64,000 bases of DNA, taken from assembly GCA_035765895.1 (NCBI GenBank), contig DASTWL010000033.1:1-64000 (forward strand), read 5' to 3'. The stretch comes from Verrucomicrobiia bacterium. GTDB taxonomy: Bacteria > Verrucomicrobiota > Verrucomicrobiia > Limisphaerales > DSYF01. The translations under genes and the position numbers were made by a program. Below are positions 1 through 64,000 of this stretch, one piece after another. The notes beneath the pieces were generated by a model. That model made no database searches and was not told where the DNA came from. It saw only the letters and a program-made list of their open reading frames with translations. Within the stretch, counting starts at the first letter, position 1. Every line of letters starts with the position of its first letter.

Positions 1-229
1 TCCCACCGCAAGTTTTCGGCCAAAACCGCAGGCAGCCGGCCGATGGGTGCTCAACCGGGTGGCACCCCCTCTGCTCAATTTTGCGACCGCGCGTGGGCGG
101 ATGAACAAACAAGCACACCCCCGCGTTGCGGCCGACTCAGAACAGGATACTGGCCGGCGACTCATGTCCGATGTTGAGACATTGGCCGGGCAATACCAAG
201 TCAGAATGGACCACAGACACAACGTGATT

Positions 230-1450
230 ATGAAGACGTATCGTTTCCGCAGCACCGTCGGGGCGTTGCTCGCAGCATTGGCCTGCTCCGCCGCCTTACA
301 CGCGCTGAACACCCGGGCCGTAGCCTTCCGCCTGCCCAATCAGGATCCCGCGGCGATTGCCCGCGGCAATGCCTTCGCCGCCACGGCGGATAATCCGTCC
401 GCCATTTACTACAACCCCGCCGGCATCACGCAACTGGAGGGCAACAACGCGCGCATCGGGCTTTATCTCGTCTCCGCCGGGGTGGATTACACCTCGCCCG
501 CCAACGCCAAGGCATCGGTGGACGGGTCCTTTCAGCCGGTGCCGGAAATTTACTACGTTTACACGCCGCAAGGGTCGCCGCTCTCGTTTGGTTTCGGTGC
601 CTATTCGCCCTATGGCCTGGCGGTGGACTGGGGCAAGGACACCACCTTCAACACGCTCGCGGAAAAGGGCAAGGTGCTTTACGAATGCTTCAACCCCGTC
701 ATTGCCTGGAAGGTGCATCCGAAATTCTCCGTCGCCATCGGGCCGACCATCAACTACTCGCAGGCGAACTTCGAGCGCGCCATCGGCCTGTCGCCGGGCG
801 ACTCGTTCAAATTTGACGGTGACGGCATGGGCTACGGGTTCAATGCCGGGCTGCGCTGGCAACCCACCGAACACTGGGCGTTGGGCGTGAACTATCGCTA
901 TGAAACGGAGGTCGAATACAAGGGCAACTCCGAAACGATCCCCTACGCGCCTGCGCAATCCACGCACGGGCCGTTGCTTTATCCCCAGTTTGTTGTGCTC
1001 GGCCTTTCCTATCGGCCAACACCCGACTGGAACATCGAGGTGAACGCGGACTGGTCGGATTGGGACAAGCTGAACCAGATTGTTTTCAACGGCACGGCAT
1101 TTGGCGACATCACACTGCCGCTCAACTATCGCTCGAGTTGGATGTATGAGTTCGGCGTCACCCGTCAGCTGGGCAAGGGATATTTTGCCAGCGTGGGTTA
1201 TTTTTTCAGCGAGAACTCCAGCCCAGATGCGTATTTCAACCCCATAGTCCCGGATAGCGACCTGCACCTGGGCAGCGTCGGCTTTGGACATCATGGCCAA
1301 CGGTGGGATTGGGCGATCGCCTACCACTTCGGCTACAATCCGGGACGCACGGTGACGGGGAGCCCGCTCAGCCTGACCGGGCAGAGTGCCGACGGCACCT
1401 ACAAGGTGCTCAACCAGGCCGTCAACCTGGCCGTGACGCTGAAGTTCTAA
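230..1450 (+). CDS. OmpP1/FadL/TodX-family outer membrane transport protein
   Basis: A 406-residue beta-barrel protein of the long-chain fatty acid/hydrocarbon porin family, expected in the outer membrane. Residues 1-32 form a signal peptide (basic start, Ala/Leu-rich core). The mature protein opens with the family hallmark of an early helix followed by NPAG at residues 62-65, and it ends in Phe, as outer-membrane barrels do. Alternating aromatic/polar strands run through the rest. The frame is open upstream to base 47, but the ATG at 230 places the signal peptide correctly, so I chose it. The substrate cannot be told from sequence; hydrophobic compounds are typical of the family. The next gene is convergent, 16 bases away. 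Confidence 0.88.
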   Translation: MKTYRFRSTVGALLAALACSAALHALNTRAVAFRLPNQDPAAIARGNAFAATADNPSAIYYNPAGITQLEGNNARIGLYLVSAGVDYTSPANAKASVDGSFQPVPEIYYVYTPQGSPLSFGFGAYSPYGLAVDWGKDTTFNTLAEKGKVLYECFNPVIAWKVHPKFSVAIGPTINYSQANFERAIGLSPGDSFKFDGDGMGYGFNAGLRWQPTEHWALGVNYRYETEVEYKGNSETIPYAPAQSTHGPLLYPQFVVLGLSYRPTPDWNIEVNADWSDWDKLNQIVFNGTAFGDITLPLNYRSSWMYEFGVTRQLGKGYFASVGYFFSENSSPDAYFNPIVPDSDLHLGSVGFGHHGQRWDWAIAYHFGYNPGRTVTGSPLSLTGQSADGTYKVLNQAVNLAVTLKF

Positions 1451-1466
1451 AACCAAGCACCGGAAC

Positions 1467-2498
1467 TCACAGCCGGTTGGCAGACATGTAAAACGTCATC
1501 GGCTGGGCCAGCACGCTGTCCAGGTCGATCAAAATCTCCCTCACCCAGTTGCGCATCCACGCTTCGGGCACGGATGCGCTGGTCGTCAATTCCGGATGGG
1601 CCTGAACGACCAGGCTGAGGCGGTTTTGAAACGTGACACAGCCGGCTCCGAGCATCTGGCAGCGCAACACGGGCGGCGAGAACAGCCAACTGCCCAGGCA
1701 ATCGGTCTGTGTGATCCGCTTGTCGGGATCCCAGACCCCCAGATTGGAAAAGCCGCCAAGGTTCCACTGCGCCGTGGCGCGATCCATTTTCAGCATCAGC
1801 CGGCGCATCGGCGCGGGTAGGAAGGAACCGGATTTGTAGGCATTCCAATTCGCCCAGTGTTCACCGCCCGCCAGCGCGCGATAAATGCTGCGATGCACGT
1901 CATACACCGTTTCAAACGAACGCACCCGCACGCTGACGTAGCTGGAATGATTTTCCACATCGTTCGAGCGGCGCACGCGTCCCCGCAAATTCACCGGCAC
2001 CATCCACGGCAACGTGGCTGATTGATCCCGCAGAAACGGCCGCACCGCCTTGGTAAGATGCTTCAGGAGGAAAGAATTGACGGTGTAGTTCGCCTTGCGG
2101 CAAACCCGCCGGATCTGCGTCGTCTCCGCATCATCGAACACGTGCCATGCAACGGCCGGCGGCGGAGCGTGGTGGCTACTGTTCTGTGTGGCCCCGTCCA
2201 ACCGCGCCCACTGCACACGATAACGCGGTGCAGCATACTTCGGCAACGCGCGCAGCAATGCGCCCAGCGAGGGTTCCGAGTAGTGCCGGATTTGGGGCAG
2301 GCGGGAGAGTTCCGCGCCGCGCTGACGAAGCAAACCGGCAAACCCGCCGATGCCATCCACCTCGGAGTGGGGCAGGAAAAACCACTCCGGCCGGCTGGAG
2401 CCGGGGGCGATGCGCCCAAAACGAATGCCAATGAATTCGCCCAGCTCTTCGGCGGTAGCGAACCATTTGCTAATGGCATCAGCTTGTTGATTGGCCAC
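1467..2498 (-). CDS. Condensation/wax-synthase-like acyltransferase (CAT superfamily), short form
   Basis: A 343-residue protein resembling the CoA-dependent acyltransferase superfamily (wax ester synthase, condensation and alcohol acetyltransferase enzymes). An HxxxDG signature is seen as H44-S-E-V-D48-G49. The second lobe has a segment like the family's TVN-LL helix (TVNSFLLKHLTKAV) and a later PVNLRG strand. Full-length relatives place HxxxDG near residue 130, so roughly the first 90 residues of the fold are missing. The start is a GTG, and an in-frame TAA lies 15 bases upstream of it, so the gene cannot simply be extended. It is either a compact variant or a 5'-truncated gene. The substrate is unknown, and the family call is by motif only. 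Confidence 0.55.
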   Translation of the reverse strand: MANQQADAISKWFATAEELGEFIGIRFGRIAPGSSRPEWFFLPHSEVDGIGGFAGLLRQRGAELSRLPQIRHYSEPSLGALLRALPKYAAPRYRVQWARLDGATQNSSHHAPPPAVAWHVFDDAETTQIRRVCRKANYTVNSFLLKHLTKAVRPFLRDQSATLPWMVPVNLRGRVRRSNDVENHSSYVSVRVRSFETVYDVHRSIYRALAGGEHWANWNAYKSGSFLPAPMRRLMLKMDRATAQWNLGGFSNLGVWDPDKRITQTDCLGSWLFSPPVLRCQMLGAGCVTFQNRLSLVVQAHPELTTSASVPEAWMRNWVREILIDLDSVLAQPMTFYMSANRL

Positions 2499-2791
2499 GA
2501 CGCCGTGGTTTTACTTGCTCCCCCCTGACCCGTCAACGCAGGCTTTTTCCCGAATCGCAATTCCACTGGCCGGAAAACTGCAGCATCCCACCCATACGGC
2601 GTGCCCGACCGGCGGGCCGCCCACACAGTGGCGGCCCGATCTTATGAGGCGATAATCACCCAATCGACGGGCTTTTTCTCTGTCCTTCCGCCGGTGCAAT
2701 TGCTACAAGCCCGAGGGATGATGGATTTATACCAAGGCGTCCACCTGGTTTCCTGCGGAGTTGGCTGCCGTCGCCACGAGCCCGCTGCGTC

Positions 2792-3886
2792 ATGACCCCC
2801 AACATTCACGACCGCAACGCTTCGGGCAGCCTCGCGTTGAATGTCGCGCAGGCGGTCAGCGCCGATTTCACCTGTGCCCTGCTCGTCTTTGATCAAGACC
2901 AGCAGTTGATTCATTACTCACCCAGCGCCGCCGGATTGTTGGACCTGCCACCCACAAGCCTGGCCGACCGCCACACTTCCCAGCTCCCGGCCCGCATTCG
3001 CAATCTGTTGGAACGGACGACCCGCCACGGCCAGACCACGTGTGAAACGGAATTCATCGAACGCCACGGCGCGCCAAACCAGAATCTTCGATTGACCGCC
3101 CTGCCCTTGCAGGACGCATCCGCCAAGGGCGCGGTGGCCATTCTGATCCAGGATGTCAGCCTCGCCCGCCGGCTGGAGGACGACGTGCGCCAGCTGGACC
3201 GTCTCGCTGGTGTGGGCACCCTGGCCGCTGAAATGGCGCACGAAATCAAAAACGCCCTCGTGGCGGTCAAAACGTTTGTGGACCTGCTTCTTGAAAAAAA
3301 TCCCGAAGCCGAACTGGCCGGCACGGTCCAGCGGGAAATGAAGCGGATCGACTCCATCGTGGCGCAAGTGCTCGGTTACAGCCGCAATCCCGCCCCCGAA
3401 CAAATCGCCATCTCCACACACCGGTTGCTGGAACGGACCTTGAAGCTCGTGACACCGCATTTGGACGGGCGCAACATCACGGTGGTGTCACGTCTGACGG
3501 CGGCCCCGGATGTCATCGCCGGGGACGAGAACCATCTCGAACAGGCCATTCTCAACCTGCTGCTCAACGCCGCGGAGGCCATGAATCGCGATGGCACGCT
3601 GACCGTGGAATCCGATTTGATCCGCAACGGCGGCAAAGCCCCCCACCCGGCCGCCCCAGAAAAGCTGGTGCGTATCGTGATTCGCGACACGGGCGTGGGC
3701 ATTTCCTCCGAGCACATGGTCCGCCTGTTTGAACCCTTCTTTACGACCAAGAAGAACGGCACCGGTCTGGGACTCGCGATCACGCGGCGCATCATCCACG
3801 AGCACCACGGGTTGATCAGCGCCGAGAGCGAACCCGGCAAAGGATCCGCCTTCACCCTGCTGCTGCCCGCGGTTGAAACGGATTGA
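2792..3886 (+). CDS. PAS-containing sensor histidine kinase (NtrB/ZraS-like)
   Basis: A 364-residue soluble histidine kinase. Residues 20-125 look like a PAS sensor domain. The phosphoacceptor is H150 in AEMAHEIKNAL (HisKA), with the N box at about 255-259 (NLLLNAAEAM). The ATP lid follows with a DTGVGI box near 300 and GTGLGLAI near 330. No membrane segment is present, so the signal is probably cytosolic. No response regulator is encoded next to it. The stop codon shares one base with the start of the following phosphoesterase (TGATG), which implies translational coupling and a common operon. The signal and partner regulator are unknown. Confidence 0.9.
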   Translation: MTPNIHDRNASGSLALNVAQAVSADFTCALLVFDQDQQLIHYSPSAAGLLDLPPTSLADRHTSQLPARIRNLLERTTRHGQTTCETEFIERHGAPNQNLRLTALPLQDASAKGAVAILIQDVSLARRLEDDVRQLDRLAGVGTLAAEMAHEIKNALVAVKTFVDLLLEKNPEAELAGTVQREMKRIDSIVAQVLGYSRNPAPEQIAISTHRLLERTLKLVTPHLDGRNITVVSRLTAAPDVIAGDENHLEQAILNLLLNAAEAMNRDGTLTVESDLIRNGGKAPHPAAPEKLVRIVIRDTGVGISSEHMVRLFEPFFTTKKNGTGLGLAITRRIIHEHHGLISAESEPGKGSAFTLLLPAVETD

Positions 3887-4860
3887 TGCAGCGTCTCGCC
3901 ATCGTCAGCGACATTCACTACGCCGGCCCGCGGGAATCCCGGCACGGGCGCGATTTCGAGTTTGCCGGCGCCCCACCGTCGTTCGCTCGCGCGCTGGTGC
4001 GGCTGTATCGCCGGCACATCTGGATGAACAACGCGCTGGCTCACAACAGCCTGTTGGACCGTTTCCTTGAAAGGACGGCCCAAGCCGACTGGGCGATTGC
4101 CGCGGGCGATTACACGTGCGACGCCGCGGGCGTGGGCGTCAGCAATGATGATGCCTGCGAAAGTGTGCAGCTTTGCCTGGGCAAACTGCGCGCGCGTTTT
4201 GGTGACCGCTTGTTGGCGATTCCCGGCGACCACGAACTGGGCAAGACCAGCCTGCTGGGGGACCATGGCGGGCTGCGGCTGGCCAGCTGGCAGCGCATGA
4301 CGCACGACTGCGCCTTGCGCCCGTTCTGGCAGTTAAAACTCGGCGCCTACGTTTTGCTGGGGATCACTTCAACGCTGGTGGCACTGCCGCTCTTTCAAGC
4401 TGATGCGCTGCCCGCGGAGTGGCCGCAATGGGAGGCTTTGCGCGCCGCGCATCTGGATGAAATCCGCGCGGCGTTCGACGCATTGGCGCGCGATCAACGC
4501 GTGGTGCTGTTCTGTCATGACCCCACTGCGCTGCCGCGACTTTGGCAGGAGCCGGCGGTGCGCGAGCGCGTTCACCAAATCACGGCCACCGTTGTCGGCC
4601 ATCTGCACACACGCCTGGTGTTTTGGAAAAGCCGGCTGCTGGCGGGCATTCCGCCCGTCCGCAGTTTGGGCATCTCCGTTCAACGCATGACCTCCGCCTT
4701 GCACGAAGCCCGGCAATGGCGGCCATTCAAGGTGCATCTTTGCCCCGCGCTGGCCGGCATTGAACTGACGCGGCGCGGAGGTTTTTTGACGGTGGACCTG
4801 GATGAAACCGGCGTGGTGCCGCCGTTGATCCACCGGCACGCCATGCCGAGGGAGAATTAG
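3886..4860 (+). CDS. Calcineurin-like metallophosphoesterase with a GDHE motif
   Basis: A 324-residue enzyme of the binuclear metallophosphoesterase fold. Metal-binding motifs appear in order: DxH (D9, H11), GD in AGDYTCD, G-D-H-E where the family normally has G-N-H-D/E, a lone His in FCHDP, and GHLH. The Asn-to-Asp change affects a residue that normally bridges metal and phosphate. No signal peptide or membrane helix is evident, so it should be cytosolic. The start overlaps the stop of the kinase gene by one base. The 3' end overlaps the convergent lptD by four bases. The substrate is unknown. A lipid A pyrophosphatase role (LpxG/LpxH-like) is conceivable from the lptD neighbourhood but not shown. 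Confidence 0.8.
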   Translation: MQRLAIVSDIHYAGPRESRHGRDFEFAGAPPSFARALVRLYRRHIWMNNALAHNSLLDRFLERTAQADWAIAAGDYTCDAAGVGVSNDDACESVQLCLGKLRARFGDRLLAIPGDHELGKTSLLGDHGGLRLASWQRMTHDCALRPFWQLKLGAYVLLGITSTLVALPLFQADALPAEWPQWEALRAAHLDEIRAAFDALARDQRVVLFCHDPTALPRLWQEPAVRERVHQITATVVGHLHTRLVFWKSRLLAGIPPVRSLGISVQRMTSALHEARQWRPFKVHLCPALAGIELTRRGGFLTVDLDETGVVPPLIHRHAMPREN

Positions 4861-7058
4861 TAGTTGATGAACGAATCCGTCTCGATCGTGTCCTCGCCCG
4901 GCTGGTAGCGCGGCAGCGCCTTGATGGAAAAGGTAAACGCGATGGTGTAATCATCCGGCCGGCCTTCGTCCTTGCGCGCCCGGAACGACACGGCGCCAGT
5001 CCAGCTGCGAAAGTCACGGTATAGCGAGTAAATCTGCTCGCGCAGCTTGGAATCGCGCACGTCGAAATAGTGCGACGCGCGCAAGCCCCAGTTCTCGTTC
5101 ACCCGCAGATAAATGGTGCTCGTCACCAGATCATTGCCTTCGCCCCACGCGGTCGGTTCGGGGTCAAAATTATCGCGCAGGTAGAAATACCCGAGCCGCC
5201 AGTTCCAGACCGTATTCGGTTTCAGCGTCAGCGAATTAAACGCCATGCGGAACTGTCCGCGGTCGATGTCGTAACGGCTGAGCGATTCCAGGGTGATCCA
5301 GGAACGCGGGCTGAAACTCAGGTCCGACGAAAGATCGGCAAAGGTTGTTTGGCCCGGCTCCGGACGTAGCCGCCAGTCAGCGAAGACGTCCCACGACAGA
5401 AAATCTTCAATGTGCCCATCGCGCTTGGTCTGGAGGCGATTGCGCAGGCCCCAACGGATGACGTTCTGGCTGTCCACCGAATCAATGGCGTTGTAGTCCG
5501 GATAATCGATGGGCAGCACCAACAGGCTGGGCAGCGCGGCATCAAACTGCGGTAAATCATTCGTCAGCACCGAAGGCTGCGGCACATAAACGTAGTTAAC
5601 CGAGGGTTCGATGATGTGGCGCAATCCATCGAGATCGAACAGCCCGTTGTGCGCCCCCGCCCACGTGTGACTGGCCTTGAAAGAAACCTCCGCGCCGGTG
5701 TTGAAGACCGTCCGGTCCTGTTCGGACGTTGCCGCTCCCGGACCGCTGGCCTCGCTGTAATAGGTGTAGCGGCCGCCCGCGCGGGGGGTCACATTCAACC
5801 AGCCGAACAACGTCGTCGGCAACACCACTTGATGATACGTGTCCGCCCGGGCCGCTTCGTAATCCAAACCGGTCGGACCGTTCGTTTCCGCAAAGAGCCG
5901 CCGCAGATAGCCGACCCGGCTCTCGCTCTCGTAGTAAAGCGGCGTGGGCCCGATTTGCTGCCGGAAGGCGGACAGCTTGACTTCCGGCAGTCGTTCGACG
6001 GTCTCAAAAAAATCATTCACCCTTGGCTGCGCCATCACGCTGAGCGCGAAGTTGTCCCAGAAATGACGCGCCTCGACGAACGTGCTGGGCTGGACATTCT
6101 GCCGATACTCGCCTTCGAAGAATTCACGTCGCACGCCTTCGTCACTTTGATAACTGACCCGCGATTTGAACGTGGTGTTGGTGAACGGAGACGCGAGCCA
6201 GGAGAGCTCAACGCGTTGACGGTTGTCGGGAAATGGCGTGCCAAACTGGTTGGTCTCCGGTTTGAGATCGTAAAGATAATAGTATTTGAACAGCGCATCG
6301 CCCCATTGGCCCAGGTGGAAATCCAAGTCGGGCCCCACGCCCGGACCGCGTTTGGCCCGATAATCGACGTGCAGCTTGCCATCGACTGCATCGCCCCAGT
6401 TCCACGCATAACTCCCGCGCGCATACGGACCAAACCGGCTGCGATAACCGGGCGTGACGGTGAACGCGGGCCGGGCGGCCTGCATGTTCTGCGCGTAATA
6501 CGGAAAATAAAAAACCGGCACCGGACCGATGTGCAGGGTTGCACCGTGGGCCTCGAACCGTTTGTTGGGACGGACGACCAGCCGCTTTGCTTGGACATAC
6601 AACAGCGGCTTGGCGTAGTCATCGAGTGTGATGTAGCCGTTCGTCGCCGTGTAAGTCTGGTTGGTCACGTCGCCCGCCACGCCCTCCCCCCCCGCGTAGA
6701 ACGGCGCCTTGCCCGTGCGAAACTGGCGCGATTCGATGTTCTTGGTCTTGTAGTTGTAGAGCACGTGCTCGCCCGCCCAGATCATGTCGTCGCTTTGGAT
6801 GCGCACCCGGCCGTCGGCCATCACGTCGCCGGTCATTTTATTTGCGGAAATCTCATCGGCGGCCAGCACCACGTTGCCATAGCGGACGATCGCGCCATTG
6901 GTCACCGTGATGGTCGCGGCCGCCACATCCACGAAGGCGTCACCGCCATCAACAATCAAGTCCTGCCCGGCCGGTTCCAATCCCGGCAGGCCGGCCCGTA
7001 ACGACACGGCCAGGCCGAGGCAAAAGAGGAGGAAAAAGGTGATGCGGGAGCGTCTCAT
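4857..7058 (-). CDS. lptD: LPS-assembly protein LptD
   Basis: A 733-residue outer-membrane protein that inserts lipopolysaccharide into the outer leaflet together with LptE. A hydrophobic signal peptide occupies residues 1-22. The periplasmic OstA/LptA-like jellyroll follows at about 35-200 (repeated strands such as VVLAADEISANKMTGDV), then a long LptD barrel. A conserved patch with GPVPVFYFPYY marks the start of the barrel, as in other LptD proteins. Family members are usually 750-850 residues, so this is slightly short. The frame is open 24 codons further upstream, but the ATG at 7058 gives a clean signal peptide. Transcription converges with the phosphoesterase gene. Confidence 0.9.
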   Translation of the reverse strand: MRRSRITFFLLFCLGLAVSLRAGLPGLEPAGQDLIVDGGDAFVDVAAATITVTNGAIVRYGNVVLAADEISANKMTGDVMADGRVRIQSDDMIWAGEHVLYNYKTKNIESRQFRTGKAPFYAGGEGVAGDVTNQTYTATNGYITLDDYAKPLLYVQAKRLVVRPNKRFEAHGATLHIGPVPVFYFPYYAQNMQAARPAFTVTPGYRSRFGPYARGSYAWNWGDAVDGKLHVDYRAKRGPGVGPDLDFHLGQWGDALFKYYYLYDLKPETNQFGTPFPDNRQRVELSWLASPFTNTTFKSRVSYQSDEGVRREFFEGEYRQNVQPSTFVEARHFWDNFALSVMAQPRVNDFFETVERLPEVKLSAFRQQIGPTPLYYESESRVGYLRRLFAETNGPTGLDYEAARADTYHQVVLPTTLFGWLNVTPRAGGRYTYYSEASGPGAATSEQDRTVFNTGAEVSFKASHTWAGAHNGLFDLDGLRHIIEPSVNYVYVPQPSVLTNDLPQFDAALPSLLVLPIDYPDYNAIDSVDSQNVIRWGLRNRLQTKRDGHIEDFLSWDVFADWRLRPEPGQTTFADLSSDLSFSPRSWITLESLSRYDIDRGQFRMAFNSLTLKPNTVWNWRLGYFYLRDNFDPEPTAWGEGNDLVTSTIYLRVNENWGLRASHYFDVRDSKLREQIYSLYRDFRSWTGAVSFRARKDEGRPDDYTIAFTFSIKALPRYQPGEDTIETDSFINY

Positions 7059-7177
7059 TCGGGCGCGCACAACTAACCAGAAGCCCCGAAAACTGCCAAG
7101 CGGTAACTCTGCCGGCCCATCTTTTCCCACGCCCCTTCCGTCGGTGGCATACGAGTTGCACCCCTTCGGAGCGAAGG

Positions 7178-7498
7178 ATGAAGCCTATGGCCAAGAAGCT
7201 AAAACTGATGTCGCTCCTCGAAGAGTTGAGCGGACGCGCGGTGGTCACCAACCGCCATGCCGTTCAGCCCGCGGCGGGTGTTTATCTGATGCAATTGCGG
7301 GCCCATGCCGGCGCCACGGGCCTGCCACGGCGCCAAATCCAGATCGAAGTGACGCTCAACCCGGCCCAGTCGCAGGCGCGTCCCGTTAAAATCAAGCACG
7401 TCACCCCGACAGTCCGCGAAAACGCACAGGCGCCGGACAGCACGACCGCACCAGCCAAGCTGCCCGCCCTGCCTCAAGTTCGGCCAGCCATTGACTGA
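7178..7498 (+). CDS. Small protein of unknown function
   Basis: A possible 106-residue basic protein beginning with a Lys/Leu-rich helix and ending in a Pro/Ala-rich tail. No family is recognised. A second ATG lies nine bases downstream. The start is about 120 bases from the divergent lptD, and the gene runs toward the DUF4230 gene on the opposite strand. The composition is compatible with coding sequence, but an overlapping reverse frame of 92 residues is also open, so I am not certain it is real. Confidence 0.45.
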   Translation: MKPMAKKLKLMSLLEELSGRAVVTNRHAVQPAAGVYLMQLRAHAGATGLPRRQIQIEVTLNPAQSQARPVKIKHVTPTVRENAQAPDSTTAPAKLPALPQVRPAID

Positions 7499-7545
7499 TA
7501 ATGGGTCACCGAAGTGCGGACGACCGATCCCGGCCGGCCCGCCTT

Positions 7546-8121
7546 TCAGCGAAATTCAACCTGCTGGAACCCCAACTGCTGAAACAGCTGCTTGAGCTGT
7601 TCGCATGCCCGCTGGTCGGCGTCCTTGGCAATCCCGCCCAGCCGGGCAGCCCGCCGAATGTCATCAATCGCATTCTGCCGCGCGGTCTGTTCCAAATCCT
7701 TGTCGAACGCACGCAATAATCCGGTGCTCCGCTCGATGACTTGCGTTTTATCCTCGTCGAGATAGGTGTCCAGCACTTGCGCGGGCGGCAGCTTCAGCGA
7801 AATTTTGGTTCCGGTCACCGTGACATCCTCGGGCTTCAGCCGGCCCAAATCCACGCCCGCCTTGACTACGCCGTGCGCGAGCAGCAACACGCGGTTTTCG
7901 CCATACCACTTCACATCCTCCAGCACGACCACTTTTTCGATCACGTATTTTACGGTGACGAGCTCGGACAAGGCCTGGACTTGCTTGAGAATGGCGGCCG
8001 TGTTGTAGGTCCTCAATCCGCCAGCGCCCGGAAGGAACCGGCCGAGATAAGCGCCCACCAGGAGTCCGGCGATGAGGCAGATCAAAATGAGAATTGTCGC
8101 GAGAATTTTGCCTCTGCGCAT
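7546..8121 (-). CDS. DUF4230 membrane-anchored protein
   Basis: A 191-residue protein with one N-terminal membrane helix (residues about 5-27, rich in Ile/Leu) and a periplasmic domain. The segment TVKYVIEKVVVLED, followed by a strand carrying LLAHGVVKAGVDLGRL, matches the DUF4230 pattern. The molecular role is not known for the family. The ATG at 8121 is preceded by a -10-like TACATT six bases away (8133-8128, minus strand) and no Shine-Dalgarno sequence, so the mRNA may be leaderless. It is divergent from hemB across a 97-base gap. Confidence 0.75.
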   Translation of the reverse strand: MRRGKILATILILICLIAGLLVGAYLGRFLPGAGGLRTYNTAAILKQVQALSELVTVKYVIEKVVVLEDVKWYGENRVLLLAHGVVKAGVDLGRLKPEDVTVTGTKISLKLPPAQVLDTYLDEDKTQVIERSTGLLRAFDKDLEQTARQNAIDDIRRAARLGGIAKDADQRACEQLKQLFQQLGFQQVEFR

Positions 8122-8185
8122 GGCGGCAATGTAACCCGCCAACCCGGCATGCAAAGCGGAATCCGCCCGCCCGTCAGTTTTCCCT

Positions 8186-8212
8186 TTGATGGCGCGCAGC
8201 GCGGCCTAAACT
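8186..8212 (+). promoter_or_regulatory. Putative hemB promoter placing transcription start at the ATG
   Basis: A -35-like TTGATG (8186-8191) and a -10-like TAAACT (8207-8212) are separated by 15 bases. The start codon follows only six bases later, so a normal start point would fall at or next to the A of the ATG. Confidence 0.4.
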
Positions 8213-8218
8213 GTTGCC

Positions 8219-9226
8219 ATGAGTGCAATCAACGTAAGCTCGTTTCCCACCAACCGCCCGCGCCGGCTGCGTCAGTCCCCCGCCCTGCGCCGTCTGGTGG
8301 CGGAGACCCAATTGAACATTGGGCAGTTGATTTACCCGTTGTTTGTCCGGAGTGGCCGCAAGCTGCGCAAACCCATCGGCGCCATGCCCGGGGTTGCTCA
8401 ACTGTCACCCGACGAGATGCTGAAGGAGGCGCAGCATGCGCACGAACTGGGGATTCCCGGCGTGCTGCTGTTCGGCATTCCGGACCGCAAGGACACCACG
8501 GCTTCGGGCGCCTACGCCCGCAACGGCATCGTGCAACAAGCAGTGCGGCTGCTGAAACGGGAACTGCCCGAACTGCTCGTCATCACGGATGTCTGTTTGT
8601 GCGAATACATGTCGCATGGTCACTGCGGCATCGTGCAGTCCGGTCCCGGCGGAGCACGCATCCTGAATGACCCCACGCTCGAATTGCTGGCCCGCACTGC
8701 GGCAAGCCACGCGGACGCCGGCGCGGACATTGTGGCGCCCAGCGACATGATGGACGGCCGGGTGCGCGCCATCCGGCAGCAACTGGACAAGGAGGGTTTT
8801 ACCGACACGCCGATCCTGAGCTATGCAGCCAAGTTTGCCTCGGCGTATTACGGCCCGTTTCGGGAAGCGGCTGAATCCACGCCCAAGTTTGGCGATCGCC
8901 GCAGCTACCAAATGGACGCAGCCAACGGCAACGAGGCGTTGCGTGAAGTGGCGCTGGACATCGCCGAAGGAGCGGACATGGTCATGGTGAAACCCGCGCT
9001 GGCCTACCTGGACATCATCCACCGCGTAAAAATGGAGTTCGGCTTTCCCACCGCCGCCTACAACGTGAGTGCCGAGCATGCCATGATCAAGGCCGCGGCG
9101 GCCAACGGGTGGGTGGATGAACGCGCACTGACGCTGGAGACATTGCTGGCCATGCGGCGGGCGGGTGCGGACATCATCATCACCTACGCCGCTTGCGAAG
9201 CGGCGAAATGGCTCAAGGAAGGCTAA
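8219..9226 (+). CDS. hemB: Delta-aminolevulinic acid dehydratase (porphobilinogen synthase)
   Basis: A 335-residue cytosolic enzyme that condenses two 5-aminolevulinate molecules to porphobilinogen in haem synthesis. The two Schiff-base lysines are visible at K205 (AAKFAS) and K258 (VMVKPA). The zinc site C126-x-C128-x7-C136 in VCLCEYMSHGHCG is complete, so this is a Zn-type enzyme. The length matches the family (about 325-340). No other haem genes are nearby. The DUF4230 gene is divergent, and the FHA gene converges on the 3' side. Confidence 0.97.
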   Translation: MSAINVSSFPTNRPRRLRQSPALRRLVAETQLNIGQLIYPLFVRSGRKLRKPIGAMPGVAQLSPDEMLKEAQHAHELGIPGVLLFGIPDRKDTTASGAYARNGIVQQAVRLLKRELPELLVITDVCLCEYMSHGHCGIVQSGPGGARILNDPTLELLARTAASHADAGADIVAPSDMMDGRVRAIRQQLDKEGFTDTPILSYAAKFASAYYGPFREAAESTPKFGDRRSYQMDAANGNEALREVALDIAEGADMVMVKPALAYLDIIHRVKMEFGFPTAAYNVSAEHAMIKAAAANGWVDERALTLETLLAMRRAGADIIITYAACEAAKWLKEG

Positions 9227-9272
9227 ACTGGAAAACCAAGGGGAAGGGTCCACCGTCAAACGGTCGCGTTGG

Positions 9273-9842
9273 TCAGGGCGATTTGATGGATTTCAGGGCA
9301 ATGGCCAAGCCAATCAGAATGATCACGCCCAGAATGATGCCCCCAATCAGGAAGTAACGATTGACCTTGTTGGTCTTCTTCGTGAATCCGCTGGTTGCGG
9401 TGTCAAAGCCGGAGCTGCGCGGTTCAGCGAGTTGATCCAAGCTGACGCCGCGCTGCACCGCCATGGTCTGGTCCTGCCGTTTGGCGCCCGCCGCTGGTCC
9501 GGGTGCGGGTGCAGGCGTGGACGCGCTGGCGGTAGCCGATGGCGGTGGCAGCGGTGTGCCGTCATCCAGGCGCAGCTCCACCTGCCCCAAACGGAGCACC
9601 TGGCCGGCCTTCAGAACGGATTCCGTGATTTTCTCGCCGTTGATGAAGCTGCCGTTGGTGGAACCCAGATCCTTGATGATGACGTCCTGTTCGACGACGT
9701 GGATTTCGGCGTGGTGGCTGGAGACCGAAGGTTCAGCAATCAGGATGGCATTGTCCTCAACACGACCGACGGTGGTTTTACCCTCCTTCAGTTCGAAGCT
9801 TTGACCGGCCAGCGATCCGCTGAGAACCTGCAATTTCGCCAT
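9273..9842 (-). CDS. FHA-domain protein with C-terminal membrane anchor
   Basis: A 189-residue protein. Residues about 1-90 are a forkhead-associated domain with the expected GR (TTVGRVEDN), S-x-x-H (SVSSHHAEI) and N-G (STNGSFINGEKI) residues that bind phosphothreonine. A Pro/Ala linker follows, and a single membrane helix lies at about 163-183 (LIGGIILGVIILIGLAIAL), leaving the FHA domain in the cytosol. The phosphorylated partner is unknown. A sigma70-like promoter lies just upstream (TTGACT, 16 bases, GATAAT). Its architecture is like that of the second FHA protein at 19 kb. Confidence 0.88.
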   Translation of the reverse strand: MAKLQVLSGSLAGQSFELKEGKTTVGRVEDNAILIAEPSVSSHHAEIHVVEQDVIIKDLGSTNGSFINGEKITESVLKAGQVLRLGQVELRLDDGTPLPPPSATASASTPAPAPGPAAGAKRQDQTMAVQRGVSLDQLAEPRSSGFDTATSGFTKKTNKVNRYFLIGGIILGVIILIGLAIALKSIKSP

Positions 9843-9862
9843 AGCTTGGTTAATGATGTCGA

Positions 9863-9890
9863 ATTATCCGGAGCATGTCAGTCAAGTCAA
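9863..9890 (-). promoter_or_regulatory. Putative sigma70 promoter for the FHA gene
   Basis: On the minus strand TTGACT (9890-9885) is followed, after 16 bases, by GATAAT (9868-9863). Each box matches consensus at five of six positions. The start codon of the FHA gene lies about 20 bases downstream. Confidence 0.55.
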
Positions 9891-9936
9891 ACGCAAAGCT
9901 CTTCTTTTCAATGACTCGCAACCAGCCACCCGGGCT

Positions 9937-11100
9937 TCATCGTGATTTGGCGAGCACCAATTCCCGAAACTCCGCGAACAGCGGCGTCGAATCGTGCGGC
10001 CCGGGCGACGCTTCGGGATGATACTGCACGCAAAACACCGGCTTGGTCTTGTGCCGCATGCCTTCCACGGTCTGGTCGTTGAGATTAATGCGGTCGACCT
10101 GCACATCGGCCGGCAGCGACGCAGGGTCAACGGCGAAGCCGTGGTTTTGCGAGGTGATTTCGACACGCCCGGAATTCAAATCTTTGACGGGCTGGTTCCC
10201 GCCTCGATGGCCAAACTTGAGTTTGAACGTCTTCCCCCCGAACGCCTGCCCCAAAATCTGGTGGCCGAGGCAAATGCCAAAAATCGGAATGCCGGTCTGC
10301 AACAACGCGCTGACGGTGTTGACGGCATAACCCAGCGCCGAAGGATCACCCGGACCATTGGAGAGAAAGATTCCGGCCGGCTTGTATTCCAAGACCTCGG
10401 CCGCCGTGGTGGTGGCCGGCACAATCTGCACTTGAAAGCCGTGCTGCCGCAGCCGCCGGGCAATGTTGTATTTCATCCCAAAATCCAGCGCGACAATGGG
10501 AATGTCCGCGGGTGGCAGGGGATCGCGCACGTTTCGCGCGTCAGGAGCGGCATTGCCGCGCACCAAGTTGAAACTCGCACTTTGCTGATCGCCCTTGTCC
10601 CATGCAAAAGCCTCCTTGTGCGTCACCTCTTTGACGTAATCCACCCCGAGCAAACCTTCCCATGCCTTCGCCCGCGCCACCGCCTCATCGGCCGTCGTGT
10701 CTTCGGTGGTGATGAACCCGTTCATTGCGCCTCGCACGCGCAACTTCTTGGTCAGGGCGCGGGTGTCGATTCCTTGAATGCCGGGAATGCCATTTTTGGC
10801 CAGATAATCCGGCAACGACGAATCCGCCCGCCAGTTGCTCACCACCGGAGAGAGTTCGCGGACGACAAAGCCCGACACATGCGGCTTCCACGACTCCACA
10901 TCCTGCTCATTCACGCCATAATTGCCGATGAGCGGATAGGTCATCGTAACAATTTGCGCCTTGTAGGACGGATCGGTCAGGATTTCCTGATACCCCGTCA
11001 TGGACGTGTTGAAACAAACCTCGCCGCACGCCGACGCACGTGCGCCGAATCCTGTGCCGTGGAAAACCGTGCCGTCCTCGAGGGCTAGAATTGCTTTCAT
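9937..11100 (-). CDS. carA: Carbamoyl-phosphate synthase small (glutaminase) subunit
   Basis: A 387-residue subunit that hydrolyses glutamine and passes ammonia to the large subunit, feeding pyrimidine and arginine synthesis. The N-terminal CarA domain (from [10 protein letters not shown]) is followed by a class I glutamine amidotransferase domain. The nucleophile Cys lies in [12 protein letters not shown], and His/Glu of the triad in [12 protein letters not shown]. Length is typical. The frame is open 16 codons further upstream, but the ATG at 11100 matches the family start and follows a promoter. carB is not in the window. pyrC lies 0.9 kb upstream on the same strand. Confidence 0.96.
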
Positions 11101-11120
11101 CTCGGTCAAAACTGACTGCG

Positions 11121-11148
11121 ATGCTAGGGCACGTCCCCCCATGGTCAA
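11121..11148 (-). promoter_or_regulatory. carA: Putative carA promoter
   Basis: On the minus strand TTGACC (11148-11143) and TAGCAT (11126-11121) are separated by 16 bases. They lie in the 135-base gap before carA and predict a leader of roughly 15 bases. Confidence 0.5.
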
Positions 11149-11235
11149 GAACCAATGGACAAGGGAACCGCTTGTCTCGCCGCGGCGGCGTGCGCCACCG
11201 GGCGCATTTTTAAGCCCGAAGTTCGGCGGCGTGTT

Positions 11236-11406
11236 CTAGGATTTTGACTTGGGCACAACGGGAGCACTCGGCGGCTCATCTTCGGCCAGCGCGTCTTCAA
11301 CCGAACGGTTTGAAGTCTTGGGCAGACCGCGCGCCACCATCAAGTAGAGCCCCCAGATGCACACGAGCATCACCACGAACAGCGGTATGAACCAGAAGTA
11401 ATGCAT
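11236..11406 (-). CDS. Small single-pass membrane protein
   Basis: A 56-residue protein beginning MHYFWFIPLFVVMLVCIWG, so one membrane helix near the N-terminus, followed by a polar, acidic/Pro-rich tail. No family is recognised. The frame runs 30 codons further upstream into the terminator of the thioredoxin gene, so the ATG at 11406 is the sensible start. It lies between the thioredoxin gene and carA on the same strand. Confidence 0.55.
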   Translation of the reverse strand: MHYFWFIPLFVVMLVCIWGLYLMVARGLPKTSNRSVEDALAEDEPPSAPVVPKSKS

Positions 11407-11471
11407 AATGGCTCGCAGGGATTGCGCTTCACCCTCGCGCCGCACGCTGGCGCTGTCAACCGTGCTGCCGG

Positions 11472-11507
11472 AAAAGAAAAAGCGCGGCGGATTCAATCCC
11501 GCCGCGC
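11472..11507 (-). terminator. Rho-independent terminator after the thioredoxin gene
   Basis: A perfect 9-bp GC stem (11482-11490 with 11499-11507) with an 8-base loop. On the minus strand it is followed by a T-rich run (complement of 11472-11481, TTTTTCTTTT). It lies about 20 bases past the stop of the minus-strand thioredoxin gene. Confidence 0.85.
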
Positions 11508-11527
11508 GTTGTCATTCAACCGGTTGA

Positions 11528-11956
11528 CTATTTCTTCAGCTTGTCGAGCGCCGCAATGAACGGCTTGGGGCCACCCGGCTGATAACCCAGTTCGCCGACT
11601 TTTTTGCCATCCGCGTTCAGCACAATGACGGTCGGGTAGCCTTGGATGCCATACTTCCGTTCCAACGCAGCGTTGGCCTTTTTCAATTCCGCGCTCTGGG
11701 CCTTCTTGCGGGGGAAATCAACTTCCACCAGCACGAGGTTTTTGTCCGCGTAAGTCTTGAATTCCTGGGTGTCAAAGACTTCATTCCGCAGCTTGATGCA
11801 CCAAGGACACCAGTCGGACCCGGTAAAGTCCATCAACACCAGTTTGTTGTTCTTTTTGGCCTGCGCCTGCGCTTGGGGCACATCGGTCAGCCATTCGCCC
11901 GCCGACGCGCTCAACACAAGCGTCGCGGCCACCATTCCCATCAATAGCTTTTTCAT
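11528..11956 (-). CDS. Periplasmic thioredoxin-fold protein (CPWC)
   Basis: A 142-residue secreted thioredoxin-like protein. The signal peptide is at residues 1-19 (MKKLLMGMVAATLVLSASA). The active-site motif W-C-P-W-C sits in GSDWCPWCIKLRNEVF, close to the DsbD-gamma/thioredoxin_7 type, and a cis-Pro region (GYPTVIVL) follows. It is probably a periplasmic disulfide reductase or isomerase of unknown client. It lies downstream of pyrC on the same strand (19-base gap) and ends at a strong terminator. Confidence 0.88.
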   Translation of the reverse strand: MKKLLMGMVAATLVLSASAGEWLTDVPQAQAQAKKNNKLVLMDFTGSDWCPWCIKLRNEVFDTQEFKTYADKNLVLVEVDFPRKKAQSAELKKANAALERKYGIQGYPTVIVLNADGKKVGELGYQPGGPKPFIAALDKLKK

Positions 11957-11975
11957 AGTTTTCTTTTAACTTCGG

Positions 11976-13364
11976 TTAGACTCCGGTCGGTAAACTTTGT
12001 TCAACCCAGACCAATTGTCCGCCCACTATAGTCCCAAGCGGCCGCCCCTTCAATGTCCACCCGCCAAATGGCGTATTCTGCGCCTGGCTGGCCGAGTCCT
12101 TGACGTCAAACACCCATTCGCGATCCGGGTCAAAAATCGTGACATCGGCATCGGCCCCGACGTTGAGCGTGCCCTTTTCCAGCTTCAACAGCCGCGCGGG
12201 ATTGACCGTGAACTTGGCAATCACGTCCGCCAGGCTCAAATGCCGCGCGTGATACAGCTGCATCAGCGAGAGCGCGAGTTCGGTTTCCAGTCCGGTGATG
12301 CCGAACGGCGCGTAATCGAATTCGACCTCCTTTTCAAAGTTGCAGTGCGGCGCATGATCGCTGGCCAGGATCTCAATGGTGCCATCCGCCAGTCCGGCAA
12401 TGATGGCCGCCCGGTCCTGGGCCGAACGCAGCGGCGGGTTCATCTTGAAATGCGTGTGATACGCCGGCCACGCGGGCAGGGCCGCGGCCATCCGGTCAAA
12501 GCCCGTCACGCCTTTGCCATCGGCGGCCCAGAACTTCTCGCTGCCGGCGATTGCCGCGTCCGTCAACGTGAAGTGATGCGGACAGGCCTCGCCCGAAATC
12601 GGCACGCCGCGCTGTTTTGCCTCCCGCAGCAGCCGGACGCTGCCCGCCGAACTCAGATGCTGGCAATGCACGCGGCAGCCCGTTTTTTCGGCGAGCAAAA
12701 TGTTCCGGGCCACAATCATTTCCTCGCCGGCCGCCGGCCAGCCGCGCAGTCCCAGCACCGTGCTCCAGTAGCCTTCGTGCATGACGCCATCGGTGACCAG
12801 CGCGTAGTCCTGACAATGGTCCATCACCGGGAGGTCGAACATCCGGGCGTATTCCAGAGCCCGGCGCATGATTTCGTTGCTCTGCACGCAGTGACCATCG
12901 TCGGTGATGGCCACCACGCCGACGTTTTTGAGCGAGCCGATTTGCGCCAGTTCCTCACCCGCAATCCCCTTGGTGATGGCCCCAGCCACATAGACGTTGA
13001 CCCGGGCGGATTGAGCGGCGCGTTCGTGAACAAGTGCGACCGTGGAGGAACTGTCAATGGCCGGCGCCGTATTCGGCATGCATACCACCGAAGTAAAGCC
13101 GCCGCGCGCGGCGGCCAGCGTGCCGGTGGCGATGGTTTCCTTCGCCGTCTGCCCGGGTTCGCGCAAGTGCACGTGCAGATCAATCAAGCCGGGGCAAACC
13201 ACGAGCCCGCTCACATCCAGCGTTTTGGTATCAGCCGGCGCCTGGGAACGCACCCGGGCTCCCACTGCGGCGATTTTTCCACCTTGAATCAGAACATCAG
13301 CAACTTCATCCCGACGATTGGCCGGGTCCACCACGCGCCCGCCAGTGAGCAGCAGCGAATTCAT
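11976..13364 (-). CDS. pyrC: Dihydroorotase
   Basis: A 462-residue amidohydrolase that cyclises carbamoyl aspartate to dihydroorotate in pyrimidine synthesis. The metal motif HxH appears in DLHVHLREPGQT near residue 60. Later histidines (DHCQDY, HCQHLSS) and the catalytic Asp (ILASDHAPH) are present. The length and the REPG signature indicate the longer class I (PyrC/AllB-like) type. The open frame extends 46 codons upstream, but that part reads through the tRNA-Gly gene, so the ATG at 13364 is used. It forms a minus-strand group with the thioredoxin gene and, after a terminator, carA. Confidence 0.95.
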   Translation of the reverse strand: MNSLLLTGGRVVDPANRRDEVADVLIQGGKIAAVGARVRSQAPADTKTLDVSGLVVCPGLIDLHVHLREPGQTAKETIATGTLAAARGGFTSVVCMPNTAPAIDSSSTVALVHERAAQSARVNVYVAGAITKGIAGEELAQIGSLKNVGVVAITDDGHCVQSNEIMRRALEYARMFDLPVMDHCQDYALVTDGVMHEGYWSTVLGLRGWPAAGEEMIVARNILLAEKTGCRVHCQHLSSAGSVRLLREAKQRGVPISGEACPHHFTLTDAAIAGSEKFWAADGKGVTGFDRMAAALPAWPAYHTHFKMNPPLRSAQDRAAIIAGLADGTIEILASDHAPHCNFEKEVEFDYAPFGITGLETELALSLMQLYHARHLSLADVIAKFTVNPARLLKLEKGTLNVGADADVTIFDPDREWVFDVKDSASQAQNTPFGGWTLKGRPLGTIVGGQLVWVEQSLPTGV

Positions 13365-13389
13365 GTGGCCGCGAGGATATACGCGCAGA

Positions 13390-13417
13390 TTGACAAGGCA
13401 AGCGCCCCGGCTACGAT
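13390..13417 (+). promoter_or_regulatory. Putative tRNA-Gly promoter
   Basis: TTGACA (13390-13395, perfect consensus) and TACGAT (13412-13417) are separated by 16 bases. They end 10 bases before the first base of the tRNA. Confidence 0.65.
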
Positions 13418-13427
13418 GCCGGTCGTG

Positions 13428-13501
13428 GCGGGCGTAGTTCAATGGTAGAACGGCAGCCTTCCAAGCTGCACACGAGGGTTCGATTCCCTTCGCCCGCTCC
13501 A
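13428..13501 (+). tRNA. tRNA-Gly, anticodon TCC
   Basis: A 74-base cloverleaf with a perfect 7-bp acceptor stem (13428-13434 with 13491-13497), discriminator T and encoded CCA at 13499-13501. The anticodon loop CTTCCAA has TCC at 13460-13462 and reads GGA/GGG. The T-arm GGTTCGATTCC is present. Confidence 0.95.
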
Positions 13502-13737
13502 CTTCCGCCCAGCTTGGCCTTCCTCAGTTCTTTGGCCAGTTCCGTGAGATTTCCACCGTCGCTTGAAAATGAACCCCGGTGCCGTCGAGCCATGCCGTCC
13601 TCTCGACTTTCGCAGGCAAGTTGGTGGTCAGTTCGTTTGATCAGGAAATTATCGTCCACGCCCACTTCGGCCAACGATGCGGGCGATGAAAACGAAGAAC
13701 CTAGCGGTCGAAGAACCGCGGCCGTAAGACGCAGCAT

Positions 13738-14484
13738 TCAATAAACGACGACGTAGAACTGCCGGCCGTAGTCGGTCACGCCCCACAGATTCAGCGGCGC
13801 GCACGCGGTGCCATAACGGAAGTAACGCGCGCTGCCATCCGTCATGGTGAAATTGGAGCCGCCGGTCTTGCTCCCGCCACCCCGCCCCTGATGGCGGCTC
13901 TCCTCCACCTCGCCCTGGTCGTTGCCGATACCCTCATCGAAGTCCATGTAGAAGTGCCCGGAGCTCGTGTCCTTTTCGCCGAACAGGAAGGTGTCGCTGG
14001 AGTGCAGCACCGCTGTCGTCTTCATGCCGCGCGGATAGGTGCCGCTCATGTAGGCCGTCCAGTTTGTGGAGTCGAGCGACTGTTGAAAATAGTCATTGAA
14101 GGCATTGATGATGTAGCTGCGCGGGGAGGCGTCTGCGATGTAGTTGCTGTCCGCGCCGAAGGTTTTCGGATCGAGTCCATCCGACGGGCACCGGAGAATG
14201 GTCGGAGTTTTGAAGTAATCTTGCAGCCGGGAGGGCCACCGCTGCGCACCGCTACGGGGTGGAAAGTAATCGTCATTGTCCGAGGCATACATCATGACCG
14301 ACAGGCCCATCTGGCGCATGTTGTTAAGGCAGGCAATACGCTTGCCCGCCTCCTTGGCGCGTGCCAGGGCCGGCAGCAGCATGCCGGCGAGAATGGCAAT
14401 GATGGCGATGACCACCAGCAGTTCAATGAGCGTAAACGCGCACCGCGCGCGACACCGGGCTGGGATGAATGGAGACCGTGACAT
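13738..14484 (-). CDS. Prepilin-type (type II pseudopilin) protein with H-X9-DG-like C-terminus
   Basis: A 248-residue protein with a short basic leader and the type IV pilin processing/methylation motif [24 protein letters not shown] at about 16-39, followed by a long helix ([18 protein letters not shown]). The C-terminal part carries [11 protein letters not shown], the region equivalent to the H-X9-DG signature of planctomycete/verrucomicrobial pseudopilins. It should be cleaved by a prepilin peptidase and sit in the inner membrane or a pseudopilus. These are multi-copy families whose function is not settled. A purine-rich ribosome site precedes the ATG. Confidence 0.85.
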
Positions 14485-14594
14485 GATTCTTCTTCTGTTG
14501 GGGCCACCCCAATTGATTTAATGACGTCGGGCGCGGGCAAAAGGTTTCAGTTTGAATAACCTCGCCCCACCCGCGTCCACCAGAGAACCAGGTT

Positions 14595-15059
14595 ATGAAC
14601 AAACGACAAATCGGACTGCTGATCCTCCTCCTAGCCCTGGCCGGGGCGGCGTTTTACATGTTGAAGGACTCGTTTGCGTCGCCGGATATTCAAATCACCT
14701 ACTCCATCCGGCCGCTGCCCCCAGACCGCCAGGCCCAAGCCCGCCGCCGCGCCAACCCGTCCGGCCTGCCCGGCTACCTCGTGGCGTTTGGCTTTGACCA
14801 GAAGATCTCGCTGACCGGTGTGAAGGTGTTCCCTCTGCAGGATGTGCTCACCAACAAGTATCCACATCCCATCTGGAATCTGACGGCCGTATCCAACTCC
14901 CCGCCCCTCAAATCCATCGTTTACGGCGGCTACATCCGCGGCCTGCATCCGGCGGTCAAAGGCGCCACGCCCGACCCGTTGGAGCCCGGAACCAAGTATC
15001 GCCTGATTGTCGAAACCAAGGATCGCCAGGCCGAGAAGGATTTCGAGATGCCGAAGTAA
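14595..15059 (+). CDS. Membrane-anchored protein of unknown function
   Basis: A 154-residue protein with an N-terminal signal anchor (about 5-23, IGLLILLLALAGAAFYML) and an extracytoplasmic domain of mixed strands, one of them rich in aromatics (YPHPIWNLTA). No family is recognised. It is followed 79 bases later by the M3 peptidase gene in the same direction, and its neighbour upstream is divergent. Confidence 0.6.
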   Translation: MNKRQIGLLILLLALAGAAFYMLKDSFASPDIQITYSIRPLPPDRQAQARRRANPSGLPGYLVAFGFDQKISLTGVKVFPLQDVLTNKYPHPIWNLTAVSNSPPLKSIVYGGYIRGLHPAVKGATPDPLEPGTKYRLIVETKDRQAEKDFEMPK

Positions 15060-15102
15060 CAATCTCTCGCGCGGGGCCGTGCTTTCGCCCACGGCAATTC
15101 CC

Positions 15103-15130
15103 TTGCCTTGACGGGCGGGGTGGCTACGTT
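15103..15130 (+). promoter_or_regulatory. Putative promoter of the M3 peptidase gene
   Basis: TTGCCT (15103-15108) and TACGTT (15125-15130) are separated by 16 bases, with the ATG eight bases after the -10 box. No Shine-Dalgarno sequence is seen, so a leaderless mRNA is suggested. Confidence 0.4.
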
Positions 15131-15138
15131 GCGCGCAC

Positions 15139-17265
15139 ATGAAACTGAAGTCGTTTGCCTGCCTTGGGGCCGCCGGTTTGCTGGCGGCCTGCGCCAGCCA
15201 GAATGCAAAATCCCCCACCCCTTCGGCTCCAACCATGACCCTCGCACAGTTCCAGGCCAAAGCCGCCACGTTCGGCAACCTTATCAGCGTCCCGCCCTAC
15301 GAAACCTCGGCGGCGGAAGTCAATCAATCGCTCGACGCCACCATCGCCAACGCCAACACGGCGCTCGACCGCCTGGGCCGTTTGCGCCCCGACGAAGTGA
15401 CCTTCGCCAACACTGTCGGTGCGCTGGACGCCATCATGTGCGAACCCACGGACACCTCGGACCGTCTCAACCTGGTGAAGGAAACCAGCCGTGACACCGC
15501 GGTGCGCGAGGCGGCCACGGAAGCTCTCAAGAAGTTCGAGGCCTGGTCCGTCGGGCTCGAATACCGCACGGATGTTTACGCCGCCATCAAGGCGCTGGAC
15601 GACAAACATCCGTCGCTTGATCCCGTCGAAACAAAACTGCTGGAAGAAACGCTGCGTGATTACCGTCGCGCCGGGCTCGGCCTGCCAAAGGCGGAACGCG
15701 ACGAAGTGGAACGGCTCCGCAAAGAACTGGCCGGATTGACCACCGACTTTGAATCCAACATCAACAAGGCGCGCGGGCCGGTGAAATTCACCCGGACCGA
15801 ACTCGCCGGGGTTCCGGACAGTTTCCTCGGCCAGGAAGGCCTCAAAACCGGCCCCGATGAATACACGCTGATGGCGAACATCACCTTCCACTACCTGATG
15901 GTGCTGGAAAATGCGAAGAGCGAGGAAACCCGCAAACGCTTTGAAATCGTGCACGACAGCCTCGCCAAGGACGAAAACGTGCCGCTGCTGAAAAAAATCC
16001 TCGTCCTCCGCGACACCATCGCCCAAAAGCTGGGTTACGCCTCCTGGGCCGACTACGAAATCGAACCCAAAATGGCCAAGACCGCCGCGCGGGCCACGAC
16101 CTTCCTGGAAAAGCTCAAGACCGGACTGCAACCCAAGCTGGATACCGAGATGGCGGAGTTTCGCGCCTTGAAAGTCAAGGAGACCGGCGACCCCAACGCG
16201 CAGATCAACCTGTGGGACTGGCGTTACTACGCCAATCAACTGCAAAAGACGCGTTACAACGTCGATGCCGAGCAGTTGCGGAACTATTTCCCCATGGACC
16301 GCACGCTGAATGGCATGTTCACGATTTACCAGAAAATCTTCGGCGTGAAATTCCAGCAGCTTCAGGCGCCGGCCAAGTGGGTTGACGACCTGCAGCTTTG
16401 GGCCGTCAGCGACAGCAAGACCGGCGAGCCGCTCGGGCTGTTTTACCTCGACCTTTTTCCGCGTGACGGAAAATACAACCACTTCGCGTGCTTCGGCATC
16501 ATCGAAGGCCGGCGCCTGAAAGACGGCCGCTATCAGCGGCCCACCGTGGCCATGGTGTGCAACTTTCCGCCGCCACAGCCGGGCAAACCCTCCCTCATGG
16601 CGCACGACGAGGTGGTGACGCTGTTCCATGAGTTCGGCCACGTGATGCATTCCATGCTGACCCGTGCGCGTTTCATGCGCTTCTCGGGCAGCAACGTGGA
16701 ACGGGACTTTGTGGAAGCGCCGTCGCAGATGCTGGAGAACTGGGCGTGGGACAAGAACGTGCTCGACACCTTTGCCGCCGACTACCGCAATCCGCGAAAG
16801 AAAATTCCCGAGGCCATTCTGGCCGGTTTGAAGCAGGCGGACCTGGCAACCAAGGGCACTTGGTATCGCCGCCAGCTTAGCTTTGGTCTGCTGGACCTCG
16901 CGCTGCACACCCGGATTCACGCGGACGGCAATGTTGATCCCGTCGAACTCTCCAACCAGATTCTCAGCGACACCCTGCTTCCAGTTCCGAAGGACTCGGC
17001 ATTCGTAGCCTACTTCGGCCACCTGATGCATTACGATGCAGGCTACTACGGTTATGCGTGGGCAGACGCCATCGCGGCCGACATGGCGAGCGTATTCGAG
17101 CATTCGCCGGGCGGTTACTTCGATGTGCCGACCGGCATGCGGTTGCGCAACGAAATCTACGCCGTGGGCGACTCGCGCGATCCCAATGTGTCGATTGAAA
17201 AATTCCTTGGCCGGCCGCAGTCGATTCAGCCGTTCCTGGAGAAAATTGGCATTGCCAAACCGTGA
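15139..17265 (+). CDS. M3-family zinc oligopeptidase, predicted lipoprotein
   Basis: A 708-residue thimet-oligopeptidase/oligopeptidase A-like metallopeptidase. The zinc motif HEFGH lies at about 497-501 (LFHEFGHVMHSM), with the downstream Glu ligand in VEAPSQMLENW. Unlike cytosolic OpdA/Dcp, it begins with a lipoprotein signal peptide whose lipobox is LLAAC (Cys19), so it should be anchored in the periplasm. It probably degrades short peptides there. Length matches the family (about 680-710). It stands alone before tRNA-Val on the opposite strand. Confidence 0.92.
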   Translation: MKLKSFACLGAAGLLAACASQNAKSPTPSAPTMTLAQFQAKAATFGNLISVPPYETSAAEVNQSLDATIANANTALDRLGRLRPDEVTFANTVGALDAIMCEPTDTSDRLNLVKETSRDTAVREAATEALKKFEAWSVGLEYRTDVYAAIKALDDKHPSLDPVETKLLEETLRDYRRAGLGLPKAERDEVERLRKELAGLTTDFESNINKARGPVKFTRTELAGVPDSFLGQEGLKTGPDEYTLMANITFHYLMVLENAKSEETRKRFEIVHDSLAKDENVPLLKKILVLRDTIAQKLGYASWADYEIEPKMAKTAARATTFLEKLKTGLQPKLDTEMAEFRALKVKETGDPNAQINLWDWRYYANQLQKTRYNVDAEQLRNYFPMDRTLNGMFTIYQKIFGVKFQQLQAPAKWVDDLQLWAVSDSKTGEPLGLFYLDLFPRDGKYNHFACFGIIEGRRLKDGRYQRPTVAMVCNFPPPQPGKPSLMAHDEVVTLFHEFGHVMHSMLTRARFMRFSGSNVERDFVEAPSQMLENWAWDKNVLDTFAADYRNPRKKIPEAILAGLKQADLATKGTWYRRQLSFGLLDLALHTRIHADGNVDPVELSNQILSDTLLPVPKDSAFVAYFGHLMHYDAGYYGYAWADAIAADMASVFEHSPGGYFDVPTGMRLRNEIYAVGDSRDPNVSIEKFLGRPQSIQPFLEKIGIAKP

Positions 17266-17296
17266 GTCTGGCGGGCTTGGGCAGCAGGGATGAGGA

Positions 17297-17371
17297 TGGT
17301 GCGCGATGCAGGGTTCGAACCTGCGACCCCCACCGTGTCAAGGTGATGCTCTACCACTGAGCTAACCGCGC
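17297..17371 (-). tRNA. tRNA-Val, anticodon GAC
   Basis: Minus-strand cloverleaf: 5' acceptor arm complement of 17365-17371, 3' arm complement of 17301-17307 (one G-U pair), discriminator A and encoded CCA (17297-17299). The anticodon loop TTGACAC gives GAC, reading GUC. D-arm TTAGCTCAGTGGTAGAGC and T-arm GGTTCGAACC are canonical. Confidence 0.95.
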
Positions 17372-17478
17372 AACCAGCGGGCTGGTAAAATGGCAAACAA
17401 GCGCCCATTGGCAAGCGCGGATTTCCCCGCATTTGCCGATTGACTCATCCCGTCCGGCAGGACAAACGTGTCCGCCCT

Positions 17479-19023
17479 ATGGGGAAAATTCGTCGCGCCC
17501 TTCTTTCCGTCTCGGACAAACATGGCCTGGTGCCGTTCGCGCAAACACTCGCGGCTGCCGGCGTTGAACTGATTTCCACCGGTGGCACGGCCAAGGCCCT
17601 GCGGGAGGCAGGCCTGACCGTCAAGGACATCAGCGAACACACCGGCTTTCCCGAAATGCTCGACGGCCGCGTCAAAACGCTTCATCCGAAGGTCCACGGC
17701 GGGCTGCTCTACATTCGCGGGAATGCCGATCACGAAGCCGCCGTCGCCCAGCACGGCATCGCCCCCATCAATCTCGTGGTCGTCAACCTTTACCCGTTCG
17801 AGGCCACCGTGGCCAAACCGGGAGTCGCCTTGCACGAGGCGATCGAAAACATCGACATCGGCGGACCATCCATGCTGCGGAGCGCCGCGAAGAACCACGA
17901 CAGCGTGACGGTGATTGTGGATCCGGCCGATTACGACGCGGTCGCGACGCAAATCAAGGAAACCGGTGACACCACGCTGGCATTGCGGCGTTCGCTCGCG
18001 GCCAAGGTGTATGCCCGCACGGCAGCCTACGACGCCGCGATTGCGGCGCATTTGAGCAAGGAATTTGGCGGCGCCGCCCTGCCCGCCACCCTGACCTTGA
18101 GCGCAAAACAGGCACAACCCTTGCGATACGGCGAAAACCCCCACCAGCAGGCCAGCCTTTACGGAAAGTTTCACGACTACTTCCAACAGCTCCATGGCAA
18201 GGAACTTTCCTACAACAACATTCTCGATCTGACGGCGGCCGCGGCCCTCATCACGGAATTCCGCGCAGAACCGCCAACCCTCGCCATCTTGAAGCACACC
18301 AACCCGTGCGGCGTCGGCCAGGGCGGCACCTTGCGCGAAGCGTGGGACAATGCCTATGCCACCGACCGGCAGGCCCCCTTTGGCGGCATCATCGCCGTGA
18401 ATCAGCCGTTGGACGGGCCCTGCGCCGAAGCCATTGCGGAGATTTTCAGCGAAGTGATTGTGGCGCCGGGCTTCACCCCGGAAGCACTGGCCATTCTCCA
18501 GAAGAAAAAGAACCTGCGGCTGCTGCAATTGATGAAGAGCCCGCTCGACGCGACCCCGTGGGACGTGCGCAGCGTCGGCGCCGATTCATTCCTGCTCCAA
18601 CAGCGCGATCTCAAGGAAATCCAGGCGGCCGATTTGAAAATCGTCACGCAGCGGGCGCCCAGCGACGCGGAACTGCGGGCCATGCTCTTTGGCTGGCGGG
18701 TGGTAAAGCACGTCAAATCCAACGCGATTATTTACTGTTCGGCAGACCGCACGTTGGGGATTGGCGCCGGACAAATGAGCCGGGTGGATGCCAGCCGCAT
18801 CGCGGTGTGGAAAGCCGGGGAAGCAGGACTGTCACTCAAGGGAAGCGTGGTGTGCAGCGACGCCTTCTTCCCCTTTCCGGACGGGCTGATCGCCGCCGCC
18901 GACGCCGGAGCCATGGCTGCCATCCAGCCCGGGGGCTCGGTGCGCGACCCGGAGGTCATTGCCGCTGCAGATCAACGCCACCTCGCCATGGCATTCACGG
19001 GCGCACGGCATTTCCGGCATTGA
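17479..19023 (+). CDS. purH: Bifunctional AICAR transformylase / IMP cyclohydrolase
   Basis: A 514-residue enzyme catalysing the last two steps of IMP synthesis. It has an N-terminal MGS-like cyclohydrolase domain (about 1-190, starting [14 protein letters not shown]) and a C-terminal transformylase domain with the catalytic KHTNPCG motif near 267 and the terminal ITGARHFRH-type ending (here [10 protein letters not shown]). Length is typical. A TTG start 13 codons upstream is open, but the ATG at 17479 fits the family start. Together with guaB, hpt and purU elsewhere in the window it serves purine supply. Confidence 0.97.
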
Positions 19024-19045
19024 CCCCGAGCCGGCGGCGAACGTC

Positions 19046-19435
19046 TCAGCGTGAGAACTGGTAGATCAAGGCCACCTGCGCCAAGGTCACCGCAGCGATG
19101 CCGGCCCACACCAGAAACTCGCGCAGCCGGAAACCCGCCTGACGAGTTTCTGCGAGCCAGAATTGCAGCCGGGCGCCACCCATGGCGATAACATCGCCAT
19201 TGTGCAACCGCTGCTCCCGCACGGATTCGCCGTTGATGGTCAGCAGGGCTTCGCCTTGGGCCTGCGCCCAATAGCCTTCGCCTCGCTCGAATTGAACCGC
19301 AACATGCTCGTCCCAAACGCCCGGATCATCCACCACCATGTCCGCGTCCGGCGCACGCCCCACCCGGAAAGGAAAACGGCGGGCCACCGAAGTGCTGCCC
19401 GCCTGTTTGCCAGTTATGACTCGCAGTTGAATCAT
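19046..19435 (-). CDS. FHA-domain protein with C-terminal membrane helix, coupled to exopolysaccharide genes
   Basis: A 129-residue protein. Residues about 1-90 form a forkhead-associated fold (FRVGRAPDADMVVDDPGVWDEH, then INGESVREQRLHNGD). One membrane helix at the C-terminus (about 107-125) anchors it. The classic S-x-x-H becomes V-W-D-E-H, so phosphopeptide binding may be altered. Its ATG shares one base with the stop codon of the Wza-like gene (TGATG on the minus strand), which argues strongly for translational coupling with exopolysaccharide export. It may link Ser/Thr phosphorylation to export, but this is inference. Confidence 0.75.
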   Translation of the reverse strand: MIQLRVITGKQAGSTSVARRFPFRVGRAPDADMVVDDPGVWDEHVAVQFERGEGYWAQAQGEALLTINGESVREQRLHNGDVIAMGGARLQFWLAETRQAGFRLREFLVWAGIAAVTLAQVALIYQFSR

Positions 19436-20049
19436 CACCACCACTTTTTGGCGACATTGATCAGGTCCCCCGGATAAACGGGCAAGTCGAGTTCAGGCCG
19501 GTCCTGGGCCTTGTCGGCATTAATGGTGATCTTCTTGCCGTTGACGCGGGTCAGATAGACTTTTTTGTGATTCGCATAATCGGTGAAACCACCCGCAGTC
19601 TGGATGGCCTTCAGCACGGTCATGCCCTCGGTGTAAGGATAACGATTTGGCAGCCGGACTTCCCCACCGACAAAGACGAAACGCTCCTGGCCCGAAACCG
19701 TGATGTTCAAACTGGCCGTGTAGTAACCGCCTTGAATGTATTTGTCCCGAATCTCCCGTTGCAACTGGCCGGGGCTTTGGCCCGCCGCCTTGATGGAGCC
19801 GATGAACGTGAGCGTAATCGTGCCATCGTCCTTGATGCGCTCCTCGTGGGGCAGCGGTGGCACGTCGATGCCCGAGTAGGTGACCTTGACGAGGTCACCG
19901 ATGTTGAAGATGTCGTTTGTAACCGCGGCCCCGGCGGCGGCGCCGTCAAAATGCGGTTGCGGCGTGGTTCCACAGCCGGCGAACAGAAATGCCGCCAACG
20001 CCAACAACAGCAAGCCGGCCGTGTTCTTGATGATCTTCAATCTCGCCAT
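19435..20049 (-). CDS. Wza/BexD-type polysaccharide export lipoprotein
   Basis: A 204-residue periplasmic/outer-membrane lipoprotein. The signal peptide ends in a lipobox FAGC (Cys25). The Poly_export domain (about 45-130; DLVKVTYSGIDVPPLPHEERI) is followed by one SLBB-like domain (about 130-195; VFVGGEVRLPNRYPYTEGMTVLKAIQTAGG). E. coli Wza is about 380 residues with more SLBB repeats, so this is a short form similar to those of other verrucomicrobial and delta-proteobacterial clusters. A GAGGG ribosome site precedes the ATG. It lies between the Wzc-type kinase and the FHA gene. Confidence 0.88.
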   Translation of the reverse strand: MARLKIIKNTAGLLLLALAAFLFAGCGTTPQPHFDGAAAGAAVTNDIFNIGDLVKVTYSGIDVPPLPHEERIKDDGTITLTFIGSIKAAGQSPGQLQREIRDKYIQGGYYTASLNITVSGQERFVFVGGEVRLPNRYPYTEGMTVLKAIQTAGGFTDYANHKKVYLTRVNGKKITINADKAQDRPELDLPVYPGDLINVAKKWW

Positions 20050-20081
20050 GTTTCAAATCCCTCGCTTCTTCCGACAGCAAC

Positions 20082-22247
20082 TCAGTATTTTTGTTTGATC
20101 TCCACGCCACCCTTCTCGCCGGCCGGCTTTTTGGCAGCACCCTTTTCGTCCTCGTCCTCGTTCTTGGAGTAATAGTAGTCGTGGTAGTAGCCGCTGTAGT
20201 AGTAGTAGCTCTCGTCCTGCGACATGTTGATGTTGTTCAGCACGATGCCCACGAGATTACCGCCCACCTTTTCGATCATCTGCTTGGCGCGGATATTCAT
20301 CGGCTGTGGATACCGGCGGTATTGAATGACCTGCATGGTCATGTCCACTTCACTGGCCAGAATGGACGCGTCGCTCACCCCCATGATCGGCGGCGAATCG
20401 AAAAAGACAAAGTCGTAGCGCTGCTTGAGCTCGTGGATCAGCTCCTTCATCTGCGATGAGCTCAAAATGCCCAGCGAACTGCTCGGCAGTTTGCCGCTGG
20501 CCATGAAGTCGAACGACGGAATGCTGGTCGTTTGAATTACCTGCTCCAGTGTGTTTTGCTTCAGCAGGTAGTTCGTCAATCCGATGGAATTGGAAACCCC
20601 GACCATTTTGTGGAGCGTCGGGCGGCGCAAGTCGGAATCGACGATGATCACCCGATGGCCGCTTTGGGCGAAAATCGTCGCCAAGTTGAACACGGTGGTC
20701 GATTTGCCTTCGCCTGCGCCGGCGCTGACCACGCACATGCAATTGCGCTTTTCATCCTTGCGGGAGAAAAGAATGTTCGTGCGCAACACCCGATAGGCCT
20801 CGGCGTGCGGACTTTCCGCCCCCTCCTTGATCAGCAAGCCGACGTTCTGTGGAATGACCCCAAGCACCGGCGCCTGCAATGCCCGCTCAACGTCGTCAAT
20901 GGTCTTCACGCTCGTATCGAGGTATTCAATGAAGAACGCCAGGCCGATGCCCACCACCAGCCCGACCACCACGCCGAGCGCGATGTTGAGCGGCTTGTTG
21001 GGGCGATCAGGCCGGGCTTGAACGACCGCGCGATTCATGATTTCCACCATGCCGCTGCGGGGAAGTGAAACATCGACTTTTTCCGCGGAGAGCCGGGTTT
21101 CCAGAATTTTTTGGAAGTTGAGAAGCACCTCGAGCTCCCGCTTCTTGTCCCAATAGGGACGGGTCTCGGAGGCGCGTTTGATGTCGGCATTCTTGGCGTC
21201 GGTGAGCATCTTGCGGAGCGATTCCACCTTGGCCTTCATCGTTTCCACGGTGGCTTCCTGCCCGACCAATATCCCATCAATTCGATCATCCAATTTTTGG
21301 GTCAGCTCGCTCACCAGTTTCTCCGCGTTCTGATAGGTGGCGGAATTGGTGCCGTAATCCTTCGAAACCTTGATGAGCGCCTGCTGGGCGAGGTTGAGCT
21401 GCGAACTGAGTTCGGTGAACTGGGTGTCGGGCACCACATTGGGAATGGCTTTACGCAGTTCCCCCCGGCTGAAGGACTTGAGGATGCGCAGCTTGGTCTC
21501 TTCTCCCTGATATTGAGATTCACCTTCAGTGAGCAGGCCGTTCAAATGTTGCACCGTGGTGAAATCCAATGAGGGCGCCGGGCCGGTGCCTGCTGCGTCC
21601 GCATCGCTGATTTCGTATTTTTGGCGCAATTCAGCGAGCTCCTGGCTGGCCTTGGTTATCTTGTCCTGCTGCTCCTGAAAGCGTGCCTCCAAAGCTTTGA
21701 TACCACCCTCCGACGCGTTGCGAATCTGCAGCAGGCGATAGTCGCGATACGCTTCCGCAATGGCATTGGCCAGGTCAGCCGCCTCTTGCGCGTTGTCACT
21801 GTAAACCCCGATGTCAATGAACATCGTGTTGCGCACCGGACTGAGATTCATGTTCTTGCGCAGAATCATCAGTGTGTCGGTCTGCTTCAGCGGCTTGCCA
21901 TTGTTATACTTGCGGCCCCACTTGTTGTTCAGGTCAAAGCGGGCAATGACATTGGTCAGAATGGCCTCGGACTTGATGGCTTCAAATTCCGTCTGGATGA
22001 AGTAAGGGTCATACACTCCCGGATTGCGAGTCCCGGTGAAGGAGGTGATGTCGGTCACATCACGATCGATTTTAATGCTGGCCGTGCTCAGGTAGTATTC
22101 GGGCAGCACGAAGGTGACCAGCGTGGCCGTAATGAGAACCAGCAAAAAAACCGCGAGAATAACGGTTTTACGAATGCGAATGATCCGCCAATAGTCGAGA
22201 AAGTGAAGCTTGTTCTCTGGCGCAGCCGGGGCGTTCAACGGGTCCAT
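20082..22247 (-). CDS. Wzz/Wzc-type chain-length determinant and tyrosine autokinase
   Basis: A 721-residue inner-membrane protein that controls exopolysaccharide polymerisation and export. A Wzz domain lies at about 15-110 with a first helix near 27-50 and a long coiled periplasmic region (about 190-400). A second helix is at about 440-462 (ALGVVVGLVVGIGLAFF). The cytosolic BY-kinase domain carries Walker A (SAGAGEGKST, near 510-520), Walker A' (VIIVDSDLRRP) and Walker B (VFFDSPPI). A Tyr cluster (ESYYYYSGYYHDYYYS) near the C-terminus is the autophosphorylation tail. A terminator-like hairpin lies directly before the ATG. Confidence 0.93.
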   Translation of the reverse strand: MDPLNAPAAPENKLHFLDYWRIIRIRKTVILAVFLLVLITATLVTFVLPEYYLSTASIKIDRDVTDITSFTGTRNPGVYDPYFIQTEFEAIKSEAILTNVIARFDLNNKWGRKYNNGKPLKQTDTLMILRKNMNLSPVRNTMFIDIGVYSDNAQEAADLANAIAEAYRDYRLLQIRNASEGGIKALEARFQEQQDKITKASQELAELRQKYEISDADAAGTGPAPSLDFTTVQHLNGLLTEGESQYQGEETKLRILKSFSRGELRKAIPNVVPDTQFTELSSQLNLAQQALIKVSKDYGTNSATYQNAEKLVSELTQKLDDRIDGILVGQEATVETMKAKVESLRKMLTDAKNADIKRASETRPYWDKKRELEVLLNFQKILETRLSAEKVDVSLPRSGMVEIMNRAVVQARPDRPNKPLNIALGVVVGLVVGIGLAFFIEYLDTSVKTIDDVERALQAPVLGVIPQNVGLLIKEGAESPHAEAYRVLRTNILFSRKDEKRNCMCVVSAGAGEGKSTTVFNLATIFAQSGHRVIIVDSDLRRPTLHKMVGVSNSIGLTNYLLKQNTLEQVIQTTSIPSFDFMASGKLPSSSLGILSSSQMKELIHELKQRYDFVFFDSPPIMGVSDASILASEVDMTMQVIQYRRYPQPMNIRAKQMIEKVGGNLVGIVLNNINMSQDESYYYYSGYYHDYYYSKNEDEDEKGAAKKPAGEKGGVEIKQKY

Positions 22248-22249
22248 AT

Positions 22250-22285
22250 AAAAAACGAGGGGGCTAGCCTGTCAGTGCTGCCCCC
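22250..22285 (-). terminator. Terminator-like hairpin immediately upstream of the Wzc-type gene
   Basis: On the minus strand a 6-bp stem GGGGGC/GCCCCC (22285-22280 with 22264-22259) encloses a 15-base loop and is followed by a T6 run (22255-22250) that ends two bases before the ATG at 22247. It could end transcripts of the barrel gene or act as an attenuator inside the operon. No ribosome-binding sequence lies between the hairpin and the ATG. Confidence 0.6.
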
Positions 22286-22307
22286 CACGGTAAACATCTT
22301 TCTTCGG

Positions 22308-23600
22308 TTAATAAGTGGCGGTCACGCCCAAATAGACACGGTTGCGGTCGTAGTCGCGGCCCGGAATGTCAGAACTGAGGTTGCTGAAGTTGTAGCCCAC
22401 TTCGCCCGCGAGATGGCGGTTGAACTGGTAGGTCAGACCCACGCCCGCGTCGAGGAAGTTGTCGGTCTGGCCATCATAAAGGCCGCCGTTGAAATCCGAA
22501 TTCTGCCATTGAACGGAGGCATTGCCTGAAATTTTCGCATCAAACTTGTGGTGGATGGAACCGTAAACCACGGACGACTGCTGGTCGGCAGTGACTTTGC
22601 CCGAAGCATCCGGCGCAAGGATGTCGGTCTGATTGCGTGAATGGGTGAAGCCGATTTCCACGCTGCTGCCCGGCAGATACGCGTAGTTCAGGCTGACACT
22701 GCCGTAGGGGCTGGTGGCACTGTTATTCGCCGGATCATTGTAATAGTCGGTCCATTGACCGCCACCACGAACCGAAAGCACCAAGTCCTTCGAAAAGTTT
22801 TGGTCGATGCCGCCGTAAACATAATGCGACCGGTTGTTGCGCAGCTTGCTGGTTTGAAACCCTGCGGACGGACCAATCGGAATGAAGGTGATGGTTTCGT
22901 CGCTCTGATAATCGACCTGACCGTAGTTGTAGCCCAAAACAAACACCGTTTCGGGCTGCACCTGCCAACGCAGATTCGCGAGCACCAGATGTTCAATACG
23001 GTCCAACAAACCAGAGAGGCTGGGCGTTACAAAATTGCCGCCGCTGTTTTCGTAATCGTAGTAATTATTTTGATACCCGACAACAAAGCCCAACTGCCGG
23101 GTCAACGCGCCATTGAGCAAGGCCTCACCGTGATTGTGAATGTTGTTGCCCTGAATGCGGTAGGGGAGCGTGATGGGCCCGGAAGTCAGCAGTTCCGGTT
23201 CTTGGGCCACCACGAACGAATCGCGCACGCTCACCGAATAACGCTCGTTGAACCGGTGCAGCAACGACGCGTCGATTTGATGGGACTGATCCCAAGCGTT
23301 GTTGTCGGAATTGACATCCGAGCGGTCCGCATACCATGTGGCGCCGTAAGTGTATTTCAGATCAATGTCCGTCTGATCGAGTGGCAATTTCAACGCCACC
23401 GACGGACTGATGGAAATGCCAAAACTGTCCCGCTCGTAACCCTTCGGCGCGGTGATGTAGTTGTCATCGTAAAACCCGCGCAACGTTGCCGAAACGCTCC
23501 AAGGTTTGGACGAATCCGCCGCGTCGCTACCCGCCGCTTGCACATGAGCGGCCGTTGCTCCCACGGCGACAATTCCAACGGACGCAAGGATCTTTTTCAT
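22308..23600 (-). CDS. Outer-membrane beta-barrel protein of the exopolysaccharide operon
   Basis: A 430-residue protein with a signal peptide (about 1-22, ending HVQA) and a barrel made of repeated amphipathic strands. It ends in LGVTATY, an aromatic C-terminus typical of outer-membrane barrels. It resembles OMP_b-brl_2/EpsL-type proteins found beside polysaccharide export genes. It is first in the minus-strand group with the kinase, the Wza-like lipoprotein and the FHA gene, and a sigma70-like promoter lies about 55 bases upstream. It is probably the outer-membrane partner of this secretion set. Confidence 0.75.
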   Translation of the reverse strand: MKKILASVGIVAVGATAAHVQAAGSDAADSSKPWSVSATLRGFYDDNYITAPKGYERDSFGISISPSVALKLPLDQTDIDLKYTYGATWYADRSDVNSDNNAWDQSHQIDASLLHRFNERYSVSVRDSFVVAQEPELLTSGPITLPYRIQGNNIHNHGEALLNGALTRQLGFVVGYQNNYYDYENSGGNFVTPSLSGLLDRIEHLVLANLRWQVQPETVFVLGYNYGQVDYQSDETITFIPIGPSAGFQTSKLRNNRSHYVYGGIDQNFSKDLVLSVRGGGQWTDYYNDPANNSATSPYGSVSLNYAYLPGSSVEIGFTHSRNQTDILAPDASGKVTADQQSSVVYGSIHHKFDAKISGNASVQWQNSDFNGGLYDGQTDNFLDAGVGLTYQFNRHLAGEVGYNFSNLSSDIPGRDYDRNRVYLGVTATY

Positions 23601-23652
23601 AAGCTTCTAACGGTTTGCTGTTCCGGCAACTAGGTGACAAAAACTCCCCATC

Positions 23653-23682
23653 GTTGTATCTGCTCTTCCAGGATTTTGTCAA
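23653..23682 (-). promoter_or_regulatory. Putative promoter of the exopolysaccharide operon
   Basis: On the minus strand TTGACA (23682-23677, perfect) is followed after 18 bases by TACAAC (23658-23653, four of six). The rest of the 290-base gap 23601-23890 shows no gene. Confidence 0.5.
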
Positions 23683-23890
23683 ACTAAACTTCGAGCGAAT
23701 CAAGCATTTAGGTTTAACCCGCCTCGGGCACTGAGAGTTGCTGTTTATTGCTCCTCCAGCGCCAATAAAAACCCATCGAAAGGGCCTCACCCAACTTCGA
23801 GCCGCATGATTTTTCCTCATCGCACCTCACAACCGCCCAACGAACTTCCCAAGGAAGCCTTTGGACTCAACCGATGCGTGAAGGATGGCG

Positions 23891-24676
23891 TCACTGTGCC
23901 GGAATGTTGATCGTTTGTCCAACCTTCATTCGCCGGGGGTCAAGCCCGGGGTTGGCGGCAACCAGCGATTCAAGCCTGACTCCGTATTTTTTCGCAATCG
24001 CCGTTAGTGTTTCTCCGGATTTGACGGCGTAGGTGCGTGCTGCTGTGGCACCGACAGACCGGCTGGGCGGATCACTGGCGGCACTTGAGGAATTTGCCGT
24101 AGCCCCAGCAGCCCCCGAAACCGCCGGCGTGCGCGGGCCGACCGAATGCTCCGGCGGGCGGGTTTCCACCGAGCCGCTGGCTACCCGCGCCCGGGTCTGC
24201 CGGGCATAATAGGCGCGCCATTGATCGAGTTCTGCGCGCAACTGCTTGTTTTCCTCGGCCAGCTTGTCGAACTCTTTTTGCAGGTTCTGGGTCACGGGAG
24301 CGAAGGCGGCCGTTTTGGACAGCTCCATTTTATCGGCGGTCACACGCTCCTTGACGATTTGTGAATATTCGGAAGCGGGCCGCAGCTTCAAGAAGCGTTC
24401 AAAGTGGTAGATCGCCGCAGCGTAGTCGGTTTCCTTTTCGTAAAGCAGCCCGAGTTCAAAATGAGCAGAGCCATTCTGTGGATTGACTTCCAGCGCCTTC
24501 TCAAAGGCTTCGATCGCACCCTTGTAGTCGAGCGCGTTCTCGCGTGCCTTGCCCGTCAGGAAGTGCGGCTCTTTTTGTTCATCCAAAGGCCCCTGACTGG
24601 AAGGCAGGCACCCGCACAGCGAAGCGCACAACGCGAGGCCCACGAACCAGTGGCGGAAACCCGTCTTCAAAAACAT
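23891..24676 (-). CDS. TPR and LysM lipoprotein
   Basis: A 261-residue protein with a lipoprotein signal (lipobox SLCGC, about residue 23). Two to three TPR units follow at about 40-115 (YKGAIEAFEKALEVNPQNGSAHFELGLLYEKETDYAAAIYHFERFL in consecutive helices). A short coiled coil lies at about 135-160 and a Ser/Pro/Ala linker at about 170-215. A C-terminal LysM domain (about 217-260; YAVKSGETLTAIAKKYGV) binds peptidoglycan. It is probably an envelope scaffold attached to the cell wall. It is the last gene of the minus-strand run from 28.8 kb. Confidence 0.85.
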   Translation of the reverse strand: MFLKTGFRHWFVGLALCASLCGCLPSSQGPLDEQKEPHFLTGKARENALDYKGAIEAFEKALEVNPQNGSAHFELGLLYEKETDYAAAIYHFERFLKLRPASEYSQIVKERVTADKMELSKTAAFAPVTQNLQKEFDKLAEENKQLRAELDQWRAYYARQTRARVASGSVETRPPEHSVGPRTPAVSGAAGATANSSSAASDPPSRSVGATAARTYAVKSGETLTAIAKKYGVRLESLVAANPGLDPRRMKVGQTINIPAQ

Positions 24677-24740
24677 GCCGCGAACGTAAACAATGGCCAG
24701 AGGGCGTGCAATCGCAGGTTGTTCGCAGCCGTCAGTTCCG

Positions 24741-25574
24741 TCACGGAGGGCCGGCAAAGGGATTCTTGGCCGGACCCGGCACCTCGGCGACTCGCGGCAG
24801 GAAGAGCGGGCCGACGAACAGATAAACCCACGCGATCACAAGGTGCAGGCAGAATGCCAGCCCCAGACGGATGAAATCCAGCCACTGCAATCCGTAAAGC
24901 AGGATGGCCGCCGCCATCAGCAGGGCGCCGGGCATCAACGCCGCACCAGCCAGGCGCCAGCTTCCGCCCCACGACAGTTCGCGATTCAAGAAAAACGCCA
25001 CCAGCCAGGCCGGCACGAAATACACCGTGGCCAGCACCGCCCAACTGCAAAACAAATACAACCCCGCGCCCAACACCGCCAAGGCGATCAGGAACGGCTC
25101 CCGCGCCTCCCACCATGGCCCCAAATTGGAACGGCTGAACGCAATCACATATCCGCGTGGATAGCCGGTGTTCAGCAACCGCGGCAGGTGGAGCGTTCCA
25201 AGCAAGGAAGACACCTGCCAGTCATGCCGGCCAAATTCAATCCGGACGGGCGAGGTTGTTGTCGCCTGGCCGGTGTGGTCCAGATCGACGGCAATGGACA
25301 AAAAGTGATTTTCCGCCAGAACGCACGGTGACTCGCGCGGCCACAACAGGGTTCCATCCTTGATCTGCGATTGCTCCGGCAGATTGGCAATGGCCGCGCC
25401 GATCGTGGGGAACCATACGACCCAGAGGAACCAGCCCACCGCTCCGGCCGCCCCCAGCGCCACGATGAACTGCACCAGGAACAGACGGCTCCACCGCGCC
25501 CGGGCAAATGCGGCGACCCCCCGGGGCGTCAGCGGAAGCCAAGCGGTCTTGGGAACCAAGGCTGGCAAGTTCAT
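24741..25574 (-). CDS. Polytopic membrane protein of unknown function
   Basis: A 277-residue protein with about five membrane helices: one near residue 35-58 (LFLVQFIVALGAAGAVGWFLW), a soluble loop of about 100 residues, then helices at about 160-185, 183-202, 220-240 and 240-262. The loop is probably periplasmic. No family is recognised. An upstream in-frame ATG exists 21 bases earlier, but the start at 25574 is preferred. It is co-directional with the neighbouring small protein (gap 49 bases). Confidence 0.6.
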   Translation of the reverse strand: MNLPALVPKTAWLPLTPRGVAAFARARWSRLFLVQFIVALGAAGAVGWFLWVVWFPTIGAAIANLPEQSQIKDGTLLWPRESPCVLAENHFLSIAVDLDHTGQATTTSPVRIEFGRHDWQVSSLLGTLHLPRLLNTGYPRGYVIAFSRSNLGPWWEAREPFLIALAVLGAGLYLFCSWAVLATVYFVPAWLVAFFLNRELSWGGSWRLAGAALMPGALLMAAAILLYGLQWLDFIRLGLAFCLHLVIAWVYLFVGPLFLPRVAEVPGPAKNPFAGPP

Positions 25575-25623
25575 GGCAATGGCGGAGCAGCCCACCCCGC
25601 TGGCGATGGCGGCCGGCCGCGCC

Positions 25624-26067
25624 TCAACCGGCGGCCGGCCCGCTGGCGGGCGCCGGCGATGGCGTGTTGGGCGGCGGAGCCAGAATCACCGGCACCGGAT
25701 AGCGGAGCTTCATGACATCATCGACCAGCACTTCGACGTAGTAGGTGCCCGCGGTCTTGAACTCGACTTGCGTCAACACCGTGACATTCGTCGCGTGCAT
25801 GCTGGGCTCCGGCAGTGCGAACCGCACCTCGCCCTTGCGCAAAACCGTCGTCTGATCCGGCCCGATCAGCCGCACACTTTCCACAAACTGCCCCACCCCG
25901 GCGGTCCACCGGTTGAAGATGCTCAGTTTAAACGCCATCACCGGCACCTGTGGCACGCGGATGTAGTTGATGACACCGAGCAGAATGAAATTACCGGTGA
26001 CTTCCTGACGCACGTCTTCGCACAGCAGCGAGCATTGCAGGTCGGGCAGAATTCGGGAGGCTTGCAT
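25624..26067 (-). CDS. Soluble protein of unknown function with Pro/Ala-rich tail
   Basis: A 147-residue protein, mostly beta strands (FILLGVINYIRVPQVPVMAF, then TYYVEVLVDDVMKLRYPVPVIL), ending in a low-complexity Pro/Ala tail from about 130. No signal peptide. The fold looks like a C2/immunoglobulin-type sandwich, but I do not recognise the family with confidence. It lies 46 bases after folD on the same strand. Confidence 0.6.
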   Translation of the reverse strand: MQASRILPDLQCSLLCEDVRQEVTGNFILLGVINYIRVPQVPVMAFKLSIFNRWTAGVGQFVESVRLIGPDQTTVLRKGEVRFALPEPSMHATNVTVLTQVEFKTAGTYYVEVLVDDVMKLRYPVPVILAPPPNTPSPAPASGPAAG

Positions 26068-26113
26068 GAATGGATGAATCGTTGTGGGGTATGAACTGCG
26101 ATAAAAAAGCGGC

Positions 26114-26998
26114 CTAGCGCATGGCCATTTCAGCGGCGCGCACTGTGTTTTGCATGAGCATGGCGATGGTCATGGGACCAACCCCACCCGGGTTCGGCGT
26201 AATTAGACCAGCAATGGGCTGCACTTCGGCAAACGCCACGTCGCCCACGAGTCTGGTGCCCGTCTTGGATGCAGGATCGGGAATGCGATTCACCCCCACG
26301 TCCATTACGACCGCGCCGGGCTTGACCATGTCCGCCTTCACAAACTCGGCCACGCCCATCGCCGCCACGATGATGTCCGCCCGGCGGCAGTGCACCTTGA
26401 TGTCGCGGGTGGCCGAATGACATAGCGTTACCGTGGCGTTGGCGTGCCGGCCCTTCTGGCAAAGCATGGCTGCCATCGGTTTGCCCACAATGTTGCCACG
26501 CCCCAGAATCACCACCTCGGCGCCCTCGATTTTCACACCGGCCCGCACGAGCAGTTCCCGCACACCCGCCGGCGTGCAGGGCTGAAACCCATCAGGGTCG
26601 CCCAGCATCAACCTGCCCACGTTCATCGGATGAAAGCCATCCACATCCTTCGTCGGCAGCACGGTGGCATAAACCACTTCCTGACGGATGTGCCTGGGCA
26701 GGGGCGCCTGCACCAGAATGCCGTGCACGCGCGGGTCCGCATTCAAGCGATGCAACAACGCCAGCAATTCGCCTTCGCTGGTCTGTTCCGGCAGGACGTG
26801 CGTCTCGGAATGAATGCCCAGCTCGGTGGACGTCTTTTCCTTGCGCCCAACGTAAACCTTCGACGCCGGATCCTCGCCCACCCGGACGAACGCCAAGCCC
26901 GGCTGCACGCCACGCGCCGTGAGCGCGTTCACCCGTGCCGTCAATTCATGGAGGATTTGGGCCGAGATGGCGCGACCATCGATCAGGTTCGCGGCCAT
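26114..26998 (-). CDS. folD: Methylenetetrahydrofolate dehydrogenase / cyclohydrolase
   Basis: A 294-residue bifunctional enzyme that interconverts 5,10-methylene- and 10-formyl-tetrahydrofolate using NADP. The catalytic Y-x3-K motif (KVYVGRKEK), the second signature (GILVQAPLPRHI with PTKDVDGFHP) and the Rossmann motif (VVILGRGNIVGKPMAAML) are all visible. Length is typical. It begins two bases after the stop of the SH3 protein gene, so the two are co-transcribed. It supplies formyl groups used by PurH and released by PurU, both in this window. Confidence 0.96.
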   Translation of the reverse strand: MAANLIDGRAISAQILHELTARVNALTARGVQPGLAFVRVGEDPASKVYVGRKEKTSTELGIHSETHVLPEQTSEGELLALLHRLNADPRVHGILVQAPLPRHIRQEVVYATVLPTKDVDGFHPMNVGRLMLGDPDGFQPCTPAGVRELLVRAGVKIEGAEVVILGRGNIVGKPMAAMLCQKGRHANATVTLCHSATRDIKVHCRRADIIVAAMGVAEFVKADMVKPGAVVMDVGVNRIPDPASKTGTRLVGDVAFAEVQPIAGLITPNPGGVGPMTIAMLMQNTVRAAEMAMR

Positions 26999-27000
26999 TG

Positions 27001-28133
27001 CTATTCGTCAATGACCTGGATGCGCTGAAGCGTCAGCACCGGCGTGTTGGGCCACCGCTCATCGATGGATTCCTCGCCGGTTACGATCACATGCAGGCCG
27101 TTGTAGAGGTTGAGGTTCAAATTGGTCGAAGTCGTGTAAAGGTAATCAATCGTGCGGCCGGTATCCATGCCAGCCAGACTGTAATAGCTCGGAGCCTGGA
27201 TGCTGGTGGCATTGCGCACGATGCCTTCGCGCATGACGATGCGCGGGGGCAGCGGCTCGTCCGGCGCCTCAGCCATCTCGGTGTCATTGGTGCCGGCTTC
27301 GTTGGTTACAGCCGCATTGCTGGCCAGAAATGCGGCCAGTTCGTTGGTGTCACCACCCGTTGCAGCGGAAGCGACGTCCGTGGTGTTGGTCGCAATCGGC
27401 TCAACGTCCACGACGGGATTGGTCGAAACCGGTTCGACCGGCGGCTTGACCGCCGTTGGCTGGGCTGCGGCCAGCAGGGTTGCATCCTGCTTGAGGTAGA
27501 TCGCCGAAATGTAGGCCGTGGCGGTGTCCGGCGGCACAATCTTCAGCCATTCGCCTTTGGTGTCGGTGACGGTGACGGTCGTTCCCTTGGTGATGCGGCC
27601 GACGATGCTGTAATTCTCACCAGGCCCGCCGCGCAAATTCAGCTTGGGCGCCGTGACCGCCTTGTTGGCGTCAATGAACGAGCCGAAGATCCAGCAGCCC
27701 GCGTTGGTGGGATAAGCGATGCGCGCCCACTGCCGCATGTCGCCATCCTTGGCCCACTTGTTCTCCACCTGTTCGATCACGGTGACCGTGTCGCCCTTGT
27801 TCATCTGGGTGAGCACCTCGCTCAGGATGGTGCTGCGCCCGCGCACGTTGACGTGGGTGGCATCCACCACGGCCGGGCCGGGCTGGAGGGAAACGGTTTT
27901 TTCGACGATGACGGGCCGCTTGGCGGCGGGTTTTTTCGCCACGGCCTTGGTTTTCTTCACCGGCTTGGCGGTGGCCACCGGCGCGGGCGTGGCCGGCGCA
28001 GCGGTCGGAGCGGTCGCGGGCGTTGCCGGAGCCACGGCCGGTGCCGCGTCAGGCACGACGGGAACTGTGCTGTTCGTTTGAGCCATCAAACCGGTGCTCA
28101 GGAACACCCCCAACACCAGCGCGTAATTCTTCT

Positions 28134-28137
<4 letters not shown>
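27001..28137 (-). CDS. Secreted protein with bacterial SH3 domains
   Basis: A 378-residue exported protein. Signal peptide about 1-19 (MKKNYALVLGVFLSTGLMA), then an Ala/Pro/Thr-rich low-complexity linker and a basic KPVKKTKAVAKKPAAKRP stretch. Two SH3b-like domains follow at about 95-150 (ATHVNVRGRSTILSEVLTQMNKGD) and 155-215 (KLNLRGGPGENYSIVGRITKGT). A Thr/Ala/Asn-rich segment precedes a C-terminal domain of unknown type. SH3b domains usually bind peptidoglycan, so an envelope role is likely. The start overlaps the stop of the pseudouridine synthase by four bases (ATGA). Confidence 0.82.
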
Positions 28138-28844
<707 letters not shown>

Positions 28845-28879
28845 GGGAAAAAGCGCCGCGCAGCATCAAAAGCGGCAAT

Positions 28880-28920
28880 AAAAAGAGCGGAGCGGCGGAC
28901 AAACTCCGCGCTCCGCGCTC
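28880..28920 (-). terminator. Rho-independent terminator after the small basic protein gene
   Basis: A long GC hairpin (about 28885-28920, two small bulges) is followed on the minus strand by TTTTTATT (28884-28877). It starts 17 bases past the stop of the small basic protein gene. Confidence 0.7.
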
Positions 28921-28937
28921 AACAAATGCGAATTGGA

Positions 28938-29093
28938 CTATACTGGCGGCTTGGTCTTGCGCAGACCGGTGATGCGATTGCCGTCCTTCCACTCGCCCGC
29001 CTTGCGGAGGAGTTCGACACGCTCGTAGCGCTTCAGGACATTGCGCTTGCCACCCAGCGTGGAGGCGGCGCGGAGACTGCGATGTTGTGACAT
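28938..29093 (-). CDS. PVC-type small basic protein
   Basis: A 51-residue strongly basic protein beginning MSQHRSLRAASTLGGKRNVL and continuing with KRYERVELLRK. It matches from memory the short protein family restricted to Chlamydiae/Verrucomicrobia relatives (described as small basic protein, possibly ribosome-associated). It has its own promoter-like sequence and a strong terminator, so it is a single-gene unit, consistent with a highly expressed housekeeping protein. Its exact function is not established. Confidence 0.8.
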   Translation of the reverse strand: MSQHRSLRAASTLGGKRNVLKRYERVELLRKAGEWKDGNRITGLRKTKPPV

Positions 29094-29144
29094 AAGCCGG
29101 ATTATCTGGTTAAAAACAACCGCCCCATGCCGGGGCGGACGGGC

Positions 29145-29173
29145 GGTATAACAGATCCCTCCGCGCCTGCCAA
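29145..29173 (-). promoter_or_regulatory. Putative promoter of the small basic protein gene
   Basis: On the minus strand TTGGCA (29173-29168) is followed after exactly 17 bases by TATACC (29150-29145). The rest of the 278-base gap up to 29371 contains GC-rich palindromes but no gene. Confidence 0.55.
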
Positions 29174-29371
29174 TGGGGAATTTAGCCCCGCCGGGGCGCG
29201 GAGCGGCTGGCAGCGAATCCCGGCCGGCCGGCAAGCCGACTGCCCATACCCAAGCACTTCGCCGGCAAGCTTATCAGCAGGACGACCGCACTGACCACTC
29301 CGACCCGGCTCCAAAGCCGTGCGCGAAAAATAATTTCCTGCGCCAGCCGGCAATTTTACCCTGCGCTCACC

Positions 29372-30439
29372 ATGAAAAAGCGCAGCCAAGGGAGTGGTCT
29401 GACCATCTTGCTGATCTTCGGACTGTTCTGGACGGCGCTGGTGGGCACTTTCGATGGTTTGCTGGGCTGCAATTTCTACCGGCAGGTGCGCGCCTCCCAT
29501 TTTGCCCAAACCACCGGCCAGGTCACCGCCAGCGAGGTCACTCACCATCGCGGGTCCAAGGGTGGCACCACCTACGGCGTCAGCATTCATTACAACTACA
29601 CGGTGGACGGTCAGAAATTCTCCGGCGACCGTTACCGCTACGCCAACTGGTCGTCCTCCGATTCCCAGTGGGCTCACGACGCAGTTGCGCAAAACCCCGT
29701 TGGCGCCGCGGTGCCGGTCTTCTACAACCCCAAGAATCCCCAGGACTCGCTGTTGAGTCCGGGCGTGACCGGCGGCGATTGCTTTATGCTCCTGTTTCTG
29801 ACGCCGTTCAATGTGGTCATGCTGGGGATTTGGTCGCTCCCGTGCGCTGCGTTGCGGCGCAAATGGCGGCCATCCGATTGTGGCGGCGTAAAGTGGACCA
29901 CCGACGGTCGCCGGTTGCGGGTTCGTTTGCCGCGGTATTCACCCTGGGTCATCGGCCTGGCCACCATCGGGTTGACCTCGTTTTTGGCCACGTTTGTGGT
30001 CGCATTGAGCGGCGGTTTTCACCCCCGGTTTGCCGTGGTCATGGGCACCTGGGGCTTGATCCTGGTGCTGGGCGCCGGCGTGGCGCTGTGGACTTGGCGC
30101 CGGCAACGGAGCGGACAGTCGGATCTGGTCATTGACGAAATCGAAGGCACGGTGCAACTGCCCGCCACTTTCAGCCGCAAGTTCCCGCAGACCGTGCCCC
30201 TCGCCGCCTTGGGCGAGGTCGAGGTGGAAACCATCGCGAATCGCGGCAGCCGCGGCGGCACGACCTACTCCTACGCCGTCACACTCCCCTGCGACGGCGG
30301 CTCACAAAAGCTCACGGAATGGTATGACGAACAGCGGGCCCGCGATTTTGCCGGCTGGTTGCGCCAGCGTCTCAAACCGGCCGAGCCGGCTGCGCCACCG
30401 CGCAAAACGAAATGGCCCGACACCCTGCCCGTCACCTAG
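29372..30439 (+). CDS. DUF3592 membrane protein
   Basis: A 355-residue protein with a first helix at about 9-30 and an extracytoplasmic DUF3592 domain at about 40-125 (TTGQVTASEVTHHRGSKGGT, then VPVFYNPKNPQDSLL). Two further helices are at about 130-155 and 190-232, and a C-terminal cytosolic domain contains SRGGTTYSYAVTL, which repeats the theme of the first domain. The family role is unknown. The start codon follows a TACCCT box by nine bases with no clear ribosome site. Confidence 0.75.
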   Translation: MKKRSQGSGLTILLIFGLFWTALVGTFDGLLGCNFYRQVRASHFAQTTGQVTASEVTHHRGSKGGTTYGVSIHYNYTVDGQKFSGDRYRYANWSSSDSQWAHDAVAQNPVGAAVPVFYNPKNPQDSLLSPGVTGGDCFMLLFLTPFNVVMLGIWSLPCAALRRKWRPSDCGGVKWTTDGRRLRVRLPRYSPWVIGLATIGLTSFLATFVVALSGGFHPRFAVVMGTWGLILVLGAGVALWTWRRQRSGQSDLVIDEIEGTVQLPATFSRKFPQTVPLAALGEVEVETIANRGSRGGTTYSYAVTLPCDGGSQKLTEWYDEQRARDFAGWLRQRLKPAEPAAPPRKTKWPDTLPVT

Positions 30440-30448
30440 ACTCATCGC

Positions 30449-30856
30449 GTGCATTCACCGGCAGCCAGCAAGCAAACCGTCATCCGCTACGTGGAAGCCT
30501 TCAACCGCCGGGATTATCCGGCACTGACCGCCGTGTTGGCGCCCGACGCCACGGTGCAGGGCGTGCTGGGCTGGGGCAACCCCGACCAGGCGTTGCCAAT
30601 CTGGCGCGAACTGCACGCAGCGTTCGACCTCCAGCTCGCGATTGAAAGCCTGGTCGCCGAGGGGAACTTTGTGGCCGTGCGCTACACCGAACGCGGCAAG
30701 TTCATCGGACCGTTTCGCGGGCAGGCGCCAACCGGAAACACGTTCGAGCTGGTCGCAATGGAATGGCTTGAACTGCGCGACGGCCGGATCTGCCGCCGTT
30801 GGGGCGCCCGCGATCACGCTGCCCAAGCCCGCCAGCTGGGGTTGAAATTGAATTAA
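30449..30856 (+). CDS. SnoaL/NTF2-like protein
   Basis: A 135-residue protein of the NTF2-like alpha+beta cone fold, close to SnoaL-type ester cyclases of unknown function. It has an N-terminal helix (QTVIRYVEAFNRRDYPALTAV), a strand with AVRYTERGKFIGPF and an ending with EWLELRDGRICRRWGARDH. The start is GTG at 30449, and a TAGACT box sits six bases before it. The substrate is unknown. It follows the DUF3592 gene by nine bases. Confidence 0.75.
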   Translation: MHSPAASKQTVIRYVEAFNRRDYPALTAVLAPDATVQGVLGWGNPDQALPIWRELHAAFDLQLAIESLVAEGNFVAVRYTERGKFIGPFRGQAPTGNTFELVAMEWLELRDGRICRRWGARDHAAQARQLGLKLN

Positions 30857-30865
30857 CCGCGGCGC

Positions 30866-32662
30866 TCAAAACGGCCAGAACCGCGGGATGAACCACACGG
30901 CCAGCGCCCAGAAAATCAGGTTCAACGGCAGGCCGACCTTGAGGAAGTCCGTGAAGCGATATCCGCCCGCGCCATAGACCATCGTGTTGGTCTGGTAACC
31001 CACCGGCGTCGCAAAACTCGTCGAGGCCGCGAACGTCACGGCCATCAACAACGGTTTCGGATCCACGCCCAGATGGGTCGCCGTGGAAATGGCAATCGGC
31101 GCCAGCAGCACGGCCGCCGCGTTGTTGCTCATCACTTCGGTCAGCAATGCCGTGATGAAATACAGCGCGGCGAGCACCACCAGCGGACCGAACTGGCCGA
31201 TCCAGCCGAGCAGATGGTCGGCAAAAAAACGCGCCGCCCCGGACTTTTCCAGCGCCAGCCCGAGCGGCAGCACGCCCGCGAGCAGGAAAACCACCTTCCA
31301 ATCAATCGCCCGATAGGCTTGCGCCAGTGTCAGGCAGCGCGTGAGCACCATGCCCAGCGCACCGAGAATGGCCGAGACAAGAATCGGCATGACATTCAAC
31401 GCCGCCAACGCCACCGCGCCGCCGATGATGAGCAGGGCCGTCAAGGCGCGCCCTGTCCGCAGCGCCGGTGTGTCCACCTCCGAGAGCACCACGATGTCGT
31501 CGTTGGCGCGTAGCCGGTGCAAATCCGCGCGGCGCAGGAGCAGCAGCAGCGCATCGCCAAATTCGAGCCGCACCCCCGCCAGCTTTTCGCGCAACACCTG
31601 GCCGTGCCGTTGCAGCGCGAGGACGATGGCATCGTAGCGCCACCGAAAATCCGCCTCGGCCAGCGTGCGATTGGCAAGCCGGGAACGCGGCGACACGAGC
31701 GCCTCAACCAGCACCAGTTCCTGGTTCGCCAGCGTTTCATCCTTCAGCTTGAACTCGGATTCAATCTCAAGCCCGGTCCGCGCGCGCAGCTCCATCAGAT
31801 TCGCCACCTTGCCGCGGACGAGCAGGATGTCGCCGGCCTGCAGTTGCGCGTCGTCCGGCGTCCAAATGCGCCGGTCGCCCCGCAGAATCTCCAGCACCGT
31901 GACGTCATGGCGCTCGCCCAGCTGGCTTTCGGTCACCGTTTTGCCGATCAGCGGCGAATCGCGCAGCACACGCACCTCGGTGAGATACTCGCGCAACTGG
32001 TAGGTTTCGGTCAGTTGAACGCCGCGACGGTCGGGCAAGAGCCACCGGCTCGCGAGCAGCAAATAAACGCTGCCCACGCCAAGCAGAATCACGCCGAGCG
32101 GGCTCATCTCAAACAGACGAAAGGCGCCCGCGCCCGCCTTCTCCGAAATTGAACTGACCAGCAGATTGGTCGAAGTGCCGATGAGCGTGCAGACGCCGCC
32201 GAACTGCGACGCGAACGAGAGGGGAATCAACACCCGCGACGGCGGCAGGTTGTGGCGGGCGCACACCAGCAGCACCAGCGGCAGAAAAACGGCGACCGTG
32301 GCGGTGTTGTTGATGAACGCGGACACCACGCCCACCACCAGCATCATCACGGTGAGCAGCACGGTTTGATGCCGGCCCAGCCGGATGAACACCTGGCCAA
32401 CCGTGGCCAGCGCGCCGGTCTTTTCCAAGCCGGCGCTCAGGACCAGCATGGCCGCCACGGTGACGACGGCCGGATTGCTGAAGCCCGACAACGCCTCCGG
32501 CAGCGTGATCCATTTTGCCGCGTCCACCCAGCCCGTCGCGGGCCCGACTGCGGCGACCAGCAGCAACAGACCCAGCACCAGGAGCGACACCAGTTCCACC
32601 GGCAAACGCTCGGTGACAAACAGCGCAAGCGCCCCCGCCAGCAGCACCAGCACAAGCAGCAT
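30866..32662 (-). CDS. SLC13/DASS-family permease with two RCK-C (TrkA-C) domains
   Basis: A 598-residue inner-membrane transporter. Four or five helices lie within the first 190 residues (starting MLLVLVLLAGALALFV). Two cytosolic TrkA-C domains follow at about 205-290 (REYLTEVRVLRDSPLIGKTV) and 300-380, then six or more further helices. Two SNxx/TNLL-like half-motifs of the DASS family (STNLLVSS near 150 and SNNAAAVLL near 520) are visible. It probably moves a divalent anion such as sulfate with Na+. The frame is open 33 codons earlier, but the start at 32662 precedes the first helix directly. Confidence 0.88.
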   Translation of the reverse strand: MLLVLVLLAGALALFVTERLPVELVSLLVLGLLLLVAAVGPATGWVDAAKWITLPEALSGFSNPAVVTVAAMLVLSAGLEKTGALATVGQVFIRLGRHQTVLLTVMMLVVGVVSAFINNTATVAVFLPLVLLVCARHNLPPSRVLIPLSFASQFGGVCTLIGTSTNLLVSSISEKAGAGAFRLFEMSPLGVILLGVGSVYLLLASRWLLPDRRGVQLTETYQLREYLTEVRVLRDSPLIGKTVTESQLGERHDVTVLEILRGDRRIWTPDDAQLQAGDILLVRGKVANLMELRARTGLEIESEFKLKDETLANQELVLVEALVSPRSRLANRTLAEADFRWRYDAIVLALQRHGQVLREKLAGVRLEFGDALLLLLRRADLHRLRANDDIVVLSEVDTPALRTGRALTALLIIGGAVALAALNVMPILVSAILGALGMVLTRCLTLAQAYRAIDWKVVFLLAGVLPLGLALEKSGAARFFADHLLGWIGQFGPLVVLAALYFITALLTEVMSNNAAAVLLAPIAISTATHLGVDPKPLLMAVTFAASTSFATPVGYQTNTMVYGAGGYRFTDFLKVGLPLNLIFWALAVWFIPRFWPF

Positions 32663-32759
32663 TTCCACGCGCGAAACTATGGCAGGGCCTCGCGGCGCAC
32701 GCCATCCCGGATCGCGTTGCGCGGGTTGACGACGGAGCCAATCGGTCCGAAGTTTTCCC

Positions 32760-33167
32760 ATGAAAACCTTGTGCTACTTAATCCCGTTGCTGGGGACGGC
32801 CCTGCTCGCGACCGCCGCGGAACCCGCCCAGTCCAATTTCAACACGCGACCGCTGACGCTTTCAGCCCCGACAAATTCCACCGTCACCAGCGCCGTTGAT
32901 GTGGTCAACGCCGCGGACAAAACGTTTGACCGGCAAATCAGCCAGCAGCTCATCCGGTCCGGCGCGCTCACCGTCAAGCCGCCGTCCTCGCCCGGCCGCG
33001 CGCTGTTGCAATCACTCAATCCTTTTGCCCCGGTGAAGCGCGCCCTGCAAACGCCGTGGCTGAGCCGGGCGGCCTGGAGCACCGCGGCCACCTCCGCCGG
33101 GCACGGCACCACGCCGATTGAAATGTGCCATGAATCGCATTTCGGAGTGGTGGTGGTAAGCCGCTGA
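32760..33167 (+). CDS. Small secreted protein of unknown function
   Basis: A 135-residue protein with a signal peptide (1-19, MKTLCYLIPLLGTALLATA) and a polar, Ser/Thr/Ala-rich mature part. No domain is recognised. It is divergent from the SLC13 permease and converges with the M48 protease gene. Confidence 0.55.
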   Translation: MKTLCYLIPLLGTALLATAAEPAQSNFNTRPLTLSAPTNSTVTSAVDVVNAADKTFDRQISQQLIRSGALTVKPPSSPGRALLQSLNPFAPVKRALQTPWLSRAAWSTAATSAGHGTTPIEMCHESHFGVVVVSR

Positions 33168-33201
33168 GGATCGCCCGGAGCACTCCCACTCCGCCCGCCA
33201 T

Positions 33202-34443
33202 TCAAGGTTGCGATGGTTGCAACGCCCGCTCGCGTTCGACCAGGGTTGGGTGCGAGTAGTAGAACCCGCTGTAGAACGGATGCGGCGTGAGGTTGCTCAG
33301 GTTCTTCTCGTTGAGCTTGCGCAGGGCACTGACCAGCGGAGCGGCGTCGTGCATGATGTCCCTCGCGAACGCATCGGCTTCGTATTCGTAGCGGCGCGTC
33401 AGCCCGTGCGTCAGCGGGGACAACCAGAACAGCACCACGCCCGCCAGCAAGCCAAAGAGCACCAGCACCGGCGCGAGGCCGGCGTCCGGCGGGAAACCGA
33501 ACGCCCCGGCAAACCACGATTGCCGCGCCAGCCAGGCCAGCGCCGCAAACGCGATCAGCGAACCGGCGGCCGACAGCGCGAGCATTTTGGCGATGTGCCG
33601 CCGCCGCCAGTGGCCGATCTCATGCGCCAGCACCGCCTCCAATTCCGGTTCGGCCAGTTGCGCGATGAGCGTGTCAAACAGGACGATTTTTCGCAGCCGG
33701 CCAAACCCGGTGAAAAAGGCGTTGGAATGTTTGGACCGCCGGCTTCCGTCCATCACCTGAATGCTCGCGGCGCGGAAGCTTGTTTTCTGGGCCAGCGCGA
33801 GCAGCCGTTCGCGCAACGAGCCTTCCGGCAACGGCGTGAGTTTGTTGAAGAGCGGCAGAATCAACACGGGCGCGAGCACGGACATCAGCAGTTGAAAGGC
33901 GAGCAGCGCCGCCCAGGCCCACAACCACCACATCGCGCCGGCCCAGGCGAAGCATTGCAGCACGAGCACCAGGAGCGGATAGCCCAGCAGCGCGCCGAGC
34001 AGCAGGCCCTTGACCCGGTCCAGCCACCACGTCGCCTGGGTGGTGGTGTTGAAGCCGAAGCGCGCTTCAAGGCGGAATTGATTCCACCATTGCAGCGGCA
34101 GGCTGACGAATGAGAGCGCCACAAACACGACGAACAGAAAGGCGGCACCAGCCCAGGCGGATTGCGGGTTGAACTTCGCAAAGCCCCACGGCAGCACGCC
34201 GCTGAAGAGCACCGCCAGCAGCACAAGCAAATCGAACGTGGCCTCAAACTGGCTGAAGCGGCTGTTCGCGAGCGTGTATTGGACGGACTTTGCATAGGTT
34301 GCATCGTCCATCACGCCGCGGAAAGCTTCGGGCACGGCGGCAGCGTGCGTGCGAACATGGCGTTGGTTGAGGCGGTCGAGCCACAGTTGCGCGAACCAGC
34401 GCGCAATGAGCAGTCCCGCAGCGGTGATGGCCATGCCGTTCAT
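33202..34443 (-). CDS. M48 (Ste24/CAAX-type) membrane metallopeptidase
   Basis: A 413-residue polytopic zinc protease. Several helices precede the catalytic HEIGH motif (VLAHEIGHWRRRHI near 275), with the third ligand Glu in YEYEADAFARDI near 352. The N-terminal helices (1-190) and two helices after the zinc site match the Ste24 topology. Length agrees with Ste24 (about 420). It probably handles membrane-protein quality control or processing. Its start overlaps the stop of the upstream secreted protein by four bases (ATGA). Confidence 0.9.
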   Translation of the reverse strand: MNGMAITAAGLLIARWFAQLWLDRLNQRHVRTHAAAVPEAFRGVMDDATYAKSVQYTLANSRFSQFEATFDLLVLLAVLFSGVLPWGFAKFNPQSAWAGAAFLFVVFVALSFVSLPLQWWNQFRLEARFGFNTTTQATWWLDRVKGLLLGALLGYPLLVLVLQCFAWAGAMWWLWAWAALLAFQLLMSVLAPVLILPLFNKLTPLPEGSLRERLLALAQKTSFRAASIQVMDGSRRSKHSNAFFTGFGRLRKIVLFDTLIAQLAEPELEAVLAHEIGHWRRRHIAKMLALSAAGSLIAFAALAWLARQSWFAGAFGFPPDAGLAPVLVLFGLLAGVVLFWLSPLTHGLTRRYEYEADAFARDIMHDAAPLVSALRKLNEKNLSNLTPHPFYSGFYYSHPTLVERERALQPSQP

Positions 34444-35381
34444 TGCCCGTCCCCGGCGGATTTTTCGGCCAGGGAGGCAGCCGTGCTCCATTCGCGCATC
34501 ATGGCTTCAACTTGTGACAGGGTTCCCACCGGCACAAGCATGCGATAAGAGTAGTCACCAGTGGGCAGGCCCTTCGCGCCATGCACGCGGAAAACGCAGT
34601 TCCATTTCACCACGCGGTGATCGGCGAATTTCCACCGGCCATAGCTCGGGCCGGTCGTGTTCGGTTGCGCCTGCGGCGGGGCGAAGATGCCCATCGCATG
34701 GCGACCATCGGGCGTGGCGAGCACGACGGGATTCCGAATTTCGCCGGGGCCATCACTGAGCGGCTCCAGCTTTTTTGCCGCCGGGCTGAACTGCCAGAAT
34801 TCGGAAAACTCCGGCGGCATGTAGCCGGTCAGCGCTTCGAATTGTGCCGCGGTATGCTGTGCGTTCGCTGGCACGGTAAAGGTCACCCGATAATCCAGCG
34901 CCTGCGGCCAGCGCTCATAACCAATGCGAACGTCCTTCGTCAGGACATAATCGGAGAGCGTGTTGGTGTTGCGCGCGAGTTGGCCGTCCGAGCGCTCGCC
35001 AGGCGCGAGCCAGAAGGCCATTTGCGTCCGCGTGTGCAGGTGGTTGCCGTCCGCGGCAAGTTCCAGCAAACGGCTGGTCGAGTTCGGCCCGACATGGTCG
35101 CGGCGCGAGCCGGCCTCGGTGGGATTGAACGTCTCGGCGTTCGCCTGGGGCGCGTTGTCGAAGGAGCAGGCGGATTGCAATTGCCGGCCGTGGTCGGTGC
35201 TGTTGATGAATTCGCGTCCGTTCCACGTCAGGGAATGAATCGCCCCCGCCAGCCGTATGGTCGTGGTGATGACGATTTCGGACCTGCCCGCCGGCGCGCG
35301 GATCACGGCGTCGCCGGCTGGCCCGGCTTGCAGCGGCATCGCAGCCAGCGTGAGCAGGATTGAAAGGTGAAGCGGCCACAT
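34440..35381 (-). CDS. Secreted protein of unknown function
   Basis: A 313-residue protein with a signal peptide (1-19, ending PLQA). The mature part is beta-rich with many Trp/Tyr residues (RLAGAIHSLTWNGREFIN, DYRVTFTVPANAQHTAAQFE). It resembles a galactose-mutarotase-like sandwich in composition, but no motif settles this. It is translationally coupled to the M48 protease, so the two probably act together. Confidence 0.6.
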   Translation of the reverse strand: MWPLHLSILLTLAAMPLQAGPAGDAVIRAPAGRSEIVITTTIRLAGAIHSLTWNGREFINSTDHGRQLQSACSFDNAPQANAETFNPTEAGSRRDHVGPNSTSRLLELAADGNHLHTRTQMAFWLAPGERSDGQLARNTNTLSDYVLTKDVRIGYERWPQALDYRVTFTVPANAQHTAAQFEALTGYMPPEFSEFWQFSPAAKKLEPLSDGPGEIRNPVVLATPDGRHAMGIFAPPQAQPNTTGPSYGRWKFADHRVVKWNCVFRVHGAKGLPTGDYSYRMLVPVGTLSQVEAMMREWSTAASLAEKSAGDGQ

Positions 35382-35421
35382 GCCGCCAGCTTGAAACAGG
35401 CGCGCTAAAGAAGCAAACCGC

Positions 35422-35744
35422 GGCTCAGCCTTCTACCACTTCAACTCCGGCAAGCGGCGGGCGACTTCCTCGGCGTTGGCGCGGCTGTTGAAGCTGCTGA
35501 TGCGGAAGAAGCCTTCGCCCTTTGAACCAAAACCGCTGCCGGGAGTGATGACGACGTTCGCCTCCTTCAGAATCTTGTCGAACGCGTCCCAGCTCGTGAC
35601 GCCTTTGGGCGTGCGGACCCAGATGTAGGGCGCGTTCTCGCCGCCGAAAACTTTCAGTCCGGCCTTCTTTGCGCCCTTGCGCAGAATCGCCGCGTTGCCC
35701 ATGTAGTGCTCGATGAGCGCCTTCACCTGCTGCTTGCCTTCGGG
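35422..35744 (-). repeat. 323-bp direct repeat, copy A (duplicated dapL 3' end)
   Basis: Copy A matches 36804-37126 over its full 323 bases with no gap and 13 differences that I count by eye (about 96% identity). Both copies are on the minus strand and are separated by 1,059 bases. The match covers the last 103 codons and stop of dapL plus 11 bases beyond. Confidence 0.95.
35433..35744 (-). pseudogene. Truncated second copy of the dapL 3' end
   Basis: It encodes the last 103 residues of LL-diaminopimelate aminotransferase with a single residue change against the intact copy (F for Y in the [11 protein letters not shown] segment). An in-frame TGA lies directly at its 5' edge. The PLP lysine and most of the fold are missing, so it cannot be a working aminotransferase. 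A GTG at 35726 could start a 97-residue peptide, but nothing shows that it does. Confidence 0.9.
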
Positions 35745-35786
35745 TCAGTGCAACCCCTCTTCGGCATCGCAGTGTGGTCCTGCTAT

Positions 35787-36620
35787 TCAAGGGATTCCAA
35801 CGACCCGGTAGAAACGGAAGTTCAGATTGGATGTGTCGCCGTCAATCACCCCAAAAACACTCGCCACGGGCACGTTGGTGGCGATGGGTAACCAGTTCTG
35901 TAAATCCGTGCAGGCCTCAACGAGATAGGTGTGGCCCGGTGTTGCACCGGTCACTGTTAACTGGAGCCCGCCCTTTTTGAGCAGCCTGACATCGGAGATC
36001 CGCATGGAGCCGGGTGAAGCCACGCCTGCTGCTGCGCTCGTGGTTTGATAGCCCGCGAACTGGACCCGGTTGCTGTTCCCGTTCCAGAAACGACTCGTGG
36101 GGGCCACGGTTGGCACCAACGCGTCGCAGTCCTTTGTGCCGTCACCCAGCATGGTCCAGAATTCCGTGGCCAGCAGGACCGGCGCATTTGTCGCCAGCCC
36201 AAACGCACTATAGTTGATGTCGCCAGCGGCGAACTGGACCGCGTCCGCGTCACCATCGCCTTCCAAATCCGATCTGGCAGCAGGAATTTTCAGCGCGAAT
36301 CGCCACATTTCTTCGCCCCAGCTCATTGCGATGAACTGGCCAGAAGCAGCTTGAGGCTGAACAAAGCCTGTTTTGGTGCTGGCGATGGTTACCGCGAAGT
36401 CCGACAGCCCGATCGCATCGGTCCCGTGCATCTCACCCCAGACCTCGACGGCGAAGCCCGCATTTGAGGAAATGGGCCCGCTGGGGATCACGAGCCAAAC
36501 ATCAAATGTGGCGCCAGATAACCAACCTGCCCCAAAAAGCATGATCACTCCGAGAATCGTCGTAATCGATTGTCCACTTCGCCTTACCCTGCATCCAACA
36601 AGTTTGAATCCAGTTTTCAT
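35787..36620 (-). CDS. Secreted protein with cohesin-like region and Trp/FYR C-terminal module
   Basis: A 277-residue protein inserted between the two dapL copies. The signal peptide lies at about 20-38 (TTILGVIMLFGAGWLSGA). The central beta-rich domain with DLEGDGDADAVQFAAGDINYS has Asp-rich turns and resembles cohesin/dockerin-type calcium-binding proteins only loosely. The C-terminus (about 215-277) is a module of the type YLVEACTDLQNWLPI ... FRFYRVV found in three other proteins of this window. GGGAGG eight bases before the ATG supports the start at 36620. The sequence looks less GC-rich than its surroundings. Confidence 0.65.
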   Translation of the reverse strand: MKTGFKLVGCRVRRSGQSITTILGVIMLFGAGWLSGATFDVWLVIPSGPISSNAGFAVEVWGEMHGTDAIGLSDFAVTIASTKTGFVQPQAASGQFIAMSWGEEMWRFALKIPAARSDLEGDGDADAVQFAAGDINYSAFGLATNAPVLLATEFWTMLGDGTKDCDALVPTVAPTSRFWNGNSNRVQFAGYQTTSAAAGVASPGSMRISDVRLLKKGGLQLTVTGATPGHTYLVEACTDLQNWLPIATNVPVASVFGVIDGDTSNLNFRFYRVVGIP

Positions 36621-36803
36621 GGCGGACGCCTCCCGGTCCGGGTCATGAGGATGACTCTGCTTCAAAAATACCCTCCGACGAGAAACGATCAGGGTCAACT
36701 CACCAAGGGCGGAATTGATCCTGAGGAATGCTTCAAACAAGGCAGAATAATCCGCACTGTTGGTGCCACACGCCTTGCATTCCCTGCACCGATAGGTTCG
36801 GCT

Positions 36804-37126
36804 GGCTCAGCCTTCTACCACTTCAACTCCGGCAACCGGCGTGCGACTTCCTCGGCGTTGGCGCGGCTGTTGAAGCTGCTGATGCGGAAGAAGCCCTCCC
36901 CTTTCGAACCGAAACCGCTGCCAGGGGTGATGACGACGTTCGCCTCCTTCAGAATCTTGTCGAACGCGTCCCAGCTCGTGACGCCTTTGGGCGTGCGGAC
37001 CCAGATGTAAGGCGCGTTCTCGCCGCCATAAACTTTCAGCCCGGCCTTCTTTGCGCCCTTGCGCAGAATCGCCGCGTTGCCCATGTAGTGCTCGATGAGC
37101 GCCTTCACCTGCTGCTTGCCTTCGGG
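36804..37126 (-). repeat. 323-bp direct repeat, copy B (within intact dapL)
   Basis: This is the 3' end of the intact dapL, paired with 35422-35744. Of the 13 base differences between copies, 11 are silent and two fall in one codon (TTC/TAT). Confidence 0.95.
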
Positions 37127-38053
37127 CGAATAAAGCGCCTCCGCAGCGCGCTGGATGATGTAGCTCACGCCGTTGAACTTCGTCGTCATGCGGCGATTCC
37201 AGAGCGGATGCAGCGGCTTTGCCTCGCCGGTCTTGGTGTAGGCGTTGAGCGTCTTCGGCACGACGGTGAACGCGCAGCGCACGCCGGTGAAGCCGCCGTT
37301 CTTCGAGAAGCTGCGGAACTCGATGGCGCAGTCGCGCGCGCCGGGAATCTCGTAAATTGAGTGTGGAATCGCCGGGTCGCTGATGTAGGCCTCGTAAGCG
37401 GCGTCGAACAGGATGATGGCCTTGTGCTCCAGCGCGTATTTCACCCACGCCTCCAGCTGCGCGCGCGTGGCAACGGCGCCGGTCGGATTGTTCGGCGAGC
37501 AGAGGTAGATCACATCCACGTGCTTCTTCGGCGGCTCGGGGATGAAGCCGTTGCTCGGGCGGCACGGGAGGTAAACGATCTTGCCGTAGGCGCCGGCTTC
37601 GTTGGCTTCGCCGGTGTGGCCGGCCATCACGTTCGTGTCCACATAGACGGGATACACAGGATCGCTGATGGCGATTTTGTTTTTGCCGCCGAGGATGTCG
37701 AGGATGTTGCCGCAATCGCACTTCGAGCCGTCACTGACGAAGATTTCATCGTCGGCCACGTCAAGATTGCGTTCGCGGAAATCGTTCTGCGCAATGGCGT
37801 GGCGCAGCCATTCGTAGCCCTGCTCAGGACCGTAGCCTTTGAAAGTCTCCCGCACAGCCATCTCGTCCACGGCCTTGTGCATCGCGGCGACGACGGCGGC
37901 CGGCAGCGGCTCGGTCACATCGCCGATGCCGCAGCGGATGAGGCGGCTGGCGGCTTCGGGATTGGCGTCGCAGAAGGCTTTCACGCGGCGGCCAATTTCG
38001 GGGAAGAGGTAGCCGGCTTTGAGTTTCAGGTAATTGTCGTTGAGTTGGGCCAT
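36815..38053 (-). CDS. dapL: LL-diaminopimelate aminotransferase
   Basis: A 412-residue PLP enzyme that converts tetrahydrodipicolinate directly to LL-diaminopimelate for lysine and peptidoglycan synthesis. This route is used by Chlamydiae, Verrucomicrobia, cyanobacteria and plants. The PLP-binding K251 lies in [13 protein letters not shown]. Class I aminotransferase motifs ([19 protein letters not shown]) are present. Length is typical. The last quarter is duplicated downstream, yet this copy is complete and should be active. A short TPR gene lies upstream on the same strand (131-base gap). Confidence 0.96.
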
Positions 38054-38184
38054 AACAAAGTTCAGGTGCGACGGGTCGGGTTTTCAGTTCAGTGCGCGGC
38101 CGCGGCCGCAAAATCAAGGCGCGGAAAGTAGCGGAAAGCGGCCCGGCAGGCAATCCTTGTGGCGGAGGCGGTTCGCCCGCACCA

Positions 38185-38808
38185 CTACGGCTCGTTCATC
38201 CGCGCCAGCCGCCGTTCGGCTGTCCCGGCGACGGTCGTGCGCGGGAATGCTTCCACAACCCGGCGCAGCAGCGCCGCGGATTCATCCGGGCGCCGCAGCA
38301 ACAGGTAACACGCCGCCAGCCGCACCATCAGTTCCGCCTGCACCGGCCGCGGCAGGCGTTGTTGCAGCGCGGCTTCGTATTCCAGCGCCGCCGCCAGCGG
38401 GTTGCCGAGGTCCTGCTGATAAATCTCCGCGATGCGAACCGCCAGGCGCCACTGACGCGGGTGGGCGATGAGCTGTTCGCGCAGCACGCGCACGGCATCC
38501 AAGGGTCCGGCCTGCCGCCGCAACCGTTCGGCGCGCCAGAACACGGGGGTGAAGCGTCCCAGCCGGCCGCCGCCCAGGAACAGGCGCGCAACCAGCCCGC
38601 CGCTGAAGACGGCGACTTCGCGCGCAAGGAACACGGCCAGCGCGGCGCTCACCAGGAGATACCCGCTGAACAGCGCATAGGCCCGCGTGCCGTCATCCGT
38701 CGAGCCGGTGGCGGTTGCGCGATTGAAGCTCGCCGCGATCTGCGGGACCAGCCAGGCCAACGCGGCCATGGCGAGTCCCAGGAACAGCAATTTCAAAAAG
38801 AGACGCAT
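38185..38808 (-). CDS. Membrane protein with TPR-like C-terminal region
   Basis: A 207-residue protein with two N-terminal helices (about 4-24 and 45-64) and a helical, Arg/Leu-rich C-terminal region with two or three degenerate TPR units (QWRLAVRIAEIYQQDLGNPLAAALEYEAAL in the middle). It resembles small tetratricopeptide anchors of verrucomicrobial envelopes. The function is unknown. Confidence 0.65.
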   Translation of the reverse strand: MRLFLKLLFLGLAMAALAWLVPQIAASFNRATATGSTDDGTRAYALFSGYLLVSAALAVFLAREVAVFSGGLVARLFLGGGRLGRFTPVFWRAERLRRQAGPLDAVRVLREQLIAHPRQWRLAVRIAEIYQQDLGNPLAAALEYEAALQQRLPRPVQAELMVRLAACYLLLRRPDESAALLRRVVEAFPRTTVAGTAERRLARMNEP

Positions 38809-38969
38809 GAAGCGCGTTGCGTTTCAGACCGGACCGTCAACTGCGACCGCCGTTTTGTGGAACGCAGGACGCACCAGCACGTCGGATTTTCGGCTTTGTT
38901 CGGGCATGGGCAAACAAGCAGCAAAGCAGAGACATTCGATCCACGCCCACGTTCATCGTCAGGCGGCTC

Positions 38970-40226
38970 TCACAACAAAACCCCGGCGATGGACGCGGTG
39001 AGGTAACACGCCAGCAAGCCGCCGATCATCGCGCGGATGCCCAGCCTGGCCATGTCGCCGCGGCGCTCGGGCGCCAGCGAGCCAATGCCGCCCACCTGGA
39101 TGGCGATGCTGGCCACGTTGGCAAAACCGCAAAGCGCGTAGGTCGCAATCGTGTAGCTGCGCAGGTCCACCGTCACGGCGTTCAGCGAGGTGTAGCCGAT
39201 GAATTCGCTCAGCACGATGCGCTGCCCCAGCACGCTGCCGACGGTTGCGCAGTCGTGCAGGGGCACGCCCATCAACCAGGCAAAAGGCGCGTTGAGCCAG
39301 CCAAGGATGGCCTGCAGGGTCACGGGATGCGCCACGTGCAACTGCGCCTGCGGCCAGACCAGCAGAAAATTCACCGCCGCCACCAGCGCCACGAAGGCGA
39401 TCAGCATGGCAATGACGTTGAGGGAAAGCATCATGCCATCGCCCGCACCGCGGCACAGCGCGTCCACGCTGTTTACAGTGACCCGCGGTGGATCCGCCAC
39501 GTGGCCGCCGGCCGTTTCGCTAAGCTCGGTTTCAGGCACAAGAACTTTCGAGACCAGCAGCGCTGCGGGCGCATTCAGCACGGAGGCGGTCAACAGGTTG
39601 CCCGCGACCTCGGGATGGCCGGCTTGCGCGCCGAACGCCGCATACACGGCGGCCACACCGCCGGCGATGGTGGCCATGCCGCCGGTCATCATGCACAGCA
39701 GTTCGCTCCGGGTCATGCGCGGGATGTAAGGCTTGATGAGCAGCGGCGCCTCGGTCTGGCCCATGAAGATGTTCGCCGCGGCCGAAAGGGTTTCCGCCCC
39801 GCTGGTGCGCATGGCCTTGCGCATCACCCACGCCATGGCGTGCACGACCTTTTGCAGAATGCCCCAGTGGTAAAACAGCGTGGACAGCATCGCGACGACG
39901 ATGATGGTGCCGAGGATCAGGATGCCGAGCACGAGGGTGTTTTGCGGTCCGAACGCCTGCCCCAGCGACGTATTGTCCGCCAGCGGACCGAAAACGAATT
40001 TCGATCCTTCGTTGGCAAAATCCGCCAGCTTGCGGATGGCGGCGCCGGTCACGTTGAAGATGGCGCGGCCGGGCGCGGTCTTGAGAATCAGAATCGCGAA
40101 GGTGAATTGCAGGGCCAGCCCCCAGAGCACGGTGCGCCAGGGAAACAGTTTGCGGTTTGCGGAAAGTGCCCACGCCAATCCGATGAAAGCCACCAGACCC
40201 AGCAAACTGATCAGCCTAAGTTGCAC
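38970..40226 (-). CDS. NupC-family concentrative nucleoside transporter
   Basis: A 418-residue inner-membrane carrier that imports nucleosides with H+ or Na+. It has a Nucleos_tra2_N domain (about 7-80), a gate domain (about 95-190) and a C-terminal Nucleos_tra2_C domain. The conserved GQTEAPLLIKPY box (helix HP1 region) and the NAPAALL and GFANVASIAI segments match CNT proteins. The start is GTG at 40226, with a TACCGT box eight bases upstream. It is divergent from purU. Confidence 0.93.
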   Translation of the reverse strand: MQLRLISLLGLVAFIGLAWALSANRKLFPWRTVLWGLALQFTFAILILKTAPGRAIFNVTGAAIRKLADFANEGSKFVFGPLADNTSLGQAFGPQNTLVLGILILGTIIVVAMLSTLFYHWGILQKVVHAMAWVMRKAMRTSGAETLSAAANIFMGQTEAPLLIKPYIPRMTRSELLCMMTGGMATIAGGVAAVYAAFGAQAGHPEVAGNLLTASVLNAPAALLVSKVLVPETELSETAGGHVADPPRVTVNSVDALCRGAGDGMMLSLNVIAMLIAFVALVAAVNFLLVWPQAQLHVAHPVTLQAILGWLNAPFAWLMGVPLHDCATVGSVLGQRIVLSEFIGYTSLNAVTVDLRSYTIATYALCGFANVASIAIQVGGIGSLAPERRGDMARLGIRAMIGGLLACYLTASIAGVLL

Positions 40227-40327
40227 GGCACCGCACGGTAGTGGCTCACCCCGGGGAAGTCGAGCGTCGCGCCCGCCGACTTTCTCCTTCCGTTCGGCCG
40301 GCAGATGGCGTTTCTTCCCGGCTGTCC

Positions 40328-41176
40328 ATGAAAACGTTTGCCACCCTCACCGTGATTGGACGGGACAAGACCGGCGTCATCGCCCGCGTCACGAGTTTTC
40401 TGTTTGCGCAACGGGCCAACATCGAGGCGCTCGAAGAACAGGTCACGCGCGGCCAGTTCAGCATGACCCTGCAGGCGTCCTGGAAGCGCGGCCAGCTCGA
40501 CGGCGAAGGACTGGAGTCGGGCCTGCTGCGGCTCGCCCGGGAACTCGGCATGGAAATCAAGCTGCGCTTCACCGACCCGCGGCAACGGCAACGCATGGCC
40601 CTGCTGGTCACGCGGGAACCGCATTGCTTCGAGGCCATCATGGCGGCCTTCAAGCGCGGCCAGTTCAAGCAGGCCGAACCCGCCGTTGTCATCGGCAACC
40701 GGACGGATCTCCGGCCGCTGGCGGAAAAACACAAGCTGCCCTTCGTGCACGTGCCCTGGAACGAGCGGGCCGAGGCCGAGGAACGCCTGCTTGCGCTGAC
40801 CGAGGAGCACCGCGTGGATTTTATGGTGCTCGCGCGGTTCATGAAGATTCTCTCGCCGAACATCGTGTGGCGGTTCAAGAACAAGATCATCAACGTGCAT
40901 CCGTCGCTGCTCCCCAGCTTTCCCGGCGCGCAGGCGTATCGGCAGGCCTACGAGCACGGCGTCAAGATCGCGGGCGTCACCGCGCACTTCGTCAGCATGC
41001 ACCTGGATGAAGGCCCCATCATCGCGCAGGATTCATTTGTGATTTCGCCGCGCATGACGCTGAAGGACATCGTGGCCGCGGGCCAAAAGCGTGAAGCCCG
41101 GGTGCTGGTGAAAGCCATCCGGCTTTACCTGGCCAAACGGCTGGATGTGTATTGGGGCACGGTGAAGCAGGTGTGA
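40328..41176 (+). CDS. purU: Formyltetrahydrofolate deformylase
   Basis: A 282-residue enzyme that hydrolyses 10-formyl-tetrahydrofolate to tetrahydrofolate and formate. An N-terminal ACT domain (about 1-85, TLTVIGRDKTGVIARVTSF) senses effectors. The C-terminal formyltransferase fold carries the catalytic Asn/His/Asp set (INVHPSLLPSFPGA, then GVTAHFVSMHLDEGPIIAQD). The frame is open 29 codons earlier, but the ATG at 40328 starts the ACT domain. Together with FolD and PurH it balances one-carbon pools. Confidence 0.95.
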   Translation: MKTFATLTVIGRDKTGVIARVTSFLFAQRANIEALEEQVTRGQFSMTLQASWKRGQLDGEGLESGLLRLARELGMEIKLRFTDPRQRQRMALLVTREPHCFEAIMAAFKRGQFKQAEPAVVIGNRTDLRPLAEKHKLPFVHVPWNERAEAEERLLALTEEHRVDFMVLARFMKILSPNIVWRFKNKIINVHPSLLPSFPGAQAYRQAYEHGVKIAGVTAHFVSMHLDEGPIIAQDSFVISPRMTLKDIVAAGQKREARVLVKAIRLYLAKRLDVYWGTVKQV

Positions 41177-41263
41177 GACGCGGGGAAGGGTTGGAAGCGT
41201 CGAACAAGTTGCAGGCGTCAAGGTCAACGCTCCCCGCATTGATTCGCCTTGGCAACCTTTCGT

Positions 41264-41884
41264 CTATTTGACCTTTTTAACCGTCTTCGCCTTGCCGCCC
41301 TGCCGGTAAACGTGCGGATGCAACACGCCCACGAATGGCAGGTTGCGGTAGCGCTCGGCGAAATCCAGTCCGTAGCCCACCACAAACTGGTTCGGAATCT
41401 TGAAGCCGACGTAATCCGCTTCCACGTCCTCGGTGCGGCGCTCCGGCTTGTCCAGCAGCACGCAGGTTTTGATGCGACGCGGTTTAAGCACGAAAAGCTT
41501 GGCCAGCACCCGGCTCATCGTCCGGCCCGTGTCGAGAATGTCGTCCACCAGCAGCACGTCGCGCCCCGCCACGTCGATGCGCAATTCCTTGGTGAAGACC
41601 AGTTCGCCGGATTCCGTGCCGGCGCCGTAGCTGGACACGCCCATGAAGTCCAGCCGCAGCGGCAGTTCCAAGTGCCGGATCAGGTCCGCCAGAAACATGA
41701 CCGTGCCGGTCAGCAGCGAAACCACCACCAGTTCCCGGCCGCGGAAATCGCGCTGAATTTCCCGGGTCATCTCGGCCACGCGGCTGGCAATTTGCGCTTC
41801 CGTGATGAGGATGCTTTCCACCTCGGCCTGCCAGCGTTTGGGCACCGCCGCCGCGCTGCTCCCGGAACACACACGCGCTTCCAT
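41264..41884 (-). CDS. hpt: Hypoxanthine phosphoribosyltransferase
   Basis: A 206-residue type I phosphoribosyltransferase that salvages hypoxanthine/guanine to IMP/GMP with PRPP. The PRPP-binding motif VLLVDDILDTGRTM and the flexible-loop region (SSYGAGTESGEL, a Ser-Tyr pair) are present. Its first 20 residues are not conserved, so the start could be a little later. It starts four bases after the dUTPase stop, so both are in one operon. It fits with purH, guaB and nupC in the window. Confidence 0.92.
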   Translation of the reverse strand: MEARVCSGSSAAAVPKRWQAEVESILITEAQIASRVAEMTREIQRDFRGRELVVVSLLTGTVMFLADLIRHLELPLRLDFMGVSSYGAGTESGELVFTKELRIDVAGRDVLLVDDILDTGRTMSRVLAKLFVLKPRRIKTCVLLDKPERRTEDVEADYVGFKIPNQFVVGYGLDFAERYRNLPFVGVLHPHVYRQGGKAKTVKKVK

Positions 41885-41888
41885 AAGG

Positions 41889-42269
41889 TCAGATGTGCTT
41901 TGAATCGTCGTGGTTTTTCACCGCGTAGCCGGAATCCTGCCGCTGGAAATTGACCTCGTTCTTTTTGACGTAGGCGGCGAACACGTCGTCCGCGCTCATC
42001 CCGAGCACCTGCGCCAGGCTGATGAGAAAGTGAAACAGGTCCACGACCTCGACGCGGGCGTTTTGCTCGTCAAACTTCTGATACTTCGCCCACCACTTCC
42101 AGGGCACGCTGTCGGTCAGCTCGGCGATTTCCTGCGTCATGGCGCGGCAGTAGTTGAGAATCCATTTCGTTTTTTCCTCGTCGCTCATGCCGGCCGTCCG
42201 GACGCCGATGCGCTCGTTCAGCGCCTGCTGCATGCGGAACAACTCGCGAAGCTGGTCTGGCTTTTCCAT
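41889..42269 (-). CDS. Dimeric all-alpha dUTPase / NTP pyrophosphohydrolase
   Basis: A 126-residue all-helical enzyme of the MazG/dimeric dUTPase superfamily. The metal-binding residues are seen as E-x2-E (QEIAEL) and a later E-x2-D (EVVDLFHFL). The conserved DSVPWKWW segment is typical of the dUTPase-type members. It hydrolyses dUTP or a related nucleotide to the monophosphate. The open frame extends 24 codons upstream, but the start at 42269 matches the family. It is coupled to hpt and divergent from exbB. Confidence 0.82.
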   Translation of the reverse strand: MEKPDQLRELFRMQQALNERIGVRTAGMSDEEKTKWILNYCRAMTQEIAELTDSVPWKWWAKYQKFDEQNARVEVVDLFHFLISLAQVLGMSADDVFAAYVKKNEVNFQRQDSGYAVKNHDDSKHI

Positions 42270-42414
42270 GCCGCAGAATTTCGGCGAAGCGGCGGCGAAG
42301 CAAGCGGAAAGGTATGAAAACAAACGGCCCGCAACCGGCAATGCCCAACGTCGATCCGGTGCATTGGCGACCGGCCGAACTGGGCCTTCGGCATGGCCGA
42401 TTGAGCGTTGAATG

Positions 42415-42443
42415 TTGCCCCTTTTTTGCCGCCGCCGTATAAC
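42415..42443 (+). promoter_or_regulatory. Putative promoter of the Ton-like operon, near-leaderless
   Basis: TTGCCC (42415-42420) and TATAAC (42438-42443, five of six) are separated by exactly 17 bases. The ATG of the exbB-like gene is six bases beyond the -10 box, so the transcript would start at or next to the initiation codon. Confidence 0.6.
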
Positions 42444-42449
42444 AGGCCC

Positions 42450-43145
42450 ATGCTACTCGCGACGCTCACGTTTCCGGTCCTGGCCGCGGCGCCGGGAACG
42501 GCGCCCGACAGCCAGCTGATGCTCCGCACCCTGCTCGGCAACGGCGGCCCGATGATGTGGTTGCTGCTCGTGCTGAGCGGAGTTGCCATCGCGGTGTTCA
42601 TCGAGCGCGTGCTTTACTGCCACCGTTCCCAGATCAACTCCACCGAGTTTCTCAACGGCGTCCGCACCGTGCTGAAGCGGGACAACGTCGTGGAGGCCCT
42701 GTCCATCTGCGACGCCACCCCCGGTCCGGTGGCCCGGCTGGTGCGCACCGCCATCGTCAATCGTGACAAGGGCAAGGACGGTGTCCGCGAGGCACTGGAG
42801 GACGCGGGCCTCGTCGAAGTGCCGCGGCTGGAGGCGAAACTAAACCTGCTGGCGACGGTGGCCCAGATCGCGCCGCTGCTGGGATTGCTCGGCACCGTGC
42901 TGGGCTTCATCACGGTGTTTTACCAGTTGCAGGACGCCGGGCTGGGCGCACAAATCGGGCAGCTTTCCGGGGGCATCTGGCGCGCCCTCATCAGCGCCGG
43001 CGCCGGCATCGCGGTCGCCATCCCGACGCATGTCGGCTACAACTACCTCGTCAGCCGGGTGAACACAATCGTCCTGGACATGGAACGTTCCGCCACGGAA
43101 ATCGTGAACATTCTGGCGGAGCTGAACAGCAGCAAGACGTCATGA
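42450..43145 (+). CDS. ExbB/TolQ/MotA-type proton channel protein
   Basis: A 231-residue inner-membrane protein with three helices: about 33-53 (PMMWLLLVLSGVAIAVF), 135-157 (IAPLLGLLGTVLGFITVFY) and 178-198 (ALISAGAGIAVAIPTHVGYN). The central GLLGTVLG motif is that of ExbB. In TM3 the channel-lining Thr of E. coli ExbB/TolQ (ALLATAIG) is replaced by Ala, although a Ser sits one position earlier. It overlaps the exbD-like gene by four bases (ATGA). It should energise the TonB-like partner, but see the finding on lost proton-path residues. Confidence 0.88.
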   Translation: MLLATLTFPVLAAAPGTAPDSQLMLRTLLGNGGPMMWLLLVLSGVAIAVFIERVLYCHRSQINSTEFLNGVRTVLKRDNVVEALSICDATPGPVARLVRTAIVNRDKGKDGVREALEDAGLVEVPRLEAKLNLLATVAQIAPLLGLLGTVLGFITVFYQLQDAGLGAQIGQLSGGIWRALISAGAGIAVAIPTHVGYNYLVSRVNTIVLDMERSATEIVNILAELNSSKTS

Positions 43146-43585
43146 AATTTCCACGCAACGCCCGCATCGCCAAGGGCTCGCTGGAAGCCGCACCGTGGGC
43201 GGCCGTCATGTTCCTGCTGGTCACCTTCCTGTTACTGGGCAACCTGCTCTACACCCCGGGCGTCCACATTGAACTGCCCGTGGCCAGCCTGCCGGCGGAC
43301 GACGCCCTGCCCGGCACGGACAAGCCGACGCTCAGCGTGGCCATGGACGCCAGCGGCCGGTTGTTCTACGAGAACCAGCTGATGGAAGAAACCCAACTGC
43401 TGGCGCGGTTGAGCGAAACCGTAAAGGCCGCCCCCGAGAAACCAACGCTGATCGTCCGCGCAGACCGGGCCGTCAGTTACGAAAACTTGATCCGTCTGAC
43501 GCTGCTGGCGCGGCAGGCCGGCATTGAAAACGCGGTCCTGGCGACGCTTCCCCGGCCGTTCGACAAAACGCCGGCCCGCCCGTGA
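43142..43585 (+). CDS. ExbD/TolR-like protein lacking the membrane Asp
   Basis: A 147-residue protein with one N-terminal membrane helix (about 17-37) and a periplasmic ExbD/TolR domain (THETA strands, then TLIVRADRAVSYENLIRLTLLARQAGIENAVLAT in consecutive elements). Aligned with E. coli ExbD, PFIDVM becomes PWAAVM, so the universally required proton-carrying Asp is Ala (bases 43189-43203 read P-W-A-A-V). The flanking residues and the downstream VHIELP motif still align. It overlaps both neighbours by four bases (ATGA, GTGA), so stoichiometric translation is likely. Confidence 0.87.
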   Translation: MKFPRNARIAKGSLEAAPWAAVMFLLVTFLLLGNLLYTPGVHIELPVASLPADDALPGTDKPTLSVAMDASGRLFYENQLMEETQLLARLSETVKAAPEKPTLIVRADRAVSYENLIRLTLLARQAGIENAVLATLPRPFDKTPARP

Positions 43586-44379
43586 ACGCCGTGCTGCCAG
43601 ATTCCTCCGCCTGGACAAGGCGCCAGTGGATTGGGGCCGTTGTGCTCGCCGTGCTTGTGCAGGCGGGATTGATTCTGTGGTTCAGCGAACACACGCCACG
43701 CCCGGTGCATCGGTTGAACGCACGGCCCGTCGTGCGCATGGCGCCACGGGTCAAAAATGAGTGGCTGACGCTCACGGACCCGACGCTGTTCGCGGTGCCG
43801 CACCCGGAAGGATTCTCGGGTCCGGCCTGGCTCACTGTTCCGCCGCATCAATACCGCCCCCCCGGTTCGCTGGACGAACCCTTGTGGCTGGCGCCAACTC
43901 CGGTCGCGTTCGGCGCCGCCTTTCATGAATTCGTGCGGACAAGTCCGCTCGCCCCGTTCCATTTTACCGTCCGCCCGCTGGCCGCTCCAACCGATCTTGG
44001 CAATGTGCCCAACCCACCGCTGCGCACGGGCTCCGAGTGGGAGGTCACGGGCGACCTGGCCCGCCGCGGTCTCGAGTTCATTCCGCCGCTGCCGTCCTGG
44101 ACGAACGCCGAAATCCTGGCGCCGAGCGTCGTGCAGGTATTGATTGACGCCCGCGGCAATCCCATTTCCGCCGTGCTGCTGGACCCCAAGGGCAGCGGCC
44201 TGAAGGCAGCCGACCAACGCGCGGTGGATCTGGCCCGCGCCGCTCATTTTGGCCCGGACCAGGCGGCGTTGACCGAACATCCGAACGATCCGGCGGCCGG
44301 ACTTGGCTCGGGCCGGCTGATTTTTCACTGGAACACCCTGCCCGCGCCGGTCACCAACGACAGCGTCAACCCGCGTTAA
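43582..44379 (+). CDS. TonB-like periplasm-spanning protein
   Basis: A 265-residue protein with one N-terminal membrane helix (about 15-33, WIGAVVLAVLVQAGLILWF) and a C-terminal TonB-like domain (about 180-235; VVQVLIDARGNPISAVLLD followed by DQRAVDLARAAHF). The usual long Pro/Lys-rich spacer is missing; the spacer is Pro/Phe/Trp-containing but not repetitive. The membrane helix has no His; its only polar residue is Gln. The gene starts with GTG inside the exbD stop (GTGA). It is probably the energised arm of the complex. Confidence 0.75.
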   Translation: MNAVLPDSSAWTRRQWIGAVVLAVLVQAGLILWFSEHTPRPVHRLNARPVVRMAPRVKNEWLTLTDPTLFAVPHPEGFSGPAWLTVPPHQYRPPGSLDEPLWLAPTPVAFGAAFHEFVRTSPLAPFHFTVRPLAAPTDLGNVPNPPLRTGSEWEVTGDLARRGLEFIPPLPSWTNAEILAPSVVQVLIDARGNPISAVLLDPKGSGLKAADQRAVDLARAAHFGPDQAALTEHPNDPAAGLGSGRLIFHWNTLPAPVTNDSVNPR

Positions 44380-44381
44380 TC

Positions 44382-44606
44382 ATGCCCATTCATACGCTGA
44401 TTCTGGGATTCGTGGTGATCTCGCTGGGAGCCTTGGGGCTGCTGGTGATTTGGACTGAACTGCGCCGGCGCCGCTTCGAGCCGCACCCCAGCCAGGATCG
44501 CATTTTCCGCTGCCAGAAATGCGGCTCGGTTTACACGGACGACCCCGACGTGGACCGCTCGCGCTGCCCGCAATGCGGCAAGCTGAACGAGGCCATCCAA
44601 TTTTAG
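44382..44606 (+). CDS. Membrane-anchored zinc-ribbon protein
   Basis: A 74-residue protein with an N-terminal helix (about 4-25, LILGFVVISLGALGLLVIW) and a cytosolic zinc ribbon made of two CxxC pairs (CQKCGS and CPQCGK, 19 residues apart). It starts two bases after the TonB-like gene and is thus the fourth gene of the operon. No named family is recognised; it could be a structural or regulatory subunit of the Ton-like complex. The 168-base gap after it holds no gene. Confidence 0.7.
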   Translation: MPIHTLILGFVVISLGALGLLVIWTELRRRRFEPHPSQDRIFRCQKCGSVYTDDPDVDRSRCPQCGKLNEAIQF

Positions 44607-44774
44607 CTGCCGTTCCCGCAGGCAAACCCGCCACGAGCCGCGCCCGCCCCACGCGCGTCGCGTGGACGACGCGCAATGCGCGCCCACGCCTCGCCAAATC
44701 ACACGGTTTCGGCCCCACCTTCGGTTGGCAAGCGCGATGCTCAACAGGCAGACGCACCCACAACCCGCGCCACC

Positions 44775-45250
44775 ATGCCAACGCCGTTTCATGATCTCAA
44801 AATCGCCGGGCTCGATGAGGAGCGTTGTTACCGGCTAGGCACAGGCGAGGTCCGGTCTATCTGCAACTGTCAGAGAAACCGCCCGTGGGCTGGTCGAATC
44901 TGTTCATCCGCGCGTGGCAATCCATGATCCACGTGCCGGAACGCCGGGTGGGCATGGAAGATGGCGCGATCTGGATCGAGTGCACGCCGGCCGAATTGAA
45001 ATCCCACCACCTGGCGGAGCTCGAATCCGCCTTGGCTCAGGCGAACCAGCAATTCTGGTCGGCTGTGGAGCGGCGGCTCAACGCGGAACGTGCGCAGCGG
45101 GAGGCCGCCCGACAGATGGAAGCGGAACTGGCCTCGCTGGCCGAACATTGGAATCCTCCGTCACAACCCGTCCACGAGGAAGCACCACCGCGCGCCGGCC
45201 CAAGGTTCCCGGGCCACCGCTTTTGGCGGATGATTTGGCGCGCGTTTTAG
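44775..45250 (+). pseudogene. Frameshifted gene of unknown function
   Basis: The ATG at 44775 opens a frame reading MPTPFHDLKIAGLDEERCYR and LGTGE, which loses coding character near 44849. The sequence continues convincingly one base out of frame as GPVYLQLSEKPPVGWSNLF to a stop at 45250. Restoring one G in the run at 44849-44850 (reading GAG GGT CCG) would join both parts into one protein of about 158 residues, with a helical, Glu/Ala-rich second half. It is either a genuine single-base deletion or a sequencing error. No family is recognised. Confidence 0.65.
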
Positions 45251-45267
45251 CGCCGCCGCCGGCTCCG

Positions 45268-46836
45268 TCAATGGCCCGTCTTCAATTCCACGACGTCGTG
45301 GGGCGCGGCTTCTTTCATGCCGGCCGGACTGACGCGGATGTAGCGGGCCTTCAGGCAGAGCTGCTCCAGATTGGCGGCGCCGAGGTAGCCCATGCCGCTC
45401 TGGATGCCGCCGATGAGCTGGGACAGCACCTGGTCCACGGAGCCGGACACTTCCTTGAGCGCCTCGATGCCTTCGGCGGCCACCTTGCGCGTGCTATCGG
45501 CCTTGTCGTGGCCGTAACGCGCGGCCGAGCCCGCCTTCATGGCTGCCAGGCTGCCCATGCCGCGGTATTGCTTATACATTTTGCCGCCGATTTCCATGAT
45601 CTGCCCCGGCGCCTCGGGACAACCGGCCAGAATGCCGCCGCACACCACGGCCTGCGCGAGCGTCAACGCCTTCACGATGTCGCCCGACTTCGTAATGCCA
45701 CCGTCGGCCAGAATGCTGACGCCTTTCCTGGCCGCAGCGCGAGAGCACACGTAGAGGGCCGTCAACTGGGGAATCCCGACGCCCGCCACCACGCGCGTGG
45801 TGCAAATGGAGCCCGGGCCCTGGCCCACCTTGATGATGCTGGCGCCAGCGTCGGCGAGAAATTCCACGCCGGCGGCGCTGGTGACGTTGCCCGCGATGAT
45901 GGGCAGCTGTTTGAATTCGCCGCGAATCATCTTCACCGTTTCCGCCACGCCCTTGCTGAAGCCGTGGGCCGTGGAGACCGCCACCACATCAACGCCCCGC
46001 TCCACCAGACCGCCGACGTGCTTCAGGATGCGGTCGCGGTCCAGCTCGCCAAAGGCGTTGCGCGTGGCACTCACGGCCGCACCGCAGACGAGCCGGAATT
46101 GCGCGTCGCGCGCCGGTTTGAACTGCGCCTTCCGCTCCTGCGTGATGCGCTCGACGTCGCTCATCGTGAACAGCCCGTGCAGGTGATCCTTGTCATCGAC
46201 GACGAGCAGTTTGTGAATGCCGGGATGGTCGGTGAAGAATTTGTCCGCCCGCGCGATGGGGTTGGAGCCGAGCTCTTTTTTGCCGATGGTCTGGACCTGG
46301 CTGCGCGGGGTGAGCGCCTCGGAAACTTTGCGCGCCGCGTAACGGTGCTTCACGACGTGCCCCGACAACAAGCCGACGAGCTTGCCGGAAGCGTCCACCA
46401 CGGGGAACGTCCGAAACTCGAAACGGCGCTTCTCCACCATGGCCAGCACATCGCCAATCAGTTCATCCGGGGAAACCTTGATGGGATCCTGGATCAGACC
46501 GTGCACGTGGTTCTTCACGCGGCTGACGTGATGCAGTTGGTCCTCTTCGGGCATGTTGTAGTGGATGAGCCCCAGCGCCCCGTTCAACGCCATGGCGATG
46601 GCCATGCGCGATTCGGTCACGGTGTCCATGTCCGCGGAGACAATGGGGATGTTCAACTGCAGGCCATTCGCGAGCATGGTGCCCAGTTGCGTGTCGCGGG
46701 GCAGGATTTCGGAATACTGCGTGGCCAGGGTAACGTCGTCGTAGGTCAGGGCGAGGCCGGCCTGCGCCGGGAAAAAGACATCCGCCGCCTGGAAAAACTG
46801 TGAATCAATGGGGTGGGGCTTCAGCGTAGCTGCCAT
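45268..46836 (-). CDS. guaB: Inosine-5'-monophosphate dehydrogenase
   Basis: A 522-residue enzyme that oxidises IMP to XMP, the committed step of guanine nucleotide synthesis. Two CBS domains (about 120-240, including [15 protein letters not shown] and [14 protein letters not shown]) are inserted in the TIM barrel. The catalytic Cys lies in GPGSICTTR, and the IMP-binding DGG motif in [12 protein letters not shown]. Length is typical. An apparent extension of 367 codons upstream is antisense to another gene and not part of this protein. It is divergent from the LamG-like protein. Confidence 0.96.
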
Positions 46837-46992
46837 GCGCGAAAATGCCCGAGGCGGCTCGGGGTTGGCAAGAATTTCCCGGTCTCCAGGCGGAAGCCTC
46901 CAAACACCAGCAACAAGCCAAAGCCCGTTTCTCGCCGCCATCCTGCGGATGCCACGCTTGCCCGGCCGCAGGCTTTTTGCGAGCTTCCCGCC

Positions 46993-48045
46993 ATGCGAAT
47001 CGTCTCCGCCCTGGCCCTGGCTGCGCTCTGCGTGACGGCCCGGGCCACGGAAAAGCATTTTAACTTCAGCGAACTGCCCGCCGGGTCGCGGCCCAAGGGG
47101 TTCAGCAGCCTCGTCTCGGGCAGCGGTCAGCCCGGCGACTGGCAAATCGTGCTGGACGAGGTGCCGCCGCTGCTGGCGCCCTTGACACCGCAGGCGCCGT
47201 CCGTTTCCCGGCACGCGGTGCTCGCCCAACTGGCCCAGGATCCCACGGACGAACATTTTCCCCTGCTGGTTTTTGACGGCGAATCCTTCGGCGATTTTAC
47301 GCTCAGCACGCGCCTTAAAATGGTGGGCGGCAAGACGGAGCAAATGGCCGGCATCGCCTTTCGCATCCAGGACCCCACCAATTTCTACGTGATTCGCGCG
47401 AGCGCACTGGGGCGCAATGTGCGCTTCTACAAGGTGGTGAACGGCCTGCGCAGCGTTCCCATCGGCCCCGAACTGGACGTGAAGACTGGCGTGTGGCACG
47501 AACTCAAAATCGAGTGCCGGGGCAACTCGATCCGGGCCGATTTCGACGGCCGCGAAGTGATTCCCCGGCTGACCGACACCTCGTTCACGGCCGGCAAGAT
47601 TGGCTTCTGGACGAAGTCCGACGCCGTCAGCTACTTCACCGACACCGTCATCACCTACACCCCGAAGGTGCCCTTGGCGCAAACGCTCGTGCAGAGCATC
47701 ATGGAAAAATATCCACGCATCCAGGCGTTGCGAATTTATACGCTGGCCGGCACGAACGCGGACCCCACGGTCATCGCGAGCAACGAGCCGGCTGACGTTG
47801 GCACCGGCGGCGGCAAATACGAACGGGAGTGCATCCAGCAGGCGAAAACGTTTTACGCCAAAACGCAGGGCCACGTGGAAATCGTCAAGCCGCTGCGCGA
47901 CCGCAACGGCGACCCGATCGCGGCCGTGCGGATTCATCTGGAATCATTTCCGGGTCAGACCGAGGAAAACGCCCTGATGCGCACCCTGCCGATCATGAAG
48001 CTGATGCAGGCCCGGGTTCAGCTGGGCCGGGATCTGGCCGAGTAG
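46993..48045 (+). CDS. Secreted LamG/DUF1080-like protein
   Basis: A 350-residue exported protein with signal peptide (1-19, [18 protein letters not shown]) and a concanavalin-like jellyroll (about 70-230; [62 protein letters not shown] in separate strands), the pattern of 3-keto-disaccharide hydrolase (DUF1080) domains. A C-terminal alpha/beta region follows (about 235-350). The sugar-binding or enzymatic role is uncertain. It converges with the DUF481 gene. Confidence 0.75.
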
Positions 48046-48050
48046 CCGCG

Positions 48051-49115
48051 TCAGAAGGTCACCCCGATGGCCGAACGCAGTTGGAATTCGCTGCGCGTGA
48101 CGCCCGGCGCCGGCTGCGTGTCATACAGCTCCACGCCCGTCAGGTTGAAGGACACGCTTTTGAACAGCGGAAACGCCAGCGTGGACTCCCACCGGAGTTG
48201 GGTGTTGTCCGGGTTGTCCATCTGGACCAGCACGGTGGCGCTCTCTGACAGGGTGATGCCCTCGTAAATCTTCCACGTCAGATCCTGGCTCGCGCGGGCA
48301 AACGCCGACTCCGAGCGGGGAGAGGCCTTGAAATCCTGCCGCTGATAGCTGATGCCGCCCTCGAGATTCGCCGCAAGATTGGCCTTCTTGAACAGATGAT
48401 AGCCAAGACCCGGGCCAATGTTGTATTGCAGGTCAATCTGCCGCACGTTGTCGTAGCCCACGCTCATCGCGTTGTAAACGAACATGCTGGTGCCGATGTC
48501 AAAGTCGCTCTTGTTATTGGCGTTCATGCGGTCGGCGGACTTCGTCCCGTCGGTGCGCGCGTAATCGGCCCGGTAGTCAAACTTGTTGCGGAAAAACTTC
48601 TTCGGATTGGACTGGTAAGGCCGGGAATACGTCAGCCCCAGCGTGCCGTAGTAAATGTTCTGGTCCCGCTGGCCGTAAATCAGGTCCATGCCCAGCTTGA
48701 TGTCGGTGCGCCATTCGCCGTGCGGTTTGGGCTTGGCAGGGGCGACAGCCTTGGGGGGCGGTGCCGGCTGGGCGGGTGGGGTGGCCTTGGCCACGGTCAC
48801 GGGTGCCGGATGATTCGTCGCGGCCGGCGCTGGCGGCGGCGTAGCGGCCACGGCATTGGTCACCACCGGGGCGGGCACCGTTTCGCGGCGCAGGATCTGG
48901 TCAACGGGCAGGGTCAGCGCCTTGGCCCACGGCGTGGAAACCACGACGTTGGTGGTGGTTTCGGACACAATGGCGCCCGCCACGCGGTCGCCGTTTTTCA
49001 GATGGAAGACGATCGTGTCCGCGCGGACAGAAAGAGTGGAAAGGACAAGGAGGAGCAGAACCGCGCTGGCACAAGCGCGGCGGGTCAGGTCATGATTGAG
49101 GCAACTTTCGATCAT
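48051..49115 (-). CDS. DUF481 outer-membrane barrel protein
   Basis: A 354-residue protein with a signal peptide (about 14-32) and a small Sm-like/KOW-type beta domain at about 33-80 (TIVFHLKNGDRVAGAIVSE). A Pro/Ala-rich linker follows (about 85-135), then a C-terminal DUF481 barrel ending RSAIGVTF. The terminal Phe is typical of outer-membrane barrels. ATGs at 49115 and 49124 are both possible; either gives a 26-35-base overlap with the upstream gene, so both are probably co-transcribed. The function of DUF481 proteins is unknown. Confidence 0.82.
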   Translation of the reverse strand: MIESCLNHDLTRRACASAVLLLLVLSTLSVRADTIVFHLKNGDRVAGAIVSETTTNVVVSTPWAKALTLPVDQILRRETVPAPVVTNAVAATPPPAPAATNHPAPVTVAKATPPAQPAPPPKAVAPAKPKPHGEWRTDIKLGMDLIYGQRDQNIYYGTLGLTYSRPYQSNPKKFFRNKFDYRADYARTDGTKSADRMNANNKSDFDIGTSMFVYNAMSVGYDNVRQIDLQYNIGPGLGYHLFKKANLAANLEGGISYQRQDFKASPRSESAFARASQDLTWKIYEGITLSESATVLVQMDNPDNTQLRWESTLAFPLFKSVSFNLTGVELYDTQPAPGVTRSEFQLRSAIGVTF

Positions 49116-49956
49116 CCGATGCATCGGTCGCGGCGGGCACGTCATCCGCCGACGGGCGGCGCACGCCACCGACGACTTGAATTTCCCCGCGGTCGTTTAA
49201 GCGCAGACGCGGGCGGGTCTCGGAATATTCATAAGTTTGCCGCACTTTTATTTCACCGTCGGGATCCACCACGAGATAGCTGAAGGTTTTGGCCCCGTTT
49301 TGGTAGAGCAAATGCAACCGGCTCTTCGCATCAACCTGGGGTTCAGGCTGCCCGAAGGTGATCATCGGACCGACGTTGATGAGCTTGAGCACGCGGCCGT
49401 CGGCGGCGGACACGCGGAGATAAAGGCGCAACTGACTGCGCAGGTAGTTGGCCTGTTGCAACGTGTATTTGCGCACCTCCGGCGGCTCCGAGGCCCCGGC
49501 GCTCGCGGGCACGCCGAACGCCTGTTCCCACAGCTTGGTGCCTTCGATGACCTCGAACTGCACCTCCTTGGTGACGAGCGTTTGTTTCCAGTCCTTGATT
49601 TTGACGAGGGCCGAAATGAGGTAGGCGCCCGGCCGGCGCAGATCAAAGCACGGCGCGAGATCCACCTTCATGGTCGCCTGCTTGGAGGATTCCAAATCGA
49701 AGGCGCCCTGCACGGGCGGCGCGCTGTTTTGATGCACGCCCCCCCCGTTGAGACGCTGAATCGTGAACTGGACCCAGTCGGCATCCTCCCCGAGATGCAG
49801 CGTCTGCCCGGAACGATTGACGATGCGGACACCGGCCATCAATTGTTCCGCCGGCAGATACTTGTCCTGATCGAGCACAATCTCCACCGAGACCTGCGCC
49901 CGCACAGAAAGCACCGAGACAAACAAGGCGAGCCAGATGAACGAGCAGATTTTCAT
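49090..49956 (-). CDS. Secreted protein of unknown function
   Basis: A 288-residue protein with a signal peptide (1-20, MKICSFIWLALFVSVLSVRA). The N-terminal half is an immunoglobulin-like sandwich (about 20-135; VSVEIVLDQDKYLPAEQLMA and VRIVNRSGQTLHL), a common form of extracellular Ig-like domain. The C-terminal half holds beta strands with a YLVVDPDGEIKVRQTYEYS repeat. It overlaps the DUF481 gene by 26 bases, so the pair probably functions together. No specific family is recognised. Confidence 0.65.
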   Translation of the reverse strand: MKICSFIWLALFVSVLSVRAQVSVEIVLDQDKYLPAEQLMAGVRIVNRSGQTLHLGEDADWVQFTIQRLNGGGVHQNSAPPVQGAFDLESSKQATMKVDLAPCFDLRRPGAYLISALVKIKDWKQTLVTKEVQFEVIEGTKLWEQAFGVPASAGASEPPEVRKYTLQQANYLRSQLRLYLRVSAADGRVLKLINVGPMITFGQPEPQVDAKSRLHLLYQNGAKTFSYLVVDPDGEIKVRQTYEYSETRPRLRLNDRGEIQVVGGVRRPSADDVPAATDASDDRKLPQS

Positions 49957-50009
49957 GGGGCCACTCTAGTTCCCTGCCACGGGCCTGCAAGCCACAATAC
50001 CGGCCCCAC

Positions 50010-51032
50010 CTAACCGCAACCGGCCAGCGCCCGCCGGGCCGCCGTGACCACCCGGCCCACGTCAATCCCCTGCAAACACGCCAGCGGCTTCACATAATGA
50101 CAGCGCGGCTTCAGGCACGGAGAACAGGGCAGATCAATGCGCAAAACGTTCTCAATTTGTCCGTAGGGCCCGGTGCGATGCGGCGAGGTCGGACCGAACA
50201 CGGCCACCACCGGCCGGCGCATGGCGGCCGCCACGTGCATGGGTCCGGTGTCGTTCGTGACCAATAATTCCCCCAGCCGGACCCATTCAATCATCTCCGG
50301 CAGCGAAGTTTTTGCCGTGAGGTCCAGACAGCGGCCCGGCAAGGCCGCCGCAATGGCCTGCCCCGCTTCCGTGTCGTCCCGTCCGCCCAAAACAGCGAAG
50401 CGCAAATCAGCGGCATCCGCGGCCAGCTGTTGCGCAACGGCGGCAAAGTTGGCGGCGGGCCAGCGTTTGTTCGCCCACCGCGCCCCGGGTTGAAGCAAAA
50501 CCCACCGCGCACCCGCCACGTCCCATTTGTTCCGGAGCGCAGCGGCCACCTCGGCCCGCTCCGGCAGCCACGTGAACGGCAGCGTCGTCGGCACCTGCAA
50601 CGGCTCCAATGCACGCAGATACCAATCCACGGCGTGCGTGTGCCAGGACGGGCGCTGCACGATGACGTCGTAAAAGCCGCGGGCGCCCTCGCGGGGCTCG
50701 TCAAGGCCGATGAGTTTTTTGCCGCTGGCCAGCCACGCCACCGCGCCGCTGCGGGCCAGGCTTTGCAGATCGATGACCCAGTCAAAGTGCCGGGCGCGCA
50801 TCCAGCGCAGATCGCGCAGGAACTGGCGAAGGTATTTGGGTTGCGCCCACCGACGGCGCTCGAAGCGGATGATGCCGGCCAGGTCAGGATCACCCTCCAG
50901 CAACGGCGCCAGGCTGGCATCCACCCACCAATGGATCTCGCTGTGGGGCAGGTGGCGCTTGATGAGCCGTGCAACGGGCAGCGCCTGGATGACATCGCCG
51001 AGCGAACTGGGCTTAAGGATGAGAACCTTCAA
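50010..51032 (-). CDS. Glycosyltransferase family 9 (heptosyltransferase-like)
   Basis: A 340-residue enzyme of the WaaC/WaaF heptosyltransferase family. It begins MKVLILKPSSLGDVIQALPV, the family's N-terminal signature, and later has the ADP-sugar-binding stretch (VTNDTGPMHVAAAMRRPVVAVFGPTSPHRT in consecutive parts). It should add heptose to the LPS inner core, consistent with lptD in the window. The start is TTG at 51032. It lies 51 bases after the phosphoesterase gene. Confidence 0.9.
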   Translation of the reverse strand: MKVLILKPSSLGDVIQALPVARLIKRHLPHSEIHWWVDASLAPLLEGDPDLAGIIRFERRRWAQPKYLRQFLRDLRWMRARHFDWVIDLQSLARSGAVAWLASGKKLIGLDEPREGARGFYDVIVQRPSWHTHAVDWYLRALEPLQVPTTLPFTWLPERAEVAAALRNKWDVAGARWVLLQPGARWANKRWPAANFAAVAQQLAADAADLRFAVLGGRDDTEAGQAIAAALPGRCLDLTAKTSLPEMIEWVRLGELLVTNDTGPMHVAAAMRRPVVAVFGPTSPHRTGPYGQIENVLRIDLPCSPCLKPRCHYVKPLACLQGIDVGRVVTAARRALAGCG

Positions 51033-51083
51033 GCGAAAACCGCGGGCTGGCCCGGCGCGGCGGCGGGTTGATGAGAGCGGCGG

Positions 51084-51806
51084 TTATTTACCGTAGGCCA
51101 GGCGTTCCGCGAGCCGTTCCGGCAGACCGGCGGCCCGGATCTTCGCCTGCACGGCGGGAATGTCGTAATCCAGCCGGCGAATTTCCACGGTGCCCTCGTG
51201 CACGTCGTAAACCACGTAGGATGCCTTGGGGTTGCCGTCACGCGGCTGGCCCACGGCGCCCACGTTGATGAAATATTTTTTACCCGGCTCCGTCTTGAAT
51301 TTGGAATAGGTCCCGCCGCGCACCATGCTGTCACGCATGAAGGCAACCGGCACGTGGGTGTGACCGAAAAAGCACATGGCCGTGTTCTGGTAGGTGAAGC
51401 TGGCGGCGGCGGCCAGTTTGTCGAACACGTAACCCCAGCGTTGGGGGCCGTCGAGCGTGGCGTGCACGATTGTAAAGCTGGTCACCATGCGGACGTATTT
51501 CAGATCCCGGAGCCACTGTTTGTCGTCCTCGGTCAGTTGCTGCCGCGTCCAGAGCACCGCCTCGGCGGCGGCGGGGTTGAATCCTTCCGTGGATTGATCC
51601 ACCGAACAGTATTCGTCGTGATTGCCCTTCACGCAGGGCATGCCCATGCCGCGGATGATGTCGAGGCATTCCTTGGGGTTGGGGCCATAGCCGACCACGT
51701 CGCCCAAGCAGGCGTAATGGGTGCAGCGTTGCTGTTTGGTGTCTTCGAGGACAACCCGCAACGCGTCCAAGTTCCCGTGAATATCTGCTATGATGGCAAA
51801 CCGCAT
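51084..51806 (-). CDS. YfcE/PP-type metallophosphoesterase
   Basis: A 240-residue cytosolic phosphoesterase with all calcineurin motifs: D-x-H (IADIHGN), GD (CLGDVVGYG), GNHD (VKGNHDEY), a later His region and GH-x-H (FFGHTHVP). It resembles serine/threonine phosphatases of the diadenosine tetraphosphatase/YfcE group. It starts one base after the acylphosphatase stop, so the two are one unit. The substrate is unknown. Confidence 0.9.
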   Translation of the reverse strand: MRFAIIADIHGNLDALRVVLEDTKQQRCTHYACLGDVVGYGPNPKECLDIIRGMGMPCVKGNHDEYCSVDQSTEGFNPAAAEAVLWTRQQLTEDDKQWLRDLKYVRMVTSFTIVHATLDGPQRWGYVFDKLAAAASFTYQNTAMCFFGHTHVPVAFMRDSMVRGGTYSKFKTEPGKKYFINVGAVGQPRDGNPKASYVVYDVHEGTVEIRRLDYDIPAVQAKIRAAGLPERLAERLAYGK

Positions 51807-51807
51807 G

Positions 51808-52086
51808 TTATGTCACGATTTCAAACCCGCGAAACTCGCCGGTGGCCGATTCCCAAGCCACGGCTTCATCCCGGATGAACGCCGCCACGCCGGCTTCCCG
51901 GATGCCTTGACGGAAGGCTTCCAGCTCTTCGCGCGCACCTTCGGCCACGAGTTCCACCCGTCCATCGGGGAGATTACGCACCGTGCCGGTCACCTCAAAC
52001 CCCAAGGCCACGGTTTTGACCGTGTATCGGAATCCCACGCCCTGAACCCTTCCCGAATAATATACATGCATTCGTGCGCGGTTCAT
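51808..52086 (-). CDS. Acylphosphatase
   Basis: A 92-residue enzyme that hydrolyses acyl phosphates. The signature GRVQGVGFRYTV contains the catalytic Arg, and the catalytic Asn lies in GTVRNLPDGRVEL. Two start codons are possible (52086 and 52071). The longer open frame to 52215 is not conserved. Usual length is about 90 residues. Confidence 0.93.
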   Translation of the reverse strand: MNRARMHVYYSGRVQGVGFRYTVKTVALGFEVTGTVRNLPDGRVELVAEGAREELEAFRQGIREAGVAAFIRDEAVAWESATGEFRGFEIVT

Positions 52087-52225
52087 GAGAAGGACATCCT
52101 TGATACCCGGCCCAATCAGGCCCGATTTCACGGCAAAATCGCGACGCGATAAAGCCAGAACCGTGCCCGGGCGGCAATGTTTTTCTCCCGATCTCCTGGC
52201 GGAAGGGAGCGCCACGCGGCCCCGT

Positions 52226-53782
52226 TCAGGTGCCGCTCAAATGCACCGGACGATAGCCCCCCTTGGTCTTGAAGTAGAGAATCAGCGAAAGATAACAAAC
52301 CAGCATGAACGCCGGGAACATGGCCATTTTGCCCAGTGCGGCAAACTGTCCGGTGACCTGGGCGGTTTTGATCGTCTGCTGCGCGGCCGGATCCTGCACC
52401 GCCGCGGCCTTTTCCGGGTCAATCGCCCGATACTGCCCCAGCAGATAATGGCTCTCCTTGGTCACACTTTGATACAACGCGGTGTCGGCGGTCTGAAGTT
52501 TCGCCGTGGCCGAATACTCCTGCAAATAGCCAATGAAGGGCGCGCCCAGAATGCCCACTGCCAGCATCCCGATGCCGCCCATGGCATTCAAGGTCAACGC
52601 GCCGCCTTTGGGACATTGTTCGGTGGTCAACCCCAGCATCGTCGGCCAGAAGAACGTTTTGCCCACCCCGTAAAGCGTGGCGGCGGCGAAAATCGCCAGC
52701 ATGCCCGCGCCGCTCGTCTTCGAAAGTGCCGTCAATCCAGCGATGGCCAGTGTGGCGCACGTCGCCAGCAGGCCCAGGGGCGAAAGCTTGTGAATCAACG
52801 GTCCGGCGGAAAACCGCAGCACCATCATGATCGCCGAGGTGTAAACCAGCACCCACGCAGGATTGTGCCCCGCCATTTTCATCGGCGCCTCCATCAACGA
52901 GGTGATCCAGCCATCCGTGCCGAGCTCTGTCGTCGCCAGCGGCATCATGATGATGATGAGAAATCCCAGCAAAGGCCGGCCCACCGACCGGGTGACCACG
53001 GCAAAGATGACCGCGACGGCCAGCACCAACCCCCAGCGCAGATTCCCCGACCAGCCGAACACCTCGCCCAACTGGGCAATCACCAGCCCAAATCCCACGA
53101 ACGCCCCAAACACGCCCAGTTCCTTGAGCATGTCCACATAACCCACCCCCGCCTGCTCACGTTCGCTGCGGGGAAATTTCAACCCGATCAGCATGAGGAA
53201 AAAAATGACCGCCGGAATGAGAATCAACCCCAGCGTCAGCCGCCAGTCCGTGATCTGGCGTTCTGCAATGTAAATCGTGCAAAGTCCCCCAATCACCAGG
53301 CCACCCGGCCAGCCCGCGTGCAGCCGGTTGAGCCATTTGGTTTTGTCCCGGTTGAACATGGTGGCAACCACCGGATTCGCGTAAGCCTCCACCGTGCCGT
53401 TGCCCAGCCCCAGAATGATGCTGCCCCAATACAACAGTTGGTAACCGTGCTTTTGTGCCGCCAGCAGCGCCTCACCGGAAACGCCCTGAATCGCATGATA
53501 GGCCGCAAAGGCCAGCGCGCTGTAAATGAGGTAGCAAACGAACGAAAACACCATCGCCACCTTGTAGCCAATACGGTCGATGAACAGGCTGAACACGATG
53601 ATGCTCACGCCAAACGGCCAGATGCCCGCGCCCTGCAACTCGCCCACCGCCACCTTGTCGAGACCGAAGTCGGTAATGAACTGGCCGCCGCACAGGATCA
53701 TGCGGCTGATGAAGGCGTAACTCGTGGTGATGAGCGCGATGAAGCAGCCCCAGAAGAGGATTTTGTCGTGCTTGTTGTTCAT
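52226..53782 (-). CDS. Major facilitator superfamily transporter
   Basis: A 518-residue inner-membrane carrier with about 12 helices, starting FWGCFIALITTSYAFISRMI. The loop between helices 2 and 3 (LFIDRIGYKVAM) resembles the MFS D-R-x-G-R-R motif A. A helix with GGLVIGGLCTIYI and later pairs match MFS symmetry. A large loop at about 430-495 with charged residues (QEYSATAKLQTADTALYQS) lies before the last helix, longer than usual. The substrate is unknown; sugar or peptide uptake is plausible. The frame is open 73 codons earlier without support. Confidence 0.85.
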   Translation of the reverse strand: MNNKHDKILFWGCFIALITTSYAFISRMILCGGQFITDFGLDKVAVGELQGAGIWPFGVSIIVFSLFIDRIGYKVAMVFSFVCYLIYSALAFAAYHAIQGVSGEALLAAQKHGYQLLYWGSIILGLGNGTVEAYANPVVATMFNRDKTKWLNRLHAGWPGGLVIGGLCTIYIAERQITDWRLTLGLILIPAVIFFLMLIGLKFPRSEREQAGVGYVDMLKELGVFGAFVGFGLVIAQLGEVFGWSGNLRWGLVLAVAVIFAVVTRSVGRPLLGFLIIIMMPLATTELGTDGWITSLMEAPMKMAGHNPAWVLVYTSAIMMVLRFSAGPLIHKLSPLGLLATCATLAIAGLTALSKTSGAGMLAIFAAATLYGVGKTFFWPTMLGLTTEQCPKGGALTLNAMGGIGMLAVGILGAPFIGYLQEYSATAKLQTADTALYQSVTKESHYLLGQYRAIDPEKAAAVQDPAAQQTIKTAQVTGQFAALGKMAMFPAFMLVCYLSLILYFKTKGGYRPVHLSGT

Positions 53783-54040
53783 GGGCAGACGTTTGTTGCC
53801 AACTTTCGTGCGGGTTCTCGCGCGCAATACACCCGCGCCGCGCCCCCGAGTCAACGGCAAAAATGACGTGCCGACCTCGGATGAGTCCAATTCGGAATGG
53901 TGGAAAAGTCCATCCCCGGCCGTTCGCTGCAAATGAGCGCGCCTCCTGCCCACGCGGCCAAGCGCGATGGACGGCCCGCGAATCATGCTGCAGGTGTCCA
54001 TCCGAGCATTTGATTCTGATGGGGCAGTTCCCGAAACAAA

Positions 54041-56953
54041 TCAGGGCGACCTGATTTGATAGAAGCGTCGCGGCAACGTTTTCGCCTGTGAATCCAGAAA
54101 TTCATAGAACTGGTTGCTGGTCGTGACCCCGCTTCCCAAAAATTCCCAATCCATGAGGTTGGTCGAACTCCATACGGAGTAAGATGCATTGCTCGATCCG
54201 GCAAACCGAAACGCGAATCCCGTATCGGGTGATGCTGAAACGAAATGAGCGCTGCTTGCATCAATGACCGGCGCAGCCGGCAGGACGATGTGAACCGTGA
54301 CGTGGGCCGGCAACGAGTCGTCGGTTCCGTCATTCGCAACGTATGTGAAGGAGGTAAGAGGCATCCCGAGTTGCTGGCTTGCGGGTCTGAAAACAAAGCG
54401 GCCGGCCGGATCTGAAATCGCATCGTTCAGGTTTAACAGCGCGCCGGGACTGCCGTTGTTGAATTGATACAGAGAGCCGCCCTCGGGCAGCGATTCACAC
54501 CGGAAGGTAAAGCTGTCGCCATTATAATCCGCCGGACTGGGAAGCGTGATGATGAGATCCGAGTTTACGAATCCTGTTACCACCAAATCGCCTGCCATGG
54601 GCGGCAAGTTTGGACCAATGGCAAGGCTGGACCAATCTCCGGCTCCAATTGCCGCAACATTGGTCAGTCCGGAGGGCAGGGTGACTGGTCCATTCGTATA
54701 AGTCGTTCCCAACGAAGTCGCACGTTCGCTCGCGGTGGCACAATTCGTCCCCCAAGCCACGATTTGTCCATCGGCCGTCAACGCCAGGAGGTGGAACCAA
54801 CCCCCAACCACACTCACCAGATTGCTGAGTCCCGCCGGTGGATTGGTCTGCCCGGCAATATTCCACCCCCAAATATTAGGACTGCCCTGTGAGTTTAAAG
54901 CCACGCAATCCCACACGGGAGCAGCGATGCCAAACGAATTCGAAACCGCTGCTGGGATGTTCAACTCGCCGTGCAGGTTGGCGCCCCAAGCGAATACCTC
55001 GCCACTGTTGCGCAGCGCAACCATGTGGTCCCCCGAAGTGGCGATGCCAACCAGGTTGTAAGCATCTGCGGGGGGCGACCTCAGAGCACTCCCGCCATAT
55101 CCAGCATTTCCACCCCAGACCACAACGTCACCACTTCGGGTTAACGCTGCCGAATGCCATCCCCCGGCGGCAATGGCTGCAACATTACTCAGTCCGACGG
55201 GCACATTTGTCTGGCCTCCCCCATTCCACCCCCAGGCAGTGACCGTCCCATCGGCTTTCAGCGCAAGACAATGCTGCCATCCTGCGCTGACGGCCACCAC
55301 GTTGGTCAGGTTGACGGGGACGTTGGTCTGCCCGGAAAAATTCGCCCCCCAGCAGCGCACGGTCCCGTCATTGAGGAGTGCAATGGTGTGGTCTCTTCCA
55401 CTGTCGGCGGAGACGACATGATCCAAGCCAGTCGGCGTCTTCGCCAGGGCGCTGCTCAATCCCCACGCACTGAGTTTGCCGCCGGTGGTGAATCGTTGAA
55501 GTGATCCAAATTGCAGACCGAGCTGATTGCTGCTCGCCAACCGGTATAGGTAGGTGCCGCCATCCTCCAAACCCGTTATCTCATTGGTAAACCAAGCCAC
55601 GCCGTCGGTTGTGTTCAAATCCACATGGGGAGTGACCTGCCCCAGTTGCGCATTCGTGCCCCATTCAAACCAAGCCGACGTGGGCAGCTGATTTGGCGAA
55701 ACCATCCCGACCAGAACCGCCGAGTTGGGTCTTACTTGCATGGGACTCAGCGTGCCGGGCTTGCCGAGTCGAGCGGGCACGAGAGCAAGTCCAAAGACAG
55801 CGCCGGAGCCAACGGCGACCGAAACAACTCCATTGGTCTGCGAAAACGGCGGCAGCGCTCCGGAGTAAGCGAGCGTCTGGTCTTGTCTAACCCCTGCAAT
55901 TCCACCGCCCGACGCGTTCGCGGCAATCTGAACCAGATTTGTGAATCCACCCCCCAGCGCGCCTCCGGGGAAGGCCGCAACAGTTCCGTCGTTTCGCAGG
56001 GCAAAGGTGGCGGATGGATCGCACGCAATACTCACAATGTTGGTCCAGTCGTTCGGCACGTTGGTGTAGGTCCATGCCCCCCATGCCCGCACCTTGCCAT
56101 GGATGTCCAATGCAGCGGAATGCATTTTGCCGGCCGCAACGGCAACAACGTTGCTCAGGCCACTCGGGACCACAGACTCGTTAAAGTTGGTCCCGCCCCA
56201 TGCCACCACCGTTCCATCGGAACGCAAAGCGAGACAATGATCCACGCCGAAGGAGATGGCGACGGCATTGGTTAAATCCACCGGCACATTGGTTTGACCG
56301 GAGGCGTTGTCGCCCCACACCAAAACACTTCCATCGGCGCGCAGCACAGCATTGTTATTGATTCCGGCTGCAACGGACACGACGTTGGTGGCAGCCGTGG
56401 GAACATTGGTGAGGGTCGATGATCCCCCCCACGCGGCAACGCCACCATCCAACTTCACTGCGAGGGTTTGGCCGCTGGCGCAAACTGCTGAACCAACGGG
56501 CTGGTGAATCGCATAGGTAAGCCTGCGATCGAACGCTGAGCCCCACGCCAGCCTTAATTCCGACTGCGGCGTAAATCGAGTGACCGCCCCACGCGCCACC
56601 GCAGTTGCATTGCTGGCCACGATCCGCACATCATAAGCTCGACCAGGCACTGGGGCGTCGACCGCCATGGTGACCCGGGTCAACGCCCCGTTTGAAGGAA
56701 CTAAAATTGCCGGGCTTGTCGCGTAAAAATCACCATTTGTGCCCCACTCGAACCAGGCGCTGGTGTCGAGGCCATTGGGCAGGACAAATCCATTCAGGTG
56801 AATGTTTGTCAAACTGTTAACCCAAGCCGGCGAGGTGTATGCCAATGGAGCATTCTGCCCGTGAAGCAACTGATTGCCCTGAAATGTCAGCAAAAACGCA
56901 ATTGCGACCGTATGGCGCCCGATCGGCTCGCTTAAAAATATTCTCGGTTGCAT
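54041..56953 (-). CDS. Secreted RCC1-repeat protein with doubled Fn3-propeller architecture
   Basis: A 970-residue exported protein. The signal peptide lies at about 10-33. Two similar halves follow. Each starts with a fibronectin-like domain containing TSAWFEWGTN (about 35-130 and 400-490), followed by RCC1 propeller blades (about 130-395 and 495-770). The blades have the form AVAAGxxHxxAL...DGxVxAWG...GQTNVP. A cadherin-like domain (about 780-890) and a C-terminal Trp/FYQ module (about 905-970) complete it. It is probably a surface or extracellular adhesion or carbohydrate-contact protein. The GGAGA ribosome site before the ATG is clear. The sequence appears less GC-rich than its neighbours. 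Confidence 0.82.
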   Translation of the reverse strand: MQPRIFLSEPIGRHTVAIAFLLTFQGNQLLHGQNAPLAYTSPAWVNSLTNIHLNGFVLPNGLDTSAWFEWGTNGDFYATSPAILVPSNGALTRVTMAVDAPVPGRAYDVRIVASNATAVARGAVTRFTPQSELRLAWGSAFDRRLTYAIHQPVGSAVCASGQTLAVKLDGGVAAWGGSSTLTNVPTAATNVVSVAAGINNNAVLRADGSVLVWGDNASGQTNVPVDLTNAVAISFGVDHCLALRSDGTVVAWGGTNFNESVVPSGLSNVVAVAAGKMHSAALDIHGKVRAWGAWTYTNVPNDWTNIVSIACDPSATFALRNDGTVAAFPGGALGGGFTNLVQIAANASGGGIAGVRQDQTLAYSGALPPFSQTNGVVSVAVGSGAVFGLALVPARLGKPGTLSPMQVRPNSAVLVGMVSPNQLPTSAWFEWGTNAQLGQVTPHVDLNTTDGVAWFTNEITGLEDGGTYLYRLASSNQLGLQFGSLQRFTTGGKLSAWGLSSALAKTPTGLDHVVSADSGRDHTIALLNDGTVRCWGANFSGQTNVPVNLTNVVAVSAGWQHCLALKADGTVTAWGWNGGGQTNVPVGLSNVAAIAAGGWHSAALTRSGDVVVWGGNAGYGGSALRSPPADAYNLVGIATSGDHMVALRNSGEVFAWGANLHGELNIPAAVSNSFGIAAPVWDCVALNSQGSPNIWGWNIAGQTNPPAGLSNLVSVVGGWFHLLALTADGQIVAWGTNCATASERATSLGTTYTNGPVTLPSGLTNVAAIGAGDWSSLAIGPNLPPMAGDLVVTGFVNSDLIITLPSPADYNGDSFTFRCESLPEGGSLYQFNNGSPGALLNLNDAISDPAGRFVFRPASQQLGMPLTSFTYVANDGTDDSLPAHVTVHIVLPAAPVIDASSAHFVSASPDTGFAFRFAGSSNASYSVWSSTNLMDWEFLGSGVTTSNQFYEFLDSQAKTLPRRFYQIRSP

Positions 56954-57123
56954 GAATTTTCTTGTCTCCTTGCCTACTTGGGAATTCTAGCCGTTGTTAG
57001 GAGAGCTGCATCAACTGGTCAACATCAAATTTCCAGTGATGATAACTTATGGCTCGCCATGTTGGGTATAGATGATCCCCGTGTCGGATAACTTGGTTCT
57101 CAAGAGTGTGTGCCTGAGCCCGC

Positions 57124-57151
57124 TTGAGCTTTGCGGCCATCCGGCTAAACT
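57124..57151 (+). promoter_or_regulatory. Putative promoter of the FmdB-type gene
   Basis: TTGAGC (57124-57129) and TAAACT (57146-57151) are separated by 16 bases. The ATG at 57158 is six bases beyond the -10 box, and no ribosome site is present. Confidence 0.4.
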
Positions 57152-57157
57152 GCGGGC

Positions 57158-57397
57158 ATGCCGATTTACGAGTTTCATTGCGCGAAGTGCGAGCACGACA
57201 GCGAAATCCTGGTGCGCTCCAGCGACTGGCAGGGAACCAAATGCCCGCATTGCGGCTCGACCAAGCTGGAGAAAAAGTTCTCCACCTTTGCCTCCAGTTC
57301 AGCCGGCGCCAGTGAACCCTCTGCCTGCGGCAACGGGGGCGGCGGCGGGGGCGGCGGTTGCTGCGCGTGCGCCAGTGGGCGGCCACACCGGCACTGA
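57158..57397 (+). CDS. FmdB-type zinc-ribbon protein
   Basis: A 79-residue protein starting MPIYEFHCAKCEHDSEILVR with a second CPHCGS pair: the CxxC...CxxC zinc ribbon of the FmdB putative regulatory family. The C-terminus is a glycine stretch, then Cys/His-rich (CCACASGRPHRH). Family members are often named regulators, but the function is unproven. It is convergent with the HAD gene. Confidence 0.9.
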   Translation: MPIYEFHCAKCEHDSEILVRSSDWQGTKCPHCGSTKLEKKFSTFASSSAGASEPSACGNGGGGGGGGCCACASGRPHRH

Positions 57398-57455
57398 TCG
57401 GGAAGAAACTGACATCGGCCGGAACAAACCAAACCCGGGGGTGCGCGGCGGCGGC

Positions 57456-58139
57456 TTAAATGCCGCGACAGACCTCCGCGGCCCGCAATGCGCGCAAGTC
57501 CTGTGTGACCCAATCCGGCTGGTGTGCCTTCAGTTCCTCGTAACGCGCGCCGCCCGTGGCAACCGCCAGGACTTTCGCACCGATGGCCCGGCCGCACCGG
57601 ATGTCCAGCGGGGTGTCGCCCACCACCACGATCTCATTGCCCCGCAATTCCCGGCCGAGCACCCGGCTGCCGCGCAGCTTCGCGGCCGCCGCAATTTTGT
57701 CCCGGTCCTCGTCATCGTCGGCAAAACCGCCGGTCACAAAAAAATCCCACAAGCCGAAATGCCGGAGCTTGATTTCGGCCCCCAGCCGGATGTTGCCCGT
57801 GAGCAGGCCCAGCAGCGGCGGTTCGGGTTGCGCATGCAGATCGTGAATGAAGGCACGCACGCCCGGGCATTCGGCGCTTTCGCTCCGCGCGAGGATGTAA
57901 TCCAGCCAGTGGACGTAACGCTCGAAAAAGCGCTCGAAGTTGGCACTCGTCGCCGGGATGCCGTGCAGGTTGAAAAATTCGCGCACGAGGCTCACATCCG
58001 TCCGCCCGGCGAATTTCATGCGTTCGACACCGTCGCGCGCGCCAAATTCGGAGGCGAAGACTTTGGCGAACGCCCTCACGCCGGCGCCGCCCGTGTGAAC
58101 AAGCGTGCCGTCGATGTCGAAAAGAACCAGACGCACCAT
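57456..58139 (-). CDS. HAD-superfamily phosphatase (phosphoglycolate phosphatase-like)
   Basis: A 227-residue hydrolase. Motif I DxDxT (LFDIDGTLV, with catalytic Asp9), motif II Thr (LLTGN), motif III Lys and motif IV (VVVGDTPLDI) are all present. The cap domain lies at about 17-90. It resembles Gph/PGP-type phosphatases. The substrate is uncertain. The start at 58139 follows a TACTCT box by eight bases. It is divergent from the TIG-repeat protein gene. Confidence 0.87.
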   Translation of the reverse strand: MVRLVLFDIDGTLVHTGGAGVRAFAKVFASEFGARDGVERMKFAGRTDVSLVREFFNLHGIPATSANFERFFERYVHWLDYILARSESAECPGVRAFIHDLHAQPEPPLLGLLTGNIRLGAEIKLRHFGLWDFFVTGGFADDDEDRDKIAAAAKLRGSRVLGRELRGNEIVVVGDTPLDIRCGRAIGAKVLAVATGGARYEELKAHQPDWVTQDLRALRAAEVCRGI

Positions 58140-58225
58140 GCGGACAGAGAGTAGCCTTCGGGTGACGTGCCCGGCAATGCACATTCCCCACAGTTAGCAT
58201 TGAATTTCGGTCGTTTCGCACGAGA

Positions 58226-60355
58226 ATGGCGCCGCTCATGCACATTTTTTACTCCATTTTTCGCAAGGCTCTGGCGGGGCTTGCCGGATTGAGCTGCTGC
58301 GTCGGATCCGGCGTGCTGGCCGCCCCGACCATCAGTTCGTTCAGTCCGACCTTTGGCTCGTCCACCGATCCCGGCAACATCACCATTACCGGCACCGGCT
58401 TTGCTCCCGGAACGGTGGTCGTCAAATTCAACGGGGTCCAGGATCCCACGGCCGGCGCGACCTCGACCACGACCATTCAAGCGCATGTCCCGGCGGGCGC
58501 GCCGCTGGGCGCCGGACCCATTTTCGTTTCCGTCGCCGGCGTCGGGGTGAACAGTGCGGACGATTTCACCGTGATCGGCTCCGGACCGTTCGTTAGCGGC
58601 TTTTCACCGGCGATTGGCAACGCCGGCGCTTCCGTAACGATTTTCGGCGCGCATTTTTCAAATCCCCTGACGGTAAAGTTCAATGGGGTGACGGTGCCCG
58701 GCGCCTCGACTGCGGCTCCCGACCAATTCACGGTCACGGTCCCGGCCGGAGTCACGACGGGTCCCATTTCCGTGACGACGACGGCCGGAACCTGGACAAC
58801 GGTGAGCAATTTTTTTGTGCCTCCGGTGATTACCAGCTTTTCTCCCGCCAGCGGGCGGGCGGGCACCAATGTCCTGGTCCGTGGAACCAATTTTGTGGGG
58901 ACAACCGCCGTGCGCTTCAACGGCGTGGACGCCGCCAGCTTTTCCGTTCTGAGCAACACCGTCATTCAAGCCACCGTCCCCGCCAATGCCACCACCGGTC
59001 CGGTCCGGGTCAACACACCGGCCGGCTCGGCCATCACCACCAGCAACTTCGTCGTGCTCCCGACGGTCACCGGCTTTGCGCCCGCTTTTGGACCGGTGGG
59101 AACCAGCGTCACCATCTCCGGCGCCAACTTTAACGTCGGCACGCCCACGGTGAAATTCAACGGCGTGACGGCCGCCGCACCCACCGGCGTTTCCTTCGGC
59201 CAGCTCACCGCCGTCGTCCCCAACGGCGCCACCACCGGCCCGATCACGGTGACGACCACCGACGGAACCGGGACAAGCCCGGCCTTGTTTTATCTGCCGC
59301 CGCGCATCACTGGCTTTGCCCCGTCCAACAGCGCCCCGGGCACCACCATCAAGATCACCGGCACCAACTTCACGGACGCCAGCGCTGTGCAATTCAACGG
59401 CACCCCCGCGGCCGCGTTTTTCGTGACGAACAACAACACCTTGAGCGCAGTGGTGCCGGCCGGCTTCGTCACCGGGCCCATCTCGGTCACCGCGCCCGGC
59501 GGCACGGCCAGTTCATCGTCGATTGCCAGCTCGAACTTTTACGCCGCACCCCTCATCTCCGGCATCAATCCGCTGCACGGTCTGCCGGGCACGAACGTGA
59601 CCATTTCCGGCGCCAGTTTTCTGGGCACCACAGCGGTCCAGTTTCAAGCGGACGGCGGCGGGACGACCAACGCCCCGATCGTCTCCGTCAACAACGGACA
59701 AATCGTGGTCCGCGTGCCCACCAACGCGGTGACCGGCCCCATCACGGTGGTGGCACCCGCCGGCAGCGACACCAGTTCGAGCACGTTTTTCCTCGATTAC
59801 GCGGGGCTGCTGGTCACGGTCGCCGACTCTCCGGATCCGGTCATGGTCGGTGAGAACCTGACCTATGCGATCCAGGTGAAAAATCTCGGCCCGAATGCCA
59901 GTGCCGTGACGGTCACGAACGTGCTGCCGCCGGGCGTTTCGTTTGTGTCCGCCAGCGCGGGCGTAACCACGTCGAACGTCACGGTCGCAAACCTTGGCAC
60001 CCTTGCGGTGGATGCGACCGGCACATTGACGATTGTCGCCACCCCCAACACCGCCGCCGTGGTGCTGACCAACCTGACCACGGCTTATAGCGGGCCGCTG
60101 CCCTCCTACACACCTACGGTGACCACCACATACGTCGAACCACCGCGGCTGTTGTCGATTGCGCCCTACACGCCGGGCGTGGTGCTGCTCGCCTGGCCCA
60201 CGGCGCTGTCCAACTACACGCTGCAATACAAACACACCCTCGACCCCAACGTGACGTGGGCGGATGTGTTGACGACGCCGGTCACCAACGGCGGTTCCAA
60301 CCTGATCGCCGAACCCATCAGTGGCTCGATGCAGTTTTACCGGTTGAAACGTTAA
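58226..60355 (+). CDS. Secreted IPT/TIG-repeat protein with DUF11 domain
   Basis: A 709-residue exported protein. The signal peptide ends near residue 32 (GSGVLAA). Six IPT/TIG immunoglobulin-like domains follow, each starting P-x-I/V-x-x-F-x-P and with a G-T/A-x-F core (at about 33, 113, 198, 280, 355 and 440), then a DUF11/conserved-repeat domain (about 530-630; VTVADSPDPVMVGENLTYAI). The C-terminal module (about 645-709) contains YTLQYKHTLDPNVTWADV and ends MQFYRLKR. It is probably an extracellular adhesin or sheath-like protein. It precedes the repeat-rich gap. Confidence 0.82.
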   Translation: MAPLMHIFYSIFRKALAGLAGLSCCVGSGVLAAPTISSFSPTFGSSTDPGNITITGTGFAPGTVVVKFNGVQDPTAGATSTTTIQAHVPAGAPLGAGPIFVSVAGVGVNSADDFTVIGSGPFVSGFSPAIGNAGASVTIFGAHFSNPLTVKFNGVTVPGASTAAPDQFTVTVPAGVTTGPISVTTTAGTWTTVSNFFVPPVITSFSPASGRAGTNVLVRGTNFVGTTAVRFNGVDAASFSVLSNTVIQATVPANATTGPVRVNTPAGSAITTSNFVVLPTVTGFAPAFGPVGTSVTISGANFNVGTPTVKFNGVTAAAPTGVSFGQLTAVVPNGATTGPITVTTTDGTGTSPALFYLPPRITGFAPSNSAPGTTIKITGTNFTDASAVQFNGTPAAAFFVTNNNTLSAVVPAGFVTGPISVTAPGGTASSSSIASSNFYAAPLISGINPLHGLPGTNVTISGASFLGTTAVQFQADGGGTTNAPIVSVNNGQIVVRVPTNAVTGPITVVAPAGSDTSSSTFFLDYAGLLVTVADSPDPVMVGENLTYAIQVKNLGPNASAVTVTNVLPPGVSFVSASAGVTTSNVTVANLGTLAVDATGTLTIVATPNTAAVVLTNLTTAYSGPLPSYTPTVTTTYVEPPRLLSIAPYTPGVVLLAWPTALSNYTLQYKHTLDPNVTWADVLTTPVTNGGSNLIAEPISGSMQFYRLKR

Positions 60356-60418
60356 GCTCGAGCGGTTCACCTTAAAGTGTAGCCCATGTGGAGGGAGGCT
60401 CTGGCTGGGGTTTACACC

Positions 60419-60832
60419 GGAGCGCCGACTTGTAGTCGGCTTATGTGGATGGGAAGTTCAAAGCCCGTCCCATACCGGCGCTCCAAATGGCTACAGTATT
60501 TGTGAAAACGCTCTCGAGCATTTCCAAAGAAACTGCAGCCGGAGCGCGGCGTTCACGCCGCATCCGCATCGCCAGGCAAAGGCGCATTGAAGCGGGCTGA
60601 AGCCCGCGCCCCGCCGTTGCGGTCGCCGTGTAAAGAAGGCTACAGCTTTTATTGAACCGCTCCAAGCCGGAACGATTCAGTTGAAAAAAGGGGGAGCGCG
60701 ACCGGCTCGGTCGCAACCAACGGCGTCCCGCCGCTGGCTCAAGACGTGCGATGGACATCCCAAACGGCGTGGCCTGCCGCTGCTTCACGTGTGGGCCGCG
60801 AGGATGCAGCCCACTGCGCCCGAGACGGGCGC
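60419..60832. repeat. Cluster of GGAGCGC-type short palindromes
   Basis: The 504-base gap 60356-60859 has no gene. It holds palindromes: 60424-60440 (7-bp stem), 60546-60561 (6), 60592-60607 (7), 60698-60714 (7), 60721-60733 (5) and 60816-60832 (7). At four of them the motif (G)GGAGCGC directly precedes or starts the stem, the last on the opposite strand. The stem sequences differ, but the layout is the same, as in REP-like families. Confidence 0.7.
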
Positions 60833-60861
60833 GCTCCCCAACCGACTGAATCGTTCCGGCT
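60665..60861. repeat. 197-bp inverted-repeat element (MITE-like)
   Basis: A 17-base sequence starting AGCCGGAACGATTCAGT (60665-60681) is repeated exactly, as its reverse complement, at 60845-60861. The internal palindromes at 60698 and 60816 follow both ends at similar distance with GGGGAGCGCG. It has no coding capacity. The right end overlaps the stop codon of the adjacent gene by two bases. Confidence 0.75.
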
Positions 60862-62650
60862 AAGGCTCCCGGTAAACCCGGAAGAATTGCGGCCCGAAGC
60901 CGGCGTTGGTCACAAAGGTCAGGTTGGTGCCGCTGGCGACGAGGTTGGTGGCAAGTGTCGTCCACGATTTCAAATCGCCGGACGCTTCCACGCCATAAAC
61001 GCGGTTGCTGTGGGATTCCCAACGCAAAGCCACCTGCCCGGCGTCCACCGCCGCCGCCAGCAACCGGAAGGGCTGCGCGTAGGGATTGGCAAATCGCAGG
61101 AGCACGGGCAGATGATCGGAGGCCGTCACATCGTCATCGGCGAGCAACGGCCCCGGCGGGTTGGTGAGCAGGTCGCTGCGAAACACCTTGCCCCCGGCGT
61201 AATTGGAAAACAACAAGCCACACGGCAGGATGTAATCATACCGTTTCGACGGCCCGCCGCCGGCCTGAATGGAAAAGGTGAGCTCGCTGGCCGTGACGGG
61301 ATTCACCGGTGACGTGAGCCACAGACCGGTGACATCGTTCGCCAGCCGCTGAATCGGCTGCTGACTGCCCGTGGCCGGGCGCGCAATGTCTTCATTCATG
61401 TCGCCGGTCAACAGATACGGGTCATCCGGATGAGCCGGTAAAAAGACCTGGGCCAGGTAGTTGGAAATGGCGGCCGCCTCCGCCGCGCGTTTCGCCGCCG
61501 CATCGGATGAGGTGTCGCCCGATTTCAAATGCGCGGTGAACACATGCAACGGCCTTTCAAAACCGGGCACGGCGATTTCGGCCTCGAACAAGTCGCGCGT
61601 GAAATTGTCCGCGAGGGATGATGAGGTGTTGGTGTAACCAAACGGCTTGAGGTCCGTCCAGTGGAGCCAGCTTTGCGAGCGGTTGATGGGAAAACGGCTG
61701 AGGATGGCGCTGCGGATGTAGCCGTCATCGCTGGAATTTGTCGCGAGTTGAAACCCCGGACGGAAGGCGGCCACAAATTCCGGCAGCTTCGCCCAACCCG
61801 CGTTGGTCATGGGAATTTCCTGAAACGTGATGATGTCGGGATCGAGATACATCACCTGCCGGCCGATGGCTTGAACCTGCTCGGCATTCGTGCTCCAATC
61901 GGCGGCCGAATTCCCGTGCGTGTTGTAAGTCAGCACGGAAAACGCCGGCGTGGGCAACGGCGGTTCCGACGGCGGCGCATTGGTGGAAACCACCTCGGCA
62001 AATGATTCCCCCACCAGCAGATTGTCCACCGTCAACAGCCCCTTGTCCCCGCCTTGCCGCAGCGCAAACACGGTCACCGTGCTGCTGGCCACGCTTTCGG
62101 TCGTGGTGATGGAGGGATCGGATTCCGCGACGGGATTCAGCCAGAGCGTTGCCGTGCCCGTGGCGTTGGTCAACCGCACCACGACACGGTAGTCGGTGTT
62201 CAAACTGAGATCCGCCGGATACGTGGCATTGAGACCGGCAGCCGTGGAGGAAAGTCCCACCCGGAATTTTCCGCCCGCCGCACCGTTCGTCAGCGCCCAG
62301 ACACGGGCCCGAAAGCCACTGCTCGTTCCCGTGTCCTTGAACAGCGCAAAGTAACTGCCACCACCCGGGGGCAGCGTGCTGAAACGGAGGGTGAAGCCCG
62401 CGCACACCACGCCGGTTGCCGGTGGCGGCGACAACAGCGCCTGCACATCCTCGCCATCCGCCAGATTCAAACTCGCCCGCCCGGCGGCGACCGTGATTTG
62501 CCCGGCGGTTCCGCTGAACGTCTGCCAGGCGCCGTCGCTCACCGTGACGAGTGAACCATCGGCGTAATCGAATGGCTCATTCAACAGCACGGCCGCCGGC
62601 GTGGAGCCGGCCATCACCCCGAGCACCCAGGCAACAAACACTAATTTCAC
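60860..62650 (-). CDS. Secreted endonuclease/exonuclease/phosphatase-family protein
   Basis: A 596-residue exported protein. The signal peptide (about 1-20) starts with GTG at 62650; no ATG is available near the N-terminus. A LamG-like jellyroll (about 22-190) is followed by an EEP domain (about 215-520). Its catalytic pieces are seen: LTYNTHGN, FQE, HLKSGD, GDMNED and SDHLPV. The C-terminal module YGVEASGDLKSWTTL ... PQFFRVYREP (about 530-596) is shared with three other proteins here. It may hydrolyse extracellular nucleic acid or phospholipid. Confidence 0.84.
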   Translation of the reverse strand: MKLVFVAWVLGVMAGSTPAAVLLNEPFDYADGSLVTVSDGAWQTFSGTAGQITVAAGRASLNLADGEDVQALLSPPPATGVVCAGFTLRFSTLPPGGGSYFALFKDTGTSSGFRARVWALTNGAAGGKFRVGLSSTAAGLNATYPADLSLNTDYRVVVRLTNATGTATLWLNPVAESDPSITTTESVASSTVTVFALRQGGDKGLLTVDNLLVGESFAEVVSTNAPPSEPPLPTPAFSVLTYNTHGNSAADWSTNAEQVQAIGRQVMYLDPDIITFQEIPMTNAGWAKLPEFVAAFRPGFQLATNSSDDGYIRSAILSRFPINRSQSWLHWTDLKPFGYTNTSSSLADNFTRDLFEAEIAVPGFERPLHVFTAHLKSGDTSSDAAAKRAAEAAAISNYLAQVFLPAHPDDPYLLTGDMNEDIARPATGSQQPIQRLANDVTGLWLTSPVNPVTASELTFSIQAGGGPSKRYDYILPCGLLFSNYAGGKVFRSDLLTNPPGPLLADDDVTASDHLPVLLRFANPYAQPFRLLAAAVDAGQVALRWESHSNRVYGVEASGDLKSWTTLATNLVASGTNLTFVTNAGFGPQFFRVYREP

Positions 62651-62673
62651 AACTCGTCTCAAAACTCCCCCGG

Positions 62674-63366
62674 TCAGCGCTTCTGATTGTAATCCGCGCG
62701 GGCGTATTTGGTTTCCTCCAGCTGTTCGGCGCGGGCGAGCAACGCACCCGCCACGACCAGCTCCTGCCAGCCGGCACAATACTGGCCGATGGCCGTGATG
62801 CACATCGCCGCCTGCCAGTCCGCCTTGGCCAGTTTCAACGGCGGCGGCTGCACGGAGCCCTGGATCAGCAAGCCCGTTTTGGTCCGGCGCTGGGCCGCGC
62901 CCGCAATCTTGCGCCCTTCCCATAGCACGTCGAATTTTTCATAGCCCACAAAGCACTGGCCGGGTGCGGATTTGCGGCAGCACGAGGCCAGTTCACTGGT
63001 TACCCCGACACGGCGGAAGGCGTTCCGCACCCATTCGTGCGCGCGCTGATAACTTTCCACCGCCGCCAGCGAATACCACTCATGCCCCGGCGGAAAGACG
63101 AGGCTGTAGGTCCAATCCGCATCGTGCGGCACCAGCCCGCCGCCGGTCGGCCGGCGCACCAATGGACGCAACCGCGTGGTCCGCTCAATCTCGGCGTAGT
63201 GTTGAAAGTAACCAAAGCTCGCCGCCGGCTGGCTCCAGCCATAAAAGCGCAGCACGGGGACCGCCAGTTGCGAGGCCTCCAGCAGCAGCGCCTCGTCCAG
63301 CGCCATGTTGAACGCCGGCTCACAGGCCCCGGAGTTGAAGAACAGCCAGTGCGGGCAGCCGGGCAT
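62674..63366 (-). CDS. Octanoyl/lipoyl transferase of the LipM/LplA type
   Basis: A 230-residue enzyme of the biotin/lipoate ligase fold. It contains the NMALDEALL start motif, RRPTGGGLVPHD (substrate-binding RR-x-x-GGG) and the catalytic Lys region GRKIAGAAQRR. A Cys in APGQCFVGYEKFDV matches the acyl-thioester Cys of LipM/LipL, which speaks for octanoyl transfer rather than ATP-dependent ligation. I chose the ATG at 63366, which follows GGAGGT by 10 bases, over an open frame reaching back to 63471. Confidence 0.78.
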   Translation of the reverse strand: MPGCPHWLFFNSGACEPAFNMALDEALLLEASQLAVPVLRFYGWSQPAASFGYFQHYAEIERTTRLRPLVRRPTGGGLVPHDADWTYSLVFPPGHEWYSLAAVESYQRAHEWVRNAFRRVGVTSELASCCRKSAPGQCFVGYEKFDVLWEGRKIAGAAQRRTKTGLLIQGSVQPPPLKLAKADWQAAMCITAIGQYCAGWQELVVAGALLARAEQLEETKYARADYNQKR

Positions 63367-63440
63367 GGCGGGCGCCACCTCCGGCGCCATCCCGGGCGCG
63401 GCGGTCGTGGTGCGTTGGTTGTTGGATGCGGAATGTTCTC

Positions 63441-64000
63441 TCACCGTTGACACTTTCCTGCGCTGGGACACAGCCCGACAATTTCACAGCCCGCACAATC
63501 CGGCTTGCGCGCGGAACAACGGCGCCGCCCGTGCCAGATCAGCCAGTGGCTGAACAGGGTCCAGTCCGCGCGCGGCACCAACGCCAGCAAATCCTGTTCG
63601 ATCTTTTCCGGATTCGTTTCGCGGGTGAGCCCGAGCCGCTGCGCCAGGCGCGTGACGTGCGTGTCCACCACCACGCCATCGTTGATGCCAAACGCATTGC
63701 CCAGCACCACATTGGCCGTCTTGCGTCCCACGCCGTCGAGATGGGTCAGCGCCGCCATCGTGCGTGGCACCTCGCCCCCGTGCAGTTCCAGCAATTTGGT
63801 GCAGCACGCCCGGATGTTCTTCGCCTTGTTGCGAAAAAAGCCCAGGCGCCGGAGGTCGCTTTCCAACTGCGCCTGTGTTGCCTGCGCGAAATCCGCCGCG
63901 GTGCGATACTTCCGGAACAACTCGGCCGTGACAAGGTTCACCTGTTTATCGGTGCATTGGGCGGACAGAATGGTGGCCACCAGCAACTCGAGCGGGTTGG
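63441..64000 (-). CDS. nth: Endonuclease III (partial; 5' end beyond the window)
   Basis: A DNA glycosylase/AP lyase that repairs oxidised pyrimidines. About 186 residues are in the window; the first roughly 25-30 lie outside. The helix-hairpin-helix with the catalytic Lys (LDGVGRKTANVV) and the catalytic Asp (VVVDTHVTRL) are present. The [4Fe-4S] cluster ligands C-x6-C-x2-C-x5-C lie near the end (CSARKPDC, then AGCEIVGLC). It is on the same strand as and upstream of the LipM-type gene. Confidence 0.95.
   Translation of the reverse strand, partial: NPLELLVATILSAQCTDKQVNLVTAELFRKYRTAADFAQATQAQLESDLRRLGFFRNKAKNIRACCTKLLELHGGEVPRTMAALTHLDGVGRKTANVVLGNAFGINDGVVVDTHVTRLAQRLGLTRETNPEKIEQDLLALVPRADWTLFSHWLIWHGRRRCSARKPDCAGCEIVGLCPSAGKCQR

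Follow-up and report, generated by a model that had tools for sequence, protein, structure and literature searches.

A transmembrane Asp is regarded as a defining and indispensable feature of ExbD, TolR, and MotB. In the E. coli structure, both ExbD D25 side chains point at the ring formed by ExbB T148 and T181 (PMC7014051), a cryo-EM structure places TonB His20 among the contact residues (PMC12215075), and in MotB an Asn mimics the protonated state (PMC9389320). The PVC group carries vWA and other force-transducer modules of the 5:2 type, whose function is unknown and in which the proton-binding Asp is kept (PMC12204202). No Asp-less ExbD family was found in open-licence PMC text, in which the residue is taken to be conserved and indispensable. 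We analysed a 64,000-nucleotide stretch (the window; positions 1 to 64,000 of contig DASTWL010000033.1) from a Verrucomicrobiia bacterium of the order Limisphaerales, which encodes a Ton/Tol-type module whose ExbD lacks this residue.

The module consisted of four genes on the + strand. The exbB-like gene (42519..43145) was assigned by PF01618 (2.1e-29, well above cut-off), by PDB TolQ/ExbB alignments, and by alignments within the order; a longer ORF begins at 42450, and the orthologue alignments start at the ATG at 42519. The exbD-like gene (43142..43585) matched PF02472 at 6.5e-17 (62.2 bits versus a cut-off of 25.4), and the TonB-like gene (43582..44379) was recognised through its orthologues and by structure. 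Consecutive genes overlapped by 4 bases (43142-43145 and 43582-43585), and a gene encoding a 74-aa zinc-ribbon protein (44382..44606) began two bases past the end of the TonB-like gene. A preliminary description of positions 42450-44379 had named the ExbB-, ExbD-, and TonB-like proteins correctly and had seen the tight overlaps, but its three-gene operon overlooked the fourth gene. The adjoining genes scanned encoded a nucleoside transporter, a formyltransferase, a phosphoribosyltransferase, and a dUTPase, besides the zinc ribbon.

The window ExbD has one TM helix (residues 16-36 in the AF2 model) followed by an ExbD periplasmic domain. The model reached a pLDDT of 83.6, and Foldseek superposed it on the ExbD of 8p9r with a TM-score of 0.84 by target and an rmsd of 2.0 over 74 columns. 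The Asp expected of a proton-driven ExbD or TolR was absent: residue 21 (codon GCC, 43202..43204, + strand), which alignments including HMMER to PDB chains placed at the E. coli ExbD D25 and TolR Asp position, is Ala. To the extent of the order sampled, all of it metagenome-assembled, this was general. The 167 loci read gave 138 distinct ExbB+ExbD pairs, one of them unreadable at the Asp column, and none of the 137 readable orthologues of Limisphaerales / Verrucomicrobia subdivision 3 carried D, E, or N there (G 56, A 44, S 15, C 10, V 4, M 3, T 3, I 2). When canonical-type ExbD paralogues of the same order were aligned likewise, 29 of 30 had D and the remaining one had N. The comparison of 0/137 with 29/30 indicates that the absence of Asp from window-type ExbDs is not due to chance. 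The window genome itself encodes four other ExbDs (two designated C2, one C39, and one C89), each with the Asp, together with two canonical TonB_C matches and one TonB-dependent receptor plug. Since these four Asp-bearing ExbDs are retained, ordinary powered systems coexist with the Asp-less module. A second, Asp-bearing ExbD had been proposed as a sign that the present set is specialised; four were found, and the Asp-less set formed a monophyletic, order-wide family. Among the other loci, the ExbD ORFs of six (L156, L157, L196, L201, L234, and L257) spanned 225-267 residues, and in L156 and L157 the ExbD profile matched twice, as if two periplasmic domains followed a single TM helix. At another locus (L107), one of two canonical-type ExbDs arranged in tandem has Asn for Asp (LLNLAF), and the two are a possible natural heterodimer.

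A search of the order gave matches in 273 of 293 genomes, a count that includes weak matches, not all of which were read. Among named records, the closest ExbB proteins came from Pedosphaera, Verrucomicrobia subdivision 3, and Limisphaerales metagenome assemblies. Three records titled Akkermansia muciniphila (L239, L254, and L255) also carried the Limisphaerales-type operon, and these assemblies are probably mislabelled. In other orders and classes of Verrucomicrobiota the module carried N in many members and D in some, further members having T, S, or G, with Asn the commonest Asp-less state outside the order. Thr or Asn stood at the Asp position in four loci of one family (f68; L161, L165, L168, and L187). 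We built a maximum-likelihood tree from 85 rows of concatenated ExbB+ExbD, excluding the Asp column. Limisphaerales formed one clade with 100/100 support, and members near the base (such as L141, L127/L129, L270, and L271) carried D. D versus not-D required 12 changes on this tree and 9 on a quick tree with more rows (101), and genus g202 had Asn (L170, L172) and Asp (L184) side by side. A single base separates Asp from Asn, so that some of these changes may be reversals. As judged from these trees, Asp is the basal state and the direction is from Asp to non-Asp, and the residue was apparently lost several times across the phylum.

The loss might have been offset by another acid in the ExbD helix, the finding that would speak against the proposed disuse of the usual proton path. 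No acid lay within the hydrophobic core (columns 16-31) in any of the 169 Asp-less members, and five had one at columns 32-34, at the periplasmic end of the helix. An acid was common just ahead of the helix, at the E. coli N19 position (Glu15 in the window, codon GAA, 43184..43186, + strand; D/E in 134 of 138 members of the order). The corresponding N12-V20 stretch of E. coli ExbD is extended and cytoplasmic (PMC7014051). This acid also occurred in Asp-bearing relatives (VDPAPMVD, IDSTPLVD) and was missing from some Asp-less ExbDs (RIGAVPLVN), and we therefore rejected it as a relocation of the Asp. A new acid in the ExbB pore was rejected likewise, none being conserved at the facing positions of TM2 and TM3.

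We further compared the residues of ExbB and TonB that accompany the Asp in the known motor. The Thr equivalent to T148, in the TM2 GLLGT motif (42894..42896, + strand; PDB TolQ/ExbB alignment), was present in the window and in 131 of 138 orthologues of the order (95%). At the T181 position in TM3, residue 183 of the window ExbB is Ala (42996..42998, + strand); Thr was found there in 57 of 138 orthologues versus 28 of 30 canonical-type paralogues, and the window Ala is thus no fixed family trait. In the TonB-like protein, Gln occupied the His20 position of the N-terminal TM (codon 43660-43662 within 43618..43686, + strand), and the SxxxH motif was absent, with Q/V in its place and Ser16 not kept. 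Among 67 TonB-like orthologues, 52 had Gln and 13 had His at this position; these counts leave out automated calls on divergent TMs, which misplaced some His. The three individual substitutions reported for the window, of the ExbD Asp, the ExbB TM3 Thr, and the TonB His, were each confirmed. The accompanying statement that every known proton-path residue is missing was overstated, given T148, the Thr at T181 in 57 orthologues, and the His in 13. That all three partners changed together was only weakly true, in that T148 was kept, T181 was relaxed rather than lost, and the His was partly kept. An independent-pairs test of co-change between the Asp and T181 was not significant, and we rejected a concerted loss of all three residues. 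At the A175 position of TM3, a Trp (42978..42980, + strand) marked the module family: it was present in 124 of 138 members of the order, occurred with or without the Asp, and was absent from canonical-type paralogues.

The distribution of constraint along ExbB was the reverse of that in canonical relatives, whose pore helices are better conserved than the cytoplasmic loop. Mean pairwise identity in the order was 0.753 for the cytoplasmic loop, 0.628 for TM2, and 0.569 for TM3, and the loop exceeded the pore in conservation by +0.155 (95% interval 0.048 to 0.255, bootstrapped columns); 18 positions of the loop were conserved in at least 97% of the order. The same difference was -0.159 in Asp-bearing class relatives, -0.126 in class relatives with Asn or other residues, and -0.169 in the C89-type paralogue. 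As a control, eight genomes with both systems gave 0.70 for the loop versus 0.55 for TM3 in the Asp-less-family ExbB, and 0.50 versus 0.66 in the paralogue. In other Asp-losing lineages the shift was weak or absent; we therefore rejected the idea that losing the Asp generally brings it about, and regard it as a property of the order Limisphaerales, not a proven consequence of losing the Asp.

The window TonB-like protein itself had no Pfam match, and 27 of 60 orthologues matched TonB_C at E<=0.01. The family profile found the TonB CTD 9ddz in the PDB (E=4e-4). An AF2 model with a pLDDT of 82.9 had TonB CTDs as its top Foldseek matches (9ddz, probability 0.98 but E=0.035), and it resembled these domains less strongly than the ExbD model resembled 8p9r. 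The putative C-terminal-type domain lies at about 44125..44328 (+ strand). In the periplasmic linker, conserved DPTLFA and GFSGxAWL motifs replaced a plain spacer. The zinc-ribbon protein has one TM, then RRRR, then two CxxC pairs; by the positive-inside rule the ribbon is predicted to be cytoplasmic, and the two CxxC pairs would bind zinc. No Pfam or NCBIfam model scored above cut-off for this protein. Of 198 operons with space for such a gene, 169 had a homologue immediately downstream in the same orientation, 19 had none, and 10 had it elsewhere. The gene is phylum-wide and adjoins the same module genes in other classes, and in three loci (L286-L288) it occurred with no module nearby.

On a slender balance of probability, we interpret the locus as a four-gene Ton/Tol-type complex that has lost the Asp throughout the order and persists as an unpowered scaffold or tether across the envelope. 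An ExbB pentamer would surround an ExbD dimer in a presumed 5:2 assembly, the TonB-like arm would reach the outer envelope, and the membrane-anchored cytoplasmic zinc ribbon would join the complex. With the Asp gone, proton flow would most likely no longer be converted to force, and the working surface would be the cytoplasmic side, formed by the conserved loop of ExbB, possibly joined by the zinc ribbon, and perhaps signalling through that face. As the Asp is lost throughout the order and the module is intact, evolution seems to have kept the machine and removed or replaced the engine. The basal Asp, the acid-free helix cores, the relaxed T181, and the greater conservation of the loop than of the pore speak for the unpowered reading. 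The prevalence of Asn as the Asp-less state elsewhere, by analogy with its mimicry of the protonated state in MotB, would count for it too. Counting against it are the strong conservation of T148, a Thr with no obvious use in an idle pore; the constraint shift, which is strong in this order alone and may not stem from Asp loss; the relaxation at T181, which did not reach significance once relatedness was accounted for; and the possibility that protons are transferred with no carboxylate, mediated by water or via the backbone. The preliminary description had likewise envisaged a complex with its structure preserved but the usual proton path out of use. Its structural part agrees with the ExbD and TonB-like folds, and the loss of the Asp beside four Asp-bearing ExbDs fits disuse of the path, but T148 is kept, and it is from sequence that we infer the absence of proton coupling.

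Other explanations were weighed against the same observations. The coupling might be reversed, with the TonB-like arm sensing the outer envelope and ExbD and ExbB relaying the signal inwards to the zinc ribbon and the conserved cytoplasmic loop, a sensor and not a motor, working with no proton flow. The greater conservation of the loop than of the pore and the zinc-ribbon gene adjoining the module in 169 operons fit such a sensor. The ribbon, however, also accompanies Asp-bearing members and is missing from some, and the scheme has no known signalling partner; we consider it rather unlikely, if less so than the readings that follow. The complex might still be ion-driven through a different site, for example a ring in ExbB TM3 (His/Tyr at the V192 position, column 171) or pore Ser/Cys with water. 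The V192 position lies on the T181 helix face by its 11-residue spacing, T148 is retained, and column 171 had His in 85 of 169 Asp-less loci versus 0 of 15 Asp-bearing loci. Yet Tyr occupied this column in 37 of 64 representative rows of the order and in most Asp-bearing relatives, and the His changed 7 times on the tree and originated repeatedly. No single substitute is thus conserved, and with the facing positions of TM2 and TM3 also devoid of a conserved acid, the common His allows some slight room for a different route, which we judge unlikely.

The Asp-less ExbD might instead pair with an Asp-bearing ExbD encoded elsewhere, one Asp per pore being enough. All 40 relatives searched had at least one ExbD-family match, most had several, the order often has ExbDs in tandem pairs, and the window genome offers four Asp-bearing candidates. 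Such mixing is made doubtful, to a slightly greater degree than an alternative ion site, by the 4-base overlaps that tie transcription of the Asp-less ExbD to that of its cognate, strongly conserved ExbB, and by the presence of the Asp in the same single-ExbD module of other lineages. Slow decay to a non-functional relic, of which loss of a catalytic residue is typical, is already contradicted by conservation and is very improbable: all three frames (exbB-, exbD-, and TonB-like) were intact in 68 of the 68 loci first read, and the operon order was maintained across dozens of families at protein identities of 36-83%.

An order-wide natural loss of the Asp, with the remainder under strong selection, provides a test case for proton-independent roles of such complexes, and one module is available for comparison in ready-made Asp, Asn, and Gly/Ala versions. 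The vWA and other force-transducer modules of the PVC group are Asp-bearing, whereas the window-type module is Asp-less, and in the part of that report consulted no Asp-less ExbD family is reported (PMC12204202). With TolQ-TolR-TolA the relationship is one of score, the window ExbB and ExbD doing slightly best on the TolQ/TolR NCBIfam models, although all scores were far below the cut-offs; the window ExbD differs in lacking the Asp, and what sets the module apart from Tol-Pal is that the scanned neighbours include neither tolB nor pal. The closest match is the Ton motor, ExbB-ExbD-TonB, with which the module shares the Pfam families, the gene set, the ExbD periplasmic fold, a probable TonB C-terminal-type domain, ExbB T148, and the TM3 proline. 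It differs from this motor in an ExbD that has no Asp, a relaxed T181, and a TonB His that is mostly Gln with no Ser16, and in having an extra zinc-ribbon gene, a Trp at the A175 position, and a conserved cytoplasmic loop.

Follow-up and report, generated by a model that had tools for sequence, protein, structure and literature searches.

Introduction

Machines of the Ton and Tol types are regarded as proton-driven motors made of three parts, with the ExbB pore threonine pair (Thr148 and Thr181) and the TonB transmembrane histidine, located within the SHLS motif, among the residues considered below. The transmembrane aspartate of ExbD (Asp25 in E. coli) has been reported to be essential in the Ton motor, according to the available sections of two papers (PMC7014051, PMC12905483). 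In the PVC bacteria, clusters of a TPR gene, tolQ, two tolR genes and a vWA transducer were described in the accessible text of a 2025 force-transducer study (PMC12204202), the main text of which contains no mention of zinc. The protein LapB/YciM combines an N-terminal membrane helix with a cytosolic four-Cys rubredoxin domain, as stated in the available part of PMC13333357. A description of a fourth gene was not found in the open-access literature, including the accessible portions of PMC12204202, PMC13274419 and PMC12505986, which does not establish its absence from print, and the main text of a paper on the essential genes of Verrucomicrobium spinosum (PMC12283558) mentions none of ExbB, TolQ, TonB, tol-pal, zinc and exbD. 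Here, such a fourth gene, znr, is described from a stretch of 64,000 nucleotides (the window) of a Verrucomicrobiia bacterium.

The gene cluster of the window

Four + strand genes are located at positions 42450-44606 of the window: an exbB/tolQ-like gene (42450..43145; PF01618, E 2.1e-29; alternative start TTG at 42408), an exbD/tolR-like gene (43142..43585; PF02472, E 6.5e-17), a TonB-like gene (43582..44379; GTG start, TAA stop) and znr (44382-44606). The genes exbB and exbD overlap by 4 nt, as do exbD and the TonB-like gene, and the TAA of the latter is followed by the letters TC and the ATG of znr, which gives the 2-nt gap that the earlier note had read at this place. The ExbB and ExbD family domains, both over cut-off, are found in adjacent genes, and the TonB-like protein contains one transmembrane helix and a TonB/TolA-type C-terminal domain, which was recognised by profile (E 2e-9 against TonB chains) and by fold (best Foldseek match to the TonB C-terminal domain, probability 0.99, E 0.014), with the TIGR01352 score of 18.9 bits being below the cut-off. 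By these family and fold matches, the host complex is built like a Ton/Tol motor. The label "Ton-like" given in the earlier note fits only in part, as the window ExbB scores better as TolQ (84 bits with the TolQ model versus 45 bits with the ExbB model; best PDB matches of its profile being TolQ at 6e-22 and ExbB at 2.7e-15), and the ExbD of this cluster is devoid of the proton residue in the order. One match to the Plug domain of TonB-dependent receptors was found in the genome of the window, and 51 of the 57 class genomes have one.

Downstream, guaB is convergent to znr, and an ORF of 141 aa lies between the two genes at 44825-45250 of the window; none of the family models matches it over the cut-off, and the other loci compared lack a counterpart.

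The ZnR protein

The gene znr (+ strand, ATG start) encodes a protein of 74 aa, ZnR, in which one membrane helix is followed by a basic, arginine run and then by a CxxC-x14-CxxC ribbon, with the CxxC pairs at residues 44-47 and 62-65 and 14 residues between them; the single-helix protein with two CxxC pairs that had been noticed earlier is thus confirmed in its ORF, its helix and its Cys pairs. The ribbon core (residues 42-65, window positions 44505..44576, + strand) reads FRCQKCGSVYTDDPDVDRSRCPQC. In the AlphaFold2 model (mean pLDDT 84.6), the helix comprises residues 3-32, with a pLDDT of 94-99 over residues 1-30 and of 70-86 across residues 41-70, where the ribbon block is located. The number of Lys and Arg residues after the helix exceeds that before it in all 48 aligned family members, and the ribbon of this single-pass protein is therefore predicted to be in the cytosol, with the N-terminus out.

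Two CxxC knuckles with conserved spacing, as in zinc ribbon and rubredoxin-like domains, are present in ZnR. Membership of a known curated family was rejected, since none of the Pfam and NCBIfam models gave a score over the cut-off, and Foldseek returned short zinc-ribbon/rubredoxin-type domains at E of at least 0.2, with weak matches to rubrerythrin, nigerythrin and LapB (E 0.2-1).

Conservation and linkage

The gene znr is present in 274 of the 293 genomes of the window's order and in 152 of the 154 good-quality ones; in two of the genomes with no match, G060 and G094, each with a completeness of at least 90%, exbB is situated close to the end of its contig. With a narrow ZnR profile, 119 of 236 genomes of the class sample were positive, and with a broad one at E<=0.01, 211 of 240 genomes of the phylum sample, where weaker matches can be unrelated ribbons. 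As presence counts, these are lower bounds, for the genome search missed znr in G517, G382 and G401, which have it. The invariant residues of the order alignment (48/48) include F42, R43, C44, C47, Y51, T52, D53, D54, D56, S60, R61, C62 and C65, and phylum-wide, an alignment of 48 diverse members has no invariant residues (48/48) other than the four Cys, while G66 and N69 occur in at least 90% of them.

In the znr-anchored loci, drawn from hit lists rather than at random and with one duplicate pair (L024 and L056 are the same place), exbD and/or the TonB-like gene is directly upstream in 138 of 157, across several classes: 29/30 and 27/27 in the window's order, 25/40 in other orders of the class, 20/20 in further class loci and 37/40 in other classes. 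In the class sample, 87 of the 119 genomes with znr have a listed TonB-like match, and the two genes adjoin on one strand in 83 of the 87; three of the four exceptions (G394, G335 and G301) rest on weaker znr matches. The earlier note had named, as refuting its reading, an occurrence of the gene mostly away from exbBD or a frame that is not conserved, and neither applies. When exbB was taken as the anchor, znr was found behind the TonB-like gene in 20 of 21 loci, the remaining one stopping at a contig edge.

The gap between the TonB-like gene and znr has a median of -4 nt, is <=20 nt in 118 of 138 pairs and equals -4 or -1 nt in 79 of 138; these 138 pairs, which include exbB-anchored loci, are a different set from the 138 linked loci. 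The trio upstream is constant, while the downstream neighbour of znr varies (guaB convergent, guaB-guaA-hisD, guaA, or hisD-hisC). On a tree of ExbB (138 cluster rows), which was inferred quickly under the LG model and has several long branches, the state of znr (linked, unlinked or absent) changes only 5 times; the tree omits L222, L223, L225, L228 and L243-L247, where the state is cut by a contig end or unread, as well as the short loci L007-L034 and L056-L082 of the order. The gene znr is a true conserved fourth member behind the exbB-exbD-tonB-like genes, far beyond the order.

A comparison with the copy of the same genus gave dN/dS values of 0.144 for znr, 0.128 for exbB, 0.30 for exbD and 0.40 for the TonB-like gene, at identities of 82%, 83%, 60% and 44%, respectively; the values are rough, as they come from one genome pair with dS of 0.8-1.35. 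The constraint on znr is about as strong as that on exbB. The likeness of the two values weakly favours, from this one pair, a cytosolic contact on the ExbB side over a periplasmic one.

Unlinked znr and trios without it

Among 15 unlinked loci of other orders, a guaA-like gene follows znr in 13, most of which have rplQ-like or prs-like genes upstream of znr; the order in L115 is rplQ-znr-mraY-like and that in L096 is different again (all names by eye). The Opitutales-like genomes searched still hold exbB, and those read have exbD and mostly a TonB-like gene; a loss of the trio in these genomes was considered and dropped, as a set of TPR-like gene, exbB, exbD and tonB-like gene is present elsewhere in them. 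In ten f72 genomes, exbB and znr are 34-39 kb apart on the same strand, and in several of the loci read (genomes of L196-L206) znr stands behind ribosomal protein genes. The order of exbB and znr is reversed in G362, at 11 kb, and the two are >1 Mb apart in G395 and G441. In L213, exbB-exbD is followed by a uppS-like gene, with no TonB-like gene. In the f116 genomes, znr precedes an rsmD-like gene (by eye), apart from the trio; in one of these, G644 (L193), exbB is accompanied by an exbD that retains the Asp and by a TonB-like gene, with another exbB match about 5 kb further on.

The locus L137, tentatively Methylacidiphilum-like, has the row exbB-exbD-tonB-znr-guaB-guaA-hisD, from which we infer an ancient arrangement that was afterwards broken at different points. 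Such a string would explain the differing znr neighbours of other lineages.

Twenty regions in which the genome search had given no ZnR or a weak match were re-read: in 3 the sequence stops too soon, another 3 do contain ZnR, and the remaining 14 have exbB-exbD without a znr-type four-Cys ORF behind. The 14 fall on the ExbB tree into a group of 13 and a single one (2 changes), and in L256 and L260, which are without znr, a hisD-like gene lies <=10 nt behind the third gene. Since znr stands apart from the trio in the Opitutales-like genomes and the trio of one clade goes without it, ZnR is an accessory and not a core part. The claim of the earlier note that znr is the fourth member of the operon therefore stands as to its conservation behind the trio beyond the order, but has to be restricted by its separability (Opitutales-like, f116) and by its absence in the 14 of 20 re-read regions.

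Proton-site residues

The column of the essential ExbD Asp contains Ala in the window (APWAAVMF), and in the order Asp occurs there in none of 65 loci that could be read, the residues being A 24, G 19, S 9, C 5, V 3, M 3 and I 2, with identical rows counted once and rows gapped at this column excluded; Asp or Glu anywhere in the scanned part of the helix was found in only 1 of the 65. The ExbD paralogs have Asp in 12 of 12, and elsewhere in the genome of the window, three further exbB loci have ExbD neighbours that keep it. By the same counting, Asp is present in 7/42 loci of other orders of the class, 6/17 Opitutales-like, 20/37 of other classes, 3/11 with exbBD and no ZnR, 1/3 of f116 and 2/9 of the mixed rest. 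On the ExbB tree, the state of the Asp changes 20 times, and the tree cannot tell gain from loss. The idea that ZnR replaces the lost proton site is not supported, because Asp is mostly missing also where there is no ZnR and is often present where znr is linked, as in the other classes.

In the window ExbB, the first pore Thr is kept (GLLGTVLG) and that of TM3 is Ala; 22 of 62 loci of the order retain the TM3 Thr, as do 12 of 12 paralogs. The transmembrane His of the TonB-like protein is Gln in the window, and in the order (n=76) the position is H in 36, Q in 39 and E in 1. Because the ExbD Asp, the TM3 Thr of the window ExbB and the His of the window TonB-like protein are all replaced, the exbBD-TonB-like complex is, as judged from these residues, probably not a canonical proton-driven Ton motor. 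The losses would presumably stop proton use, though another residue could serve.

Interpretation and rival explanations

The explanation preferred here, to which we give about an even chance, is that ZnR is an accessory subunit of a Verrucomicrobiota envelope complex of ExbB-ExbD-TonB type, regulating or stabilising it with a ribbon on the cytosolic side; it is based on the trio being the sole kept neighbour of znr, on the genes overlapping or nearly so, and on a constraint matching that of ExbB. We infer that the translation of znr would be coupled to that of the TonB-like gene. ZnR would span the inner membrane with an outward-facing N-terminus, present a putative metal-binding ribbon at the cytosolic face and, as a member of the complex, most likely dock on the ring of ExbB at its cytosolic part; it may stabilise or regulate the complex, perhaps by responding to metal or to redox state. 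The complex of the window's order would probably act as a trans-envelope scaffold, either passive or energised in some other way, rather than as a canonical proton motor, because the ExbD Asp is gone in all readable loci of the order and the TM3 Thr of the window ExbB is Ala.

Against a subunit are counted the persistence of znr apart from the trio (f72, G395, G441 and f116) and its absence at the 14 re-read exbB-exbD regions. The retention of znr when unlinked is the best evidence for the main rival, in which znr encodes an independent membrane-bound housekeeping ribbon protein, tied for instance to translation or to the gua and his genes, and has inherited its place from the ancestral string exbB-exbD-tonB-znr-guaB-guaA-hisD. 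The setting of znr in the Opitutales-like loci, with rplQ or prs on one side, guaA on the other and exbBD elsewhere, the znr-guaB-guaA-hisD run in L137 and the place before the rsmD-like gene in f116 are in accord with such a protein, but the downstream neighbour of znr keeps changing while the tonB-like gene does not, the stop-start overlaps between tonB and znr are tight, and the convergent guaB of the window means that there is no operon shared with the gua genes; on balance, this explanation is considered possible but rather unlikely. Still less probable is a metal- or redox-sensing regulator of another membrane client, comparable to LapB acting on LpxC/FtsH and merely co-expressed with the trio: the layout of ZnR corresponds to a pared-down version of the LapB N-terminal helix and rubredoxin (PMC13333357, available part), and the weak structural matches of ZnR include rubrerythrin, nigerythrin and LapB itself, but ZnR has no TPR part and no sequence family match over cut-off, and the Foldseek E values are 0.2-1. 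A chance ORF or an artefact of gene calling has next to no probability and is ruled out by the presence in 274 of 293 genomes, the invariant Cys and the dN/dS of 0.144.

The accessory subunit may be extended to a phylum-wide four-gene complex in which the proton site was repeatedly given up and which serves to tether or to relay signals, the ZnR ribbon being its inner input or output; this is put forward as a doubtful proposal, slightly below the housekeeping protein in probability. A tightly linked fourth gene with a putative metal ribbon is kept across much of Verrucomicrobiota, and the motor-defining proton residue has changed repeatedly and is absent from one large order as a whole. Should the complex be real, either the ExbBD-TonB design is used here other than as a motor, or it is energised in a different manner.

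Comparison with known systems

With LapB/YciM, ZnR has in common the N-terminal membrane helix and the four-Cys putative metal domain, predicted cytosolic in ZnR (available part of PMC13333357); it differs in being without the TPR part, and a relation in sequence between the two is not established. The PVC clusters of TPR, tolQ, two tolR and vWA genes resemble the present one in a TPR gene followed by TolQ/TolR-like genes, whereas the cluster described here has one ExbD, a TonB/TolA-type C-terminal domain instead of vWA, and znr in addition (accessible text of PMC12204202). In 33 of the 40 other-class loci (L152-L191), the gene before exbB encodes about 830 aa and is TPR-like as judged by eye.

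The TolQ-TolR-TolA system shares with the cluster the order Q-R-A, and the best scores of the ExbB-like and ExbD-like proteins are those as TolQ and TolR. In contrast to Tol-Pal, no tolB-pal was recognised beside the exbBD-tonB-znr genes, and the window's genome gave no match to TolB_N (PF04052), for which the E. coli control was positive and 10 of the 57 class genomes had a match; without TolB in the genome, a classical Tol-Pal assignment was rejected. The likeness to ExbB-ExbD-TonB includes the gene order, the MotA_ExbB and ExbD families and the fold of the TonB-type C-terminal domain. It differs from that system in the extra ribbon gene, the ExbD of the order without Asp (65/65 readable), the change of the TM3 Thr to Ala in the window ExbB and that of the transmembrane His to Gln in TonB, and because its ExbD is without Asp, the host complex is not filed as a canonical Ton/Tol motor.
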